DNA of 64,000 nt from an uncultured Pseudodesulfovibrio sp. (GTDB lineage Bacteria; Desulfobacterota; Desulfovibrionia; Desulfovibrionales; Desulfovibrionaceae): contig NZ_OY776488.1 in NCBI RefSeq assembly GCF_963675635.1, positions 1,463,501 to 1,527,500 on the forward strand, given 5' to 3'. Positions 1-64,000 of the stretch are shown here, in pieces. The position numbers and the translations under genes are program-made. A model generated the notes under the pieces. That model was not told the DNA's origin and ran no database searches. It worked only from the letters and a program-made list of their open reading frames with translations. Numbering within the stretch: the first letter of the stretch is position 1; each line of letters opens with the position of its first letter.

Positions 1-325
1 CCTGAAGGTTCAGAGTAGTGTCTTCGGGTCTGTTCTGTGGGATAGTCACTGTCACCAGAATGGCCAGTTGGTGGATATTTTCGACTTTGAGGGCTTTTCG
101 ATCAACATTCTCGATCTTCACATCATAATCGTCGATAAACGAATACGGGTCTGCCACAAGGAGACCGAGTCCCGGGTCTGTTATGCATTGCAACAGCAGA
201 AAGGGTGAATCTTCACTCTTAACGCTCAGCAGTGCAAACTCGCGCTTGTCTTCAAGCCCCACGAGTCCCCGGGGGAAATAAATGATACCTTCGGAGCTGA
301 CTTCTCGCTCCCCCAGTCGCGTCAT
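1..325 (-). CDS. fliW: Flagellar assembly factor FliW (3' end outside window)
   Basis: Translation from the ATG at 325 gives 108 residues that resemble the N-terminal part of FliW, including the [10 protein letters not shown] stretch and a [11 protein letters not shown] segment. FliW binds flagellin and sequesters CsrA, so it couples filament assembly to post-transcriptional control. The ATG overlaps the last base of the csrA stop codon (TAATG), so the two genes are probably translationally coupled. It is the last visible gene of the flagellar operon. The C-terminus lies before base 1, so completeness cannot be judged. The family call rests on motif resemblance and on the csrA partner. Confidence 0.88.
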
Positions 326-567
326 TATTTTTTGTTTTCTTTCTTTTGCCATAGCGCAGCCGCCGCGAGCAGGTCCTGCTGGCTGATTTCCAGCGCCTGC
401 CTGTTCTGTTCCTTGATCTTAAGATACACCTCTTCCCGATAGACAGTCATGTCTTCAGGAACTTCCAGGCCGATCTTTATCTGCTTCCCCTGAACGCTCA
501 GGATCTTCAGCTTGATATTATCGCCCAGATAGAGGCTTTCTCCCGGTCTCCGGGTCAGTATCAACAT
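325..567 (-). CDS. csrA: Carbon storage regulator CsrA
   Basis: This is an 80-residue RNA-binding protein beginning [11 protein letters not shown], the standard CsrA N-terminus, followed by the conserved [19 protein letters not shown] block that contains the RNA-contacting arginine. CsrA dimers bind GGA motifs in mRNA leaders; in many flagellated bacteria they repress flagellin translation and are antagonised by FliW. The start is placed at 567 because AGGA lies just upstream and the family begins with MLIL; an in-frame upstream ATG at 600 would add 11 unrelated residues. The C-terminal tail of about 25 residues is longer than in the 61-residue E. coli protein. It lies between flgL and fliW. 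Confidence 0.96.
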
Positions 568-658
568 GTGATTCCTAATTCTTTCCTTCGGCTTGTCCAC
601 ATCACGCGGATATTCAGAGCCGACTACATTACGTAATTACTTTAGTAAAGCTTTTCAC

Positions 659-2314
659 TTAGATAAACTTACCCAGATTCAATTGCATAATCATGGAAGT
701 TGACCGCAGAACGGATTCATACACAATCTGCTGCTGGGCCAATTGCGTCATCAATTCCGATACATCCGCATCTTCAATGGAACTGATAAGAGAATCCTCA
801 TTGAGCTTCAGCCCATCCAGAATCCCCTTGCTGACAGCCAATCTATTTTCTCGGCCGCCAATTTCCGCAACAGAATTCATGAGATGTTCCTGAACTTTTT
901 TCAAGTTGGCGAGAGACTGCTGACACCCAGTTTGGTTGTTGGTCTCGGCAAAGGCCACAAGATTACCCATGACTTCAAAAAGATTTTGGGAAACTTCATC
1001 GTCGCCCTGAATGGTCAACCCCATTTTTGAACCATTGGCATCATGGAATACCCGGCTTCCGCTCATACTGGAAAGAGGCACAATAGAACCATTTGATGCG
1101 AGGATATTGTCGGGATCCATATAGATTCCGCCAAAGATATCCTTGCCCACGGAATTGACCTGTACCTGTTCACTGGATGAAACATCCAATTTGATGGCTG
1201 CACTTCTGGGACGAATAACATATTGCTGTCCGGGTTGAAGCACATTGGAACCGGCATTGCTCAACGTCAGAATTCCGCCGTTGGCTACACTGAGGACTGC
1301 GTTGTCCGCTGTAGCATCAGCAGGAGCCACATTGCCAGTCACCCAATTGATGCCGCCATCCATGCTGTAGGAATAGTGAATTTCCTGGTCCATGGTCACA
1401 TCAGACGTATTGTCGATACGGACCGTCACATTTTTATCAAGAAAGGAACCGGAAGCACTCGGCTTGATTTGGTTTGATCCAGGACCCATGGCATCAACCT
1501 GCGGCGGCGGATCATCATCATCGCCCATATATTGAACCGAAGGCCGTATCCACATCCACGTGCCATCAGAAACAGAAGGATCAGTCTGATGATTGACCTT
1601 AATTTCCGGATCATTGGCAAACGTCACAGAGGTTCCACTCTGTGGAAGACTCAATGTACCGCCTGTGATGGAAGCATCGTTCTGCCATGTATCACCGCCA
1701 TCCAGGGAATACCGGATGCCGAGGTTGGGATCAGAAAGATTCATGGGGTCACCGACAGCCGATGCCCCGGTCGTATCGAAATACTGGACAAGCACCGTTG
1801 AACTGGCCGAACCATTGACCGTGAAATCGGCATTGGTGCCAAAATCTTCATCATTGGTCGTCAACCACATGATCTCTTTGAATGCCGGGTCGTTAACTTT
1901 GTGACCGGCAAAAATGGATTTGCCTTCAAAGTCCGAGTTGGCAAGACCGATCAGCTGTTCAAACAGGGAACGCATCTCGTAACTGACCTGCTCACGGTTG
2001 TTCGCATCAACGGTTCCAGTTGCCACCTGCTCGGCAAGTTCCTTTGCACGAGTCAGGATGGTTGAGACCTGCATAAGCGATTCGTCAGCGCTACCAAGCC
2101 AGCCTTTGGCTGTGGAAATATTTTCTTTATACTGTTCAAGGGAACGCAAGGTATCACGATGGTCCAGAATACGGGTCATGCCGGTAGGATCATCACTTGG
2201 CTTGTTGATCCGCTTCTGAGTCTGGGCCTTGACGTTCAGGTCCATCAACTCGGTCAACGACGTGTTCAAGTTGAAGACATACCTGTCAAAAAGCATTTGT
2301 TGCGTTACGCGCAT
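659..2314 (-). CDS. flgL: Flagellar hook-associated protein 3 FlgL, enlarged
   Basis: FlgL is the hook-filament junction protein exported through the flagellar type III system. The N-terminal 140 residues (MRVTQQMLFDRYVFNLN, then NKPSDDPTG) and the C-terminal 100 residues (heptad-rich, ending MQLNLGKFI) match the flagellin-like D0/D1 core. At 551 residues it is far longer than the roughly 300-residue enteric protein. The extra material, about residues 150-430, contains two copies of a module that starts with YSLDGGDTW (202-210) or YSMDGGINW (316-324) and ends in WIRP (255-258) or YVIRP (365-369). The opening motif matches the Asp-box pattern S-x-D-x-G-x-x-W. It follows flgK by 15 bases. Confidence 0.95.
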   Translation of the reverse strand: MRVTQQMLFDRYVFNLNTSLTELMDLNVKAQTQKRINKPSDDPTGMTRILDHRDTLRSLEQYKENISTAKGWLGSADESLMQVSTILTRAKELAEQVATGTVDANNREQVSYEMRSLFEQLIGLANSDFEGKSIFAGHKVNDPAFKEIMWLTTNDEDFGTNADFTVNGSASSTVLVQYFDTTGASAVGDPMNLSDPNLGIRYSLDGGDTWQNDASITGGTLSLPQSGTSVTFANDPEIKVNHQTDPSVSDGTWMWIRPSVQYMGDDDDPPPQVDAMGPGSNQIKPSASGSFLDKNVTVRIDNTSDVTMDQEIHYSYSMDGGINWVTGNVAPADATADNAVLSVANGGILTLSNAGSNVLQPGQQYVIRPRSAAIKLDVSSSEQVQVNSVGKDIFGGIYMDPDNILASNGSIVPLSSMSGSRVFHDANGSKMGLTIQGDDEVSQNLFEVMGNLVAFAETNNQTGCQQSLANLKKVQEHLMNSVAEIGGRENRLAVSKGILDGLKLNEDSLISSIEDADVSELMTQLAQQQIVYESVLRSTSMIMQLNLGKFI

Positions 2315-2329
2315 TCCAGTTCCCTCTCG

Positions 2330-4468
2330 TTACGGCTTGAGTGACAAAATCGTTTGGAGCATCTGATCAGCCGTGGAGATAAGCTTAGCCGCCGCAGTGT
2401 AGGAGGCCTGATACTTGATGAGGTCGCTCATTTCCTCATCCAGGTTCACGCCTGAGACCTGCTGCTGCCGCTCGTTCAGATCGTTGGACAATGTGCCATA
2501 AAAATTCTTGTTGAACTCCGCTCTGTTGGTGTCAGAACCCACATTACCGACAATACCGTTGTAATAGTCGAGAATAGTCTGAGTGGTGGCCCCTTCATGA
2601 GCAGTATGCGTAGTTACATTCTCTTCCCGCAATTTGTACATCGACAGTGCCGTGGAGTTATCACCTGCATTCATTTCACCTGAGCCGTTGACATGCCCTG
2701 TGGCCAAATAATCAATATCGCTTGATATTTTTTCATTGATCACCATATCTTTGGCGGTCTCACCCCTAAAGAATGTATTGATGCCAAGAGCGGCATACAA
2801 TCCAGCTGAGTCCGTGCCAAAGGCGAAGGAATACCCATCTGCCGCTTTCAATTGGATCTTGTTGTTGACGATAGATGCATCGATCATGTTGCCGTAGGTG
2901 TTGTCAAAAGCTGTCACCACATCTTCAAGTGTGTGAATAGCAGGATTGAACGTGCCGCCATTACCATCAAAATCAAGGGCGGCAGACGAAGCCAGCAACC
3001 CGGTCGACTCGTTGTAAATATAGACAAATGAACTACCGGACTGAAGCTTGTCGCCAAAGGCAAGGCCAGTGGAATCGCTCGCCAAAGCCTTGTTTGTGTA
3101 GTCCACCTGATACGTCCCATCGAGGGCCGTGTAAGTTTGCAACCCGGCACCCTGACTATGTCTGCGGTTGGTTTCCCACACAACGGTCCGAGCCAGTTCA
3201 TCAAGCTTGGAGCGATACTTACCCACATAGGTGTCACGGAAAGTCAGGAGTGCCGCAATGGACCCGCCGGTCAGGCGTCGAGAATTTTCTTCGCCATTGA
3301 AATGCTGCTGCGGCGTGATCTCCTCTACACTTGAGGTATTCTGCACCCAGTAAAGTCCCTGATGTGGACTGATGATATATCGATCACCCTTCTGGAATGT
3401 TCCCGCAGGCGTTCCCTTGGAATTCGTATCTGAACCAAACCAGATCTGCAGACCTTCGACGTTGACACGACTGTCATAGTCTCGAGCATGAAAGCGTCGC
3501 TCACTCCCGTCTTCATTGGTCAACCAGGACACACCGCCATCCAGAGAAACCCTGAATTCTGCAGAGTTGCTACCACTCGTTACTTGACCGGCCTCAGTTG
3601 AACCGGAATTGGAAGCCACAAACTCGATTGTGTATTCGTAATCATCATTGCCATCGAAGTAGACATTCCCGGCAAACGTCGAATCAGGTCGTAAATCTTC
3701 GGTCTTGACCGCCGAGTTGAACTCAAGGGAGAAATGGCTTTCGCCATCCACCAGCGTCTGACCGGCCTGAGTCAGAATCGTGAAATTTCCCCCGCCGTTG
3801 TCAATGGTCTTGACGTCCACAAGCTTTGCCAGATCACGAACCTTTCTGGCCCGTTCATCAAACAGCGCATTAGCATTGTTTTGGCCCTCGACATTATGCA
3901 CCTGAATTTCTTCATTCAGAGAAGCGATTTCTTCCATGAGCTTGTTGGCTTCATTAACTTGGGCGGCAACATCACCGTTGATCCGTTCCTGCATGAGCGA
4001 GAGATCGGTATCGACCTGTCTCAAGGTGGAAATCAGTGTAGCGGCATCATTGAGCACAGTCTGCCGAGCGCCATAGTTATCAGGGCGCTGCGAGACTTCG
4101 TTCCACGAATTGAAATATTTTGACAGGGAATCACTGACACCTGTACCGCTGGACTCATTAAGCAGGTTTTCCACGGACTTGAGTTGTTCCCACAGGTTGC
4201 CCCACTTGTCTGTGAGCGCGGACTGTTGAAGATACATGGCCTCAACCATGTCATCGAAATGTCGAACGACCTCCTTGGCAACGACACCTGTCCCGAGCTG
4301 ACCGGGAGAGTAGTCGATATACATGCCTTCTTCCAGAACGACAGACCGGCGCGAATACCCATCAGTATTGACATTGGCAATATTCTGACCAGTAACTTGA
4401 AGCTGTGTCTGCGAAGCAAACAAGGCCCATCGGCCCATATCGAGAATGGAATTGGCACCAAAGGACAT
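2330..4468 (-). CDS. flgK: Flagellar hook-associated protein 1 FlgK, enlarged
   Basis: FlgK is the first hook-filament junction protein. The N-terminus carries the rod/hook signature (GQNIANVNTDGYSRR at about 27-41) and the C-terminus ends in the conserved heptad region (GVNLDEEMSDLIKYQASYTAAAK and onward). Its 712 residues exceed the roughly 550 of E. coli. An insert at about residues 260-375 contains VSLDGGVSW (307-315) and ends GDRYIISP (361-368), the same module as the two in FlgL. The gene starts directly after the flgN-like chaperone stop, with no intergenic bases, and is followed by flgL, so the trio is likely made and exported together. Confidence 0.95.
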   Translation of the reverse strand: MSFGANSILDMGRWALFASQTQLQVTGQNIANVNTDGYSRRSVVLEEGMYIDYSPGQLGTGVVAKEVVRHFDDMVEAMYLQQSALTDKWGNLWEQLKSVENLLNESSGTGVSDSLSKYFNSWNEVSQRPDNYGARQTVLNDAATLISTLRQVDTDLSLMQERINGDVAAQVNEANKLMEEIASLNEEIQVHNVEGQNNANALFDERARKVRDLAKLVDVKTIDNGGGNFTILTQAGQTLVDGESHFSLEFNSAVKTEDLRPDSTFAGNVYFDGNDDYEYTIEFVASNSGSTEAGQVTSGSNSAEFRVSLDGGVSWLTNEDGSERRFHARDYDSRVNVEGLQIWFGSDTNSKGTPAGTFQKGDRYIISPHQGLYWVQNTSSVEEITPQQHFNGEENSRRLTGGSIAALLTFRDTYVGKYRSKLDELARTVVWETNRRHSQGAGLQTYTALDGTYQVDYTNKALASDSTGLAFGDKLQSGSSFVYIYNESTGLLASSAALDFDGNGGTFNPAIHTLEDVVTAFDNTYGNMIDASIVNNKIQLKAADGYSFAFGTDSAGLYAALGINTFFRGETAKDMVINEKISSDIDYLATGHVNGSGEMNAGDNSTALSMYKLREENVTTHTAHEGATTQTILDYYNGIVGNVGSDTNRAEFNKNFYGTLSNDLNERQQQVSGVNLDEEMSDLIKYQASYTAAAKLISTADQMLQTILSLKP

Positions 4469-4951
4469 TTACAACCTCCCGGATAACAACCGAGCATTGC
4501 TTGGAGCCTGCGCGAATCGGCCTGAACGGCCGTACGCAGAGGTGTTCTTGGGCTTGATCTGGTTATGCATGAAGTCGAGCAGCCCCTTGCTCTGATCAAA
4601 CAGAGCCATGGCCATCTCATTATTCTTGGCAGCCTGGATAGCACATTTTTGTTCGGTCTCATCCAGCCGCTTGATCATTTCCCGACAATTCTTCGCCACG
4701 GTTTCTTCCATAAGGGGATACAGTTCACCCACCCTCTGGGCCTCAGGGGCAATCGCAGCTATCAGCTTACGCAGGGAGATACGTTCGGCCACAATCTGTC
4801 GCATGAGCTCCTGAATGGACAGCTCAATCTGGGATACCGATTGAGGCTTGAGTTGTCCAAGGCGGGAAAATTCTTCCTCAAGCAGAATGAGCAAGAGCAT
4901 TGTCGCCTTGTTCTGCCTGACCAGATTTTCCTCTATTAAACGGACATCCAT
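4469..4951 (-). CDS. flgN: FlgN-family flagellar export chaperone
   Basis: This 160-residue, mostly helical protein has the position and composition of FlgN, the cytosolic chaperone that escorts FlgK and FlgL to the export apparatus. The visible features are a long amphipathic helical N-terminal two thirds (for example LLLILLEEEFSRL near residue 20) and a flexible, basic C-terminal tail. Its stop abuts the flgK start. FlgN proteins diverge strongly in sequence, so the assignment relies on size, helical character and the flgN-flgK-flgL order. A generic flagellar helical protein cannot be excluded. Confidence 0.75.
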   Translation of the reverse strand: MDVRLIEENLVRQNKATMLLLILLEEEFSRLGQLKPQSVSQIELSIQELMRQIVAERISLRKLIAAIAPEAQRVGELYPLMEETVAKNCREMIKRLDETEQKCAIQAAKNNEMAMALFDQSKGLLDFMHNQIKPKNTSAYGRSGRFAQAPSNARLLSGRL

Positions 4952-5023
4952 ACCCCTCTCCCTTACATAACTTGTTTAAATCAAAACAAATCTTAACATT
5001 CTCAACAATCAGAAACTTTTCCT

Positions 5024-5794
5024 TCACCCGATCTTTGCAATTTTCCGACCAATTCCCCCATTCTTTTCGTCGCGGCTTTGCATTTCATATGCCTCTCCAC
5101 TCCCTGGTTTCCCGACACGGCTTCCATTCCCAAGCAGTCCATCACGAATCCTGTCTGCTTCAAGACGACGGGCCAGGTCATCAAGCTTGGCCTGCACTTC
5201 CATATCGTTCAAGACAGGGCTCGAAGACTTCCCCAGCAGCCCCGCCGCAATCGCGTCACTGTTCGTCTGCGGATCAATTCGATTGCCGCCGTCAACACTT
5301 ACACTTGCGCTTCCACCCCAATCTTCCAATGTCATGCCCAGTGGTTCTTTCCGCAACGGGATACCACCACCCTTTCCATCCAGAGCGATAGGTTGAGGAA
5401 CCAGGGGTTTGATATCAACCCCACCGGATAAAGTGGTTTTGCTTGTTTCCTTGAGCTTTTCACTGAGCTGGGAAAAGATCATGTCGGCCAGTCCGATGCC
5501 ACCAGCCTGAGCCATTTTCTCTGAAAACTCCTTGTCAAACATGGACATGTAACTGTCTTCCTGCTTGGAATGCAGATACCCTTCCTTGGGAACCGACTGT
5601 TTCATCTGCTGCCAGAGCTTGCCGATAAACACGGCTTCAAAATTCTGGCACGCCTTTTTAAGCTGCTCTTCCTTGGTATCAACGCCTTCGGTGAGCCGTT
5701 TCTTCAGGCCGTCCATTTCCTGCTTAAAACGGATAAGATCCTTTGTATCTGCCTGCTGAGCGGCTAAACGGGGATCAATGGTACTGCTGATCAT
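5024..5794 (-). CDS. flgJ: FlgJ-type rod-binding protein
   Basis: The product (about 256 residues) contains the FlgJ N-terminal rod-binding region: CQNFEAVFIGKLWQQMKQSVP, then SYMSMFDKEFSEKMAQAGGIGLADMI at about residues 48-110. FlgJ caps or scaffolds the growing rod in the periplasm. The C-terminal half is low-complexity and shows no recognisable glucosaminidase domain, so peptidoglycan cleavage is probably done by another protein. The start at 5794 was chosen because it lies one base after the flgI stop (TAG C ATG); a longer version would run into flgI. Confidence 0.85.
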   Translation of the reverse strand: MISSTIDPRLAAQQADTKDLIRFKQEMDGLKKRLTEGVDTKEEQLKKACQNFEAVFIGKLWQQMKQSVPKEGYLHSKQEDSYMSMFDKEFSEKMAQAGGIGLADMIFSQLSEKLKETSKTTLSGGVDIKPLVPQPIALDGKGGGIPLRKEPLGMTLEDWGGSASVSVDGGNRIDPQTNSDAIAAGLLGKSSSPVLNDMEVQAKLDDLARRLEADRIRDGLLGNGSRVGKPGSGEAYEMQSRDEKNGGIGRKIAKIG

Positions 5795-5795
5795 G

Positions 5796-6953
5796 CTAGA
5801 TAACCTCCACTTCCGCGTGCAGTGATCCCGCAACCTTGAGGGCGCGGATGATGGATATAAGGTCACGCGGTGCCGCACCTATGGAGTTGAGACCGTCCAC
5901 CAGTTCCTGCAACGTCGCACCTTCCATGAGCATCAATTGATTGTTCTGCTCCTGCACCTGAATATCAGTGGCGGGAGAAACCACAGTTTGACCATCAGAG
6001 AACGGGCCGGGCTGACTCACTTCCTGTGTTTCGGAAACAACAATCTGCAAGTTGCCGTGAGCCACGGCCACCTTGCTCAGACGCACATCCTGACCGAGCA
6101 CAACAGTACCCGTCTTCTCATCCACGACAACACGGGCCTTGCCGTCTGGCGAGATGTCGAGATTTTCAAGAGAAGCCATCAAGGGGACCATGTTGCCTCT
6201 GAACTTATCCGGCAATTCCAGTTCAATAGTGGAAATATCCGTAGCCGAGGCAAAACCACCGCCCATACTGGCGTTGATTTTGTTGACAACCTGCATGGTC
6301 GTACCAAAGTCTTGCACGCTCAGATTCAGGGTCATGGAATGCTGACTGTTGAACCGGAAAGGCACGCCTCTTTCAACGATAGCTCCATTGGGGATACGTC
6401 CTACCGTGGGAATGTTCTTCTGGGCATCCGCAGCTTCTCCGCCGATGGAAAAACCACCGATAGTCAATGCGCCCTGCCCCACGGCATACACACGACCATC
6501 AAGCCCTTTGAGGGGCGTAAGAAGAAGAATGCCACCCAACAGACTCTTGGCATCACCGAGTGATGAGACAGTCACATCAATGGCGGACCCGGGTTTTGCG
6601 GACACCGGCATCTTGGCTGTCACCATGACTGCGGCCACGTTCTTGGGCTTCAACTTGTCCGGGTTAGCCTCGACACCCATCTTTTCCAACATGTTGGCCA
6701 TGGAACGCATGGTAAAAGAAGATGAAGTGCCGTCACCTGTACCGGCCAGACCGACAACCAAGCCATATCCGACCAATTCGTTGTTTCGTACGCCGCTGAA
6801 ACTGGCGATGTCCTTCAGACGAGCCGCCCGTGCATCAGTCGGTACCAACACCGATGCCAGAAACACGAGCATAACGACGAAAAGAACTGTCAGTGTCAGT
6901 GACCGTGCCACTTCACTCGTATTGATGGGAGTTGTTTGCTGATTCAAACTCAT
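5796..6953 (-). CDS. flgI: Flagellar P-ring protein FlgI
   Basis: FlgI forms the periplasmic P-ring around the rod. The protein has an N-terminal hydrophobic signal ([20 protein letters not shown]) followed by [34 protein letters not shown], the very conserved start of mature FlgI, and ends with a conserved [15 protein letters not shown]-type C-terminus. The ATG at 6953 is preferred over an upstream GTG at 6962 because GAGGAG sits 8 bases before the ATG and touches the GTG. Length is about 385 residues, normal for the family. It follows flgH and precedes flgJ. Confidence 0.96.
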
Positions 6954-7000
6954 GACGATCACTCCTCAACCTCTTGATAAAAAATTGTTACGCACATGCA

Positions 7001-7696
7001 TTAGAAAGGATAAATGTTGTCCAGAATCCGCGACAGCCAGCCTGGACGCTGCTTGTCGGCCAGAACTCCCTGACCATAGATTTCGATCTGCGCCTCGGCC
7101 AGACTCGTGGAGGAAATGGAGTTGTCAGCCTCGATATCACGCTGACGAATCAGCCCGCGTACCACGAGAAACTGTGTTTCGGCATTGACCCGGATACGCC
7201 GAGCCCCTTCGACCTGTAAAAGATTGCCAGGCAGTCTGCGCACAATACGAGTCGCAACCATGGCTTCGAATTCGGACTCCTGCTTGGTCTCGCCATTGCC
7301 TTTGAACTCGGAAGACTGAGATGCCTGAATGCTCGTTCCTGCCTTTGCCCCAAGAGTACCTACCAACGGGATACCACCAATCAACCCTGTCGTCGGCATG
7401 GCGGTGACACCTGTATTAATACTGTTTTCCTTGTCTGCCGTGGTTTCAGACTTCAACTTGGTATTGGCGGTCTCGGACACTCTCACCAGCACGATGTCAC
7501 CCACACGAGCAGCGCGGTTGTCGTCATAGAGAAACTCGGACCGATTAGTGTCATACAGTGAACCAGGGTTAAGTGCAGGGTCCTGCTCTTCGTAGACCGG
7601 AGGGGTCAGAACGGGCATGGGCTGTTCCTCATACCGAGGGGCACAACCGGCCACCAGCATGATCACAACCACTATACTCAATAAATATTGCCTCAT
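7001..7696 (-). CDS. flgH: Flagellar L-ring lipoprotein FlgH
   Basis: FlgH builds the outer-membrane L-ring, which confirms a Gram-negative flagellum. The 231-residue product has a lipoprotein signal with lipobox LVAGC (Cys at about residue 18) and the family segments SLYDTNRSEFLYDDNRAARVGDIV and GNGETKQESEFEAMVATRIV, plus a C-terminal IYGQGVLADKQRPGWLSR stretch. AGGAGAG lies just upstream of the ATG. It sits between flgA and flgI. Confidence 0.95.
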   Translation of the reverse strand: MRQYLLSIVVVIMLVAGCAPRYEEQPMPVLTPPVYEEQDPALNPGSLYDTNRSEFLYDDNRAARVGDIVLVRVSETANTKLKSETTADKENSINTGVTAMPTTGLIGGIPLVGTLGAKAGTSIQASQSSEFKGNGETKQESEFEAMVATRIVRRLPGNLLQVEGARRIRVNAETQFLVVRGLIRQRDIEADNSISSTSLAEAQIEIYGQGVLADKQRPGWLSRILDNIYPF

Positions 7697-7710
7697 GACT
7701 CTCTCCTTAC

Positions 7711-8724
7711 CTACCTGACGAGAACTGTGTCATCGCTGATCACAGTTGCCAGTACTGTCTTTTTACTTTGCAAATTCTTCACCGCCACCTGCTGCCCCAT
7801 TCCGGCTTCGCCAAGAGCTTCGGCCTTTATGGTTAACTGCACCTTCTTACCTCGATACATGAGATGAACGTGCTCACCCTTTTCAATAAGAGGGACCAGC
7901 TCCAAATGAGACAGCGTAAAAGGCTGTCCCCGCCCCAGTGTCCGTGCCATGCGCCACGGTCCGCCGGTTCCGTCCCACACATCATTCTTGTATGCCAGAT
8001 TCACCCGTTGGAATGACACCTTGTCACGAGTCAGCCGCTCAAATCGATTTAATGGCTGAGCTGCAACAGGCACGGCCTTCCAGACGTTGGCAAACACCAC
8101 ACAGACCTTTCGCAAAACGATCTTCCCATCGGGAGTGACTCCCTGCAGCTTGATCTGGTTCCGCCCGGGCTTCAGGTTGTCTCGCATACTGATGGACAGT
8201 GAGTCGTATTTATTGGGGAAAAAAATGTACCGGGGCATCTGAAAATTCTTGAAATCAACCTCACCGCCAAGATCCTTGGCCCGTGGCGTCAAAAAAGCGA
8301 CAATACGCGTCTTGAGCTCTTCACGACCAATGACCTGTCCACCGGTCTGCACCGTCATCTGACTCGGCAGAACCAGATTCTGTACAAGGTCACCCATGTA
8401 ATGATGAAGCACTCTTTTCAATTTATCCCGGGAGATTGACACAGGACGGCCAGGAGTGGCGGAAGCCTTCCAAAGCTTGATCCCGGAAAGGGTCTTCCAC
8501 TGGCTCTGGGCCATGTCATTCACTGGATCAGCTATTTCACCGAGCAAAACATCCGGTCCTTTAACGCAGACCGCATCACGCACCACGGCCTGCCACCCTG
8601 TACTGTCGGCGGCACCGGTCAATACGGGCAAACCCAACACCATGCCTGCCACCAAAGTGGCAAACAGATACCGGACAATCTCCGACCACCGTGTATTTTT
8701 GTTATGCTTGCTCGACATACGCAT
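7711..8724 (-). CDS. flgA: Flagellar basal body P-ring formation protein FlgA
   Basis: FlgA is the periplasmic chaperone for P-ring assembly. The product has an N-terminal membrane/signal segment (IVRYLFATLVAGMVLGLPVL) and a C-terminal SAF-type region: RLTRDKVSFQRVNLAY, then ARTLGRGQPFTLSHLELVPLIEKGEHV and a final AKNLQSKKTVLATVISDDTV-like end. At about 337 residues it is longer than the 219-residue E. coli protein because of an N-terminal extra domain. The start at 8724 has AAGGA at a suitable distance; ATGs at 8730 and 8718 are alternatives. It stands between flgG and flgH. Confidence 0.92.
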   Translation of the reverse strand: MRMSSKHNKNTRWSEIVRYLFATLVAGMVLGLPVLTGAADSTGWQAVVRDAVCVKGPDVLLGEIADPVNDMAQSQWKTLSGIKLWKASATPGRPVSISRDKLKRVLHHYMGDLVQNLVLPSQMTVQTGGQVIGREELKTRIVAFLTPRAKDLGGEVDFKNFQMPRYIFFPNKYDSLSISMRDNLKPGRNQIKLQGVTPDGKIVLRKVCVVFANVWKAVPVAAQPLNRFERLTRDKVSFQRVNLAYKNDVWDGTGGPWRMARTLGRGQPFTLSHLELVPLIEKGEHVHLMYRGKKVQLTIKAEALGEAGMGQQVAVKNLQSKKTVLATVISDDTVLVR

Positions 8725-8759
8725 GACCATCCTTGCAACAGGTTTTTTTCAATTACCCG

Positions 8760-9542
8760 TTACCGTTTGATATTAATGGCGGTCTGCAACATACCATCAG
8801 AAGTGGTGATGGCTTTTGAGTTGATCTCGAAAGCTCTCTGCCCGACAATCAGACCGACCATTTCATCCACCATTTCAACGTTGGACCCTTCAAGGAATCC
8901 CTGCGCAATGGTGCCGTAATTCTCATCACCGGGTGTACCGGACACAGCCGCACCGGAGGCTTCACTTTCGCGATAAAAATTGCGGCCCGTAGCAGTCAAA
9001 CCTGCCGGGTTCTGAAAACGGTAAATGTCGATATTACCTTCTGACAACGCCGTACCGTCCCTGTCCAGAGCGGCAATATTACCGTTCTCCGTGATGACGA
9101 CACTGACCGTTTCTGGCGGCACAGTGAATTCAGGCTGCAACGGCCAGCCTCCGGCGGTGACAACACGCCCCTGATCATCCAGTTTGAATGAACCGGCGCG
9201 GGTATAAACCTCATCACCATTCTGTAAAACCTGGAAAAAGCCGTCACCTTCGATAGCCATATCCAGCGGATTACCAGTGTTTTTGAAGTCGCCCTGAGTA
9301 AAAAACTTGTGCACAGTGACCGGCCGAACACCCATGCCTATCTGCATACCGACGGGGGTACGTCCGCCAGTCGCATTTTGGGTACCGGCGATCTGAAGCG
9401 TTTGGTACATGAGGTCTTCGAACTCCGCCCGACTCTTCTTGAATCCGGTGGTGTTCACGTTGGCCAGGTTGTTGGACAACGTGTCGATCTGAGTCTGCAT
9501 GGCGATCATGCCGGTGGCTGAGGTCCAGAGAGAACGCATCAT
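8760..9542 (-). CDS. flgG: Flagellar distal rod protein FlgG
   Basis: FlgG forms the distal rod. The 260-residue product matches the family along its length: MMRSLWTSATGM at the start, LSNNLANVNTTGFKKSRAEFEDLMYQ at about 23-48, and the C-terminal EGSNVEMVDEMVGLIVGQRAFE with KAITTSDGMLQTA. The start has AGGAGG eight bases upstream, with a doubled ATG at 9542 and 9539. It is co-transcribed after flgF. Confidence 0.96.
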   Translation of the reverse strand: MMRSLWTSATGMIAMQTQIDTLSNNLANVNTTGFKKSRAEFEDLMYQTLQIAGTQNATGGRTPVGMQIGMGVRPVTVHKFFTQGDFKNTGNPLDMAIEGDGFFQVLQNGDEVYTRAGSFKLDDQGRVVTAGGWPLQPEFTVPPETVSVVITENGNIAALDRDGTALSEGNIDIYRFQNPAGLTATGRNFYRESEASGAAVSGTPGDENYGTIAQGFLEGSNVEMVDEMVGLIVGQRAFEINSKAITTSDGMLQTAINIKR

Positions 9543-9559
9543 AACCGAATCCTCCTAAA

Positions 9560-10339
9560 TTAAATGGTTGGACGTCCAACCTGGGTGATCAATTTCTGGT
9601 CAGACTCGTTGGTGGTCTGAATCATCTTTGAGTACATTGTGAAAGCCCGCTGGGTTTCGATCATGGCCACCATTTCGCTGACAACATCCACGTTCCCCTT
9701 TTCGAGAAAACCCTGCTGCACCGACATATCGCCTGGAGGGATTTCGCCCACACCGTCCGGGACGGTGTAATAATTCGCCCCCAGACGTTCGACCTGGGTC
9801 AAATCATCGAAGGAAACAAGATCCAACGTCCCGGAAGGGTTACCGTTAATGGAAATATTACCGGCGGAATCAACCACCACCTGAGCTCCCGGAGGGAGCG
9901 TCAGAGGACCGCCATCGACCATGACAGTGTTGCCATCTTGAGTACGAAGAATCCCGGAAGAATCAGGCAGGAAGTTACCGGAGCGTGTATAGAGGACATC
10001 GCCATTTCCCCCTTGCACCTTAAAAAAGCCTTCACCGGACAAGGCGAAATCCAACTGGTTGCCGGTCTTTTGAAGGCTACCCTGGGAGAAATCAGTCTGC
10101 TGTGCGGAAAGACGTGGTTTTGCCATAACATTGGCCTTGGGAAACATATCCTTGCCCCGAAGATGATTTTTCCCATCTATAAGGTAGTCATGCGCAAAGC
10201 GTGTAAAGGTGTCGTGAAAGGCCATCGTATCTTTTTTGAAGGCCGACGTGTTCACATTCGCCAAATTATTGGCAATGGATGACATCCTCATTTCATTGGA
10301 TAAAGCGCCGAATAAAGCGCTGTATGTACTATTTCGCAT
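9560..10339 (-). CDS. flgF: Flagellar proximal rod protein FlgF
   Basis: The 259-residue protein is a rod/hook-family member: MRNSTYSALFGALSNEMRM, then IANNLANVNTSAFKKDTMAF in the N-terminus, and EKGNVDVVSEMVAMIETQRAF near the C-terminus. Its size and place before flgG suit FlgF, the proximal rod subunit, although FlgF and FlgG paralogues are hard to separate from sequence alone. It is the first gene of the minus-strand flagellar operon, with AGGAGG upstream of the ATG and a sigma-54-type promoter at 10369-10385. Confidence 0.9.
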   Translation of the reverse strand: MRNSTYSALFGALSNEMRMSSIANNLANVNTSAFKKDTMAFHDTFTRFAHDYLIDGKNHLRGKDMFPKANVMAKPRLSAQQTDFSQGSLQKTGNQLDFALSGEGFFKVQGGNGDVLYTRSGNFLPDSSGILRTQDGNTVMVDGGPLTLPPGAQVVVDSAGNISINGNPSGTLDLVSFDDLTQVERLGANYYTVPDGVGEIPPGDMSVQQGFLEKGNVDVVSEMVAMIETQRAFTMYSKMIQTTNESDQKLITQVGRPTI

Positions 10340-10368
10340 AGAGCGATCCTCCTGTTCAGCGAGGGATT

Positions 10369-10385
10369 TGCACTATGCATGCCAA
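10369..10385 (-). promoter_or_regulatory. Sigma-54-type promoter for the flgF operon
   Basis: On the minus strand the sequence is TTGGCATGCATAGTGCA. The GG and GC dinucleotides have the exact 12-base offset expected of the -24/-12 elements of RpoN promoters. Predicted transcription would begin near 10358, about 19 bases before the flgF ATG and just upstream of its AGGAGG. The -12 half is GTGCA rather than the ideal TTGCA. Sigma-54 control of rod/hook operons is well established in polar flagellates. Confidence 0.7.
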
Positions 10386-10433
10386 CTTGGTAGAGACTGA
10401 CTACTGACGGCATTTTCAGCGGTGCAGCCCCTG

Positions 10434-10462
10434 TTGACAACAGTTGTATATATGTATAAATA
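10434..10462 (+). promoter_or_regulatory. Sigma-70-type promoter of tRNA-Gly / rimP-nusA operon
   Basis: A perfect -35 hexamer TTGACA (10434-10439) is followed after 17 bases by TAAATA (10457-10462); TATAAA, two bases earlier, is an alternative -10. Initiation would fall about 7 bases before the mature 5' end of the tRNA. This is the clearest housekeeping promoter seen in the window. Confidence 0.75.
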
Positions 10463-10475
10463 GGCTCGTTTCCAA

Positions 10476-10551
10476 GCGGGTGTAACTCAATTGGTAGAGT
10501 GTCAGCTTCCCAAGCTGAAAGTAGCGGGTTCGACCCCCGTCACCCGCTCCA
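10476..10551 (+). tRNA. tRNA-Gly (anticodon CCC)
   Basis: The 76-base sequence folds as a complete cloverleaf. The acceptor arm GCGGGTG pairs with CACCCGC, and the D-loop contains TTGGTAGA. The anticodon stem TCAGC/GCTGA encloses the loop TTCCCAA (anticodon CCC), and the T-arm is GCGGG TTCGACC CCCGT. The 3' CCA is genomically encoded after discriminator T. CCC decodes GGG glycine codons. It lies at the head of the rimP-nusA operon. Confidence 0.96.
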
Positions 10552-10597
10552 ACGCCTTTCGCAAGGCTCGTTTTATACAACCTTGCGGGGTTCGCGC

Positions 10598-10630
10598 AGG
10601 TGAGCTCGGGCTCACCTTTTTTATTTGTTT
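10598..10630 (+). terminator. Hairpin and U-tract between tRNA-Gly and rimP
   Basis: AGGTGAGC (10598-10605) pairs perfectly with GCTCACCT (10610-10617) across a four-base loop and runs into a T-rich tract. It has the form of an intrinsic terminator, but rimP starts only about 37 bases later with no obvious new promoter between. It may therefore act as a leaky terminator or attenuator. An upstream 7-bp hairpin (CGCAAGG / CCTTGCG) lies between it and the tRNA. Confidence 0.75.
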
Positions 10631-10666
10631 TTGCCGCTAATGCGGCTTTCATGGAGTATTGATACA

Positions 10667-11125
10667 ATGCGTCAGACTTTTGAAGAAATGCTGTCGGACA
10701 TCATCCGGCCAGAGGTCGAAAACCTCGGCTACCAGTTCTGGGGACTGACTTCTCCTGCGTCCGGCAAGAAACGTGTTGTTCGCATATACATCGACAGCCC
10801 TGACGGGGTTCATATCGACCAATGCGCTCGAGTCAGCCGACAGGTTGGCCTAATGCTTGAAGTCGAAGACGTCATCCCCGGAGCATTCACTCTCGAAGTG
10901 TCCTCTCCTGGGCTGGAGCGTCCTTTTTTCTCACCTGACCAAATGGTCAATTACATAGGCAGAGAAGTCAAAATAACTCTGTTTGAAACTCACGACGACA
11001 GACGCAAGTTCAAAGGCACACTGACCGGGGTTAAAGGCGACACCATCACCCTGAATGTCGATGAAGAAATCTTGAATTTCAAGTGGATTTCCATCAAGAA
11101 AGCCAAACTGATACACGAATTTTAG
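10667..11125 (+). CDS. rimP: Ribosome maturation factor RimP
   Basis: RimP assists assembly of the 30S subunit. The 152-residue product beginning MRQTFEEMLSD contains the family core: IRPEVENLGYQFWGLT, then VRIYIDSPDGVHIDQCARVSRQV, and VSSPGLERPF in the middle, with an SH3-like C-terminal half. The ATG at 10667 is preferred over an in-frame upstream start at 10625, which lies in the terminator tail; GGAG precedes it by 10 bases. It is followed by nusA as in most bacteria. Confidence 0.95.
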   Translation: MRQTFEEMLSDIIRPEVENLGYQFWGLTSPASGKKRVVRIYIDSPDGVHIDQCARVSRQVGLMLEVEDVIPGAFTLEVSSPGLERPFFSPDQMVNYIGREVKITLFETHDDRRKFKGTLTGVKGDTITLNVDEEILNFKWISIKKAKLIHEF

Positions 11126-11185
11126 TTGTAAGTGCACTATCCGCCGAAAGGACTCGGACCATTTCGGCACAAGCGGAGGTATATC

Positions 11186-12583
11186 ATGTCGGAGCTGAAG
11201 AAAGCCATCGACCAGATAAGCAAGGACAGGGGCATTGACCGCGACCTGTTGATCGACACTCTTGAGGAGGCCGTCCGTTCGGCTGTGGCCCGCAAGTATG
11301 GCGAGACCATGGACATCGAAGTATCTTTCAACGAGGAACTCGGCGAGATCGAGGTCTTCGAATTCAAGGTGGTTGTGGACGAAGTACACGACCCCATCAG
11401 CGAAATATCGCTGGACGATGCCATAGACCACGACCCCAAGGCTCAGTTGGACGATGAGATGGGTTTCCCCCTCAAAGTCGAAGATCTTGGCCGTATTGCT
11501 GCGCAAAGCGCCAAGCAGGTCATCATCCAGCGCATGCGTGACGCAGAGCAAGAAATCATTTTTGAAGAATACAGAGACCGTGTTTCCGAAATCGCAAGCG
11601 GTATCATCCAGCGTCGCGACCGTACAGGTTGGATCATCAACCTCGGACGCACAGAAGCTCTGCTTCCCAAAGAAGAACAGATTCCCAGAGAGCGCTACAA
11701 ACGTGGCGATCGCGTCCAGGCATATATCATAGATGTATTGAAGGAATCTCGTGGCCCACAGGTTGTCGTGTCCAGATCCCACCCGGATTACATGATCGAA
11801 CTGTTCAAACGCGAAGTTCCCGAAGTGGCAGACGGCACAGTCAAAATCATGGGTGTATCCCGTGATCCAGGCCTGCGCGCCAAGGTTGCCGTCATGTCCC
11901 GTGACCGCGACGTGGACCCGGTTGGAGCCTGTGTCGGCATCCGTGGTTCCCGCATCCAGAACGTGGTGCAGGAACTCAAGGGCGAACGCATAGACATCGT
12001 CGTGTGGAGTCCGGATATTGCCATGTACGCTCAGCACGCCCTGTCTCCCGCAGTTATCACCCGTATCACTGTGGATGATGAAGAAGAAGCATTGGAAGTG
12101 GTCTGTCCCGACGATCAGCTCAGCCTGGCCATTGGCCGCAAAGGGCAGAACGTCAAGTTGGCCGCAAAACTTCTGGGCTGGAAGATCGACATTTTCACAG
12201 AATCCCGCTACGGCGAACTCAACGCCGCACGTAAGGGCATGGATCAGATTGCCGCTGTGGCCGAAATCGGCATGGAGAACTTCTTTGGCGCAGGCTTCGA
12301 AACGATCGAATCCATAGTCAGGGCCGATGATGAGGATCTGCTCACCATCAAGGGCATGACTGAAAGTAAAATCGGCGACATCCGTGTGGCAATCAATATG
12401 CTTGCTCCCGGAATCTTCGACGAAATTGCCAAGGAAACAGAAGAAGCCGAAAAAACAGCGGACACGGAAGTGACTGAAGAAATCATGGAAGTTGAAACTG
12501 AAATAGCCAATGATGATGTTGCAGAAGAAGCAACAGAAACTGAAGAATCAGAAACTCCCGCCGAAGGCGAGGAGACGAAATAA
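11186..12583 (+). CDS. nusA: Transcription termination/antitermination factor NusA
   Basis: NusA binds RNA polymerase and nascent RNA. The product (465 residues) has an N-terminal RNAP-binding domain, an S1 domain around residues 130-200 (GRTEALLPKEEQIP), and KH domains (RGSRIQNVVQELKGERIDIV and LAIGRKGQNVKLAAKLLGWKIDI). A helix-hairpin-helix-like segment (ETIESIVRADDEDLLTIKGM) follows. It ends in an unusually acidic tail of about 50 residues rich in Glu and Thr. The start at 11186 has GGAGG seven bases upstream; a GTG at 11132 is in frame but lacks family similarity. Confidence 0.97.
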   Translation: MSELKKAIDQISKDRGIDRDLLIDTLEEAVRSAVARKYGETMDIEVSFNEELGEIEVFEFKVVVDEVHDPISEISLDDAIDHDPKAQLDDEMGFPLKVEDLGRIAAQSAKQVIIQRMRDAEQEIIFEEYRDRVSEIASGIIQRRDRTGWIINLGRTEALLPKEEQIPRERYKRGDRVQAYIIDVLKESRGPQVVVSRSHPDYMIELFKREVPEVADGTVKIMGVSRDPGLRAKVAVMSRDRDVDPVGACVGIRGSRIQNVVQELKGERIDIVVWSPDIAMYAQHALSPAVITRITVDDEEEALEVVCPDDQLSLAIGRKGQNVKLAAKLLGWKIDIFTESRYGELNAARKGMDQIAAVAEIGMENFFGAGFETIESIVRADDEDLLTIKGMTESKIGDIRVAINMLAPGIFDEIAKETEEAEKTADTEVTEEIMEVETEIANDDVAEEATETEESETPAEGEETK

Positions 12584-12603
12584 CACTGGGGCACGGACAA
12601 CAC

Positions 12604-12855
12604 ATGAATGATACAGGGCACAAACACGAACCTGTCAGAATGTGTGTTGTCTGTCGCGAACGATTCTCCAAAGGAGAGTTGACGCGGTACGTCTGTCCGG
12701 AAGCAACAAGCGAACCGACTGACAACGGTCCGGTACTTGATCCGGGGCATAGTATGCCCGGACGCGGAATTTACGTATGCGGTCAGACCCGATGCAGGGA
12801 ACTATTCCCGAGAGTAATCATGGGCCTGATGAAAAAACGCAAAAGGGGTAATTAG
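12604..12855 (+). CDS. ylxR: YlxR family (DUF448) RNA-binding protein
   Basis: This 83-residue protein contains the YlxR pattern RMCVVCRERFSKGELTRYV near the start and GRGIYVCGQTRCRELF in the middle. The family adopts an RNA-binding fold, and in Firmicutes the homologue has been linked to RNase P modulation. The four cysteines form two Cys pairs that could bind metal. Its stop codon directly abuts the infB start (TAG ATG), the standard nusA-ylxR-infB arrangement. Confidence 0.9.
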   Translation: MNDTGHKHEPVRMCVVCRERFSKGELTRYVCPEATSEPTDNGPVLDPGHSMPGRGIYVCGQTRCRELFPRVIMGLMKKRKRGN

Positions 12856-15786
12856 ATGACGGCAAAGGTTCGGGTAGAAGACTTGGCTGCTGAGCTCAAA
12901 CTCAGCAACAAGGAGATCATTCAGCAACTTCGTGAAATCGGCGTCCAGGCCAAAAGCCAAAAGACTGTCGTGGAAGACGAAGATGTGGACCGCCTCAAGG
13001 CGGAAATGAAGAAAGGCGGCTCCGGCAGGCGTGAAGTCCGTCGTGTAAGCGATTCTGGTGTCATTATTAGACGCAGACCAAATAAATCCAAAGCTTCCAA
13101 GGAAGAAGAACCCGCAACTCCGATTGAGGATACGATCGAAGTAGCGGCAGAAGCTCCTGTTGAAAAAGTGGTTGAAGCTCCTGTGAAGGAAAAAGCCGCT
13201 CCCAACGAGGATGTCGAGGAACCCAAGGTAGAGAAAAAAACTGCCAAGAAAAAAGCCACAAAAAAGGCTGCCCCCCAGGTCAAGATAATCAAACCTGCCG
13301 AGGTGGAAAAGCCCGCAGAAATCAAGGCCGAGGTTGTTGAAACCCCGGTTCCGGAAGCAGTGGTTGAAGAGGCCGCCCCCGAACCCGTGCCTGAAAAAAC
13401 CGAAGCTGCTCCCCAGGCCAAAGCCACGGAAGAAGCCCCAGTCAAGCCCGTCAAAGAAACTGCCCCCGCTAAAAAGACTGAAAAAGTTGAAGTAGCGGAG
13501 AAGAAAGCCCCTGCCGAAAAACCGGCCAAGGAAGACGCTGCTGTAAAGGCTGAACCGAAAAAGAAGAAGAAAAAGAAGAAAGAGCCAGAAGCTCCAAAAG
13601 TCAAAATCATTTCCATGCCGACCGAGGCGGAAGTCCAGGCTCGTGCGGCTGCCAAAATGGCCCAGCCTGAACGCCGTCCGGGTGGTCGTCCTGGTGCTGG
13701 CCGTCCTGGCGCAGGTCGTCCCGGTGCGGGTCGTCCCGGTGCGGGTCGTCCGAGTGACAATCGTCCTGGTGCGGGTCGTCCCGGTGCAGGTCGTCCGACA
13801 GGCGCTCGTCCAAGTGCCGCCCCGGCTCCGGATCCGTCCATGCCTGATGGTCGCAGCAAGAAAAAGCAGGGTAAAAAACGTCGTGTAGTAGAATTCGGTG
13901 CCGGTGGTAATGATCGCGGCAACAAGAATTTCAACGACAACTTGCCTCAGGGAAAAGGCCGTAAGAAAAAAGGCCGCAAAAATCAAATGCCTCAACATGA
14001 GCAGGTCCAGGCGCAGCCAATGAAGGCAGCAAAGCGCAAGATCAAGTTTGATGAAACCATCCGCCTGGCGGACATGGCTCACCAGATGGGGATCAAGGCG
14101 CAGGACCTCATCAAGGCACTGTTCACCATGGGTGTCATGGCGACCATCAACCAGTCGTTGGACATTGATACGGCTAGCCTGCTTGCAAGCGAATTTGAAT
14201 ACGAAGTAGAAAACGTCTCCTTTGATGAACAGGAATTCCTGGTCGCGACTGAGGCTGATAAAGATGAAGATCTCAAGCCACGTCCCCCGGTTGTCACCAT
14301 CATGGGTCACGTTGACCATGGTAAGACTTCCCTGTTGGATGCTATCCGCCTGTCCAATGTGACTGACGGCGAAGCTGGCGGTATCACACAGCACATTGGC
14401 GCCTACCACGTTGAAACAGCTCGCGGCGAAGTCGTCTTTCTCGACACTCCCGGTCACGAAGCGTTTACAACCATGCGTATGCGTGGCGCACAGGTGACGG
14501 ATATCGTCATTCTGGTTGTCGCTGCCGACGATGGCGTCATGGATCAAACCCGTGAAGCCATCAGTCACTCCAAGGCTGCCGGTGTTCCCATCGTGGTCGC
14601 CGTCAACAAGATGGATAAGGAAGGGGCCAACCCCGACAACGTCAAACGTGAACTGGCTGAACTGGGCCTCTCCCCCGAAGACTGGGGTGGCGAGACCATC
14701 TTTGCCCATGTTTCCGCAAAGAAAAAAGAAGGGCTCGACGAGCTGCTCGAAATGGTCCTGCTTCAGGCTGAAGTCCTGGAGCTCAAGGCCAATCCCGACA
14801 AGCCCGCCCGCGGTCACATCGTTGAAGCACGCCTGGACAAGGGCCGCGGTCCTGTGGGCACCATGCTCATCTCCGAAGGTACCATCCATCAGGGCGACAG
14901 CTTTGTATCCGGTGTCCACTTCGGTAAAGTTCGTGCCATGTTCGACGATCAGGGTAAAAAGCTCAAGACCGCCGGACCTGCAATGCCTGTAGAGCTTCAG
15001 GGCTTTGACGGTCTGCCGGAAGCGGGTGACGAGTTGTTTGTTGTGGCAGACGAGAAAGTCGCCCGTCGCATCGCCAACTCCCGTGCCATGAAGAAACGCG
15101 AGAAGATTCTCTCCTCCAAATCCAAGGTCACCTTGGAATCCTTCCTGGCCAGCAAGCCCAACGATGAAGCGCAGACCTTGAACCTCGTGCTCAAGGCCGA
15201 CGTGCAGGGATCTCTGGAAGCCGTCACCGAAGCGCTGAACAAGCTCTCCACCGACGAAATCAAGATCGACGTCGTCCACGGCGGTGCCGGTGCCATCACC
15301 GAATCCGATATCCTTCTGGCCGGTGCATCCGAAGCCATCATTCTTGGCTTCAACGTCCGCCCGAACCTGAAGGTCAAGGAAATTGCCGAACAGGAAGGCG
15401 TTGAAGTCCGCTTCTACGACATCATCTACAAGTTGGTGCAGGAAGTGAAAGACGCCATGAGCGGCATGCTCACACCGGATATCGAAGAAGTGTATCTGGG
15501 CCAGGCGGAAGTTCGCCAGACCTTCAGCGTACCGAAAATCGGCCTCATCGCCGGTTGCTACATCCCGGACGGCAAGATCACTCGCGGTGCGCAGGTTCGT
15601 CTGCTCCGTGACGGTGTTGTCATCTACACCGGCCAGGTTTCCTCCCTGCGCCGCGAAAAGGATGATGTTCGAGAAGTTGCCAAGGGCTACGAATGCGGTA
15701 TCGGCCTCGAGAAATTCAACGACGTTAAAGTCGGCGATGCAATCGAAGCCTTTGAAACCAAAGAAGTCGCCCGTACCATCGACTAG
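12856..15786 (+). CDS. infB: Translation initiation factor IF-2
   Basis: IF-2 is the GTPase that delivers initiator tRNA to the 30S subunit. The 976-residue protein starts with an IF2_N motif ([21 protein letters not shown]). It then has a long Ala/Glu/Lys/Pro-rich linker with a Gly-Ala-Gly-Arg-Pro repeat (about residues 276-318) and a second IF2_N motif near 400. The GTPase domain shows [21 protein letters not shown] and NKMD, and the C1/C2 domains end the protein. Codon and composition bias in the linker create long spurious open frames on the opposite strand. Confidence 0.98.
13681..13800 (+). repeat. 15-bp tandem repeat encoding Gly-Ala-Gly-Arg-Pro
   Basis: Within infB, units close to GGTGCGGGTCGTCCC repeat about seven times with one interruption (the Ser-Asp-Asn unit). 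They produce a flexible, basic GAGRP repeat between the IF2_N domains. Such low-complexity linkers vary in length between strains by slippage. The repeat is in frame and does not disrupt the gene. Confidence 0.85.
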
Positions 15787-15805
15787 TACAATCGACATAA
15801 AACTT

Positions 15806-15835
15806 CGGGCGGCCTATTGCAAAATGGGCCGCCCG
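15806..15835 (+). terminator. GC-rich hairpin between infB and the DUF503 gene
   Basis: CGGGCGGCC pairs perfectly with GGCCGCCCG across a 12-base loop, followed by the AT-rich tail TATCTATTTATT rather than a clean U-tract. It could act as a weak terminator, attenuator or mRNA-stabilising hairpin inside the operon. Confidence 0.6.
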
Positions 15836-15860
15836 TATCTATTTATTCGAGGGGACATGT

Positions 15861-16154
15861 ATGATAATAGGTGTCTTACACCTCGAATTCAGACTGCATG
15901 GCAACAAATCCCTCAAAGGGAAACGCAAAGTAGCCCTCAGTCTGAAACAGAAATTGCGCAACAAGTTCAACGTCTCTGTTGCGGAAATCGAAGCCATGGA
16001 CATCCATGACAAACTGGTACTGGGTGTCGTGACAACAGCCAATGCTACTGAACGAGTAGAAAGTCGACTTGCCAAAGCACTCTCCATGGTCGAGGCCATC
16101 TCACCGGCAGAACTGATCCGGTGCAACACTGAAATTTTTTCTGATTCTGATTAA
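15861..16154 (+). CDS. DUF503 (YlxP-like) family protein
   Basis: A 97-residue protein with the compact alpha/beta pattern of DUF503: MIIGVLHLEFRLHG, KSLKGKRKVALSLKQKLRNKFNVSVAEIEAMD, then a strand-rich LGVVTTAN segment. The family is found between infB and rbfA in many bacteria, where its biochemical role is not settled; a link to ribosome maturation is inferred from context only. It starts 74 bases after infB and ends 11 bases before rbfA. Confidence 0.88.
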   Translation: MIIGVLHLEFRLHGNKSLKGKRKVALSLKQKLRNKFNVSVAEIEAMDIHDKLVLGVVTTANATERVESRLAKALSMVEAISPAELIRCNTEIFSDSD

Positions 16155-16165
16155 GGATAGATATA

Positions 16166-16507
16166 ATGAAGGCATCAAGCTCTCGCAGAGCCGTCCGTAT
16201 GGGCGACCAGATTATGCGTGAAGTGGGCACACTGTTGGTGGAAGAAGCAGCCGATCCCCGGTTGCAGCTTGTCACCCTGTCCGGAGTGCGTATGAACGCC
16301 AACCTGCGCATTGCCGAAATTTTCTACACGGTTTCCGGCGATGCCGAACATCGTAAAGAAGTCCAGACCGGCCTTGAAAAAGCCTCAGGATTCCTTCGTT
16401 CCAGACTGGGGCGTACTCTCAAACTGCAATTCGTCCCGGAGCTCCGGTTCGTCTTCGACGACTTTCTTGAGGATATTGTCTATGGGAAATCCAGTGTTAC
16501 GGATTAG
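16166..16507 (+). CDS. rbfA: Ribosome-binding factor A
   Basis: RbfA assists late 30S maturation and cold adaptation. The 113-residue product has the family pattern SSRRAVRMGDQIMREVGTLL, DPRLQLVTLSGVRMNANLRIAEIFYTV and LKLQFVPELRFVFDD, with a type-II KH-like fold expected. Its last 26 bases overlap the start of nrnA in a different frame, implying translational coupling. Confidence 0.95.
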   Translation: MKASSSRRAVRMGDQIMREVGTLLVEEAADPRLQLVTLSGVRMNANLRIAEIFYTVSGDAEHRKEVQTGLEKASGFLRSRLGRTLKLQFVPELRFVFDDFLEDIVYGKSSVTD

Positions 16508-17450
16508 CGACATCCTACGTGAACAGGATGATTTCCTGATCGCATCGCATTACAATCCGGATGGAGATGCCATCGGCTCTCTCTGTGCCATGGGCTATAT
16601 CCTTGCCGCACTCGGAAAACGGTTCTCGCTCTACAACGAATCCGGCCTGCCTGAACGCTATGGTTTTGCCAACCAACCTGCCCCCATCCAGAACACCCTT
16701 CCTGAGATCATGCCCAAATGGACCATTGTTCTGGATTGCGGAGCCAGGGAACGAATGGGCAATACGCTGATGGCGCGCTCGGAAGAAACCTGTTTCATCA
16801 ATATCGACCACCATCTCGGCAATGATGAATTCGGCGTTGAGAACTGGGTGGACCACACCCAACCAGCTGTCGGGTCCATGGTCGCCCGGCTCGCCCAAGA
16901 ACTGAACGTTCCTCTGACCGGAGCCCTGGCTGAAAACATCTACCTGGCCGTAGCAACGGACACCGGATTTTTCACCTACGGTTCCACTACACCGGAATCT
17001 TTGGAACTGGCAGCCGACATGCTTCGCAACGGGCTCGACATCGCCCGTATGAATATGGATATTACCAAACAATGGTCTGAGAACCGGATGAAACTGTGGA
17101 CTGAAGCCATGAACAGTGTCGAATTAACCGATGACAAACTCGTGGCAACAACCGTCATCACAAAAGACATGTTTGCACAGACCGGCACAACTTCGGCGGA
17201 CACGGAAAATATCATCAATTTTCTTCGCCGTCTCAAATCCGTGCGCGTGGCCGCTGTCTTCCGTGAAGAAGATGTTGATACGTACAAATTTTCCCTGCGC
17301 TCTCATGGAGATGACAACGTTCAGGAAGTTGCTGCACAATTCGGCGGCGGCGGACATAAAAACGCATCCGGCGGTACTATTACCGCCCCGCTTGCTCAGG
17401 CAAAAGATATGCTTATTTCCGCCATTGGCGAATCTTTAAGGATCAGATAA
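16482..17450 (+). CDS. nrnA: DHH-family oligoribonuclease / pAp phosphatase (NrnA-like)
   Basis: The product (322 residues from MGNPVLRISD) has the DHH phosphoesterase motifs. These are ASHYNPDGDAIGS (about residues 21-33), a VLDCGA motif, INIDHHLGND, and a C-terminal DHHA1 glycine-rich motif QFGGGGHKNASGG. NrnA enzymes degrade nano-RNAs and dephosphorylate 3'-phosphoadenosine 5'-phosphate. The start at 16482, inside the end of rbfA, is chosen because GAGG precedes it and the family begins there. In-frame sequence upstream to 16311 is out-of-frame rbfA. Confidence 0.93.
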   Translation: MGNPVLRISDILREQDDFLIASHYNPDGDAIGSLCAMGYILAALGKRFSLYNESGLPERYGFANQPAPIQNTLPEIMPKWTIVLDCGARERMGNTLMARSEETCFINIDHHLGNDEFGVENWVDHTQPAVGSMVARLAQELNVPLTGALAENIYLAVATDTGFFTYGSTTPESLELAADMLRNGLDIARMNMDITKQWSENRMKLWTEAMNSVELTDDKLVATTVITKDMFAQTGTTSADTENIINFLRRLKSVRVAAVFREEDVDTYKFSLRSHGDDNVQEVAAQFGGGGHKNASGGTITAPLAQAKDMLISAIGESLRIR

Positions 17451-18392
17451 ATGGGTCGCAAACGTAAAAAGAGAAGCCCTGAACAACTTGATGGGTTACT
17501 GATTTTGAACAAGCCTTCCGGTCCGACATCGGCTGGATGCCTGAACGACATCAAACATCAACTCAAGCAGTACAAGATCGGCCATGCCGGAACACTTGAT
17601 CCCTTGGCGCAAGGTCTGCTTCTGGTACTTCTCGGTCATGGAACCAAACTCGCTCCGTACCTCAGTGGCGGGACTAAAACCTATTCCGGCACATTTAAAC
17701 TCGGAATAACCACAGATACCCTTGATATTCAAGGAGAAGTGGTCAAAGAAGCACCTGTTGACATCACTGCTGAAGAGGTCAAACGGGAAATTTTATATTG
17801 GAAAGAGTTGACAGAGCAGGAAGTTCCTGCCTATTCGGCTGCCAAACACGAGGGTAAGCCGTTGTATGCCCTGGCCCGTGAGGGCAAGGAAACACCGGTC
17901 AAAATAAAGCCCATTGTTATTTCTCATGTGGAAGCGCTAGACGTACAGATGCCTGAAGCATCATTCAGGGTCAGTTGCTCCGCCGGTACTTACATACGTT
18001 CCCTGGTCCACAGCTTGGGGACACGAGTGGGGTGCGGCGCGACACTGACCAGCCTGGTCCGGGAATCGAGCGAGCCTTTCCGGCTCGATCAGGCCCTTGA
18101 CCTCGAAGACATTCTGGAAAATCCGGATTCATTTCCGGATAGGGTGATCCCCTTGAAGGACACCTTGCCTCACTGGCCCCGATATCAATTGACCAAACCG
18201 CTGGCAGGACTCGTGAAAAACGGAGCCTGGCTGCCGGTCAATGATCAACCGGGCGAACTGCTGGCCGGAGAACTCGGTGATCGAGCCATGTTGCTCGACA
18301 CGGACGAAACTCCCCTGGCACTTGTTGAGGCAAAGCTTCAGAATGAACAGCCCAAGTGGTCAATTCTTCGAGGACTTTGGAACGAGGACTGA
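17451..18392 (+). CDS. truB: tRNA pseudouridine(55) synthase TruB
   Basis: TruB makes pseudouridine 55 in the tRNA T-loop. The 313-residue protein has DGLLILNKPSGPTS at the start and the catalytic motif GHAGTLDPLAQGLLLVLLG with its nucleophilic Asp. Other family blocks are the EVPAYSAAKHEGKPLYALAR segment and CSAGTYIRSLVHSLG. It starts immediately after the nrnA stop and is followed by rpsO. Confidence 0.96.
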   Translation: MGRKRKKRSPEQLDGLLILNKPSGPTSAGCLNDIKHQLKQYKIGHAGTLDPLAQGLLLVLLGHGTKLAPYLSGGTKTYSGTFKLGITTDTLDIQGEVVKEAPVDITAEEVKREILYWKELTEQEVPAYSAAKHEGKPLYALAREGKETPVKIKPIVISHVEALDVQMPEASFRVSCSAGTYIRSLVHSLGTRVGCGATLTSLVRESSEPFRLDQALDLEDILENPDSFPDRVIPLKDTLPHWPRYQLTKPLAGLVKNGAWLPVNDQPGELLAGELGDRAMLLDTDETPLALVEAKLQNEQPKWSILRGLWNED

Positions 18393-18454
18393 ACGCTTCA
18401 AGACTGAACGAACAGCAAAATATACATCAACCCCCAAATTAGGAGGATAGTGCT

Positions 18455-18724
18455 GTGGTTATGACTGCTGAAGAAAAGCAAAAGATTATTGACGAGTACA
18501 AGACCTGTGAAGGCGACACTGGTTCCCCTGAGGTACAGGTTGCGCTGCTGACCGCACGCATCAAGTACCTGGCCGATCACTTCAAGGCCCACAAAAAAGA
18601 CCACCACTCCCGCACTGGTCTGCTCAAGATGGTCGGTCAGCGCAGAAAGCTGCTGAAGTACCTGACAAACAAGGACGTTCAGCGCTACCGGGATCTCATT
18701 GCCCGCCTTGGTCTGCGCAAGTAG
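18455..18724 (+). CDS. rpsO: 30S ribosomal protein S15
   Basis: The 89-residue product matches S15 throughout ([20 protein letters not shown], then [19 protein letters not shown] and [12 protein letters not shown]). S15 binds the central domain of 16S rRNA early in assembly. A GTG start at 18455 is preferred because AGGAGG lies eight bases upstream; the ATG two codons later is the alternative. It is separated from pnp by a hairpin terminator and a structured leader. Confidence 0.97.
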
Positions 18725-18745
18725 TTCTTTAAAAATTGAGTTTAC

Positions 18746-18777
18746 GAGGGGAGGCTGATGCCTCCCCTCATATTTGT
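18746..18777 (+). terminator. Hairpin terminator after rpsO
   Basis: GAGGGGAGGC (18746-18755) pairs perfectly with GCCTCCCCTC (18760-18769) across a TGAT loop, followed by the short T-rich stretch ATATTTGTC. The weak U-tract suggests partial termination, as at the rpsO-pnp boundary in E. coli. Confidence 0.7.
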
Positions 18778-18833
18778 CACTTTCTGCGACGGAGCCGTCT
18801 TTTGTATGCTCCGCACCACCCTCACGCTTTAGC

Positions 18834-18907
18834 TTAGTTGGCTGCGGAAGGCGTTTTTGGAATCGATTCAATCGAGTGTTCCAAAAGTCCTTTCCCAAGC
18901 CGGCTAA
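18834..18907 (+). promoter_or_regulatory. Long hairpin in the pnp leader
   Basis: TTAGTTGGCT (18834-18843) can pair along its length with AGCCGGCTAA (18898-18907), using two G-U pairs. Inside it GGAAGG faces CCTTTCC, then TTTTGGAA faces TTCCAAAA, and the tip is TCGAT/ATCGA. Together these give a nearly continuous 74-base stem-loop about 60 bases before the pnp start. In E. coli a double-stranded pnp leader is cut by RNase III and then degraded by PNPase, which autoregulates. The same logic is inferred here. Confidence 0.6.
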
Positions 18908-18969
18908 CCCAATTCGAGGGATACGCAGGAAGTGATTCACCTATTACCTTAATAAGGTAGGAAATCACT

Positions 18970-21204
18970 ATGACGATGATTCCTTTTGATGCCACAAGCC
19001 TGACCACGACGGTCGGCGGCATCGACATCACGATCGAAACCGGCAAGTATGCCCGCCAAGCCAGTGGCGCCGTGACGATTACGTCCGGCAAAACCACCGT
19101 TCTGGTCACTGCCGTGACCCAGCCCCTGGCTATTGACCGCGGCTTCTTCCCTCTCACATGTAACTATCAGGAAATGGCGTATGCCGCTGGTCGCGTACCG
19201 GGCAACTACTTCCGTCGCGAAGGTCGCCCGTCCGAGCACGAGACCCTGGTCTCCCGTCTCATCGATCGCCCCATCCGCCCCCTGTTTGCCAAAGGCTTTT
19301 CTGACGAAGTGCAGATCATTGCCACGGTCCTGTCCGCCGACAAGAATGTCAACCCGGACGTCCTGGCTCTGACCGGCGCATCCGCTGCCTGCCATATCTC
19401 AAAGATGCCTTTCCTCGGCCCCATCGTGGGTGCTCGCGTAGGCTACGTAAACAACGAATTCGTTCTTTACCCCACCTACAAGGGCATGGAACAGGAATCC
19501 AGCCTGAATCTTGTTTTCGCGGCCACCCGTGAAGCCATGGTCATGGTTGAAGGCGGCGGCAATTTCGTCTCCGAAGACCTGGTTGCCGATGCTCTGGCCT
19601 GGGGTCACGAGCAGGTCGCTCCGCTCTTTGACCTGCAGGACAAGCTCCGCGAACAAGTCGGCGTTGCCAAACTAGAAGTCACTGCTCCCCAGCGCGACGA
19701 AGAAGTGGCTGCCTTCCTGGGTGACTTCATCTCCGAAGACCTGGAAAAAGCACTGACCACTCCCGAGAAGATGATTCGCTACGCTGCCAAGGACGCTGCC
19801 AAGCAGAAGGCCAAGGAAGCCGTTGCCGAGAAATTCCCCGAAGATGAAGCCAAGCTCAATGCTGTGAGCGACATCATCGGCGACATGACCAAGAAGATAG
19901 TGCGTGACCGCATTGTCAATGAAGGTCTGCGCATCGACGGTCGTGACACCACCACCGTCCGTCCGCTCTCCATAGAAACCGGCGTACTGGCTCAGACTCA
20001 CGGTTCTGTGCTGTTCCGCCGCGGCGAAACCTCCGCACTGGCCGTTGCCACTCTTGGCTCCACCCGTGACGAGCAACGTTACGATTCTCTGCTCGGCGAC
20101 GCCACCAAGCGCTTCATGCTGCATTACAACTTCCCGCCCTACTGCGTCGGTGAAGCCCGTATGCTGCGCGGTACCTCCCGCCGTGAAGTCGGCCACGGTG
20201 CACTTGCTGAACGCGCTCTGACCCCGGTTCTGCCGAATCCGGACGAGTTCCCGTTCACCATCCGTGTGGTCTCCGAAATCATGGAGTCCAACGGCTCCTC
20301 CTCCATGGCCTCTGTTTGCGGAGCCACCATGTCCCTCATGGACGCAGGTGTACCCATTTCTGAGCCGGTTGCCGGTATCGCCATGGGTCTGTGCAAAGAA
20401 GGCGAACAGTACTTCGTTCTGACCGATATCCTCGGTGACGAAGATGCACTGGGTGACATGGACTTCAAGGTTGCCGGTACCAAAGACGGCATCACCGCCA
20501 TTCAGATGGACATCAAGATTGCAGGTATCCCGCAGGACGTTCTCAAGAAAGCCCTGTACCAGGCCAAAGAAGCCCGTACCCATATTCTCGATCACATGTG
20601 CGAAGTTCTCGACAAACCCCGCGGAGAGCTGTCCGAACTGGCTCCGCAAATGGCTGTTGTCCACATTGATCCCGAAAAAATTCGCTCGGTCATCGGACCC
20701 GGCGGCAAGAATATCAAGGCCATTACCGCTGAGACTGAAGCTGACATCGACATCGAAGATTCCGGCAAGATCTCCATCTTCGCCCCGACCATGGCATCCA
20801 TGGAAAAGGCCAAGGAAATGGTTCTTTACTACGACCAGAAAGCCGAACCCGGTAAGAATTACAAGGGTATTGTCCGCAAAATCCTTGAAGTCGGCGCACT
20901 CGTCGAGATTCTGCCCGGCATGGAAGGCATGCTGCACATCTCTCAGCTTGACTTCGAACGTATTGAACGTGTCGAAGATGTTGTCCAACTTGGACAGGAA
21001 GTCTGGGTCAAGTGCATCTCCCTTGAGCCCGGCGGACGTATCCGTCTGTCCCGCAAGGCATGGTTGATGGAAGAAGCTGGCCAGGAAGTGAACCTGGAAG
21101 ACTTCAAACGCCCTGCCCCTCGTGGCGGCGACCGAGGTGATCGCGGTGGACGCGACAATCGCGGCGGCGGACGTCGTGACAACCGCGGTGGCGGACGTCG
21201 CTAA
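18970..21204 (+). CDS. pnp: Polyribonucleotide nucleotidyltransferase (PNPase)
   Basis: PNPase is the phosphorolytic 3'-5' exoribonuclease of RNA decay. The 744-residue protein contains two RNase PH domains (for example GQ-free FFPLTCNYQEMAYAAGRVPG in the first, and LPPY-like FNFPPYCVGEARMLRG in the second). It then has a KH domain with IGPGGKNIKAI (near residue 575) and an S1 domain. It ends in an Arg/Gly/Asp-rich tail (RGGDRGDRGG and onward, about 30 residues) that may add RNA affinity. It is the last gene of the operon before a strong terminator. Confidence 0.97.
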   Translation: MTMIPFDATSLTTTVGGIDITIETGKYARQASGAVTITSGKTTVLVTAVTQPLAIDRGFFPLTCNYQEMAYAAGRVPGNYFRREGRPSEHETLVSRLIDRPIRPLFAKGFSDEVQIIATVLSADKNVNPDVLALTGASAACHISKMPFLGPIVGARVGYVNNEFVLYPTYKGMEQESSLNLVFAATREAMVMVEGGGNFVSEDLVADALAWGHEQVAPLFDLQDKLREQVGVAKLEVTAPQRDEEVAAFLGDFISEDLEKALTTPEKMIRYAAKDAAKQKAKEAVAEKFPEDEAKLNAVSDIIGDMTKKIVRDRIVNEGLRIDGRDTTTVRPLSIETGVLAQTHGSVLFRRGETSALAVATLGSTRDEQRYDSLLGDATKRFMLHYNFPPYCVGEARMLRGTSRREVGHGALAERALTPVLPNPDEFPFTIRVVSEIMESNGSSSMASVCGATMSLMDAGVPISEPVAGIAMGLCKEGEQYFVLTDILGDEDALGDMDFKVAGTKDGITAIQMDIKIAGIPQDVLKKALYQAKEARTHILDHMCEVLDKPRGELSELAPQMAVVHIDPEKIRSVIGPGGKNIKAITAETEADIDIEDSGKISIFAPTMASMEKAKEMVLYYDQKAEPGKNYKGIVRKILEVGALVEILPGMEGMLHISQLDFERIERVEDVVQLGQEVWVKCISLEPGGRIRLSRKAWLMEEAGQEVNLEDFKRPAPRGGDRGDRGGRDNRGGGRRDNRGGGRR

Positions 21205-21228
21205 GTCGTAGACTGACACATTAAATTA

Positions 21229-21269
21229 TCGCCCTGTCCGGCTCTCGCCGGACAGGGCGATTTCTTTTT
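21229..21269 (+). terminator. Strong intrinsic terminator after pnp
   Basis: A 14-bp perfect stem (21229-21242 with 21247-21260, core CGCCCTGTCCGG) and a four-base loop is followed by TTTCTTTTT. This closes the tRNA-Gly to pnp transcription unit. Confidence 0.93.
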
Positions 21270-21417
21270 GGCTTCCTTCACTTAACTCCTGTCATCTCTT
21301 TTCCAAAACGTGCGCATCGCTTCGCGAAGCGTTGTGCAAAATTAATGATCCGTTTTATCTGGAAGCATAGACAAGATAAATTGGTGGGTGTAATTGAAGA
21401 GAGAAAGGAGATACACC

Positions 21418-21621
21418 ATGGCCGATATGATTATTTATGGAAAATCGACCTGACCGCATACCAAGCGGGCGTTGGATGCACACCCGGAAGCAAAGTTTGT
21501 AGACGTCTTGATGAACCCGGCAGATCTGGAAACAATGCTCACGTTCTCAAAAGGCGAGCGCAAGATTCCTGTCATAGTTCACAATGGACAGGTTATTATC
21601 GGTTACAATCGAGGCTCATGA
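21418..21621 (+). CDS. Uxx-star type glutaredoxin-like selenoprotein (Sec at in-frame TGA)
   Basis: Starting at the ATG at 21418, with AAGGAG eight bases upstream, the frame reads MADMIIYGKST, then TGA at 21451-21453, then PHTKRALDAHPEAKFVDV and on to a second TGA at 21619. Reading the first TGA as selenocysteine gives 67 residues with a thioredoxin/glutaredoxin layout. The layout is a beta strand (MIIYG), a U-P-H-T redox site where glutaredoxins have C-P-x-C/T, a helix, then KIPVIVHNGQVIIG with the cis-proline (IPV) and the final strand. Similarity before and after the TGA is continuous, and a hairpin follows it immediately. A weak promoter (TTGTGC, 17 bases, TTATCT at 21332-21360) precedes the gene. 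The family name is from memory of the Uxx-star annotation; the redox function is inferred. Confidence 0.88.
21451..21479 (+). promoter_or_regulatory. Candidate bacterial SECIS element
   Basis: Right after the TGA, GCAT-A-CCAA (21456-21464, bulged A) pairs with TTGGATGC (21472-21479) around the loop GCGGGCG, which begins with G. The loop starts 11 bases after the UGA. Bacterial SECIS hairpins lie just downstream of the Sec codon with a short G-containing loop, so size and position suit SelB recruitment. Spacing is at the short end of what is usual. Confidence 0.65.
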
Positions 21622-21658
21622 CATGTATAGAATTTCGACAGGTTGCCGAAAAAATAAA

Positions 21659-21693
21659 AATCCCGGAGAGAACTCTTCGGGATTCATTTTTTT
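21659..21693 (+). terminator. Intrinsic terminator after the selenoprotein gene
   Basis: AATCCCGGAGAG (21659-21670) pairs with CTCTTCGGGATT (21673-21684), one G-U pair, then CATTTTTTT. It supports the selenoprotein gene being a short monocistronic unit ending before the convergent MEMO-family gene. Confidence 0.88.
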
Positions 21694-21734
21694 AACGACT
21701 ATCGCTCAAGGCGACTTCACCATTCCTTCAGCAA

Positions 21735-22544
21735 TCAACTGACCAAAACCCCCGCATACCCCACGACCTGATCGAAGTCGCCTGAGACCTCCCCGGATGT
21801 AGCGTACGCGACCAATTCGCCATGAGTAGCCCCCATTTCCAGTGCGGCGTAAAGACCTGTGGTCATGGGAAGCACACCGCACATGGAAATATTGTTCCCC
21901 CGAACCGTGCTGAATAAACCGGCTGGGTCGAGTGTAACCACTGCTTCCAGAGCCAGAGAATCCTTCTTCTTGGCTTCGTCGTGTGTGATGTAGTGGCTCA
22001 TGTCGGAACTGACCACGATTGACACAGGTCGATCAAACGACTTAAGCGCCTGTCCTATGGCCTGCCCAACCCGCCTCAGGGAGTCGTGGGACGATGATGA
22101 GATGGAAATCGGCACTATGGTCGTAAAAGGGTCCAAACGTCGTAGAAACGGCAATATAACCTCAAGAGAGTGCTCCCCCATATGCGCGGCTGTGTCGGCT
22201 TCCAAGGTCTTGTCCGCCGCAAGCAGCACTTCAGCCAATTCCTGATCAACAGTCATGGAACCGCCAGGGATATTCCAATCTCCTTCATTCCAAACCGAAA
22301 ATTGCGCCCCGCGCCCTGTATGGTTCGGGCCGAGCAAGAGAACTGTCTGTTCCAAATTCGCCATACCCAGTGTCTTCCCGCACACAGCCCCGGAAAAGAC
22401 ATATCCGGCATGAGGCACCATGGCGAGCACCGTCCGTTCTTCATACTTATCCTTCCCCAACCCGAGAAAAGCATCCACCATGGCATACAGCTTTTCAGGG
22501 TGCGCATCATAAAACCGCCCCGCAACAACCGGCTGTCTCTTCAT
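21735..22544 (-). CDS. amrB: MEMO1 / AmmeMemoRadiSam system protein B
   Basis: The 269-residue product begins MKRQPVVAGRFYDAHPEKL and contains the MEMO-family blocks VPHAGYVFSGAVCGKTL, LLGPNHTGRG, MGEHSLEVILPFL, and IVVSSDMSHYI, with conserved His residues that resemble an extradiol-dioxygenase metal site. In prokaryotes the gene often neighbours AMMECR1 and a radical SAM gene, forming the AmmeMemoRadiSam group of unknown reaction; neither partner is next to it here. The start at 22544 has GGAGGAG upstream. Upstream in-frame sequence to 22667 lacks family similarity. Confidence 0.9.
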   Translation of the reverse strand: MKRQPVVAGRFYDAHPEKLYAMVDAFLGLGKDKYEERTVLAMVPHAGYVFSGAVCGKTLGMANLEQTVLLLGPNHTGRGAQFSVWNEGDWNIPGGSMTVDQELAEVLLAADKTLEADTAAHMGEHSLEVILPFLRRLDPFTTIVPISISSSSHDSLRRVGQAIGQALKSFDRPVSIVVSSDMSHYITHDEAKKKDSLALEAVVTLDPAGLFSTVRGNNISMCGVLPMTTGLYAALEMGATHGELVAYATSGEVSGDFDQVVGYAGVLVS

Positions 22545-22690
22545 GTCGATACTCCTCCAGAATCTCGCGATCCACTTGTAGTCTGCATAATAGCACCAGA
22601 TCACAGAACTGACCACCCGCGTGAGTATAGATACACAAAGCTCAAAAAATGGAAGAGCGGGAGCCACAGGGGAAAGTGACGGAGGCTTCT

Positions 22691-25600
22691 TTACGGCACG
22701 GGTTGATACTTGGAGGCCTTTTGCTCAAGCTCGTAGGTATCAAGCGCAGACTTGGCGAGTTGTGCCTGAAGCGTATCCGGCTTCTTCTCGATAATATCAC
22801 CGAGCAACTGCTTCCATTCTTCCATGGCCCCGGCCTTGCGGTAAATGCGGGCAAGCTTGAATCGCGTCGATGCCCATTCGGGATTATCCACTTCGATATA
22901 CCGATCATATTCCTTAGCCCACTTGAGCGCTTCGTCATACCGACCGGACCGCTCAGTGGCATAAATGGACATGAGCACGGTATCCTTGATCTTTTCAGGG
23001 TCACCATCGGTCTGAAGCAACAGAGACAATGCTTCCTGGGCATAAACGAACACCCGCCGCAAGTCCTGGCGCTGCATGGCGTCCTTGGCCATATAGTACA
23101 TGGCGTAGGCGCGGAAAGCCGGATCAACGCTTGCATCCTTGGCAAGCTCGGCCCACATGGGCATGGCTTCCTTCACATTCCCGAGATTCTGCATGGACAT
23201 GGCCCGTGCATACTCAAGCTGCTTCTGTTGAGCAGGTTTCAGCTTCCAATTCTTTTTGGCCATGGTGACCAGATCGGCAATTTTCTTCCAGTTCAATTGA
23301 TCGAGATGGATATTCACGGCAAGTCCAAGGGCATCATCTGAGACACCCGGAATCTGCTTTTCCTGCAAAAATGGCTCTATCAATTCCAAGGCCTTCTCAG
23401 GCTGACCGATCTTCCAATAGCTGGTGGCAATGGCAAGTTTGGTCTTGTCGTCGACCTTGGAACCTTCCTTGCCGATAAAATCGTATGTTTCCCAATACCG
23501 GACAACGCGAGCATACCGTTCTTCACCAATCATTCCGGGAACGGCCAGAACAAACACGGAGTCACCAAGCTTTTTGGTTTTCTCCACGAGCGGACTGTCA
23601 GGATAGTTCTCAATAAGATCTTGAGCGGCCGTCAGTGCTTCGGGATACTTCTTGTTGAAGGCGTACCACATGGCAAGCTTAAGTTGGGCAATAGGTGCCA
23701 ACGGACTGTCAGGATGCTTGGCAACGATCTCTTTATAGACTCGCTGCGGATTAAGATTGTACGGCCGATCAAAGACATCCACCATTTCATGCATAGCCGG
23801 ATCATCGTAAATACCCTCTTCGGCCAAGCGCATCTTGGCGATCAACCCACCTTCTTCATCGGGATAATTGGAGACGACCTTCTCATAAATCTGCTTGGCA
23901 GGTTCTTTCAAACCAAGACGAATATAGATATCACCGATCCGGGCTAGGACAACGTCTGCACCATCGGCATCAGGATTGAGATTGTAATACGTGAAATAAT
24001 GATTCTTGGCAGCCTGCCACTTCTTGATTTCCATCTCCACTGAACCGGCAAGACGCAGGAATTCCATGTTTTCCATGTAGTAATCCGGCCACCGTTTGTC
24101 GATGTAATCAACAATCTGATAGGCTTGATCGAGGAATCCGGTCCTATTGAGAGAATCCGCCAGATAATAGGCAGCCTGCTTGACCAGTTGATGTTCAGGG
24201 TAGGTCTGGATGAGGTACTGGAACTGATCCGCAGCCTTTTTGAACTCGCCCTTCTTGTAATAATATTCACCCCAATAATAACTTATGGACGGGATATTAT
24301 CGTCGTCAGGATACTTTTCCTGCAAAATCTTAAAATAAGCGCGAGCCTCAGGGAAATTCCCCACCTGCAGATTCAACAGACCAAGGTTGAGCAGTGCACG
24401 CGGCACCCTACTGGAACGCAGGTTCGCGTTCATGGCCTCGATGAACGCCTGGGCAACCTCATCAAACTTCCCGGACAAATTGTCAGAGTTAAGCTGCTTT
24501 TTGATGTCAGCCACGGCATACAATGTTTCCTCGCGAACATCATCAGGCACATTGGGCTGCTTTAAAATCCCTTCGTATATGGGCAGCGCTGCTGCCAGTG
24601 AACCGTTGAACATCAAAGACTGTGCTTCATAAAGCTGGTTCCTGATTTCTTCTTCGTGAGCCTTTGCCTGCTCTTCTGGAGTCAATTCAGGCTGCTGCGT
24701 CCCCTCGCCGTCTGGTTGAGCTGTCTGCTCGCCTTCGACCACAGGTGCAGGCTGTTCGACTTGTGCTGTTTCAGCGGACACCACATCTTCCCTCTTTGCC
24801 TGCTCGGCCTGAGACGCTTCAAGAGTCTGCTCGACCTGAGCCGTCTCTTCCGGCGTGGGAGCCGGCGGAGGGGCACCCTCAACCACCATGGGCGGCGGTG
24901 TCACAGCGCCTCCAACCTGTCCCTGTCCTGAAATCTCAGCAGGTTGCATAGGAGTTGGAGGCGGCGAAACCGCACCACCAGTCTGCCCTTGACCAGACAA
25001 TTCCGTCGGCGGCGGAGTAACGGCATTGCCTACCTGACCTGCACCGGAAACCTCTGACGGTCGGACAACAGTGCCGCCGGCTTGTGACGGTTGAGAAGTC
25101 CCAGTCCCCTGCCCTGCACCGACAATCGGCGAACGCCCTGCATTATCACCAGCCAGTTCGGCAAACTTCACTTGCTCTGCCGTCTGATTCACGGCCCTGA
25201 AACGCAATGCATTGGATGGAGGGTAAACACCGGTTTCCACTTCACGCGGCGGTTCAGGAACATTAGGCTGAATCTGTTGCACAGGTTCGGCAGGAAGAGT
25301 CGCTTCAACCGGCATTGCCGACTGAGGTTTTTCTGTCATTTGCGAGGTTGGCGCTTCAGGCGCAGCCACCTCGTTTCGTACGGAATAGGGAACAGCAAAA
25401 AATGGTTTTTTCTCACCGTTTGCATTCGGTATCGCTGGTTTGCCCTCGCTAGGGGCGACAGGCGTTGTCGCTTGGACCACCTGCTTGGGTGGAGTAGAAA
25501 CCGGAGTCGATTTTGCTTCAGGTGCAGTTTCCGGCAAAGGCTTGGAGGCTACTTTGGGTGCCGGCTTGGGTGTCGACTTGGGTGTAAGCTCGGGCCTATC

Positions 25601-26017
25601 CTTCGCGGGTTTCCACCGAGCTCCGATAGGGTCACGGAAAATTTGCAACATGAATGCCGGCTTGCCTGGGATGGGAAGACGAATATACCCGAACCCACTC
25701 GTTCTGGTCTTGAGCGTCACTCCTTTGTCGGTGGAAACAATGGATTCCACCAACTTGCCGGGAAAGGTCTTCATGCCAGGTTTCGCTTCCTTGCCCCATA
25801 TCCCGGAAGGCAGAGAAACGGTCAGCTCCTGCGTTCCGGTTCTGACCACGAAAACATCGGGCAACCCACCTGAATCAAATGAGAAAGTAAGTTTGTCTGA
25901 ATCTCCAAGGGATTGAAAATTCACACGCAATGCGTGAGCCGGATTGACAAGAATCAATCCTGTGAAAAGGACCGTTACAACGGTCCAAAATATTTTTTTG
26001 TCGCTTTTCACTGTCAC
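22691..26017 (-). CDS. Large secreted TPR-repeat protein
   Basis: The 1108-residue protein has a signal peptide (WTVVTVLFTGLILVNPAHA, cleavage near 29) and a beta-rich N-terminal domain to about residue 135 that resembles AMIN-type envelope domains. A Pro/Ala/Thr/Glu-rich linker (about 140-460) includes SGQGQ-type repeats. The C-terminal 640 residues are tetratricopeptide repeats, for example ARAYFKILQEKYPDDDNIPSISYYWGEYYY and PEKALELIEPFLQEK. The layout suggests a periplasmic or envelope scaffold. It follows the sigma-54 activator gene by 63 bases on the same strand, so they may be co-transcribed. No specific family name is offered. Confidence 0.85.
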   Translation of the reverse strand: MTVKSDKKIFWTVVTVLFTGLILVNPAHALRVNFQSLGDSDKLTFSFDSGGLPDVFVVRTGTQELTVSLPSGIWGKEAKPGMKTFPGKLVESIVSTDKGVTLKTRTSGFGYIRLPIPGKPAFMLQIFRDPIGARWKPAKDRPELTPKSTPKPAPKVASKPLPETAPEAKSTPVSTPPKQVVQATTPVAPSEGKPAIPNANGEKKPFFAVPYSVRNEVAAPEAPTSQMTEKPQSAMPVEATLPAEPVQQIQPNVPEPPREVETGVYPPSNALRFRAVNQTAEQVKFAELAGDNAGRSPIVGAGQGTGTSQPSQAGGTVVRPSEVSGAGQVGNAVTPPPTELSGQGQTGGAVSPPPTPMQPAEISGQGQVGGAVTPPPMVVEGAPPPAPTPEETAQVEQTLEASQAEQAKREDVVSAETAQVEQPAPVVEGEQTAQPDGEGTQQPELTPEEQAKAHEEEIRNQLYEAQSLMFNGSLAAALPIYEGILKQPNVPDDVREETLYAVADIKKQLNSDNLSGKFDEVAQAFIEAMNANLRSSRVPRALLNLGLLNLQVGNFPEARAYFKILQEKYPDDDNIPSISYYWGEYYYKKGEFKKAADQFQYLIQTYPEHQLVKQAAYYLADSLNRTGFLDQAYQIVDYIDKRWPDYYMENMEFLRLAGSVEMEIKKWQAAKNHYFTYYNLNPDADGADVVLARIGDIYIRLGLKEPAKQIYEKVVSNYPDEEGGLIAKMRLAEEGIYDDPAMHEMVDVFDRPYNLNPQRVYKEIVAKHPDSPLAPIAQLKLAMWYAFNKKYPEALTAAQDLIENYPDSPLVEKTKKLGDSVFVLAVPGMIGEERYARVVRYWETYDFIGKEGSKVDDKTKLAIATSYWKIGQPEKALELIEPFLQEKQIPGVSDDALGLAVNIHLDQLNWKKIADLVTMAKKNWKLKPAQQKQLEYARAMSMQNLGNVKEAMPMWAELAKDASVDPAFRAYAMYYMAKDAMQRQDLRRVFVYAQEALSLLLQTDGDPEKIKDTVLMSIYATERSGRYDEALKWAKEYDRYIEVDNPEWASTRFKLARIYRKAGAMEEWKQLLGDIIEKKPDTLQAQLAKSALDTYELEQKASKYQPVP
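24890..25123 (-). repeat. Degenerate tandem repeat encoding SGxGQxGxAVxPPP
   Basis: Within the TPR protein linker (residues about 299-376) four related units occur: GAGQGTGTSQPSQ, SGAGQVGNAVTPPPTE, SGQGQTGGAVSPPPT and SGQGQVGGAVTPPP. Unit length varies from 17 to 22 residues. The repeat stays in frame and likely forms a flexible spacer. Confidence 0.8.
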
Positions 26018-26080
26018 GTCAGCCAGTTATGCAATTGTCATGCAACCCAGCCAGCCAACACCCGGCCAGGCACTCCAGAT

Positions 26081-27097
26081 TTACAGTAAATCCCTTTTTT
26101 TCAATTTCTCGATCAACGTGGTCCGCTTGATGCCGACCAGTTCTGCAGCCTTGTTCTTGATCCCATCGGAATGTTCCAGAGCCTCGGCCAGAAGACGGCC
26201 TTCGATAGCCTCCAGAAATTCCTTGAGTTTGAGATCCTTGTCCTTCATGTCTTTGAGCGTCGGCCACGCAAAGCCAATTGGGGCGACAGGCTGAACAACT
26301 TCAACTTTTCTCAGTGGTCGCTCACCAATATCTTCAAAAATTTTGGCTGGAAGATCTTCCGGCAGTATCTCCAATCCTTCACACAGAATGGAGAGCCGCT
26401 CCATGAAGTTTTCCAATTCGCGAACATTGCCGGGCCAGGAATAGGTCAAAAGCATTTCCTGGGCTTTTGGGGAAAGCGTAAGTTTTTTTCGTTCCTTACT
26501 CGTGCAGTGACTTCTCAGGAAGTGCTCTGCCAGCAACAGGATATCATTACCACGCTTTCTCAAGGCAGGCAGACGCAGGGGGATGACGTTAAGACGGTAG
26601 AACAGATCCTCACGGAACCGTCCTGCCGCAACTTCGTCTTCCAGGTCACGGTTCGTGGCTGCTACGACACGAACGTCAACCTTCTTGATACTGGTACCGC
26701 CCACACGCTCAATTTCCTTCTCCTGAAGAGCGCGGAGGATCTTGACCTGAAGAGACAGGTCCATTTCACCGATTTCATCAAGAAAAATAGTGCCGCCATC
26801 AGCCAGTTCAAACCGGCCTGGACGAGAGCGTATGGCATGCGTAAATGCACCCTTCTCATGGCCGAACAACTCGGATTCGAGCAATTCCTTGGGAATGGCC
26901 CCGCAGTTGATGGGAACAAACGGTTTATTGTGACGATCACTATTTTGATGCAACGCCCGGACAAGAAGCTCCTTGCCGGTCCCGGACTCACCGGTGACCA
27001 GCACCGTGCTATCCGTGGGAGCAACCTTCCCCAGAACCTTGAACACTTCGGCAAGAGCAGGACTATTTCCGATAATGCCGGTCAGGTTAAGTGCCAT
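26081..27097 (-). CDS. Sigma-54-dependent activator without receiver domain (FlrC-like)
   Basis: The 338-residue protein begins [14 protein letters not shown] and goes straight into an AAA+ domain: Walker A GESGTGKE (36-43), the sigma-54 contact loop reading GAFTHA (83-88) in place of the canonical GAFTGA, Walker [13 protein letters not shown] (101-112) and a [12 protein letters not shown] segment. A Fis-type helix-turn-helix ends it ([21 protein letters not shown]). It has no N-terminal receiver, GAF or PAS domain, so its regulation must come from partner proteins or expression level. It is a candidate activator of the sigma-54 promoter at 10369-10385; the target is inference. GGAGG precedes the start. 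Confidence 0.9.
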
Positions 27098-27262
27098 CTC
27101 TCCTCCAAATACACATGAATATGCATCGAACGGGCAGTGGGTCACCCGTAGGTATTTCTTTAATATACATCTTCCCTGTCAACAAAATGACAGTATGTCA
27201 ATATATTCAATCACATTTACCGGAAAATATCTGGAAAAACACGGAATTTGATGAATCGGCTC

Positions 27263-27290
27263 AAAAAAAAGCCCGACAGTAATGCCGGGC
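27263..27290 (-). terminator. Intrinsic terminator of the FAD-dehydrogenase gene
   Basis: On the minus strand GCCCGGCA pairs with TGTCGGGC across TTAC and is followed by eight T residues. It lies 24 bases beyond the stop at 27314. Confidence 0.92.
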
Positions 27291-27313
27291 CTTGCAGACG
27301 AATACAAAGCGTT

Positions 27314-28708
27314 TTAACTCCGCTTGAGAATCTCTTTGGCGGGGATAAGCGCAGTTGCAGCGGCGCCAACAATATTTCCGGCCACGCCGGGACCGTCTCC
27401 AGCCACGAACAGGCCGTTAACGCTGGTCTCGAGATGAGCCCGGGTATCCACCTGTGTGGCAAAGAACTTGATCTCCGGTGCATAAAGCAGGGTTTCATCG
27501 TTGGAGACACCAGGCACAACGTTATTGAGCTGTTCCAGACCGTCCATGAGATTGGTCAGGATACGCTCGGGCAAAGCCATGGCGATATCTCCCGGCACCA
27601 CATTTTTCATGGTCGGTTCAATATACCCGTTACCGATGCGGTCCCATGTGGAACGACGTCCGCGACGCAGATCACCAAACCGCTGCAAAATAGGCTTGCC
27701 ACCGCCGATAAGGGTCGCCAGTCGTCCGATGGATTCGCCATACGCCTGATTGTCCTCAACGGGATCATTCAGGACCACCTTGGACAGGAAGGCAAAGTTG
27801 GTGTTCTCGGACTTGGTATTCATGAGCGCGTGCCCATTGACGCAAACGAAATCCTGATAGTTCTCCAGAGCCACGAAGCCACCATAATTCGTACAGAACG
27901 TCCGGGTCTGGTCGTCATACTTATTAGTGCGCACAAAAAAGGTCGGATCGTAGATCACGGAACAGAGGTCCTGCATGATTTCATTATGGACCTCGACCCG
28001 GACACCCACTTCAATACCACGCTGAGAAACTTCGATCCCGTGGCGCTGTACGACCTGGCCGACCCATTCCGCACCCACGCGGCCCGGAGCCAAAATGACA
28101 TTCTTGGCTTTGTACTCACCCCGGTTGGTGACCACGCCGGTAACGCGGCCCTTATCCACTGTGATGTCCTTGACATTCTCGGACGTGTGGAAAGTGACGC
28201 CTTTATCCTGAATATAATCTGCCATCCCCGCGATATGTCCTGGCAAATTGTCGCTACCCAGATGCTTCTGCTTGATGACCAGCAGATCGATACCGTCCTT
28301 GCGGGCGGCCTTGCGGATTTCCTTGGCTTTCTCCATATCAGTGGGAAAGACCTTTCCGTCCATGCCGAAACGATTGAATATTTCTTCGGTCTCTTCAATC
28401 AGGGCATGCGCTTCGGTAATACCCACGAACTGCGTCAGGTCAGTCTTGCCGAGCTTGTGGATGAAATTCAATTTACCGTCGGAGAACAATCCGGCCCCGC
28501 CCACACCGCACAGGATGTTACAGGGACGGCACTTAATACATTCCTGATCACCAGACAAAGGACAATCCCGCTTCAGTGAAAGCTTGCCCTTGTCTATGAG
28601 AAGCACGTCCAAATCGGAATGTTCTGCCAGGTAGTACGAAGCAAACAAACCGGCTGGGCCTCCCCCAACGATGATAACATCAAAATCAGTCTTCTTTGTC
28701 TTGGTCAT
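27314..28708 (-). CDS. FAD-dependent dehydrogenase (COG2509-like)
   Basis: The 464-residue flavoprotein begins MTKTKKTDFDVIIVGGGPAGLFASYYLAEHS, with a Rossmann GGGPAG dinucleotide motif at about residues 14-19, and ends with a second FAD-contact block GLFVAGDGPGVAGNIVGAAATAL. A cysteine-rich segment (CPLSGDQECIKCRPCNILC, about 51-69) lies after the first motif, as in uncharacterised FAD dehydrogenases of this group. The substrate is unknown. The start at 28708 has AGAGGG upstream; in-frame upstream sequence to 28843 lacks coding character. Confidence 0.88.
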   Translation of the reverse strand: MTKTKKTDFDVIIVGGGPAGLFASYYLAEHSDLDVLLIDKGKLSLKRDCPLSGDQECIKCRPCNILCGVGGAGLFSDGKLNFIHKLGKTDLTQFVGITEAHALIEETEEIFNRFGMDGKVFPTDMEKAKEIRKAARKDGIDLLVIKQKHLGSDNLPGHIAGMADYIQDKGVTFHTSENVKDITVDKGRVTGVVTNRGEYKAKNVILAPGRVGAEWVGQVVQRHGIEVSQRGIEVGVRVEVHNEIMQDLCSVIYDPTFFVRTNKYDDQTRTFCTNYGGFVALENYQDFVCVNGHALMNTKSENTNFAFLSKVVLNDPVEDNQAYGESIGRLATLIGGGKPILQRFGDLRRGRRSTWDRIGNGYIEPTMKNVVPGDIAMALPERILTNLMDGLEQLNNVVPGVSNDETLLYAPEIKFFATQVDTRAHLETSVNGLFVAGDGPGVAGNIVGAAATALIPAKEILKRS

Positions 28709-28925
28709 TATACCCTCTCTGTATCTCGCAAGTATGGCCCGCACTGGGCAACTCCGCAAAATGGAGTGCGCGCAGACGGGCCATGATCGACCGTATGACA
28801 GTATTCTGGAAAGTGTCAACCCTTCAAGGAAAGTCGCCCGCAATCTTACCGGGAGTCACTTTCAGCAGGGCCAGAGAACCTCTTGGGAAGTGTGCAAATG
28901 CCCGCTGAGGAAAGTCGGAGAGGAA

Positions 28926-29252
28926 TCAGGCGATCATGTTAAGAAGATGGCCGGTCATTTCTTCGGAAGCGCGAACGACAGCAGTATTAGCGGAAAAAGC
29001 ATGAGACGTCTTGATCATGTCCACCATCTCGGTACCGATGTCCGTATTAGACATTTCGATACCTTCGATCATGGGCCCGGCGTTGGTAGATTGCTGAATA
29101 GCCGCAACCTGCACGCCCTGCCCTTCCGGGCCGGTTTCGAGCGCGACCGAACTGGCTTTAAAGCCTTCGGTACTCACATTGGCGATATTATTGGCCGAGA
29201 CTTCCTGAACTGTTCCCAGGGCGGACAAGGCTGAGATACTGGCATCAGACAT
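28926..29252 (-). CDS. Small flagellar rod-family protein (FlgC-like ends)
   Basis: This 108-residue protein joins an N-terminal rod/hook motif (VQEVSANNIANVSTEGFKAS, about 15-34) directly to the C-terminal rod motif (NTDIGTEMVDMIKTSHAFSANTAVV). It is FlgC-like but shorter than the roughly 135-residue FlgC. It stands apart from the main flagellar operon and may be an accessory rod component or a diverged FlgC. GAGGGAG lies upstream of the start. Confidence 0.8.
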   Translation of the reverse strand: MSDASISALSALGTVQEVSANNIANVSTEGFKASSVALETGPEGQGVQVAAIQQSTNAGPMIEGIEMSNTDIGTEMVDMIKTSHAFSANTAVVRASEEMTGHLLNMIA

Positions 29253-29329
29253 AAATAAAGACTCCCTCGCAGTCAGGGGAAGCAGCTTATTCTGAATATA
29301 TGCCCTTTTACGAAACTCTGCAAATCCGG

Positions 29330-29704
29330 CTAATACGTCATGGTTCCGGGCCAGGCCAGGATAAAGCCGCCGTCACCGCCGAACAGCTTCAACGTCAGCG
29401 CCTTCAATTCCTTACTCAGATCCTTTTGTCCTGCAACGATGAAGGTAACGTTCTGCTGATGATCCACGGTAGCACCTTTAAGCAGTCCGCCGCTTGATGA
29501 ACCGAGCCTGGTAAAACCTCCGGCCATTTCAATAACCGCCTTTTCAAAGGCACCCACGGCATTCACAGAACTGGAACCGTCCGGCAGGGTCGCAGACACG
29601 ACGACCATGTGCACATACGTCGGCGCAGGTTCCGAGGCAGACACAGTGGCAACAAAAAACAAACTCAGAATCATGACCAGCAGAATCGGGGAAAAGCGTT
29701 GCAT
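29330..29704 (-). CDS. Small secreted protein of unknown function
   Basis: The 124-residue product has a clear signal peptide (FSPILLVMILSLFFVATVSA) followed by a small domain with alternating strands and helices. It contains the segments HMVVVSATLPDGSS and NVTFIVAGQKDLSKELKAL. I do not recognise the family. The ATG at 29704 has GAGGAG six bases upstream; a TTG one codon earlier is less likely. It lies between folE2 and the small flagellar gene. Confidence 0.72.
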   Translation of the reverse strand: MQRFSPILLVMILSLFFVATVSASEPAPTYVHMVVVSATLPDGSSSVNAVGAFEKAVIEMAGGFTRLGSSSGGLLKGATVDHQQNVTFIVAGQKDLSKELKALTLKLFGGDGGFILAWPGTMTY

Positions 29705-29727
29705 CAATCACTCCTCATCAATCGTAT

Positions 29728-30504
29728 TTATTCAGCATCCTGACTTTCCATCACGGCAAATGCCGAATGATTGTGGATGGATTCAAAGCTTTCCACCTCA
29801 ACCTTGTACCAGTCAACCTGAGGGTGATCGGCAAGCCCCTTGCCCACCGCACGAACCACGTCCTCCACAAATGTCGGGTTGGCAAACGAAGATTCAGTCA
29901 CATATTTTTCATCCTCGCGCTTAAGCAGCGAGTATACAGGGCTCGACCCGGAGGATTCACCAATCTCAATAAGATCTTCCAGCCACAGAAAACCGTGGAA
30001 ACGGGTACGAATCCGAATCTCTGCACGTTGGGAGTGTGCACCCTGATCGGAAATAGCCAGTGAGCACGGACAGACAGTCATCACCGGCACGTCCGCGCCC
30101 AGCGTAAAGCGCAGTTTGCCATCCTTGAGATACCCGTCCACCCGACAGGAATAATCCATCAGACAGGATGATTCGCTCTTGGGTGATTTACGACGCAAAA
30201 AATACGGGAACACGAACCGCACATGCGCACTCCGGGCCTGGAGTCGAACCACTATATCGTCGAGCAATGTCCGAAACGAGGTATAATCCAAATCGCCGGA
30301 CCAGTGCTCCAACGCTTCAACAAACCGGCTCATGTGCGTCCCTTTGAACTCGGCAGGCAGGTCCACGGATAATGAAACCTGAGCCACAGTATGCTGTATG
30401 CCTGATTCACGATCCCGGACAATGATAGGCAGCTTGAGCCCTTTTACACCCACACGGTCGATGGGCATGGCTATTTTTGCCTGTTGCTTCTGAACGTCTT
30501 CCAT
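29728..30504 (-). CDS. folE2: GTP cyclohydrolase FolE2 (type IB)
   Basis: FolE2 converts GTP to dihydroneopterin triphosphate for folate or queuosine-type pathways. The 258-residue protein has the family blocks [45 protein letters not shown] (with the catalytic Cys region) and [14 protein letters not shown]. Type IB enzymes use Mn or other metals in place of the Zn of FolE1. A GGAGG sequence precedes the start by ten bases. Confidence 0.95.
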
Positions 30505-30623
30505 ATAAAAGATGCCTCCAGCCCCTCATCCCATCTCCTTTCCTAAACATTTACTGTTCTTGGCGAGGATGGAGATAAATGAACGGTTGTATCCCACTCT
30601 TTTTGTGAGAGAGGAAAATATTT

Positions 30624-31043
30624 TTAAATCAAGTCCTTACCAGTGGTTGTCAGCGCGAGGTTTCCGTGCTTGACACCCTTGGTGGAAATCAGTTTCTGGC
30701 CCAGAGCCTTGATGGTATCGGCATCGCCCTTGAGAATGATGACTTCAAGGCAATTATGATGATCCAGATGCACATGCAGAGATGACTGGATGACATCATG
30801 ATGATCGTGCTGAATCTCGGTGAGCCTCTGGGACAGCCCGGATTTATGATGATCGTAGACCAGAGTCAATGTCCCGGCCAGATCGCCCTCAGCCTGCTCC
30901 CACTCCCGCTGCACCAGCGTATTGCGGATAAGATCGCGAATGGCCTCGGACCGCGTCTGATAACTCCGCTCTTCACAATGGCTGTCAAACTTGTCCAGCA
31001 GTTCCGAGTCAAGTGAAACACCGAATCGTATTGTCTTGCCCAT
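30624..31043 (-). CDS. nikR: Nickel-responsive transcriptional regulator NikR
   Basis: The 139-residue protein has an N-terminal ribbon-helix-helix domain ([29 protein letters not shown]). A C-terminal ACT-like nickel domain retains the ligands: H in the HDHHDVI segment, the two His of SLHVHLDHH, and the Cys of NCLEVI. NikR represses nickel uptake when Ni is plentiful, relevant in an organism likely to carry NiFe hydrogenases (inference). It follows a methyltransferase gene by 12 bases. Confidence 0.96.
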
Positions 31044-31055
31044 AATGTCCTCCGA

Positions 31056-31751
31056 TCAGGGGATCGTAATTTCCCACAGATTAACTGTCGGGTTTTGGCC
31101 GCACAGGGCCACCTTTTCCACTGTCAACTTTTCCGGCACAAACCCCCGCTCTCGCAGTTCGTCCCAGACAGGTCGGGACACGGTACGCACCGGTTCGCCG
31201 ATCCAGATTTTGCCGCCGGGCTTGAGCGCATGGCGGAACAGGTGGATCAGTGGTTCGAAAAATCGTTTTTCATACAGTATGTCTCCGCCCCAAATAAAAT
31301 CGAAAGCGTGCGGCTTAACAGCCGGCTGCCGCCAGTCCATGACCATCCAGAGAGGTTGGGGAACGTTGTTCAGGTCAGTGTTATGGTGGGCGAAACGGAC
31401 AGCAGGCCACTCGTAGTCGAAAGCGATCACCTTGGCGCCAACAGAGCTGGCGATCATGCCGGTCAGCCCAAGCCCACAGCCAAGATCGAGACACACCTTG
31501 TCGCATAACAGTTCTGCGTTGCGCAGAATATGCCGTCCGAGCAACACACTGGCAGGCCAGACTTCGGCCCAGTATGGTACGCGCTCATCATCACCGAGAT
31601 CAGCGTCATCCATTTGATCCCACAGGGCTTCAAGGTCAGCAGCCCTGTCGAGAAACCATATTCGCCCTTCCACATCCACAGTAACGCGGGAGCCGGGGTC
31701 TGGAGCGTCGAACCGTTCATTCAACGAAATATTATTTTTTTCTGTCGTCAT
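31056..31751 (-). CDS. Class I SAM-dependent methyltransferase (METTL16-superfamily/protein-lysine type)
   Basis: The 231-residue product contains the SAM-binding motif I CLDLGCGLGLTGMIAS (about 88-103), a VIAFDYEW acidic strand, and the sequence IWGGDILYEKRFFEPL, which resembles the D-x-x-Y motif of lysine methyltransferases of the methyltransferase-16 family. WAEVWPASVLLGRHI upstream is also typical of that family. The substrate is not known. It is probably co-transcribed with nikR. Confidence 0.8.
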   Translation of the reverse strand: MTTEKNNISLNERFDAPDPGSRVTVDVEGRIWFLDRAADLEALWDQMDDADLGDDERVPYWAEVWPASVLLGRHILRNAELLCDKVCLDLGCGLGLTGMIASSVGAKVIAFDYEWPAVRFAHHNTDLNNVPQPLWMVMDWRQPAVKPHAFDFIWGGDILYEKRFFEPLIHLFRHALKPGGKIWIGEPVRTVSRPVWDELRERGFVPEKLTVEKVALCGQNPTVNLWEITIP

Positions 31752-32667
31752 TTGCGGGGACTAAGTTACAACCGCACAGTGACATCGTCAATAAAATTCG
31801 TAGCACTATTCACACCTCTTTACACAAAGAGATGATATACTTTGCCACAAAATCACGTTTTTAAACGCATGCAAAGTGCGTATGAAGTCATTACAAAGTA
31901 ATCAGAAAGTCCCCGCATGAAGTATAAAAATGAATAGTCCCAATGTCTTGGTAGTGTGATATAGATAAGACAATACGACGTCATTTCTGGCTCTGATCAC
32001 AAAAAAGCGGCAAATTATGGAGCAATAGATGGAGCGCATCACACTCCATGAAAAGATAATAATGATTGCCTCCGTTGTCTGAAATGTCTTGCCTCCCCTG
32101 ACATAATCCTTTGCTTACAACCTGACGACGTTGAAAGAAACTTGAGACGATGCCGTGGCTGATGTCATCCTGCTCACCTCACCCACATATTTTTGGTTTT
32201 ATCGCACGAAGCAAAGCGTGTATTGACCGCAACAACGCCTTTAACACTTTGTTTCTGCCCGGGTCATACATCGTCATTAAAAGATAAAAAATCAGCCTTC
32301 TGATTACCGGCATAGGCTCTTTTAAAAATAATGATGAAAGAATCTTTACTGTCTTTACCAGATTTACCGATTCTCTTTTAGCCCGAACAACAAACGCTCA
32401 TATACATGGGATAAGGTTTCATTCATACTGAATTACCTGACAAAATGCCTGAAGATATACACGACATTGCACACTCGATCATTCGTTCAACTGAACAAAA
32501 TCCACCCAAAAACGTCAGCTTTTTGGCGATTTGATACTCAGGCATGATGAGAAATATTAATAATGGCAAAAGCGTCATTTTTTTTACAATTTCCAAAGCA
32601 CGAAACCCATGGTAAAGACACCCATCTAAAACTGTTGTAACGCCACTTTTCCAGAAAGGAGCACGAT
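31752..32667. other. Gene-poor AT-rich intergenic region
   Basis: About 915 bases between the divergent methyltransferase and gcvH genes hold no convincing gene. The stretch is AT-rich compared with its surroundings and has many stops in all frames. The only coherent short frame is on the minus strand at 32179-32313, 44 codons starting MPVIRRLIFYLL and rich in Leu, Ile and Arg, without a good ribosome site. A similar 40-codon minus-strand frame (MPEYQIAKK) lies near 32430-32545. These could be remnants of a decayed gene. No glycine-riboswitch core was found upstream of gcvH. Confidence 0.6.
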
Positions 32668-33048
32668 ATGATTCCCAAAGATCTTTTGTACGCCAAATCC
32701 CATGAATGGGTTATGGTGGAAGGCGAAATCGCTACCGTCGGCATCACGCACTTTGCCCAGGAACAACTGGGCGACCTGACTTTTGTTGAACTGCCCGAAG
32801 TGGGCGACACCTTTGAGGCCGGTTCCGAAATGGGTTCTGTTGAATCCGTCAAGGCCGCAAGTGAAATCTATGCCCCGGTGACCGGAGAGGTTGTCGAGGT
32901 CAATGAAGCACTCGAAGACGCCCCGGAAAAGGTCAACGAAGAGCCGTACGGTGATGGCTGGCTGCTCAAATTCAAAATAAAGGGCGACCCTGAAGGGTTG
33001 CTGGACGCCGAAGCTTACACTGAGGTCGTCGAATCCGAAGCCCACTAA
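32668..33048 (+). CDS. gcvH: Glycine cleavage system H protein
   Basis: GcvH carries the lipoyl arm that shuttles the aminomethyl group. The 126-residue protein has [20 protein letters not shown] and the lipoylation site [10 protein letters not shown] (Lys at about 62), then [24 protein letters not shown] precedes the ATG. It heads the gcvH-gcvPA-gcvPB-lpd cluster. Confidence 0.96.
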
Positions 33049-33059
33049 CGGGAACTTTC

Positions 33060-33092
33060 AAGGCCGGGGCACACGCCTCGGCCTTCTTCTTT
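33060..33092 (+). terminator. Hairpin between gcvH and gcvPA
   Basis: AAGGCCGGGGC (33060-33070) pairs with GCCTCGGCCTT (33075-33085), one G-U pair, followed by CTTCTTT. The U-tract is interrupted, so it may reduce rather than block transcription into gcvPA and let gcvH be expressed in excess. Confidence 0.7.
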
Positions 33093-33123
33093 ATCACCAT
33101 TTATTACACCAGTAGGTAATATT

Positions 33124-34458
33124 ATGCCGTATGTTCCTCATACTGAAGACGAAGTCCGGGAGATGCTCGCCACCATCGGCGTCGATTCCGTGGATGATCT
33201 CTTTGCCGAAATAACGGAAGACATGCGCCCCAAGAGCTTTGATCTGCCCGAGGGGTTGAGCGAGATGGAGGTTCTCTCCAAGCTTGAAGCCATGGCCGCC
33301 AAGAACGCCACGGACCGGGTAAGTTTTCTGGGTGCCGGTTTCTATGACCACTACATCCCTGCGGCAGTTGATGCTCTCACCATGCGCGGCGAATTTTACA
33401 CCGCCTACACCCCCTACCAGCCCGAGGCTTCACAAGGGACGCTCCAGGCGATCTTCGAATACCAGACCGCAGTGACCCGTCTGCTCGGCATGGAATGCGC
33501 CAACGCATCCGTATACGATGGGGGTACCGCGCTGTATGAAGCCCTTATGATGGCCGTGCGCAAGACCAAACGTCGCAAAATCGTGGTATCCGAAGCGTTG
33601 AACCCCATCTATCGGGTCATGCTCGGCTCCTACACTTCCAACCTTGATGTCGAGTTCGTCACCGTCCCGCACAAAAACGGCATGACCAACATCGAAGGAT
33701 TGAAGCAGGCCATTGATGACGACACTGCGGCCCTGCTGGTACAGAATCCGAACTTCTTCGGCTCCATCAACGATTTCACGGAACTGTTTGCTACGGCCAA
33801 GGCCCGAAAAGCCGTATCCATCATTTCTTCTTACCCAATCCTCCAGACCCTGCTGAAAACACCCGGTGACATGGGTGCCGATATTGCCGTTGCCGAAGGT
33901 CAGTCCCTCGGTCTGCCGCTCTCTTTCGGCGGTCCGTACCTCGGTATCATGACCTGCACCAAGAATATGGTTCGCCAGATGCCCGGTCGCATGGTCGGCC
34001 GAACCAAGGACTCCGAAGGACGTACCGGATATGTACTGACCCTCCAGGCTCGCGAACAGCATATTCGCCGCCAGAAGGCCACGTCGAACATCTGTTCCAA
34101 CCAGTCCCTGTGTGCACTGCGCGCACTGGTCCACATGTGCGCTCTGGGTGAACTGGGCATGAAACGTGCGGCACGGGTCTCCATCGAACGCGCCCACATC
34201 TGCGCTGAGCGCCTGACCGCCATTGACGGCGTAGAAATGATGACACAAGGGCCGTTCGGTAACGAATTCGCCATCACCCTGCCCACAAACGCCTTTGATG
34301 CCATCGCCAAACTGACGGCACGAGGCTATGTCCCCGGGTTCCCGCTGGGCCGCTACTATGACGGTCTGGAAAACGGACTGCTTGTGGCCTGCACCGAAAA
34401 AACCAGTGAAGAACAGATTGGCATCTTTGCCGAAATGCTCAAGGGAGCACTCAAATGA
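33124..34458 (+). CDS. gcvPA: Glycine dehydrogenase (decarboxylating) subunit 1
   Basis: The 444-residue product is the N-terminal half of P-protein in its split form: MPYVPHTEDEVREMLATIGV, FLGAGFYDHYIPAAVD, YTPYQPEASQGTLQ, and QTLLKTPGDMGADIAVAEGQSLGLPLSFGGPYLG. With GcvPB it forms the PLP-dependent decarboxylase. Its stop overlaps the gcvPB start by four bases (ATGA). Confidence 0.97.
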   Translation: MPYVPHTEDEVREMLATIGVDSVDDLFAEITEDMRPKSFDLPEGLSEMEVLSKLEAMAAKNATDRVSFLGAGFYDHYIPAAVDALTMRGEFYTAYTPYQPEASQGTLQAIFEYQTAVTRLLGMECANASVYDGGTALYEALMMAVRKTKRRKIVVSEALNPIYRVMLGSYTSNLDVEFVTVPHKNGMTNIEGLKQAIDDDTAALLVQNPNFFGSINDFTELFATAKARKAVSIISSYPILQTLLKTPGDMGADIAVAEGQSLGLPLSFGGPYLGIMTCTKNMVRQMPGRMVGRTKDSEGRTGYVLTLQAREQHIRRQKATSNICSNQSLCALRALVHMCALGELGMKRAARVSIERAHICAERLTAIDGVEMMTQGPFGNEFAITLPTNAFDAIAKLTARGYVPGFPLGRYYDGLENGLLVACTEKTSEEQIGIFAEMLKGALK

Positions 34459-35897
34459 AGACCATATTCGAAAAATCCGTAGCCGGACGCGAAGGATGCT
34501 GGCCCTGCGAAGGCATTGCCGAGGAAGCATACATCCCCTCCGAACTGCTGCGCAGCGGCGACATCGGTCTGCCTTCTGCCAGTGAACTGGACGTGGTCCG
34601 CCACTTCACCAAACTTTCGCAGCGCAACTACGGCGTGGACGGCAACTTCTATCCGCTGGGTTCGTGCACAATGAAGTACAACCCCAAGTTCACGGAAGTC
34701 GTGGCTTCCATGCCCGGTTTCACCCGTCTGCATCCGGTCCTGCCCCAGTTGCAGGGCGCGGGCGGACTGTGTCAGGGCGCGCTTGAAGTCATGTACGAAA
34801 CCGAGAATCTCCTGGCTGAAATCACCGGCATGGCCGCCTACACCATGCACCCCATGGCCGGTGCCCACGGCGAACTGACCGGGGTCATGCTCATGGCCGC
34901 CTACCACAAGGACAAGGGCAACAAGAAAACCAAGATCATCATCCCGGACTCCGCCCATGGTACCAATCCGGCTTCCGCAGCAATCGCCGGATACGAAATC
35001 GTGTCCATCGAGTCAAAAGACGGTATTGTTGACCCCGAAGCACTGGCTGCCGTGCTCGACGATGAAGTCGCAGGCATGATGATGACATGCCCCAACACAC
35101 TGGGGCTGTTCGAGAAGCATCTGCCCAAGATCGTCAAGATGCTCAGAAAAGTGGACGCCCTCCTCTATTATGATGGAGCGAACCTCAATGCCATCATGGG
35201 CAAAATGCGTGTGGGTGACGTCGGTTTCGACATCGTTCATTGGAACCTGCACAAGACCATGGCAACTCCGCACGGCGGCGGCGGTCCCGGTTCCGGTCCT
35301 GTCGGTGTTTCCGAACGGCTGGTTCCCTTTCTGCCTATCTCCCGCGTGGCAAAGCAGGAAGACGGTCAGTTCTTCCTCGACTACAATTATCCGAAATCCA
35401 TCGGTTACGTAGCCCCGTTCTACGGCAACTTCGGCGTGTACCTGAAAGCGTACGCCTATATCCTGCGCCTGGGTGGTGTCGGTCTGACCCGCGCCTCCGA
35501 AAACGCAGTCCTGGCAGCCAACTACATGCGCAAACGTCTGGCCGATCACTTTGAAGTACCCTACAACCGCATCTGCATGCATGAGTTCGTCGCCAGCGCA
35601 GCCCAACAGGCCAAAAAAGGCGTCCGCGCTTTGGACTTCGCCAAGGGGCTGTTGGACAAGGGGCACCACGCACCGACCATTTACTTCCCGCTCATCGTGC
35701 CGGAAGCGATCATGATTGAACCGACCGAAACCGAGAACAAGGCAACACTTGACGGATTCATCGACGATCTCATTGAACTGGCCGGACTGGTAGACACCAA
35801 CCCCGAGGCACTGACCTCGGCGCCGGTGACCCTGCCCGTAACCCGTCTGGATGAAACCACGGCCGCACGAGCCATGGAGCTGACTGATGATTTATGA
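34455..35897 (+). CDS. gcvPB: Glycine dehydrogenase (decarboxylating) subunit 2
   Basis: This 480-residue protein is the PLP-binding half of P-protein. NYGVDGNFYPLGSCTMKYNPK and HPMAGAHGELTG are family signatures, and the catalytic lysine lies in FDIVHWNLHKTMATPHGGGG. It accepts glycine, releases CO2 and passes the aminomethyl group to GcvH, or runs in reverse. The start is coupled to gcvPA, and its end overlaps lpd by 11 bases. Confidence 0.97.
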   Translation: MKTIFEKSVAGREGCWPCEGIAEEAYIPSELLRSGDIGLPSASELDVVRHFTKLSQRNYGVDGNFYPLGSCTMKYNPKFTEVVASMPGFTRLHPVLPQLQGAGGLCQGALEVMYETENLLAEITGMAAYTMHPMAGAHGELTGVMLMAAYHKDKGNKKTKIIIPDSAHGTNPASAAIAGYEIVSIESKDGIVDPEALAAVLDDEVAGMMMTCPNTLGLFEKHLPKIVKMLRKVDALLYYDGANLNAIMGKMRVGDVGFDIVHWNLHKTMATPHGGGGPGSGPVGVSERLVPFLPISRVAKQEDGQFFLDYNYPKSIGYVAPFYGNFGVYLKAYAYILRLGGVGLTRASENAVLAANYMRKRLADHFEVPYNRICMHEFVASAAQQAKKGVRALDFAKGLLDKGHHAPTIYFPLIVPEAIMIEPTETENKATLDGFIDDLIELAGLVDTNPEALTSAPVTLPVTRLDETTAARAMELTDDL

Positions 35898-37251
35898 TCT
35901 CGTGGTAATAGGTTCCGGCCCCGGCGGATTTGACTGTGCAGTCGAGGCCGCCGGTTTCGGCCTTTCGGTCGCGCTGGTGGAAAAAGGGTTCCTTGGCGGC
36001 ACCTGCCTGAACCGTGGGTGCATTCCTACCAAACTCTGGCTTGGAGCAACGTCTGCCATTGAAGAATTGCACAATCAGGCCAAGATGAAAGTTGCATCCG
36101 GCGAAGTCATTGTCGACTTCGCCGCGCTGCAGGGACGGGTACAAAAGCACCTGACCGGCACACGCAAGGCCATGGCCATGCAGCTCAAAAAGCTCGGCAT
36201 CGACCTTTTCGAAGGACAAGGCTCGCTCTCCGGCGAAGGGGTCATCACTGTCGCCACCGCCGAAGGTGAGCAGAAAGTTGAATACAAAAAACTGGTTGTC
36301 GCCACTGGTTCCAAGCCCATTTTCTTCCCGGGCCTTGAGCCGGACAACGACTGTGTACTCGACTCCGACATGTTCCTTGCAATGGAGACCATGCCGAAAT
36401 CGCTCATTGTGGTAGGTGCAGGTTTCATCGGTCTGGAAATGGCTCAGGTGGCTCACAGATTCGGCGCAAAGATCACTGTGGTCGATGCCATGGATCGCGT
36501 GGCTCCGCTTGAAGACCCCGAAGTATCCAAAGCCCTGCTTTCCACCTTCAAACGATGGAAATGGGACGTCCTGCTGCAAAAGCGTGTCTCCGGAGTCCGC
36601 ACGGTGGACGGCAAAGCCTTGCTGACTCTGGATTCGAGCGAGCAGATCACGGCCGACAAGGCTCTAGTCGCTGTCGGACGCGGTCCTGTCACCCAAGGTA
36701 TCGGCCTTGAAGAAGCAGGCGTCACGTTGCAGTTCAACCAGATTCAGGTGGACGACCACCTTCTGGCTACACCGAACATCTACGCCATCGGCGACGCCAA
36801 CGGCCAGATTCAACTGGCTCATGCTGCCGCGCATCAGGCCCACTATGTGGCTTCACACGCAGCAGGCAAGATTGACGCGCCATACGCCTCCGGCAATGTG
36901 CCGAGCGTCCTCTACGGCGCCCCCGAAGCCATGCGTGTAGGTGCCATGGAACATGAGGCTTTCCTGACCGATTTTGAAACCTGTCAGACTTCGCGAGCGC
37001 AACTGGCTGCCAATCCCATGGCCCAGGCCCACGCTTCAACGCAAGGATTTATCAAGGTGATCTGGTCAGGCGGCAAAGTCGTCGGCATCACCGCTGTCGG
37101 TCACGATGTGTCCCGACTGACCACGGCAGCAACATTGATTATTCATCAAGGATGGACAGCCGAAGACGTGTACTCCATCATCTTTTCACACCCGTCTCTG
37201 GATGAAGCCCTGCTCATGGCCCTCAAGGCCGAACGAAAGGACGTACAATGA
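35887..37251 (+). CDS. lpd: Dihydrolipoyl dehydrogenase (L-protein)
   Basis: The 454-residue flavoprotein starts with the FAD motif VIGSGPGGFDCAVEAA and has the redox-active pair GGTCLNRGCIPTK (Cys 40 and 45). It has an NAD motif VVGAGFIGLEMAQV near residue 175 and the C-terminal acid-base His in SHPSLDEAL (about 435). It reoxidises the GcvH dihydrolipoamide. It overlaps gcvPB by 11 bases and the following yhcH-like gene by four, so translation is coupled. Confidence 0.94.
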   Translation: MIYDLVVIGSGPGGFDCAVEAAGFGLSVALVEKGFLGGTCLNRGCIPTKLWLGATSAIEELHNQAKMKVASGEVIVDFAALQGRVQKHLTGTRKAMAMQLKKLGIDLFEGQGSLSGEGVITVATAEGEQKVEYKKLVVATGSKPIFFPGLEPDNDCVLDSDMFLAMETMPKSLIVVGAGFIGLEMAQVAHRFGAKITVVDAMDRVAPLEDPEVSKALLSTFKRWKWDVLLQKRVSGVRTVDGKALLTLDSSEQITADKALVAVGRGPVTQGIGLEEAGVTLQFNQIQVDDHLLATPNIYAIGDANGQIQLAHAAAHQAHYVASHAAGKIDAPYASGNVPSVLYGAPEAMRVGAMEHEAFLTDFETCQTSRAQLAANPMAQAHASTQGFIKVIWSGGKVVGITAVGHDVSRLTTAATLIIHQGWTAEDVYSIIFSHPSLDEALLMALKAERKDVQ

Positions 37252-37694
37252 TTCTGGATAGACTGGAAAATGCGGACATCTACGCAAAGGTGCATCCGGC
37301 CTTTGCAACGGCATTTGCCATACTGCGCAGAGAAGATCTGGCATCACTGCCGGAAGGACGACATGAGATTGACGGCAACGCCATTTACGCAGTGGTCGCA
37401 AAAGGCCCGGGCCGCAAGGTTGAAGAGGCTTCCATCGAAACTCACGACAAATACATCGACATCCAGTATGTGATCGACGGCGTGGACAGCATGGGATGGA
37501 AGGCACGCGTGGACCTCGGCCCGGAAACAGATCAATCTGATCCCGCCAAGGACGTAGCCTTTTACACGGACACCCCTACGGTCTGGACCGATGCCACTCC
37601 CGGCATGTTCGCCATCTACTTCCCGGAAGACGCGCATCTGCCCATGATCTCGGACGGCATGCTGCACAAGGTCATCGTCAAGGTTCGGGTCTAG
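37248..37694 (+). CDS. YhcH/YjgK/YiaL family cupin-like protein
   Basis: The 148-residue protein has the family pattern EIDGNAIYAVVAKGPGR, THDKYIDIQYVIDGVDSMGW and GMFAIYFPEDAHLPMI, with the conserved His and Glu residues expected to bind metal in a double-stranded beta-helix. Members accompany sugar-metabolism genes (EbgC, sialic acid loci); a role next to glycine cleavage is unexplained. Its ATG overlaps the lpd stop (ATGA). Confidence 0.9.
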   Translation: MILDRLENADIYAKVHPAFATAFAILRREDLASLPEGRHEIDGNAIYAVVAKGPGRKVEEASIETHDKYIDIQYVIDGVDSMGWKARVDLGPETDQSDPAKDVAFYTDTPTVWTDATPGMFAIYFPEDAHLPMISDGMLHKVIVKVRV

Positions 37695-37719
37695 CAGTCC
37701 ATTTGATAATAGAAAACAC

Positions 37720-37757
37720 ACCGGGAAGCCCGTCATTACAGGACTTCCCGGTTTTTC
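37720..37757. terminator. Terminator between converging yhcH-like and membrane-protein genes
   Basis: ACCGGGAAG (37720-37728) pairs with CTTCCCGGT (37744-37752), followed by TTTTCTTTT on the plus strand. It closes the gcv cluster; the minus-strand gene stops only a few bases beyond it. Confidence 0.88.
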
Positions 37758-37764
37758 TTTTCGA

Positions 37765-38313
37765 TCAGCCCACCGAAGTCACCACCGTGGGATCATATTC
37801 ATCGACAGCATCCAGTCGGATCGCGGCCAACCGACGTTTTTCCAGCATCTGGATAACTGACTCCGGATTTGCGCCAAGCATGAATCCCCGGATAGACAAC
37901 GCATTGGAGAACCTCAAACCCACCACGAAGTACAACAGTCTGCCGAAGGCAGATGGGAATACGGCCTGCGACGATGTATTGATTTCCACACGAAGCGTTC
38001 CCAGAAAAGGCATCCGGCCTTTTTTAAAGGACAGCACCTCGCCAAACCGGACCATGGCATAGCCAAAAGGCGTATACACCGAAAAACGGTCGTCGAGTAT
38101 CTTGATCATGGGCTGATTCGTCATGACGGCGACACCATTAATCATGCACACCGCGAACCCCACCATACTGAAACAATACACCGCCACATTCAGATTGGTA
38201 ATGTTGATAAAATGGAACCCGGCCAAAGCCAATGCCAGGAAGAGGGCCGCACACACGATGCACCCCTGGAGACTCTGCCGATTGGAATAGATTTTGATTG
38301 GAACATACAACAT
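37765..38313 (-). CDS. Membrane protein of STM3941-like type, start uncertain
   Basis: Beginning at MLYVPIKIYSNRQ, the 182-residue product has two adjacent transmembrane helices (GCIVCAALFLALALAGFHFI and LNVAVYCFSMVGFAVCMING). A soluble domain with ILDDRFSVYTPFGYAMVRFGEV follows. This plan, a short IxIY start, two helices and a PH-like beta domain, resembles the STM3941 family; the family call is tentative. The ribosome site before 38313 is weak, and the frame stays open upstream to 38553, so a longer product is possible. A small open frame with a strong ribosome site at 38501 lies upstream in another frame. Confidence 0.6.
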   Translation of the reverse strand: MLYVPIKIYSNRQSLQGCIVCAALFLALALAGFHFINITNLNVAVYCFSMVGFAVCMINGVAVMTNQPMIKILDDRFSVYTPFGYAMVRFGEVLSFKKGRMPFLGTLRVEINTSSQAVFPSAFGRLLYFVVGLRFSNALSIRGFMLGANPESVIQMLEKRRLAAIRLDAVDEYDPTVVTSVG

Positions 38314-38501
38314 AGGTGTAACCTGTTTCGTAAAAAGATTCTTCGAAACCAGGTACTCCTCCCGCGGGTCACAAAAGCGACCCAAGCCCTGAACACAGTC
38401 AAACATCAACGCCGCACCCCCTGCAGCGCCACGCAAAAAGGCGGCGCACGCAAAAAGCGAGCACGGGCAAAACGACTCTTGTTGGGGATATAAACAGACA
38501 T
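38314..38501 (-). pseudogene. Possible frameshifted 5' part or small gene remnant
   Basis: An ATG at 38501 with a very strong ribosome site (GGAGGAG, six bases upstream) starts MSVYIPNKSRFARARFLR. The frame then closes after 31 codons. Just there an 11-base direct repeat (CTTTTTGCGTG on the minus strand, at 38447-38457 and 38430-38440, offset 17) occurs. Removing 17 bases joins this frame to RGAAGGAALMFDCVQGL in the frame of the downstream membrane protein. A small duplication that broke a longer gene is therefore likely, though an independent small gene is possible. Confidence 0.45.
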
Positions 38502-38581
38502 ATCTGCTCCTCCGGGGTTCCAGAAAAGCAGCCTGAGCAAGTAAGGAAAGCATAGTGGAATTCTAGCGCGAAGGCAAATCC

Positions 38582-39103
38582 TTAGTGAACAGCGCGACCT
38601 TCCGGTTCGACAGCAAAGAAACCGCCTTCCTGCTTTGGTTCTTCCAAAGCCATCAATGCTTCGGTGGTCAAACCTGGACCGACCCAAAGCTTGCCGGTCA
38701 GGGTGAAGCTGCGTGCCAGCCGTTTGGCATGATCGAGGGCAATGGAAACCTGCTGCAAATACAGCTCCTTCGGAAAGACGAATTCCGCATTATGCGCCCA
38801 TTCGGGCCTGGGTTCGTCTGAAGGCCAGGAGATGGGATTTTTGAGCCGCCAGATAACTGTTTCCGGTGTATGGGAAACGTTCACGCCCTCGTCTATCCCC
38901 TGGCAGGCAGGATTACCGCAATCGCAGGTATAAATGAAGAATTCCCCCGACATGGTGGCAGAAGACACCAGATTCACCGGGTCGATATACACACCGACTT
39001 CATGCAGATACTGCCCGTCTACGGACAAATTGAAGTCGATATAGCCATCCTCTGGATGTTTTTCATCCAGGGATAAGGTCACTGATATCCTGATTTCATT
39101 CAT
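38582..39103 (-). CDS. Hypothetical protein with Cys cluster
   Basis: I do not recognise this 173-residue protein. The N-terminal half looks beta-rich (ISVTLSLDEKHPEDGYIDFNLSVDGQYL). A CDCGNPACQG segment (near residue 60) carries three closely spaced Cys that could bind metal. The C-terminal half has a helix (LQQVSIALDHAKRLARSF). GAGG lies upstream of the start. It has no obvious operon partner. Confidence 0.75.
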   Translation of the reverse strand: MNEIRISVTLSLDEKHPEDGYIDFNLSVDGQYLHEVGVYIDPVNLVSSATMSGEFFIYTCDCGNPACQGIDEGVNVSHTPETVIWRLKNPISWPSDEPRPEWAHNAEFVFPKELYLQQVSIALDHAKRLARSFTLTGKLWVGPGLTTEALMALEEPKQEGGFFAVEPEGRAVH

Positions 39104-39190
39104 ACATGGTATCCTCGAAAATCATTTCGACCGGCACGATCGATGACCGGGAGTTAGCACAAACCCCTTGGCCCCTCAATGAAAACCCAT

Positions 39191-40942
39191 TTACCGCCCT
39201 CCGGCAAGCTCCGCCTTGACGATGGCTGAATTGTAAGCCGCATTGATAGCCGATTCCGTCAGTGTTCCAACCAGTTTTTTTTCTTTGCCGGACGTCAACA
39301 CTGGTACCTGAGAGACACCCCTGTCCGTGATCTTGTCCAACGCCTCCTGCAAGGTGTCATCGGTAGTGACGGTAACCAAATCCCGGGTCGCGAGATCATG
39401 GGCAATAATCAGATCAAGCAACCCTTCTTCATTCAGAACCGTACGAATATCACGAAATGAAATTATGCCGGTCAGCCGCCCCTCTCCGTCCACAACATGC
39501 AGATATGGCGCGTTTTCAGTCTTAAATGTCCAAATAATCTGAGACAACGGTGCTGATGCCGGGATGGTGACAAAGTCACGGGTCATGACTTCTTTCACCA
39601 CGATATGATCGAGCAGATGTCGCTCACGTCCTGCCTCGATATCAATGCCGCGCCGAAGCAGCTTGGTAGTATAAATAGATGCGCGCTCAATGGTGGAATT
39701 CATAACCGTTGCCGTGATGCAGGTCAGCATGAGGGGCAGAATGATCGAATAGTCAGAAGTCATCTCGAAAATTATCAGAATAGCGGTGATGGGCGCATAC
39801 GTCGTTCCTGCCACCACGCCCCCCATGGCGACCAGAGCATACGCACCGGGCATGGCTGTATGCGCTGGGAGCAAAGAGTGCAATACAAACCCAAATGCCC
39901 CGCCAGTCATACAGCCAAGAAAAAGCGATGGTGCAAAGATACCACCCGACCCGCCTGACCCCAGCGTGATCGATGACGCCAGTATCTTCACAAAAATCAG
40001 AACAAACAGGAGTTGGAATTCCATCTGGTTGACCAGCGCCAAATTCATGGCACCATAGCCAACGCCGAAAACCTGCGGGAATATGGCAAAAACACAGCCG
40101 AGCAACGCACCACCAATTGCCGGCTTGATCCATTCGGGAATGGCTATGGCGTCGAATCCATCCTCAAACCAATACAAAATCTTGGTAAAACACAACGCGA
40201 CAAACCCAGAGAGCACACCGAGCAAGGGGTAAAACAAATATTCCCACAACGTCACAATAGAATACTCAGGAATGGCGAAATGGGGAAAATCTCCAAAATA
40301 ATAGCGGGAAATAGCCGTGGCCGTGACCGAAGACAAGACCACCGGAGAGAACTGCATGACCCCGAAATCACCTATTATTATTTCGAGCGCGAACAGGACA
40401 CCGGCAATAGGCGCGTTGAAAGTCGCGGCAATACCTGCCGCCGCGCCACACCCGACCATGGTTTTCATGTGCACACTGGGCGTCTTGAACAACTGCCCGA
40501 TTGACGATCCAATGGACGCGCCAATCTGGACCATCGGCCCTTCACGCCCTACGGACCCACCTGAACCGATCGTCACAGCCGAAGCGAAAATTTTGGCAGC
40601 AGCAACGCGTTTTCGAATACGCCCTCCCCTGAGCGCAATAGCCTGCATGACTTCCGGTACGCCATGTCCTTTTGCTTCGGACGCAAAGTTGGTCACAAGG
40701 AGCCCGACAACCAAGCCGCCAGCGGAAGGCATGGCTATCTTCATCCACAGAGGAATGGACTTGGCAAACGTCATGAAATCGCTGGTATTTTGATAAAAAA
40801 CCCATTGCATGAGTTTGAGGACGTATTTGAAAAGGACTGCGCCGTACCCGGCGAGCACGCCGATAAGTATGGCGAGAAGAAGATACCTGATATTCGGTCT
40901 TTTCAACTTCTGAAAGAGCGGTTCACCCCGTTCAGCGGACAT
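39191..40942 (-). CDS. CLC-family chloride channel/transporter with C-terminal CBS pair
   Basis: The 583-residue membrane protein has the CLC signatures GHGVPEVMQA, GSGGSVGREGPMVQIG and GGSGGIFAPSLFLG across about ten hydrophobic segments. Two CBS domains end it (KEVMTRDFVTIPASAPLSQI, then IAHDLATRDLVTVTTDDTLQEAL), which usually bind adenine nucleotides and regulate gating. The ATG at 40942 has GGAG five bases upstream; a TTG 39 bases earlier is in frame but unlikely. Channel versus H+/Cl- exchanger cannot be settled by eye. Confidence 0.93.
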   Translation of the reverse strand: MSAERGEPLFQKLKRPNIRYLLLAILIGVLAGYGAVLFKYVLKLMQWVFYQNTSDFMTFAKSIPLWMKIAMPSAGGLVVGLLVTNFASEAKGHGVPEVMQAIALRGGRIRKRVAAAKIFASAVTIGSGGSVGREGPMVQIGASIGSSIGQLFKTPSVHMKTMVGCGAAAGIAATFNAPIAGVLFALEIIIGDFGVMQFSPVVLSSVTATAISRYYFGDFPHFAIPEYSIVTLWEYLFYPLLGVLSGFVALCFTKILYWFEDGFDAIAIPEWIKPAIGGALLGCVFAIFPQVFGVGYGAMNLALVNQMEFQLLFVLIFVKILASSITLGSGGSGGIFAPSLFLGCMTGGAFGFVLHSLLPAHTAMPGAYALVAMGGVVAGTTYAPITAILIIFEMTSDYSIILPLMLTCITATVMNSTIERASIYTTKLLRRGIDIEAGRERHLLDHIVVKEVMTRDFVTIPASAPLSQIIWTFKTENAPYLHVVDGEGRLTGIISFRDIRTVLNEEGLLDLIIAHDLATRDLVTVTTDDTLQEALDKITDRGVSQVPVLTSGKEKKLVGTLTESAINAAYNSAIVKAELAGGR

Positions 40943-41129
40943 TAAGTCTCCAGAGTTCACGTTATCATGAGGTGTTGACAAAGCATGCGCCGTATATACT
41001 TCAAGTTAATTGACTTATACCCCGACTTGCCTCCCAAGCGCAACGCATAGTCGTAAAAACTTGAGAGCAATCGAGAAAAGAGGTAATCAAGGCCTCCCCA
41101 AACAACTATATCCACTCAGGAGATGATAC

Positions 41130-41654
41130 ATGCCCAAGTTCGACATAACCCCCCTGACCCCGCAGCCGGAATTCGACATGATGTATTTCATGGAAGTAGC
41201 TGGCGAAACCCGCATTGAAGGTGATCTTCTGGAAGATTTTGAAACCTTCTGGGACAAATGGGCCACAGAGAGCCTCAAAGCGTACGAATTGACCAACACA
41301 GAAGGCGAAGGAAAATTCGTCCTCATCTTTCTCGACCAGGCAGCTGAGGAAAACATCGAGGGCATCTGGCAGGATTCTCCCACGCACGGCCTGCTTTTCC
41401 ACGCACTGGCCATCACCATGGTCATGAGTTCCGCCCAGAGTTTCGTGCCGGAGCTGCAGACCGGCAAGTGTGCTCCCCTGCCACGTCCGGGTGAAGGCGT
41501 TCTGGGCGCATTCGAAGAGCTCGGCCTGACCTGGAATGAAGAAGGGTCGGTCAACCGTAAATATGCAGTTCTCACTCCCTACCCGTATGTAGGTGGCTGT
41601 GAAGTGTGCTACATGAGCAACAACTGTCCCAAAAGCACCGTCAACGGACAGTAA
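41130..41654 (+). CDS. Hypothetical protein with C-terminal Cys motif
   Basis: The 174-residue acidic protein is unrecognised. It has a helical middle and a C-terminal GGCEVCYMSNNCPKS with three Cys, suggestive of a metal or redox site. CAGGAG lies seven bases before the ATG. It ends three bases before the UPF0597 gene, so the two are probably co-transcribed, and a role related to cysteine or sulfur metabolism is possible but unproven. Confidence 0.78.
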   Translation: MPKFDITPLTPQPEFDMMYFMEVAGETRIEGDLLEDFETFWDKWATESLKAYELTNTEGEGKFVLIFLDQAAEENIEGIWQDSPTHGLLFHALAITMVMSSAQSFVPELQTGKCAPLPRPGEGVLGAFEELGLTWNEEGSVNRKYAVLTPYPYVGGCEVCYMSNNCPKSTVNGQ

Positions 41655-41657
41655 ATC

Positions 41658-42974
41658 ATGCAGTTCACGGTTAAAGACGTTCTCAGCATTCAGGTTGCAC
41701 CAGCCCTTGGCTGTACCGAACCGGTCGCCATTGCACTGGGCGCAGCCTCGGCCATGTCCCTGCTCCCGTCCAAGAGTTTCGATTCTCTTGAAATCGCCGT
41801 GGACCCCAATGTCTATAAAAACGGTCTGGCTGTATGCATTCCCGGAGCCAACGGCCTCTCGGGTCTGGACATGGCCGCAGCCCTCGGTGCTGTCGGTGGC
41901 GATCCGGCGCTGCGCTTAGAAGTGCTTCAACCCATCAACGATGAATTCGTAAACGCTGCCAATAAAGCCATTGCCGACAATAAAGTGACCGTCACCCTGC
42001 TCAAGGAGCAGCAGGGATTGCTGATCAGAACCAAGATTACCTCCGGCGATAATGTCGCCGAGTCCGTCATTGAAGACCTCCACGACAATATCACTTCGCT
42101 GACACTTAACGGAGTTCCCACGGAAAGCCCACTCATCGAGATCAACCCCACAGGAGCACCCTCCCCTGTAGCGGCCATGGAAGAATGGCTCAAAGGATTG
42201 TCTCTCAACGATCTCATAGCCCTCACCGACCAGCTTGATGATGACGATTTCGCTTTTCTTCAGCATGGAGTGGACGTCAACATGCGACTGGCAGAGCAGG
42301 GGCTCAAATACGGGCTGGGCCTCGGTGTCGGCAAGACACTGGAACGCCTCGTTCGTCAGGGACTCATCAAAAAGGACATGATGCTGGCTGCCCGCATCCT
42401 CGCTTCAGGTGCAGCCGATGCCCGCATGTCAGGCGCGTCGCTTCCCGCCATGAGTTCCGCCGGGTCCGGCAACCACGGCCTGACAGCCATCCTGCCCATC
42501 TGGGCAGTGAAGGACTACGTGGACGACATAGAGAGCAAATCTGTATTGGAAGCCATCGCCCTTTCCCATATCGTTACGGCCTACGTCAAAGCGCACACAG
42601 GCCGGTTGTCTGCCATCTGCGGCTGTTCCGTTGCCGCAGGCGCCGGAGCGACCGCTGGCATAACATTCCTGCTCGGCGGAGATGCCAAGCACATTGCCGG
42701 AGCCATCAAGAATCTGCTTGAAGATTTAGCGGGTATCATCTGCGACGGAGCCAAAACCGGCTGTGCACTCAAGCTTGCCACGGCAGCAGGGACAGCCGTG
42801 CAAGCGGCACTGTTCTCACTCCAAGGTGTCAACGTTCACGACACGGACGGCATCATCGGTCAGTCGTCCGAGGACACCATGCGCAACATCGGAACCCTGG
42901 CTGTGGACGGCATGATTCAGACAGACAAAACCATTTTGGCTATCATGCTCGAAAAACAGTTCAGCGACGTATAA
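41658..42974 (+). CDS. UPF0597 / L-cysteine desulfidase-like protein
   Basis: The 438-residue protein matches the L-serine-dehydratase-alpha/cysteine-desulfidase family (YhaM/CdsB-like): LSIQVAPALGCTEPVAIALGAA at the start, AGSGNHGLTAILPIWAV, ICGCSVAAGAGATAGITFLLGG and LAGIICDGAKTGCALKLA. The three conserved Cys (in GCTEP, CGC and GAKTGC) are the expected [4Fe-4S] ligands. These enzymes release sulfide or ammonia from cysteine or serine. It follows a small Cys-containing unknown and precedes a very long perfect inverted repeat. Confidence 0.9.
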   Translation: MQFTVKDVLSIQVAPALGCTEPVAIALGAASAMSLLPSKSFDSLEIAVDPNVYKNGLAVCIPGANGLSGLDMAAALGAVGGDPALRLEVLQPINDEFVNAANKAIADNKVTVTLLKEQQGLLIRTKITSGDNVAESVIEDLHDNITSLTLNGVPTESPLIEINPTGAPSPVAAMEEWLKGLSLNDLIALTDQLDDDDFAFLQHGVDVNMRLAEQGLKYGLGLGVGKTLERLVRQGLIKKDMMLAARILASGAADARMSGASLPAMSSAGSGNHGLTAILPIWAVKDYVDDIESKSVLEAIALSHIVTAYVKAHTGRLSAICGCSVAAGAGATAGITFLLGGDAKHIAGAIKNLLEDLAGIICDGAKTGCALKLATAAGTAVQAALFSLQGVNVHDTDGIIGQSSEDTMRNIGTLAVDGMIQTDKTILAIMLEKQFSDV

Positions 42975-43014
42975 CAATCTCCAACAGATTTTCTGTCAGT
43001 CGCTAGCCGCACTC

Positions 43015-43078
43015 CCCGACTTGAAAAACGAAACTCTCCACAACGCACGTTGTGGAGAGTTTCGTTTTTCAAGTCGGG
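43015..43078. terminator. 31-bp perfect inverted repeat, probable bidirectional terminator
   Basis: Bases 43015-43045 and 43048-43078 are exact reverse complements with a two-base spacer (CA). The inner 14-15 bp (AACTCTCCACAACG core) is flanked on each strand by a run of five T, so a terminator could work in both directions for the convergent genes ending at 42974 and 43097. The full length is much more than a terminator needs. Confidence 0.85.
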
Positions 43079-43096
43079 AGAAATTTGAATTTATCT

Positions 43097-43564
43097 TCAA
43101 TAATATGCGAGATTTTGGGGTGGAGTTTTATCGGCAAAGAATATTTCGACGCGAGGCTTATCTTCTTCACTTATTTTAAGGTCTGATACGGTCAGGATAG
43201 AGGAATAACCGCCATACGTCTTGACGGCACGGTCAATAAAGTCCGCGTCAATAAAGGCGCCTTTGATGGTCACGCTTCTGCCGCCCCAAGATACGGTCAA
43301 AGGCAGGAGCGGATCTCGTTCCGGAGCTTTGGTGATAATATTTCCAGTTTTGACGAGGGCTTCAAGAACCTGATCCGGGAACATACCGCCGAACCTGCCC
43401 AGGGTTTCAAGAAAAGCGGGCATGACTGCGAGATAGTAATGTTGGTCGATCTTGCAGGCAATGGACTTGCCAGGCATGTTCAGCATCCATGGTTCTTCAG
43501 CGAAGCCTTTACCCAATGTCAGTTGGAGCCGTTCCACGATTCCGGTATAGTCCTTCAATGCCAT
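43097..43564 (-). CDS. Hypothetical protein
   Basis: The 155-residue protein is not recognised. It has mixed alpha/beta character with a YYLAVMPAFLETLGRFGGMF helix, a basic strand LPLTVSWGGRSVTIKGAF and a C-terminal SSILTVSDLKISEEDKPRVEIFFAD. No signal peptide or membrane helix is seen. It lies between two terminators and so is likely monocistronic. Confidence 0.75.
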   Translation of the reverse strand: MALKDYTGIVERLQLTLGKGFAEEPWMLNMPGKSIACKIDQHYYLAVMPAFLETLGRFGGMFPDQVLEALVKTGNIITKAPERDPLLPLTVSWGGRSVTIKGAFIDADFIDRAVKTYGGYSSILTVSDLKISEEDKPRVEIFFADKTPPQNLAYY

Positions 43565-43593
43565 TGCTTACTCCCTGTGTTTACCATTCACAA

Positions 43594-43624
43594 AGAAAAA
43601 ACGCCCCGGAAAGTCCGAGGCGTT
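43594..43624 (-). terminator. Intrinsic terminator after the lipoprotein gene
   Basis: On the minus strand AACGCCTCGG pairs with CCGGGGCGTT, one G-U pair, around ACTTT, followed by TTTTC. It is nine bases beyond the stop at 43633. Confidence 0.88.
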
Positions 43625-43632
43625 CATAAAAG

Positions 43633-44103
43633 CTAGTTCAATCGTTTCTGGAATCGTTGCAGATAGCGGTCAGTCAGAATTCCGTCCACCTTGTCCATAA
43701 TGGCTTCAACCTTGGCCGGGTCACCAACTTTCGATTCCAGCTTTGCCAGCCGTTCAGGAATGATGCGTTCACAGAATTCACTGCGACCATAGGTATTCAA
43801 ATTAACATGAGTCTCTTCATTAACAGCGTAGCAGGTCACGACTTTTGAAGCATAAAAATTTTCATATGCCAATGCTGCGTCGCCGTTCTTTTCCGCACAC
43901 TGACCCTTCAGGAAATAGGCATATGCCAAATCCATGATATCGTCTGGCTGCGCTATGGTCGAATCCAAATAAACCTCGGCTCCAGCGCAGTCTCCTTTCT
44001 TGAAAAGAGCGTACCCGGTGTCGAGATCATTCTTCTGTGCCCCACACGCGACCAGCATGCACGCCATGGTTACCATTACCAGTGCAAACATGATTTTTTT
44101 CAT
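43633..44103 (-). CDS. Small lipoprotein with TPR-like helices
   Basis: From MKKIMFALVMVTMACMLVACG the 156-residue protein has a type II signal with lipobox LVAC (Cys at about 20). A helical domain resembling one or two TPR units follows (DTGYALFKKGDCAGAEVYLD and DLAYAYFLKGQCAEKNGDAALAYENF). GAGGA precedes the ATG at 44103, which is preferred to an upstream in-frame ATG. It follows the RNase J gene on the same strand; function unknown. Confidence 0.82.
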   Translation of the reverse strand: MKKIMFALVMVTMACMLVACGAQKNDLDTGYALFKKGDCAGAEVYLDSTIAQPDDIMDLAYAYFLKGQCAEKNGDAALAYENFYASKVVTCYAVNEETHVNLNTYGRSEFCERIIPERLAKLESKVGDPAKVEAIMDKVDGILTDRYLQRFQKRLN

Positions 44104-44180
44104 TTCATCTATCCTCACAAAAAAGATTTTTCTCATCGTGTCGAAATACTTAGCGCAACATCAGCTTGAAGTCCAGACAC

Positions 44181-45845
44181 CTAGATGGAAATGACCAGGG
44201 GAACAACAACCGGATCACGTCCAAGAACTTTGCGGAAGAAACGACGCAAGGCGGAACGAATACGTTCCTTGAGCTTGGCGGTATCACCAGGAGCGATATT
44301 TTCATGCACATCGAAAATAATACATTTGGCGTCTTCAAGAAGATGCATATATTGCTGCTCGAACACAAATCCCTTGCTCATGATATCCGGCCCCATGGAA
44401 ATTTCGCCGGTAGCTTCATCCACCACCATAACCACGATGACCATGCCTTCTCCAGCCAGTAGTTGGCGTTCCTTGAGCACACTCTGGCCCACGTCGCCAA
44501 CCCCCTTGCCGTCCACCAGAATCTTCTCAGCAGAAATTCGAGGTTCGAACGCCATGGAACCATCTTCAAAAAATGTCACGGGCTGACCGTTCTCCACGAC
44601 CATGGACTTCTCATCCTCAACGCCACACTCCGCAGCCAGGCGACGATGCTTGACCAGATGACGATACTCACCATGGACAGGAATGAAATACTCAGGCCGC
44701 ACAGTCTCCAGCATGAGCGTCAACTCACCGGCATGGGCATGACCTGACGCATGGATACCATGCATCTTTTCATACAAAACTTCAGCACCCAGCCGATACA
44801 GGTTGTTGATGACCCGATTGATCGCCTTAACGTTCCCCGGAATGAATCGGGAAGAAAGAATAACCAGATCGTCCGGCTTGACTGACAACTGACGATGTTC
44901 ACCCATGGCCATACGAGAAAGTGCGGCCAACGGTTCTCCCTGCGATCCCGTCACAAGCAAGACAAGCTCGGAGTCGCCATACTCATCAAGACGGTCCAGA
45001 TCAATGAGTATACCTTTCGGCATCTTGAGGTAACCGAGATCTCGCGCCAGTTCGATATTTCGATGCAGAGATTTACCGGATATGGCCACTTTGCGCCCTT
45101 CGGCATCTGCTAGGTCAAAGACCTCCTGCATCCGTTGTATATGGCTGGAAAAAAGTGAGACAAGGATGCGGCCTTTGGCCTTGGAGAAAATTTCACGCAA
45201 TGAAACTTTGATTTCACGCTCGGTCAGAGCAAACCCTTCGGTCTCAACGTTGGTGGAATCCGACAGCATGAGAAGGACACCGTCTTCGGAAAATTTACGA
45301 AATGCTCCCAGGTCCGTAGCATGACCACCCAGCGGATTCCGGTCTATCTTGAAATCGCCGGTATGAACCACCCGCCCGACAGGGGTTTCAATGCCTAAGC
45401 CGAACCCCTGGATGATGGAGTGACAGACAGGGATGAAATTGAAACGGAAATCACCCAGCAAAACACGATCATACGGCCTGACAGGACGCAGGTCTGCCCA
45501 ACGATCCAGATCATGCTCCTTGAGCTTGTTTTCCACCAGGCCAAGAGTAAACTCGGACCCATAGACCGGCACGTCAACGTTCTGGAGCAGCCACGGCAAT
45601 GCACCGATATGGTCCTCGTGACCATGGGTCAGCACGATGCCGTGCAAAATACGCTTGTTCTTGAGCACGTAATCGAAACAGGGGATAACCACATCCACGC
45701 CGAAATGGTAGTCTTCAGGAAACATGAGACCGCAATCCACCATGACCATGGACGATTGCGTTCGATACAGCATGCAATTCATGCCTATTTCGCCGAGTCC
45801 TCCGAGAGGGTACAGACTCAGTGCAGGTGTGGGTGCGTCTCCCAT
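44181..45845 (-). CDS. rnj: Ribonuclease J
   Basis: The 554-residue protein is a metallo-beta-lactamase/beta-CASP RNase: SLYPLGGLGEIGMNCML at the start, the metal motif LTHGHEDHIGALPWLL (about 73-88), VVHTGDFKID, and HASGHAHAGELTLMLE with FIPVHGEYRHLVKHRRLA in the beta-CASP part. RNase J has 5'-3' exo- and endonuclease activity on mRNA. A plsC gene precedes it by three bases. Confidence 0.95.
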   Translation of the reverse strand: MGDAPTPALSLYPLGGLGEIGMNCMLYRTQSSMVMVDCGLMFPEDYHFGVDVVIPCFDYVLKNKRILHGIVLTHGHEDHIGALPWLLQNVDVPVYGSEFTLGLVENKLKEHDLDRWADLRPVRPYDRVLLGDFRFNFIPVCHSIIQGFGLGIETPVGRVVHTGDFKIDRNPLGGHATDLGAFRKFSEDGVLLMLSDSTNVETEGFALTEREIKVSLREIFSKAKGRILVSLFSSHIQRMQEVFDLADAEGRKVAISGKSLHRNIELARDLGYLKMPKGILIDLDRLDEYGDSELVLLVTGSQGEPLAALSRMAMGEHRQLSVKPDDLVILSSRFIPGNVKAINRVINNLYRLGAEVLYEKMHGIHASGHAHAGELTLMLETVRPEYFIPVHGEYRHLVKHRRLAAECGVEDEKSMVVENGQPVTFFEDGSMAFEPRISAEKILVDGKGVGDVGQSVLKERQLLAGEGMVIVVMVVDEATGEISMGPDIMSKGFVFEQQYMHLLEDAKCIIFDVHENIAPGDTAKLKERIRSALRRFFRKVLGRDPVVVPLVISI

Positions 45846-45848
45846 AAT

Positions 45849-46571
45849 CTATCCTTGCGCCAACAGTTCCCTGTATGCCGCGCTCATCTTCTTGCGCAGA
45901 TCATCCTTGAACTTCTCTCGATCCTTGAGTGTATAGTCGGACGGGTTAATGATAGGTAGAGCCTTCACCCGAACCACAGGCCGGTTATCGATAACCAGCT
46001 GTCCCTTGCCCATAATGAGCCCTGTATTGGTCATGACGATGGGCACCACCGGAAGACCGGACTTCAGGGCAATGATCATGCCGCCGACTTTGAATTCCAT
46101 GAGGTCTTCAAGATTCAGGTTGCGCGTCCCTTCCGGGAATATAACCGGAGAGATTCCGCCCTTGGCAGCTTCCACAGCTTCATTCAGGGACTTCATGGCT
46201 GCACGACGGTTTTCACGATCAACACAAATATGCCCGGAATGAGCCAGAGCCTTGCCGTAAATGGGAATATCAAACAGGCTCTTTTTAGCGACAAATCGGA
46301 TACGGTTGCCCTTGAGGATATCGAACAACACCGGAATGTCGAGATTCGACTGATGATTGCAAATGAAAACGTAGTGTCCAGTGGGGTCCACATCACCCAT
46401 ATCTGCTTCAATATTGATGCCGGACAGCTTAACTGCGGCACGCCCCCAGGCCAATCCCCAACGATCATATTCCTCGGGAGTGGACGTGACAGGATCCACC
46501 TTCATCGACTTCCAACTATAATAGACAGTTACAATCCACAGGTTGAGCACGAAAAATATACGTCGAAGCAT
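45849..46571 (-). CDS. plsC: 1-acyl-sn-glycerol-3-phosphate acyltransferase
   Basis: The 240-residue protein starts with a membrane-associated hydrophobic segment (IFFVLNLWIVTVYYSW). It has the acyltransferase motifs NHQSNLD (H-x4-D) and FPEGTRN, and VVPIVMTNTG. PlsC makes phosphatidic acid. Its product links with CdsA elsewhere in this window, which uses phosphatidate. The gene lies just upstream of rnj. Confidence 0.93.
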   Translation of the reverse strand: MLRRIFFVLNLWIVTVYYSWKSMKVDPVTSTPEEYDRWGLAWGRAAVKLSGINIEADMGDVDPTGHYVFICNHQSNLDIPVLFDILKGNRIRFVAKKSLFDIPIYGKALAHSGHICVDRENRRAAMKSLNEAVEAAKGGISPVIFPEGTRNLNLEDLMEFKVGGMIIALKSGLPVVPIVMTNTGLIMGKGQLVIDNRPVVRVKALPIINPSDYTLKDREKFKDDLRKKMSAAYRELLAQG

Positions 46572-46630
46572 TGCCTTTCCTTATTGTTTAACTCACAAGT
46601 GAGTAAACCAATTCGCCCCATCAAACAAGT

Positions 46631-46666
46631 GAAAGAAAAGGGACGGCAGGTTTCCCCGCCGTCCCC
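46631..46666 (-). terminator. Intrinsic terminator after the EF-G-like gene
   Basis: On the minus strand GGGACGGCGG pairs with CCTGCCGTCCC, with a minor irregularity, followed by TTTTCTTTC. It lies about 20 bases past the stop at 46688. Confidence 0.88.
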
Positions 46667-46687
46667 GTGTTGTCTGTTGAAAGAAAG

Positions 46688-48748
46688 CTATTCGCCGTCA
46701 TCCGCCCTTTTATTTGCAGCGATAACCTTTTCGGTTTCCTGTGGCGGGCATTCTTCATAGGAAGCAAATTCCATGAAGAACGTACCCTGACCGCCGGTCA
46801 TGGAGTTCAGATCAGGGGCATACTTGAGCATTTCAGCCATGGGGACATGCGCCTTGACCTCGGTCAGACCGGCCTGGGAATCGGACCCCAGCACCTTGCC
46901 GCGACGAGAGGACAGGTCACCGATAACGTCGCCCATGAAAGCATCCGGTACTGCCACTGCCACAAGCATGATAGGTTCAAGAAGAGCCATTTTGGCTTTT
47001 TCGCATGCTTTTTTGAAAGCGATTGATCCAGCCACCTTGAACGCCATCTCCGATGAGTCAACGTTATGATAGCTGCCGTCATACAGCGTCACCTGGAAAT
47101 CGATGACCGGATAACCGGCCAGCACGCCGCGAGCGGCAACTTCCTGAACGCCCTTGTCAACAGCAGGAATAAACTGACGGGGGATGGACCCTCCGACAAT
47201 CTTGTCTTCAAATTCATACCCGGCACCGGAAGGTCTGGGAGCCACATGAATCCAGCAGTCACCAAACTGTCCGCGACCGCCGGACTGCTTCTTGTGACGG
47301 CCCTGAACTTCGGTGGCACCAGTCTTGAAGGTTTCACGGTACGGAACCTTGGGTGTCTTCAGGACAATGTCGGCCTTGTAGCGACGCTTGGCTTTTTCCA
47401 CCGATATTTCAATATGATTCTGTCCCATGCCGGACAACAGGATGTCACCGGACTCTTCATCACGGGCCAGCGTCAGGGTAATATCCTCTTCAAGCAGTTT
47501 TGCAACTGCGGAGTAGACCTTGTCTTCGTCCCCCTTCTCGGCCGGAGCCAGAGCAAAGGTGATCAACTGCGGAGCAATTTCCGGCTTGACCAGCTTGAAC
47601 TCATCCTTCTCGACCAGCGTGTCGCCGGTATGCGTATTCTTGAGCTTTGCCAGCACAACAATGGAGCCCGGCCCCATGGGAGTTTTAACCTGAGCCTGTT
47701 CCTTGCCGTTCATGACCAGCAATTGTCCAACGCGCTCTTTTTCGCCGTTGGAAGCATTGAGCAACTGGGAATCGGACTTGAGTTCACCGGACAGGACGCG
47801 AACCACGGTAAGCTGACCGGCAAACGGGTCGGCCTGGGTTTTGAATACGAAACACGCCAGAGGCTCGTCAGGCGAACTGGCGCGTTCACCCTCTTCGCCT
47901 TCCCACACCTTATGAGTCAAAGGACCGGGCAGCAGATTCTGCACGGTATCCAGGATCATCTGCCCACCCTGGCAGTTCAGGGCTGCCGAGACGACCACAG
48001 GAACAAGCTCTCCGGCAGCGACGCCGCTCTGAAGCCCCTTGGTTATATCTTCAGGCGACAGCTCACCATCTTCAAAATATTTTTCCATGAGATCTTCATC
48101 ACTCTCGGCGATGTTCTCAATCATGGTTTCACGCAACATTTCGACTTCATCAGCGATATCGCCGGGGATGTCCCCTTCTTCAACTGCGCCGTCTTCACCG
48201 AAGAAAAGGGCCTTGCCGGACATCATGTCCACCACACCCTTGAAGTCCTCTTTGGAACCGATAGGATAATACAACAGGGCTGGACGGGCGCCGAGAGCTT
48301 CGGAAATTCCGTTGAACGCCGTATCGAATTCAGCCCGGTCACGATCCATCTTGTTGATGACGATCATGGAGGGCAGCCCCAGTTTCTGTACCTGCGCCCA
48401 TATCTTGCGAGTCAGGGGTTTTACGCCGTCAACGGCGTCAATAACCATAACCACTCCATCGGCTGCGGTCAGGCTGTAGGAAAGATCACCTGCAAAGTTG
48501 GAATCACCTGGAGTGTCGATAAGGAAATGATCGTTCTTTTTCCACTTGAAGCTGGCAAAGCCAGGCTGAACAGAACCACGACGCTTGATTTCCTCGGGCT
48601 CATAATCGAGAACGGTGTTTCCGTCTTCGACCTTCCCGAGGCGGGTTACAACTCCGGCATTGAAAAGCAACATCTCGGCGACGGAAGTTTTTCCGCTACC
48701 GCCATGACCGACGAGTGCATAAGTTCTTTGAGTTTTCAAGTCAGGCAT
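46688..48748 (-). CDS. EF-G paralogue with altered GTPase motifs
   Basis: The 686-residue protein has the five-domain EF-G layout with P-loop GHGGSGKTS (14-22) and NKMD (132-135). However, switch I reads RRGSV where EF-G has RGITI, and G3 reads DTPGD (78-82) in place of DTPGH, so the catalytic His is absent. Such changes mark accessory EF-G paralogues rather than the housekeeping FusA. The C-terminal domain IV/V segments (PRQFIPAVDKGVQEV and VPMAEMLKYAPDLNSMTGGQGTFFMEF) are intact. Its cellular role is not known from sequence. Confidence 0.9.
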   Translation of the reverse strand: MPDLKTQRTYALVGHGGSGKTSVAEMLLFNAGVVTRLGKVEDGNTVLDYEPEEIKRRGSVQPGFASFKWKKNDHFLIDTPGDSNFAGDLSYSLTAADGVVMVIDAVDGVKPLTRKIWAQVQKLGLPSMIVINKMDRDRAEFDTAFNGISEALGARPALLYYPIGSKEDFKGVVDMMSGKALFFGEDGAVEEGDIPGDIADEVEMLRETMIENIAESDEDLMEKYFEDGELSPEDITKGLQSGVAAGELVPVVVSAALNCQGGQMILDTVQNLLPGPLTHKVWEGEEGERASSPDEPLACFVFKTQADPFAGQLTVVRVLSGELKSDSQLLNASNGEKERVGQLLVMNGKEQAQVKTPMGPGSIVVLAKLKNTHTGDTLVEKDEFKLVKPEIAPQLITFALAPAEKGDEDKVYSAVAKLLEEDITLTLARDEESGDILLSGMGQNHIEISVEKAKRRYKADIVLKTPKVPYRETFKTGATEVQGRHKKQSGGRGQFGDCWIHVAPRPSGAGYEFEDKIVGGSIPRQFIPAVDKGVQEVAARGVLAGYPVIDFQVTLYDGSYHNVDSSEMAFKVAGSIAFKKACEKAKMALLEPIMLVAVAVPDAFMGDVIGDLSSRRGKVLGSDSQAGLTEVKAHVPMAEMLKYAPDLNSMTGGQGTFFMEFASYEECPPQETEKVIAANKRADDGE

Positions 48749-49012
48749 ACTTCACTCCACGTACTTTTTTCAGGTTATCCCTATTGTCTCGAAAGCCATT
48801 GGCTCCCGTGAGAATCACAGCACTTGGTTTTTCGCAGGTTTAGTCCTATAGGAAGACCAACGCGAGCTTGTCAAGTTAGACGCTATGAACATCAACGACA
48901 TATCCATCAATCATTATTAAACATTTTTGATAGACGCTTGCAATTTCAACACAGATCAAACGCAATTGCAACCAGTTACATCATTTTAGACAGAAACTTT
49001 CAGGAGCGGGAT

Positions 49013-49975
49013 TTGCATCTTTCCAACGAGATATTCACGGCATCGGCCGACAGTATACACGATTCGGGTCGCCATCTATTCTGGTCTGTAATACCCGATA
49101 AAGCCCTGATGGATTCAATTGATGAATTCGGCCAGTCCGCCCCGGTACTGGTCTGCGAATCCGAAACCGGCCTGACGCTCATCGCCGGGTATGCACGGCT
49201 GGCCGTTTTACGAGAACTGAAAAAACCGGTTCTGACCCGGATGGTAGAAGACGTCACCGAAATGGACAAAGGACTACTCTATCTTGCTGATAACCTGCAG
49301 CGCCCCATGGACGATGGGATGCGCCTCAAGGCACTTGAATTTTTTGCTTCGCTCATGGACGAGAAATCCCTCAAAGCGGACATCCTGCCGCGGCTGGGCG
49401 TCAAACCAAAATCCAAGGATGCCAAGCTCCTGTTCAGCTGGCTTACCATGGACACGACGTGGCGCAACCTGTTGACTCAGGGCAACATCCCACTGGCCTC
49501 TACCACACCCCTGTCACGTATGACCGAGGACGACCGTCAAGCCGTGGAACAGCTGTTCACCGGATTCTCATGGTCTCGCTCCAATGCAGTCAATGTCTTG
49601 AACTGGCTGTTCGAGACCGCCAAAATGAATGCACAGTCCGTGCAGGACGTCATGCACTCGGCAGGCATGGTTTCAATTCTTTCACAGGGACTTTCTCCCA
49701 AGGACGCCATTACGCGTCTCGCCAATGCTGCCCGGCTGGCCCGCTACCCCGAGCTGACAAAGCTCCAGGACCGCTTCTTGGCCGCAGCCGGTGAAATCAC
49801 ATCCGGAACACGCTGGCGCATGGTCCAGCCCAACAATTTCGAAACCGGCGGAGCAGAACTGACCGTCCAGATCAAGGACGACGAACAACTCAAAAGGGCC
49901 GCAGAGGAAATGGAGGGTCTCGCCGACGCTCCCGCATGGGAAAAACTCTGGAAACTGGGCAGTGGCAATGACTAG
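49013..49975 (+). CDS. ParB-like N-terminal domain protein
   Basis: Starting at the TTG at 49013 (AGGAG seven bases upstream), the 320-residue product has a ParB/Srx-type fold segment: FWSVIPDKALMDSIDEFGQSAPVLV, LTLIAGYARLAVLRELKKPVLTRMV and GLLYLADNLQRPMDDGMRLKALEFF. It continues into an all-helical region. In-frame sequence upstream to 48824 lacks coding character. Its end overlaps the next gene, a radical SAM protein, so they form a coupled pair. Chromosome-partitioning function is unlikely given the context; a DNA-binding or regulatory role for the pair is inference. Confidence 0.75.
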   Translation: MHLSNEIFTASADSIHDSGRHLFWSVIPDKALMDSIDEFGQSAPVLVCESETGLTLIAGYARLAVLRELKKPVLTRMVEDVTEMDKGLLYLADNLQRPMDDGMRLKALEFFASLMDEKSLKADILPRLGVKPKSKDAKLLFSWLTMDTTWRNLLTQGNIPLASTTPLSRMTEDDRQAVEQLFTGFSWSRSNAVNVLNWLFETAKMNAQSVQDVMHSAGMVSILSQGLSPKDAITRLANAARLARYPELTKLQDRFLAAAGEITSGTRWRMVQPNNFETGGAELTVQIKDDEQLKRAAEEMEGLADAPAWEKLWKLGSGND

Positions 49976-51080
49976 GCAACTCCCCATCCACCTCCGTAAA
50001 ATCGGCCATGTCTTCGTGGATGAATCCATGCAGGATTCTCCCATAGCGCAACGGGTACGCGAAAAACTGACCGTGACTGATCAGGCTGATATCCCATGGA
50101 CCGTTGTCCCGCCGGAACAAGACCGTGTGGAGTTTGACGAAGGAGACACACAGGCGCTGTATCTCAAAGAATATAAAGGAAAATTCCTCCGGTTCTGTCC
50201 GGGCACCCGGGCCTATCATTGCTGTGGCTATCGCATCATTCATATCGGCGAGAACTGCCCTATGGCCTGCTCCTATTGTATTTTGCAGGCATACTTTCAG
50301 GACCGCGTGCTCAAGATATGGGCCAATCAGGACGCACTCTTCACCGAACTTGGCAATGCCATCGGAGCGGACCCGAACACCCGTTACCGCGTTGGTACCG
50401 GCGAATTCACCGACTCACTGGCACTGGAACACCTAACCGGATACTCCCATAATCTCATAGAATTTCTTCAGGATTACGACAATGTGGTGCTGGAACTGAA
50501 ATCCAAGGTCGTCGACCTCTCCTGGATGGACGCCACCACCCGTACGGACCGCGTACTCCCAGCATGGTCCCTGAACGCACCGTTCATCAATGAGCACGAA
50601 GAATTCGACGTCTCCACCCTGACGGAACGCCTTGAGGCCGCCCGCACCTGTGCCGAAGCCGGATTCAAAGTCTGCCTTCACTTCGACCCGATCATCCACT
50701 ACCCCGGCTGGCGGGAGGGATACGCCGAAATCATCGACAGAATATTTGATTATGTACGTCCAGAGAACATAGCATACATGTCCCTCGGTTCGTTTCGCTG
50801 CATGCCGCAGCTTAATCCGATTATTGCTGATAATTTCCCCGACACCTCCTATATTTATAATGAATTTGTACCAGGTCTTGACGGCAAGGCCCGACTGCTC
50901 CGTCCCCTGCGAGTGGAACAGTTCTCCTTCATGATCGACCGGCTTCGCAAGCACGGCATGAACAAGCAGCTCTACTTCTGCATGGAATCCACCGAAGTCT
51001 GGAACGAAGTATTCGGATTCGCACCCAAGGATTTCGGGGGACTGGGGAACCACTTGATGGCGCAGGCTTTTGGGGAATGA
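49968..51080 (+). CDS. Spore-photoproduct-lyase-like radical SAM protein
   Basis: The 370-residue product has FCPGTRAYHCCGYRIIHIGENCPMACSYCILQAYF, where CPMACSYC is the C-x3-C-x2-C cluster motif for the radical SAM [4Fe-4S] centre. The C-terminal blocks FRCMPQLNPIIADN and LYFCMESTEVWNEVFGF match the lyase-like family. Spore photoproduct lyase repairs thymine spore lesions in Gram-positive spore formers; homologues in Gram-negatives have unknown substrates. The gene overlaps the ParB-like gene. The ATG at 49968 is preferred over a GTG two codons earlier. Confidence 0.88.
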   Translation: MTRQLPIHLRKIGHVFVDESMQDSPIAQRVREKLTVTDQADIPWTVVPPEQDRVEFDEGDTQALYLKEYKGKFLRFCPGTRAYHCCGYRIIHIGENCPMACSYCILQAYFQDRVLKIWANQDALFTELGNAIGADPNTRYRVGTGEFTDSLALEHLTGYSHNLIEFLQDYDNVVLELKSKVVDLSWMDATTRTDRVLPAWSLNAPFINEHEEFDVSTLTERLEAARTCAEAGFKVCLHFDPIIHYPGWREGYAEIIDRIFDYVRPENIAYMSLGSFRCMPQLNPIIADNFPDTSYIYNEFVPGLDGKARLLRPLRVEQFSFMIDRLRKHGMNKQLYFCMESTEVWNEVFGFAPKDFGGLGNHLMAQAFGE

Positions 51081-51165
51081 TGCTTACACAACTCGATAGA
51101 GTCATGCACTTTCCCCTTGCCAACCATAGTATATTGGGCTAAGTACCCCCGACTTCAAATTCACA

Positions 51166-51227
51166 CATCCTGCCCATAACTCCGGGTGGTCCGTGATGTC
51201 ACGGACTCCTTAATGGACTGCAGGATG
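51166..51227 (+). promoter_or_regulatory. Structured leader of rpsB
   Basis: CATCCTGC (51166-51173) pairs perfectly with GCAGGATG (51220-51227). This stem encloses a second hairpin in which GTCCGTGA (51189-51196) pairs with TCACGGAC (51199-51206). The structure ends about 23 bases before the rpsB ATG, next to its AGGAG ribosome site. S2 autoregulates through its mRNA leader in some bacteria; the same is proposed here by analogy. Confidence 0.6.
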
Positions 51228-51250
51228 GACGAAAAACCCAGGAGATTATC

Positions 51251-52063
51251 ATGGCTTACGTAACTATGAAGCAGATGCTGGAGACCGGCGTCCACTTCGG
51301 CCACCAGACCCGCCGTTGGAACCCCAAAATGCGCCCGTACATCTTCGGCGCCCGTAACGGCATCCACATCATGGACCTGCAGCAGACCGTCAAAATGTTT
51401 GCTACCGCCCATGATTTCATCGTCGACACCGTTGCCAAAGGCGGCAAAGTGCTGTTCATCGGCACCAAGCGTCAGGCTCAGGAATCCGTCAAGGCGGAAG
51501 CAGAACGTGCCGGCATGTATTTCGTCACTCATCGTTGGATGGGCGGCACCCTGACCAACTTCCAGACCATCAAGCGTTCCATCGACCGCCTCAAGAACCT
51601 CGAACAAATGTTCGAAGACGGCTCCATCTCCCGCTACACCAAGAAAGAAGCTGTGGGCATGAACCGTGAGGTCAAGAAACTGAACCTGGCTCTGGGCGGT
51701 ATCAAGGATCTGAACGAAGCACCCCGTGCTGCTTTCGTAATCGATCCCAAGCGCGAACAGATCGCCATTCAGGAATGCCGCAAGCTCGGTATCCCGGTTG
51801 TCGCTGTTGTCGACTCCAACTGCGATCCCGACATGGTTGATTACATCATCCCCGGCAACGACGACGCTATCCGCGCCATCAAGCTGTTTGCCACTCACAT
51901 GGCTGATGCCTGTCTCGAAGGCGCCGCCATGCAGAAGGATTACACAGCTAAAGCTGAAGCAGAGGCCAAGGCCGCCAAAGTTGCCGAGGCTCCCAAGGAA
52001 GAAGTAAAACCCGAAGAGAAGGCTCAGGCTCCTGCCGAAGCCCCCGCTGAGGAGAATAAATAA
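51251..52063 (+). CDS. rpsB: 30S ribosomal protein S2
   Basis: The 270-residue protein matches S2: [24 protein letters not shown] at the start, [21 protein letters not shown], and [34 protein letters not shown]-terminal Ala/Glu/Pro/Lys-rich tail of about 35 residues extends it. AGGAG precedes the ATG. The stop TAA overlaps the tsf ATG. Confidence 0.98.
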
Positions 52064-52872
52064 TGTCGATCACTGCTGCACAAGTTAAGGACCTGCGCGA
52101 AAAGACCGGCGCAGGCATGATGGATTGCAAAAAAGCCCTGGTTGAATCCGGTGGCGACGAAGAAAAAGCAGTCATGTACCTTCGTGAGAAGGGCCTGTCC
52201 AAAGCCGCAAAGAAGGCCGGACGCGCCACCTCCGAAGGTCTGATCACCCCATATCTCTCTGAAGACGGCAAGACCGCTGTCATCTCCGAGCTGCTCTGCG
52301 AAACCGACTTCGTTGCCAAAGGCGACGACTTCACCGCTTTCGCACAGGCTCTGTCCGAGAAGATCGCCGGCCTGGACGTCACCACAGGCTCTGCAGACGA
52401 CCTGCCTGCCGACGTCGCCGACGTCACCGACCTCATCGCCAAACTCGGTGAAAACATGGGTGTCGGCCGTTTTGCCAAGATCACTACTGAAGGCGTGCTC
52501 GGAATCTACCTGCACTCCAACAACAAGCTTGCCGCCATCGTCGAGCTGACAGGCACCGACGACACTGACATGGCCAAAGACATTGCCATGCACGTTGCTG
52601 CCATGAATCCTGCCTGCATGACCTCTGATGAGCTGCCCCAGGATGTCCTGGAAAAGGAAAAAGCTCTGTACATGAAGCAGGCAATGGACGAAGGCAAGCC
52701 TGAGAACATCGCCGAAAAGATCGTTTCCGGTCGTCTGAACAAGTTCTACAAGGAAGTCTGTCTCGTTGAGCAGGCTTTCATCAAAGACGACAAGCAGACC
52801 ATCAAGCAGATCCTTGGTGGCGCAGCTGTCGCCAGCTTCCAGCGACTCGCCCTTGGAGAAAAGGCTGAGTAG
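52063..52872 (+). CDS. tsf: Elongation factor Ts
   Basis: EF-Ts exchanges nucleotide on EF-Tu. The 269-residue protein starts [28 protein letters not shown] with the TDFV motif in LLCETDFVAKGDDF, and continues with the MHVAAMNPACM segment. It shares one base with the rpsB stop. A strong terminator follows, so rpsB-tsf is a separate unit from pyrH. Confidence 0.98.
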   Translation: MSITAAQVKDLREKTGAGMMDCKKALVESGGDEEKAVMYLREKGLSKAAKKAGRATSEGLITPYLSEDGKTAVISELLCETDFVAKGDDFTAFAQALSEKIAGLDVTTGSADDLPADVADVTDLIAKLGENMGVGRFAKITTEGVLGIYLHSNNKLAAIVELTGTDDTDMAKDIAMHVAAMNPACMTSDELPQDVLEKEKALYMKQAMDEGKPENIAEKIVSGRLNKFYKEVCLVEQAFIKDDKQTIKQILGGAAVASFQRLALGEKAE

Positions 52873-52894
52873 TTGTTGCTCTAAAAAAATGGAA

Positions 52895-52919
52895 ACGGGC
52901 CGCATGGCCCGTTTTTTTT
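52895..52919 (+). terminator. Intrinsic terminator after tsf
   Basis: ACGGGCC (52895-52901) pairs with GGCCCGT (52906-52912) over a GCAT loop, followed by seven T. Confidence 0.95.
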
Positions 52920-52989
52920 GTCTGAAAAACATGCTATCGCCTTTGGGCGAGATCTTTTTTACGAACGTTCCATACACGAAGAGGTAACA

Positions 52990-53709
52990 ATGGAAACAGC
53001 GCGGTACTCGCGAATTCTCCTGAAACTCAGTGGAGAAGCCCTGGCTGGAGATCAACACTTCGGCATTCAACCTGAAGCCATTGGTCAGTTTGCCAAGGAA
53101 ATTGCCGAAGTGGCAGCTACCGGTCTCCAGATTGCACTCGTCATCGGTGGCGGCAATATTTTTCGTGGCATGGCAGCCAGTGCCAAAGGCATGGACCGCG
53201 CCCAAGGTGACTACATGGGCATGCTCGCTACGATCATGAACGCCCTGGCCGTACAGGACGCCCTGGAAAAAAATGGTTGCGACACCCGTGTCATGACCGC
53301 CCTTTCCATGGCAGATGTAGCCGAACCGTATATTCGTAGACGCGCACTCCGACACATGGATAAAGGCCGCGTGGTCATCTGTGCAGCCGGAACCGGCAAC
53401 CCGTATTTCACCACCGATTCCGCCGCAGCTTTGCGCGCACTGGAACTCAAGTGCGACGCCATTTTCAAGGCGACCAAAGTGGACGGCGTGTATGACAAGG
53501 ACCCCGCCAAATTCGACGACGCGGTCAAGTATGAAACGGTCTCGTATATGGAAACTTTGGAAAAGCGGCTCGGTGTCATGGACTCCACCGCCATTTCCAT
53601 GGCACGCGACAACAACCTGCCGATTATCGTCTTCAATCTGCACACCGAAGGCAATATCCGCAGGGCCGCCAACGGCGAAAACATAGGAACGACTGTCCAA
53701 GGAGATTAA
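52990..53709 (+). CDS. pyrH: UMP kinase
   Basis: PyrH phosphorylates UMP to UDP. The 239-residue product begins [20 protein letters not shown] and has [49 protein letters not shown], and the VDGVYDKDP segment. The start at 52990 has GAGG upstream; earlier in-frame sequence runs back into the terminator. It is followed by frr after one base. Confidence 0.97.
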
Positions 53710-53710
53710 G

Positions 53711-54265
53711 ATGCAATCCGTACTTGATGATGGGAAAAAAAGGATGGCCGGAGCCATAACTTCCCTTGAAAAAGACTTCAGTAAACTTCGCACAGGTCGC
53801 GCCACCACAGCTCTGGTAGACGGAATTGTTGTGGATTACTATGGCACACCCACGCCTCTGAATCAGCTTTCCTCGGTGTCTGTACCCGATTCCAAGACCA
53901 TCACCATCCAACCCTGGGACAAGGGTGCATTCGGTGCGGTTGAAAAAGCCATACAGACTTCCGATCTCGGGTTCAACCCGGTCAATGATGGAAAGATCAT
54001 CCGTATTGTTATTCCGCCCTTGACCGAAGAACGCCGCAAGGAACTGGTCAAGATCGCAAAAAAATACACCGAAGATGCCAAAATCGCCATCCGTAACGTG
54101 CGTCGTGACATGAACGACATACTCAAGAAGATGGAGAAGGACAAAGACATCAGCGAAGATGAGAAGAAAAACGGCGAGACCAATGTTCAGAAAATGACCG
54201 ATGATTTCGTCAAGCAGACCGATGACGTCCTGGCTGGCAAAGAAAAGGAAATCCTCGAGATTTAG
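53711..54265 (+). CDS. frr: Ribosome recycling factor
   Basis: The 184-residue protein matches RRF ([62 protein letters not shown]). RRF with EF-G splits post-termination ribosomes. It lies between pyrH and uppS. Confidence 0.98.
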
Positions 54266-54277
54266 TAGGATCTTCAG

Positions 54278-54994
54278 TTGAACAGCACACATATCCCCGC
54301 CCATATAGCCATCATCATGGATGGCAACGGCAGGTGGGCCAAACAGCGCGGGCTGAAACGGACCGAAGGCCATAAGGCCGGGACCGAGACCGCCCGCGCT
54401 GTGGTCACGCACTGTCGGAAACTCGGCGTAAAACACCTCACACTTTACACCTTTTCCAAGGAAAATTGGTCACGTCCCAAGGATGAGGTTAAAACCCTGT
54501 TCGAGCTCCTCACTTCCTTTTTGACGAAAGAAGAAAAGAGTCTCAAAGAACAGGGTATTCGTCTCAAGGTGTTAGGGGAACTCGATGACATGCCACTGAC
54601 CGTTCGTCAGGTTCTCAAACACACCATGCGGAAAACCAAAGACTGCACCGCCATGACCCTGAATCTTGCCCTGAATTATTCGGGAAGAGAAGACATCCTG
54701 CGTGCAGCAAGGGCTTTGGCAACCAAGGGATTATCTCCCGAAGCGATAACCGAAGAAGCATTTGCCAATGAGCTGTGGACCGCGGGCCAACCCGACCCGG
54801 ACCTGATAATCAGAACCAGCGGTGAACTGCGACTATCCAATTATCTTCTGTTTCAGAGTGCTTATTCCGAACTCTACTTTACGGACGTCTACTGGCCGAA
54901 TTTCACATCCGAAGAACTGGACAAGGCCATCACAGAACTGAATACTCGGCAACGTCGCTTCGGCAAGACGTCAGATCAACTCGCAGGGCAGTAA
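54278..54994 (+). CDS. uppS: Undecaprenyl diphosphate synthase
   Basis: The 238-residue cis-prenyltransferase has HIAIIMDGNGRWAKQRGLKRTEGHKAG near the start, YTFSKENW, and PDPDLIIRTSGELRLSNYLLFQSAYSELYF. It makes the C55 lipid carrier for cell-wall polymers. The start is a TTG at 54278 (AGGAT upstream); no better ATG precedes the conserved DGNGRW motif. Confidence 0.96.
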   Translation: MNSTHIPAHIAIIMDGNGRWAKQRGLKRTEGHKAGTETARAVVTHCRKLGVKHLTLYTFSKENWSRPKDEVKTLFELLTSFLTKEEKSLKEQGIRLKVLGELDDMPLTVRQVLKHTMRKTKDCTAMTLNLALNYSGREDILRAARALATKGLSPEAITEEAFANELWTAGQPDPDLIIRTSGELRLSNYLLFQSAYSELYFTDVYWPNFTSEELDKAITELNTRQRRFGKTSDQLAGQ

Positions 54995-55111
54995 AGCGAC
55001 TGGATATCTCACCGATTGCTTTACTTGACTTATTGCCCCCGTCTTTCAAATAGCGTAGACAAACAGAACTCGCATTAAGTGCGGCAACACATGTAACCAT
55101 TGAAATCATCT

Positions 55112-55915
55112 ATGGATATCTCCCCACACAAACAACGAATTGCCACCAGCATCGGGCTGGCCGTCCTTCCAGCTCTTGCCCTCATCTTTCAGGGCTGGGT
55201 TCTGTTCACGGTACTCGCCATTTTCTGCATCCTGACCCTGTGGGAGTTCTACTCCATGTTTCGCCCTGTGCAGTCCATGACAGCGTTCAAATCACTTGGT
55301 GCTGTCTTCACTTTTCTGCTGCTGGGCGCATTCTCCACCGGGAAGACGCACTATCCGGCAGCGGTTTTGCTCATTGCATTCTGGGCCTCCGGATTCGTAT
55401 TTCTTCTGCGATACAATAAGGATATCACGGCTTCATACCGCCATGCCGCTATTTTTCTGGCCGGTTTATTATACATCCCGCTGAACTTTCACTTTGTCCT
55501 GATCATGCAGCCACTTGAAATACTTCTAGTGCTCGGAGCCGCCGTCATATCCGATACTGCGGCTTTCTATGCCGGGACTCTCTGGGGCAAGAAAAAAATA
55601 TGGCCACGCGTCAGCCCTAAAAAGTCCTGGGTAGGCTCGATTGCCGGCCTTACGGCTTGCACAGTGGCCATCACAATCTATGGCATAACATTCGGCAACG
55701 CCCTCTGGTGGCAGTGGATACTTCTCGGCATAGCGTTAAATATCGCGGCCCAATTCGGTGATTTTTTCGAATCAGCCCTGAAGCGTACCCTGGATATCAA
55801 GGACTCCGGTTCCATCCTTCCCGGACACGGTGGACTGCTCGACCGAGTGGACAGCCTTTTGCTGGCTATCCCCACGTACGGCTTGATCGCCATGATACAC
55901 CCTTTCTTTAAATAA
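55112..55915 (+). CDS. cdsA: Phosphatidate cytidylyltransferase
   Basis: CdsA makes CDP-diacylglycerol. The protein of about 267 residues has several transmembrane helices and the signature VSPKKSWVGSIAG with SALKRTLDIKDSGSILPGHGGLLDRVDSLL near the C-terminus. The ATG at 55112 was chosen; a TTG at 55100 is in frame, and neither has a strong ribosome site. Confidence 0.95.
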   Translation: MDISPHKQRIATSIGLAVLPALALIFQGWVLFTVLAIFCILTLWEFYSMFRPVQSMTAFKSLGAVFTFLLLGAFSTGKTHYPAAVLLIAFWASGFVFLLRYNKDITASYRHAAIFLAGLLYIPLNFHFVLIMQPLEILLVLGAAVISDTAAFYAGTLWGKKKIWPRVSPKKSWVGSIAGLTACTVAITIYGITFGNALWWQWILLGIALNIAAQFGDFFESALKRTLDIKDSGSILPGHGGLLDRVDSLLLAIPTYGLIAMIHPFFK

Positions 55916-55934
55916 GGGTTGAACAGGGAATTTC

Positions 55935-57143
55935 GTGAAATCCTATATTTCTCCCTGGCCCGAAACGGCTACCCTACCGGGATTTCCTCGGTCCATAAGT
56001 ATCCTCGGCGCGACCGGATCTGTTGGCGATTCGGCCCTCAAAGTCATCCGAAAACACCCGGATTTGTTCACTGTCACAGCATTGGCCGGAGGATGTAACG
56101 GGACAAAGCTTGCCCAGCTCTGCTCTGAATTCCGTCCCAAATATGTGGCTGTTCTCACAGAAAAAGCACTCAAAGACTTCAAGGCCAACCTGCCCGGTAA
56201 TTACGCACCGGAAATACGTGTTGGTCCCAAAGCCTATGTAGAACTCGCCCGTCTTGATGACATTGATCTGGTTCTGTCAAGCATCGTTGGTGCAGCCGGT
56301 TTCGAACCGACACTGGCAGCCGCCAAGGCTGGAAAGATGATCGGCCTAGCCAACAAGGAGTCTCTTGTTCTCGGCGGGCACCTCATCCGTAAAGCATGCC
56401 ATTCAGCCGGAGCCACTATCCTGCCTGTGGACTCAGAACACAACGCACTCTTCCAGGGATTGACTGGACATATCAATAACAACGAGCTGGAACTCAAACG
56501 GCTTATCCTGACAGCATCAGGCGGACCCTTTCGAGGCAAAGCAACCACTTTTCTTGAAACCGTTACCCGTGACCAGGCCCTGAATCATCCAAACTGGGAC
56601 ATGGGCGCAAAAATATCCATTGACTCCGCCACACTCATGAACAAGGGACTGGAGTTAATCGAGGCATGTCACCTCTACGGCGTACAGCCAGCCAACGTGG
56701 ATGTGGTCGTACATCCTCAGTCCATTATCCATTCTCTGGTGGAATATGTGGACGGCTCGCAACTTGCGCACCTCGGGATACCTGACATGCAGGTGCCTAT
56801 CGCTCACTGCCTCTGTTTCCCGAATCGTGTCACCGTCGATGTGCCACAGCTCAACCTTGCACAGGTAGGCAGCCTGACATTTGAAGAACCGGATCTCAAC
56901 GCCTTTCCCTGTTTGCGACTTGCTCGTGAAGCGTACGATGCAGGTCCCAGCCATCCCATCGTACTCAACGCGGTCAACGAAGTAGCTGTCGCCGCGTTCC
57001 TTGATGAAAAGATCAGGTTCCTTGACATCCCGGCCATGATCGAATCAGCTTTGGGCAGACACAAGACGGTAGACGTTTCCACATGCGATGCCATCCTCGC
57101 TCTGGACCACGTTGTCCGCAAGGAAGCGCAATCCTGCCTCTAG
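55935..57143 (+). CDS. dxr: 1-deoxy-D-xylulose-5-phosphate reductoisomerase
   Basis: DXR commits carbon to the MEP isoprenoid pathway. The 402-residue protein has the NADPH motif SISILGATGSVGDSALKVI, IGLANKESLVLGG, LPVDSEHNALFQ, and WDMGAKISIDSATLMNKGLE. The GTG start at 55935 follows AGGGA. Together with uppS it links isoprenoid supply to the wall carrier. Confidence 0.97.
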   Translation: MKSYISPWPETATLPGFPRSISILGATGSVGDSALKVIRKHPDLFTVTALAGGCNGTKLAQLCSEFRPKYVAVLTEKALKDFKANLPGNYAPEIRVGPKAYVELARLDDIDLVLSSIVGAAGFEPTLAAAKAGKMIGLANKESLVLGGHLIRKACHSAGATILPVDSEHNALFQGLTGHINNNELELKRLILTASGGPFRGKATTFLETVTRDQALNHPNWDMGAKISIDSATLMNKGLELIEACHLYGVQPANVDVVVHPQSIIHSLVEYVDGSQLAHLGIPDMQVPIAHCLCFPNRVTVDVPQLNLAQVGSLTFEEPDLNAFPCLRLAREAYDAGPSHPIVLNAVNEVAVAAFLDEKIRFLDIPAMIESALGRHKTVDVSTCDAILALDHVVRKEAQSCL

Positions 57144-57209
57144 CCAAATTTCCAAGAATGCTTATATAGATCCGAGTCGCAACCAAAACATGCGGCCTAT
57201 GAGGAAAAC

Positions 57210-58268
57210 ATGATTACAAGCGTTATCGCTATCGTACTGGTTCTCGGTGGACTGATTTTCTTTCACGAACTGGGGCACTTCGCAGTCGCCCGAATGTTCG
57301 GCATGGGCGTCAAAGCCTTTTCCCTTGGCTTCGGGCCAAAACTGGCGGGATTCACCTCAGGAAAAACCGACTACAAACTCGCGGCCATTCCCTTGGGCGG
57401 CTATGTTGCTTTGGCCGGAGAACAGGGTGAGGAAGAGACCGAATTCACGGACGAAGAACTCTTTTCAAAACGCCCCGCGTGGCAACGACTCTGCGTGGTC
57501 GCGGCCGGCCCGTTCTTCAACTTCCTGCTTGCTTTCATCATTTACTGGTTCCTCGCAATGGCTCAGGGACAGGCCGTCATCCTGCCTCTGGTTGGAGGCG
57601 TACTGCCTGACAGTCCTGCTGCAATGGCCGGGTTCCAGACAGATGATCTGGTCACCAGCATCGACGCAGAATCCATCCAGTCCTGGTCCCAGATGGTGGA
57701 TGCCATCAGAGCGGCCGAAGGCAAAAGCCTGAGCGTGGGCGTGGACCGGAACGGTGAACACCTGACGCTGCATGTCACACCTACAATCCAGACACACAAG
57801 AATCTTTTCGGTGAATCTGTCACCGTACCCATGGTCGGCATCAATCAAAGTGGACAGGTTCGATTCGAGCCAGTGGAAGGCCTCGGCCTTCAGACAGCTC
57901 TCGTCCACACCTGGACCATGTCTCAAGTCGTCGTCAAAGGCTTTGTCTCCATCATTGAGCGACTCATCCCGGTTGAAATGGTGGGTGGACCGATCATGCT
58001 CGCCCAGATGGTCAGTCAAAGCGCCCAGAGCGGTGTCTATGATCTGCTCGGCATGATGGCTGTCATCTCCATCAACCTCGCCATTATTAACCTTTTGCCT
58101 ATCCCGGTACTGGACGGTGGTCACATTCTGTTCTTCTCTCTGGAGATGGTTTTCAGACGTCCACTCAATGAAAAATGGAAAGCCATGTCCATGCGGTTGG
58201 GCCTGCTCGTCCTCCTGCTTCTCATGAGCATGGCCATTTTCAATGATGTGCGCAGACTGCTTTCATAG
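57210..58268 (+). CDS. rseP: RIP metalloprotease RseP
   Basis: The 352-residue site-2 protease has the zinc motif FFHELGHFAVAR (about residues 18-29) in the first membrane helix and a PDZ domain. A second metal ligand lies in INLLPIPVLDGGH near the C-terminus. It cleaves anti-sigma or signal-peptide segments in the inner membrane. One PDZ domain is seen where E. coli RseP has two. Confidence 0.96.
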   Translation: MITSVIAIVLVLGGLIFFHELGHFAVARMFGMGVKAFSLGFGPKLAGFTSGKTDYKLAAIPLGGYVALAGEQGEEETEFTDEELFSKRPAWQRLCVVAAGPFFNFLLAFIIYWFLAMAQGQAVILPLVGGVLPDSPAAMAGFQTDDLVTSIDAESIQSWSQMVDAIRAAEGKSLSVGVDRNGEHLTLHVTPTIQTHKNLFGESVTVPMVGINQSGQVRFEPVEGLGLQTALVHTWTMSQVVVKGFVSIIERLIPVEMVGGPIMLAQMVSQSAQSGVYDLLGMMAVISINLAIINLLPIPVLDGGHILFFSLEMVFRRPLNEKWKAMSMRLGLLVLLLLMSMAIFNDVRRLLS

Positions 58269-58282
58269 AACGGAGACGACGT

Positions 58283-59071
58283 ATGGCTTCACCGAAAAGA
58301 ATTGAACCCCATGACCTGCTTCTCGTCATGGGGGGGACCGAAGAGCGGCTGCAACTGGTGCTGGGACAACCCGGACCAGACGGTTGCAAACTGCTGACTT
58401 CCCGCCAATGGAACGTTCCAGGACAATCCATCAGGTTCCTCATCCCCGGGCTTGAGCAGACTCTGAACAGTTTTGGCTTGGGAGTCGACGTCATAGCCAA
58501 AATCGCCTGCGTACGCGGTCCCGGCAGCTTTACCGGACTCAGACTCATTCTGGCTGCGGCTGAGGGACTGGCAGCCGGGCAGGAGCTTCCTTTGGCCGGT
58601 CTGGACTACCTGCCTCTTCTGGCATCCGGTCCAGCATCTCTTATCAACGGAACGCTGCATGTACTGACCTACGCACGGCGCGGACTGGTGTATCTGCAAT
58701 CCTTTGATGCCCCGAACCTGACAGCACACGCCCCGCTGGAATCACTTTCCCTGAAAGACGCAGCATTACGCATGGCCAGTTTCGGAGATCAGGCCTACCT
58801 CATGGGAAGCGGCCTGCGCAAAAATCCCGATTTTTTCAACGAGCTTCTCGTTACAAATCCGGGATATGTCCTGCTCGACAAACAATGGGATAACCCGTCA
58901 CCGGACACTCTGCTTGCCGCTGCATACGCGGCAGAGTTCACTCATGACTCCATCGAGCCTGTCTATGTCCGTCCCACGGACGCCGAAGACAATCTTGACA
59001 CCATCGCAGTCAAGCAGGGGCTTGACCCGGCTGAAGCCAAAAAACGACTGCACAAACTGCGCAGACAATAA
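58283..59071 (+). CDS. tsaB: tRNA threonylcarbamoyladenosine biosynthesis protein TsaB
   Basis: TsaB supports TsaD in t6A synthesis on ANN-decoding tRNAs. The 262-residue protein has the signature CVRGPGSFTGLRLILAAAEGLA (near 77-98) and an actin-like ATPase-fold pattern. The N-terminus (MASPKRIEPHDLL) is longer than usual, and the C-terminal part is diverged. The last gene of the pyrH-to-tsaB run. Confidence 0.87.
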   Translation: MASPKRIEPHDLLLVMGGTEERLQLVLGQPGPDGCKLLTSRQWNVPGQSIRFLIPGLEQTLNSFGLGVDVIAKIACVRGPGSFTGLRLILAAAEGLAAGQELPLAGLDYLPLLASGPASLINGTLHVLTYARRGLVYLQSFDAPNLTAHAPLESLSLKDAALRMASFGDQAYLMGSGLRKNPDFFNELLVTNPGYVLLDKQWDNPSPDTLLAAAYAAEFTHDSIEPVYVRPTDAEDNLDTIAVKQGLDPAEAKKRLHKLRRQ

Positions 59072-59150
59072 CACCCCGCTCCCCCTGAACACACCACGAC
59101 AACGAAACACATCGTTCTCTCCCAACACTTCTCTTCCATAGTTTCCCATA

Positions 59151-59174
59151 AAAAAAGCCGACACGAAGTCGGCT
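59151..59174 (-). terminator. Intrinsic terminator of dnaA
   Basis: On the minus strand AGCCGAC pairs with GTCGGCT across TTCGT, followed by seven T. It also separates the convergent tsaB gene. Confidence 0.92.
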
Positions 59175-59180
59175 AAAATT

Positions 59181-59233
59181 TCTCCCGGAACCGATGGACT
59201 TCACGTGACTGATGCCTAAACGATTCCGGGAGA
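59181..59233 (-). other. Hairpin in the dnaA 3' untranslated region
   Basis: TCTCCCGGAA (59181-59190) is the exact reverse complement of TTCCGGGAGA (59224-59233) with a 33-base interior. It sits between the dnaA stop and its terminator and could protect the 3' end of the mRNA or be a processing site. Confidence 0.55.
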
Positions 59234-59248
59234 ACATTGGGGGGCTTG

Positions 59249-60610
59249 TTAGGGCGTCAGCCTCTCGGCAGTATTTTCTATCTGTCGACCCAGCGGCGTC
59301 TGCATGGATATCTCTCTTTCCAGTTTGGTAATACCCTTGAGGACAGTGGAATGTCTGCGACCAAGACGTTCACCAATAGACTTCAAAGAAAGTTCCGTGT
59401 GTTTACGAGCAAGGAAAAAGGCAGTGTTGCGAGCAAGGACTACCTGACGTTTACGGCTCTTTGATTTCAACTCGTCCTCGGACAAGCTGTAGCTTTTACA
59501 TACGAACTCGATAATATGCGCAAAATCGGGAGTAGAATTCCGTATGGCATAGTTATCCAGCACTTCCCAAGCCAGGTTTAAGGTCACGGCTCGATTGAGT
59601 AGGCGGGCTTTCAGCACAAGATTGTTCAGACAGCTTTCCAACTGACGGATATCAGTAGTAATACGCTCTGCCAGCAATTCAGAAACCGCTATAGGCACGT
59701 CCACCTGAAGCTTGCGCGCCTTTTCCTGCACAATACGCAATCGTGTTTCCATATCAGGACGATTGATGTGCGCCAGAAAGCCGGAGCAGAAACGGGAGAC
59801 CAACCGATCATCAACGCCCTTGAACTCCTTGGGCATAAAGGAACTGGTCAGGACAACTTTGCAGCCGCGTTCACGCAGAGCGGTCATGGTGCACAGAAGT
59901 TCATCCTGCATCTTTTCCTTTCCTTGAAAGAAATGAACATCCTCAAGCAAAAGCACATCAAGACCTTCACGAAATTGCGACTTGAATTGGTCGATCTGTC
60001 GGGATTTAAAAGCCATAACCATACGGGTGGCAAATTCTTCAGACGACAAGCAAGCGACTCGCAGGTTTTTTCGATGAGCAGATTTACACAAATGCTGTCC
60101 CACAGATTGCAACAGATGTGTCTTGCCCAGGCCAGGCCCGGAACTCAGAAACAGATGATCTGAATTGAACGCGGTCTGCCCGATGGACTTGCTTGCGGCA
60201 CAGGCAAGTTCATTGGAAGGACCGACCACAAAATCGTCAAAGGAGAAACGCCAACTGGGTATGGTCAGTGGACGCGGCGACTGATCCAAAGGCAGACCGA
60301 GGTGCTGAGCGACCTCGACACGTTTCACCTGATTCCGCTGCACGGAACGAGGTTTGCGGGTTACAGGTTTTTTGGCGCCAACAGTAATGGTAATGCGGGG
60401 TTCCCCGCCCATGACCTCAGCCGCAGATTCCCTAATGACCCGAAGCAAACGGTCACGCACCCAGTTGGCAACGAATTCGTTGGGTGCTGTCAGGGTAAGC
60501 TTACTCCCGTCTACAGAACCCTGCAGGGGTTTAATCCATACAGAGTAGAGACTCGAGGTAAGGCTCTTTTCAAGAGAGAGCAGAATTTGCTTCCAGGCAG
60601 TATTGAGCAT
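59249..60610 (-). CDS. dnaA: DnaA-family replication initiator, solitary and diverged
   Basis: The 453-residue protein has DnaA domains in order. Domain I is at about 1-80, then a short linker, then an AAA+ domain with Walker A GPGLGKTHLL (158-167), Walker B LLLEDVHFF (220-228, Glu at the first acidic position) and an arginine-rich GVDDRLVSRF box, and then domain IV. The DNA-contact signature reads GRRHSTV (417-423) where DnaA has GRDHSTV, so the Asp that contacts DnaA boxes is Arg here. It is not next to dnaN, recF or gyrB. It may be the second DnaA copy seen in Desulfovibrio-type genomes. No clear ribosome site precedes the ATG. Confidence 0.9.
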   Translation of the reverse strand: MLNTAWKQILLSLEKSLTSSLYSVWIKPLQGSVDGSKLTLTAPNEFVANWVRDRLLRVIRESAAEVMGGEPRITITVGAKKPVTRKPRSVQRNQVKRVEVAQHLGLPLDQSPRPLTIPSWRFSFDDFVVGPSNELACAASKSIGQTAFNSDHLFLSSGPGLGKTHLLQSVGQHLCKSAHRKNLRVACLSSEEFATRMVMAFKSRQIDQFKSQFREGLDVLLLEDVHFFQGKEKMQDELLCTMTALRERGCKVVLTSSFMPKEFKGVDDRLVSRFCSGFLAHINRPDMETRLRIVQEKARKLQVDVPIAVSELLAERITTDIRQLESCLNNLVLKARLLNRAVTLNLAWEVLDNYAIRNSTPDFAHIIEFVCKSYSLSEDELKSKSRKRQVVLARNTAFFLARKHTELSLKSIGERLGRRHSTVLKGITKLEREISMQTPLGRQIENTAERLTP

Positions 60611-61191
60611 GAAGTTGGGAATAGTTTATCACCGTCCGAGAGACAATTCTCGTAATTCTATATGAGGCCGAACATCGGCTCAGGTTATCGACAAGGCAAT
60701 CATCGCCTATACCACTGTAAAACAAGGCAAAAACGGGAAACCCGCACTCAGCCCTTCTTTTCACCGTCCCCCTCATAAAACAGCCGTGTTACAAGGGTTT
60801 TCGGACTCTCAATATTATCTAGAGAACACAGTTATAAACACCTGTTGAAAATGTTTTAAACAGTTTAAAACTCAAATATTATCAAATTCATCAATTTTAC
60901 ATTAAATTCCTTTTACACTAATAATTTTTACCGACAGTCATGTTCATTAGAAAACAGACAAAAAAACTCCATATAATCAATAAGTCATTGATTTACATGA
61001 TATATCCTTATCAACAACAATTCTTACTCTTGGTAACCATCTTTACTTGTCCGGCCCAATGCCCCAAAAAGGCCCATTCCCCAAGGACTGACACAAAGAA
61101 GTCACTTTTGAACACCTTTAATCAGCTGTTTTTTTTAGCAAAAAAAAGAGTGACACAAAAACGCCAAAAAGCACAAGGTGTCAGAGAGACG
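60611..61191. other. AT-rich intergenic region upstream of dnaA, origin-like
   Basis: No gene is supported here. The stretch 60800-61010 is strongly AT-rich, with runs such as TTTTAAACAGTTTAAAAC and AATTTTACATTAAATT. DnaA-box-like 9-mers occur at 60685 (TTATCGACA), 60832 (TTATAAACA) and 61008 (TTATCAACA), each one mismatch from TTATNCACA. TGACACAAA occurs twice (61090 and 61152 vicinity). The region may be an autoregulatory promoter, an origin, or both. A 93-codon plus-strand frame inside is low-complexity and not supported. Confidence 0.5.
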
Positions 61192-61213
61192 GGAAAAAAT
61201 CCCAGTCTTGGGA
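61192..61213 (-). terminator. Terminator after thyX
   Basis: On the minus strand TCCCAAGACTGGGA forms a short hairpin followed by six T, a few bases beyond the thyX stop. Confidence 0.8.
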
Positions 61214-61217
61214 AAAG

Positions 61218-61955
61218 TTAACCTGAATTTTTATCGCGAGTGGGGTACTTCCCGCAGGCAAATTTCGGCGATTCCGGGCAATATCCCAGCTGTTCGCACC
61301 GTGCACCGCCGTTCATGAAGATGGCGGGAAGCTTTTCCTTACAGACGGCAAGCATCCTATCAGCCACGGCTCGAACCTCCCACTGGGCGCGGTTACAACA
61401 CCGCAGATGGAAGAAATGGTTCAGACTGCGACAATTCATGGTCATGACGATCTTCGTTTCCGCAGCCTGTGGCAGTACGAAACGGGCATCCTCATTGGCC
61501 TTGGATTTGCGGCCGTTGGCCACCAGAATTTCTCGCAAATCGGAGTAAGCGGACTGTACCTCTCCCATAAATGCCTCGAAACGTTTTCTGGCTTCGGGAA
61601 TCTTGGCAATGGCCGGGGGCAGGATGTATTCCATGTCGTTTTCAGCCACGTACCGCTGACTCTGTTGCGAATATGATGCAATACGATGCCGCACGATCTG
61701 ATGTGAACACGCCCGGGAGATACCCTCGACAGCGAAGGTCATGGATACATGCTCAACAGGGCTGTCGTGTCCGGACTCCATGGTCTTGGATACGAAATCA
61801 GCCTGAACCTCGGGATCAATGTCACCGGAAAGCAGTCTCGGCCACATGTCTGCCACAAATCCAGCATGGTAGCACTGGCGAAAAGCGGCGTAGATAAGTG
61901 ACAAAGCGTCAGGGGTCATGGTCATAAATTCGACCCTGAGTTTCTTTTCCGGCAT
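61218..61955 (-). CDS. thyX: Flavin-dependent thymidylate synthase ThyX
   Basis: ThyX makes dTMP using FAD and NADPH with methylene-tetrahydrofolate. The 245-residue product has the ThyX signature RHRIASYSQQSQRY and HDSPVEHVSMTFAV, with NHFFHLRCCNRAQWEVR near the C-terminus. The start at 61955 has GGGAG six bases upstream. FolE2 in this window supplies the folate precursor (inference). Confidence 0.95.
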   Translation of the reverse strand: MPEKKLRVEFMTMTPDALSLIYAAFRQCYHAGFVADMWPRLLSGDIDPEVQADFVSKTMESGHDSPVEHVSMTFAVEGISRACSHQIVRHRIASYSQQSQRYVAENDMEYILPPAIAKIPEARKRFEAFMGEVQSAYSDLREILVANGRKSKANEDARFVLPQAAETKIVMTMNCRSLNHFFHLRCCNRAQWEVRAVADRMLAVCKEKLPAIFMNGGARCEQLGYCPESPKFACGKYPTRDKNSG

Positions 61956-62051
61956 GTAAAGCTCCCTATGAATGGTCTGTGTCGCAAGCGAGATTTTGTG
62001 CTTACCGCAAACCGCAGCGCATGTCATCAATCGACAGGGTATGAAAACAAA

Positions 62052-62579
62052 TTAATACCTAATTTTCTCCATGGCATCGTCCACCAACTCTTCCGGCAAC
62101 CGGACACCCTGCATAATGAAATGAAGCACACTGTAAAACATCGGCTCCATCACGGCCAGACGTGCGGACATCGCACGCCACAGGGCTTCCCTGTCTTCTA
62201 CGCCGTCCCTTTCCGCAACCCGCTCCGACAAGACTCTGGAGTCAACCATAAGGTAGAAAACCTTACCGGCCCCGTGAATAAGCGATTGGACCTCGGCGAC
62301 TTCAACCAATCCATCATCAAGCACTATAACACTCGGTCCTGCGCCCAGAACATGCACAGCACCATCTGCATCCTTCGGGATCACAACATCCAGCCCGGTC
62401 TTTTCACCCAAAAGACCTGCCAATGCATTTTTACCTGAACCGGACAACCCTATCAGGATGATATTGCCGGTGTTCCGCCACGCATCGGCGTAGTCTTCAC
62501 GTTTTTCGCCCTTCCCAAAAAGTTTGCTGGCATTGGCATCCTGCACATCATATTGTTCATTAATAAGATATTTCGTCAT
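62052..62579 (-). CDS. P-loop shikimate-kinase-like protein
   Basis: The 175-residue protein has the P-loop IILIGLSGSGKNALAGLLGE, in which Asn replaces the usual Ser/Thr after the Lys. The rest has a kinase-like alpha/beta order, but the shikimate-binding residues of AroK are not evident. It may be a diverged AroK-family protein or an unrelated nucleotide-binding protein. The start at 62579 follows AAGGG. Confidence 0.7.
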   Translation of the reverse strand: MTKYLINEQYDVQDANASKLFGKGEKREDYADAWRNTGNIILIGLSGSGKNALAGLLGEKTGLDVVIPKDADGAVHVLGAGPSVIVLDDGLVEVAEVQSLIHGAGKVFYLMVDSRVLSERVAERDGVEDREALWRAMSARLAVMEPMFYSVLHFIMQGVRLPEELVDDAMEKIRY

Positions 62580-62667
62580 ATTCATCCCTTGATTTTCATG
62601 AAGTTTTCTTTGCCCTGCGGACAGTATCAAGTAGGGTGTCGAAAAGGCAAACCGAAAACAATACCAT

Positions 62668-63654
62668 ATGCCAAAAGAACTAATACACTTTAAAACGGCT
62701 CTGACGACTGGGGACGCACTGTCCGGCACACGGTTTTCTTCCTGTCTGGACAGCCAGCCACATGGCCTGCTGCTGGGGTCTGTCATGCACGACGCCCTGT
62801 TCTACGGCATCAACAAAAATGCCGGCCCGTTGGATAGACTAGCTCACAAGCTTCATGGTGTTGACGGTCAGGACACATTTACCCTGCTCAGACTCCAGGC
62901 AGAACATGCGTCTACACTATCAGACAACAATCTTGCGACAGCGCTCTTCATAGGCATGGTTTCCCATCTGTATGCAGACGTATCCATGCATCCCATGGTC
63001 TGGCACCTTTCCGGCAACTACTTTGCCCCGGACAAAAAAGCCAAATCACAGGCCAGACAACGTCACCGCGCTCTGGAGTCACTCATGGACATGGTAATTT
63101 GTCCGGATATGATCGGTCGCCCACTTTTCTCCATCAAACGACTCCTTCGCCATGTCGGAGACAATCTTTACAAGGCTCTTCCCATGAAACGTTTGGCTGA
63201 GCTGGCCGACATTTCCCACGATGAACTCATCATAGGACTGCGCCACGCCTTCAGCGTCTTCGCAGCATTACAGGGACTCTACCCTAACAAAACACTTTCC
63301 CGAGTTCTTTTCGCCGCCGCGCCGTTTCTCCCTCGACAGACAGCAGAAATCATAACCCTCTTCTATGCGCCGCAACTCATGAAACAAGCAGAAACCATCC
63401 GGGGGCCGATCCAATTTCGCCACCCTGTCACAGGCATAGCCCTGAGCAAATCCATAGAGACGATGATTCATGAAGCCGCCACAGAAGCGAGCTTTTTCTG
63501 TCGATCCTTGGAAGATGTCGTTTTTCTCGGCAAACCCCTCCCTCAAAAAGGAATCGGTCCGTCTCTGGATTCTGGCGAGCCAGGCACACCGGCAGACCGC
63601 ATGCTTCACTTTGCTAATCCGCCGTTTCCAAAACTTCTCCAGTTGTTTCGGTGA
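62668..63654 (+). CDS. Zinc-dependent phospholipase C-like protein
   Basis: The 328-residue protein has the all-helical pattern of the zinc-dependent phospholipase C/nuclease group: HFKTALTTGDALSG, GSVMHDALFY, LFIGMVSHLYADVSMHPMVWHLSG, with several His and Asp spaced like metal ligands. It has no signal peptide, so cytosolic action is expected. The name is a family resemblance; the substrate is not shown. Confidence 0.8.
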   Translation: MPKELIHFKTALTTGDALSGTRFSSCLDSQPHGLLLGSVMHDALFYGINKNAGPLDRLAHKLHGVDGQDTFTLLRLQAEHASTLSDNNLATALFIGMVSHLYADVSMHPMVWHLSGNYFAPDKKAKSQARQRHRALESLMDMVICPDMIGRPLFSIKRLLRHVGDNLYKALPMKRLAELADISHDELIIGLRHAFSVFAALQGLYPNKTLSRVLFAAAPFLPRQTAEIITLFYAPQLMKQAETIRGPIQFRHPVTGIALSKSIETMIHEAATEASFFCRSLEDVVFLGKPLPQKGIGPSLDSGEPGTPADRMLHFANPPFPKLLQLFR

Positions 63655-63723
63655 ACAGGTTGCCCTGACACCATAAATAACATATTCTTTTTTAATCATT
63701 TCCACATTCATCAAGGAGACAGC

Positions 63724-64000
63724 ATGAAGAAATTCATATTCATCGGCATCGGCGTCGTTGCCGCAGCCATTATCGCAGCAGTCATTCTCATCGTTCTCAA
63801 TCTCGGCGATATCATCAAGGTCGCCGTTGAAAAATACGGACCGCCCATTACTCAAACCGAAGTCAAACTCGGTTCAGCAGACATTTCCGTTTTGTCCGGT
63901 TCCGGCTCCCTCTCTGATTTCCTCTTGGGCAATCCCAAGGGATTTTCCATGCCCAGTGCTGTGGAATGCGACACCATCCGTGTATCGGTCGTAACCGACT
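63724..64000 (+). CDS. Membrane-anchored protein, truncated by window edge
   Basis: From the ATG at 63724 (AAGGAG five bases upstream) the frame runs off the window. An N-terminal helix (FIFIGIGVVAAAIIAAVILIV) anchors it, followed by YGPPITQTEVKLGSADIS and DFLLGNPKGFSMPSA. This resembles AsmA/DUF748-type envelope proteins at the N-terminus. Only about 92 residues are visible. Confidence 0.75.
   Translation, partial: MKKFIFIGIGVVAAAIIAAVILIVLNLGDIIKVAVEKYGPPITQTEVKLGSADISVLSGSGSLSDFLLGNPKGFSMPSAVECDTIRVSVVTD

Follow-up and report, generated by a model that had tools for sequence, protein, structure and literature searches.

UXX-star selenoprotein family 1 (NCBIfam NF041114) is a catalogued protein family of unproven function. 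In the passages of the review PMC13188914 that deal with it, the family is listed in a table as UxxT with two selenocysteines (Sec) and is called 'distant Grx-like protein 1', and both the family and its two Sec residues are therefore already on record. The same passages credit family 1 to PMC2398784; the term 'distant Grx' does not occur in the passages of that paper considered here, in which the Grx-like entry is a UxxC protein. Neighboring NCBIfam models describe UXX-star families 2 and 3 and the parent Uxx_star (NF041211, NF047338, and NF041212), and E. coli Grx3 (PDB 1fov) is matched by the family 1 profile with an E value of 4e-8.

The gene described here lies in a 64,000-nucleotide stretch of the genome of an uncultured Pseudodesulfovibrio sp. 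(contig NZ_OY776488.1), called the window below, and all coordinates are those of the window. When Sec was entered as Cys, the product that ends before the second in-frame TGA (67 residues) scored 89.8 bits against NF041114 in a profile search, where the cut-off is 72. The 70-residue product obtained by reading through that TGA scored 98.4 bits, the last three residues raising the score and filling the profile from position 1 to 70. The protein is a member of family 1. Every feature tested agrees between the protein and the family, including the score above cut-off, the full-length profile match, the UxxT site, two Sec codons, and a C-terminal Sec followed by two residues and a stop (S-U-H-V-TAG in the window protein). 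The tail itself reads R-G-S-U-H-V here, whereas most members from outside the window's own bacterial family have G-G-S/T-U-G-V. Alignments to the other three UXX-star models also cover most of the length, but the scores fall below the respective cut-offs (38.2 bits against 100 for NF041211, 29.6 against 97 for NF047338, and 54.3 against 66 for NF041212), the first of which places the protein outside family 2.

An earlier note on this DNA had proposed a glutaredoxin-like protein with a small thioredoxin-like fold and a cis-Pro in an IPV motif. The glutaredoxin-like character is supported, as the Pfam Glutaredoxin model (PF00462) matches at 29.9 bits against a cut-off of 22.9, and the proline is Pro51 in KIPV, invariant across 65 aligned sequences. 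The protein departs from classical glutaredoxins in two respects. The second Cys of the CxxC site is replaced by Thr (U-P-H-T), and the chain ends at residue 70 with a Sec on its tail, whereas the 1fov chain has 82 residues. The resemblance to the UXX-star family had been recognized from U-P-H-T; the membership stands, but the name probably refers to the C-terminal Sec-x-x-stop rather than to U-P-H-T, because in 123 of the 132 members compared below just two codons lie between the second TGA and the stop. A plasmid search with the window protein gave no match.

Organization of the locus and Sec machinery

The locus almost certainly encodes a glutaredoxin-like protein of 70 residues, in which positions 12 and 68 are both Sec. 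Its features are as follows.

21228-21261, plus strand: terminator-like hairpin 3' of the upstream pnp (terminator scan)
21404-21410, plus strand: ribosome-binding site AAAGGAG, 7 nt upstream of the ATG (from the sequence)
21418-21630, plus strand: UXX-star family 1 double selenoprotein gene, 70 codons and TAG (NF041114, 98.4 bits, profile positions 1-70 of 70)
21451-21453, plus strand: first Sec codon TGA, residue 12 in U-P-H-T (TGA in 95 of 132 distinct members)
21456-21479, plus strand: weak candidate SECIS 1 hairpin, named in the earlier note (-8.1 kcal/mol as drawn)
21619-21621, plus strand: second Sec codon TGA, residue 68 (TGA in 132 of 132 distinct members)
21622-21627, plus strand: last two codons, His-Val (CAT GTA; codon +2 conserved across members)
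21628-21630, plus strand: true stop TAG (from the sequence)
21633-21651, plus strand: candidate SECIS 2 hairpin, 3' of the stop (GGT loop at 21641-21643; covariation in 27 genus rows)
21659-21684, plus strand: intrinsic terminator of the selenoprotein gene, followed by a T-run (terminator scan)

The frame runs from the ATG at 21418 through 11 codons, the TGA at 21451-21453, and 55 further codons to the TGA at 21619-21621, after which come CAT GTA TAG. Up to this second TGA the sequence is just as it had been described, ribosome-binding site included. The earlier note had ended the protein there, however, at 67 residues with a single Sec. The second TGA is best read as another Sec codon, with the frame closing at the TAG at 21628-21630; the length is then 70 residues, in keeping with the rise in the NF041114 score from 89.8 to 98.4 bits, and residue 68 sits in S-U-H-V-stop as residue 12 sits in U-P-H-T. 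Comparison with relatives establishes the frame, the family, and both Sec positions at the level of sequence. The terminator that had been said to end the unit is present, T-run included, and, given the terminator-like hairpin on the pnp side (21228-21261), the selenoprotein gene is probably a stand-alone transcription unit. On the opposite strand, the downstream neighbor (21735-22667) is an AmmeMemoRadiSam system protein B of the MEMO1 family.

The machinery that such a gene calls for is also there. In the window's genome, searched as one contig of 3,519,027 bases, selA, selB, selD, and tRNA-Sec (selC) each scored above cut-off, selD with one in-frame TGA, and the organism presumably decodes Sec. 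Both TGA codons would be decoded by SelB and tRNA-Sec, and decoding of the second would rely on the hairpin just 3' of the true stop.

Residues 12 and 68 across the family

Relatives were drawn from the genus, the order, and the phylum. NF041114 matched above its cut-off in 100 of 395 phylum genomes, and a family match was found in 37 of 60 genomes searched, the window's own genome included. We made a family profile from the first 67 loci. With it, 137 loci scored at least 64 bits, of which 134 were parsed and 132 were distinct, the own copy included. The codon for residue 68 is TGA in all 132, a count that describes the family as so defined, namely members scoring at least 64 bits on a profile that itself derives from 67 of these members. 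Residue 12 is encoded by TGA in 95 members, by a Cys codon in 36 (TGC in 25 and TGT in 11), and by GGA (Gly) in one, and the check proposed earlier, a search for homologs with Sec or Cys at the TGA at 21451, thus came out in favor of the gene.

Loci outside the count show the same tail. The three that were not parsed (L126, L134, and L136) and an uncounted second tandem copy in L065 all have TGA at the residue-68 place, and four further listed family 1 places (L222 to L225), one of which had been listed as lacking TGA, have TGA in each tail; L222 has Cys at the first site and an insert ahead of its GGTU tail. Ten loci scoring below 64 bits (33 to 58) were dropped, among them L151 with a U-x-x-stop tail, the others having ordinary or different tails.

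Three members (L124, L139, and L142) have a full CxxC site and still keep the C-terminal Sec, which is therefore not merely a substitute for a missing second Cys. We looked for Cys at residue 68 by running the parent model NF041212 on the 395 genomes and fetching 11 matches, mostly chosen for lacking the TGA; none of these 11 had Cys at the aligned position. In one ordinary Grx-like protein (L218) a GGCDD loop puts a Cys near that position, and another match (L217) duplicates L105, which belongs to family 1 and has Sec. Some distant relatives have Sec or Ser at the tail place, not Cys (GGUGF at the end of L214 and L215, GGSEF in L211, and GGSEV in L212), and the remaining fetched matches have other tails.

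Sec and Cys within one genus

The gene was found in 30 of 36 genus genomes. Residue 12 is Sec in 7 of them and Cys in 23, whereas residue 68 is encoded by TGA in all 30. The fetched flanks of these loci contain pnp in 26 cases and a MEMO-type gene in 27. The genus is in effect a natural experiment, in which the same gene, mostly beside pnp, varies between Sec and Cys at residue 12 and invariably has Sec at residue 68, and this contrast could be used to test what selenium does in UXX-star family 1. We found no report of such a contrast within one genus in the literature as covered here, which comprises passages of the two papers cited above.

A pnp DNA tree with 25 genus rows gives 3 changes at residue 12 (p-AU 0.032 against a single Sec clade). 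A PNP protein tree with 37 rows, outgroups among them, gives 4, or 5 if only losses are admitted. The well-supported branches alone force 1 change in each tree, and for this reason a gain of Sec from Cys at residue 12 is neither shown nor excluded.

Six of the 36 genus genomes searched gave no family match (G003, G004, G008, G016, G026, and G029). In the first three, the interval between pnp and the MEMO-type gene is kept (L190, L191, and L189, respectively), with no UXX-star gene detected inside it, and the gene seems to have been lost whole rather than converted to a Cys-68 form. The loci of G016 and G026 are without the MEMO-type gene, and G029 gave no pnp match.

Proposed role of the C-terminal Sec

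The best trees have residue 12 switching between Sec and Cys some three or more times within the genus, and residue 68 is Sec in 30 of 30 genus members. On this basis we suggest, tentatively and with somewhat less than even confidence, that family 1 depends on C-terminal selenium, with a Sec68 that Cys cannot replace, a tail selenol at the center of catalysis or binding, and a SECIS element placed past the stop. If this is true, the tail selenol and not the classical active site would be central to the protein. A reading that ends at the second TGA misses the protein's most conserved reactive residue.

In the chemistry that we propose, the Sec68 selenol would be the obligatory reactive group, carried on a short tail at the point where a normal glutaredoxin enters its last helix, and residue 12, whether Sec or Cys, would be its redox partner. 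As a small reductase, the protein would alternate between the reduced state and a selenenylsulfide or diselenide that joins residues 12 and 68. The tail Sec retained in the CxxC members L124, L139, and L142 suggests this division of roles, with the tail selenol as the main reactive group and residue 12 as the partner. We put the chance of a 12-68 redox pair just short of even. The gene reading and this mechanism taken jointly, with the weight on the gene reading, are likely to be right.

It is also worth considering that the main role could be the binding of soft metals or metalloids, with the two selenols (or Cys and Sec) holding mercury, arsenic, or copper, although we consider this unlikely. 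The passages of PMC13188914 on UXX-star proteins allow that their Sec may be a metal ligand or may meet other unknown substrates, and the absence of Cys at residue 68 from all members counted would be consistent with a particular requirement for selenium. On the other hand, the active-site loop is of the glutaredoxin type, and no neighbor recurred in more than 5 of 19 loci when the neighbors were clustered. That sample covered regions of up to ~10 kb; it includes L183, which is short on one side, and leaves out L175, which has no copy. The neighbor clusters that span four or five loci are mainly those of a single set (L176, L177, L180, and L185). Of five neighbor proteins inspected at L177, three are presumably an endonuclease III, an NDK, and a protein of the RlmN type. 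Between the two roles, the redox pair is the one that we prefer.

Candidate SECIS hairpins

The published SECIS model, as given in the relevant passages of PMC13188914, has a loop of 3-9 nt with an early G, a stem of 4-16 bp, a distance of 16-37 nt from the UGA, and a minimum free energy of -7.5 kcal/mol or lower. A hairpin with a G-first loop had been placed near the first TGA, and it can indeed be drawn (GCAU-A-CCAA / UUGG-AUGC, with a G-first loop of 7 nt and -8.1 kcal/mol). However, the stretch has a different minimum-energy fold (-10.3 kcal/mol) and is no more stable than expected by chance (169 of 200 shuffles were equal or better), and the loop of the hairpin starts 11 nt past the TGA, as opposed to the 16-37 nt of the model in PMC13188914. 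This hairpin is a weak SECIS candidate, and among the candidates examined at the window's first TGA none agreed with the published model on all points.

Across the family, a stem of at least 5 follows the first TGA in 62 of the 95 members with Sec at residue 12, compared with 15 of the 37 others (Fisher p 0.011); requiring an early loop G as well gives 59 of 95 and 11 of 37 (p 0.001), in tests that count related rows as independent. Only 9 of the 95 reach the published limit of -7.5. The 15 of 37 is more than the quarter seen in random stretches, and part of the signal at the first TGA is therefore not SECIS.

The second TGA is followed by a more regular structure. A stem of at least 5, with the loop starting at base 19-29 from the T, was found in 121 of 132 members and in 649 of 2640 random same-locus stretches, and a strict search for the published geometry reached -7.5 kcal/mol in 95 of 132 members versus 43 of 660 random stretches. 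Among the loops, GGT and GGC are the most frequent, and the distance from the TGA hardly varies. Within the genus, 7 of 8 pairs changed on both sides, and the covariation score was 0.410, compared with 0.191 for shuffled alignments; none of 500 reached it, and slid versions of the pairing scored lower. These figures come from 27 of the 30 rows, without L004 (a near copy of L003) and without L022 and L025, which lack a clear common hairpin, and the covariation figure is slightly flattering as a result.

The window's own copy of this hairpin is a poor representative. Its loop and its 19-nt distance fit the published model, but an A-C mismatch two pairs below the loop breaks the stem after two pairs, and at -2.6 kcal/mol its energy is weaker than the limit. 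In the strict search, the window gave -0.3 kcal/mol after the first TGA and 0 after the second, where the family medians are -5.0 and -9.7. The mismatch, and a strict energy of 0 kcal/mol against -4.5, -7.2, and -13.2 in L002, L003, and L018, might be taken as signs of a decaying gene, in which one pair of SECIS 2 is gone and the window's organism is losing the ability to decode residue 68. We regard decay as improbable, since the frame is intact and protein identity with the closest relative in the genus is 84%, and the pair that is mismatched here is variable in the genus anyway (GC in 17 rows, GU in 4, AU in 4, and other in 2, n = 27). A gene with two Sec codons remains our preferred reading for the window.

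The second TGA as codon or stop

The sequence beyond the second TGA behaves as coding sequence up to the next stop. Codon +2 encodes Val, Ile, Leu, or Ala in 132 of 132 members with its third base free, and codon +1 is less conserved. In the 123 rows with exactly two codons, the entropies by base are 0.55, 0.07, and 1.88 bits for codon +2 and 1.36, 1.28, and 1.70 bits for codon +1, whereas the first codon past the true stop is near random (1.98, 1.90, and 1.98). The real stops of the 132 members are mixed (TGA in 67, TAG in 34, and TAA in 31). Under this usage, 132 consecutive TGA codons would have p ~10^-39 if the rows were independent, and they are related.

A protein whose only Sec is residue 12 and which really ends at the TGA after residue 67, as the earlier note had it, would have the advantage that TGA is a normal stop, that the 67-residue product already exceeds the NF041114 cut-off, and that the window's hairpin past the second TGA is weak. 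This is nevertheless very improbable in view of the TGA present in 132 of 132 members despite their mixed later stops, the coding conservation that runs on to the next stop, and the covarying hairpin at SECIS distance, and we retain Sec at residue 68. Least probable of all is that the hairpin 3' of the stop is a terminator and not a SECIS element, as its position past the stop codon might suggest, for in the window it is followed by A-rich sequence with no T-run, the scan puts the terminator at 21659-21684, and the hairpin, with GGT and GGC as its most frequent loops, keeps a nearly constant distance from the TGA.

Variant members and multiple copies

Some members depart from the common form. 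In three genus loci (L024, L029, and L030), a Cys directly precedes the tail Sec (G-C-U), giving an adjacent Cys-Sec pair. L065 and L076 (G426:C16:100071, 100496) represent two family copies in tandem, and several other genomes have two to four NF041114 matches each. An insert of about 10 residues or more is present ahead of the C-terminal Sec in L124, L126, L133 to L138, L144, and L222, and several of this subgroup also have a longer tail after the Sec or a Cys at the fourth position of the active site.
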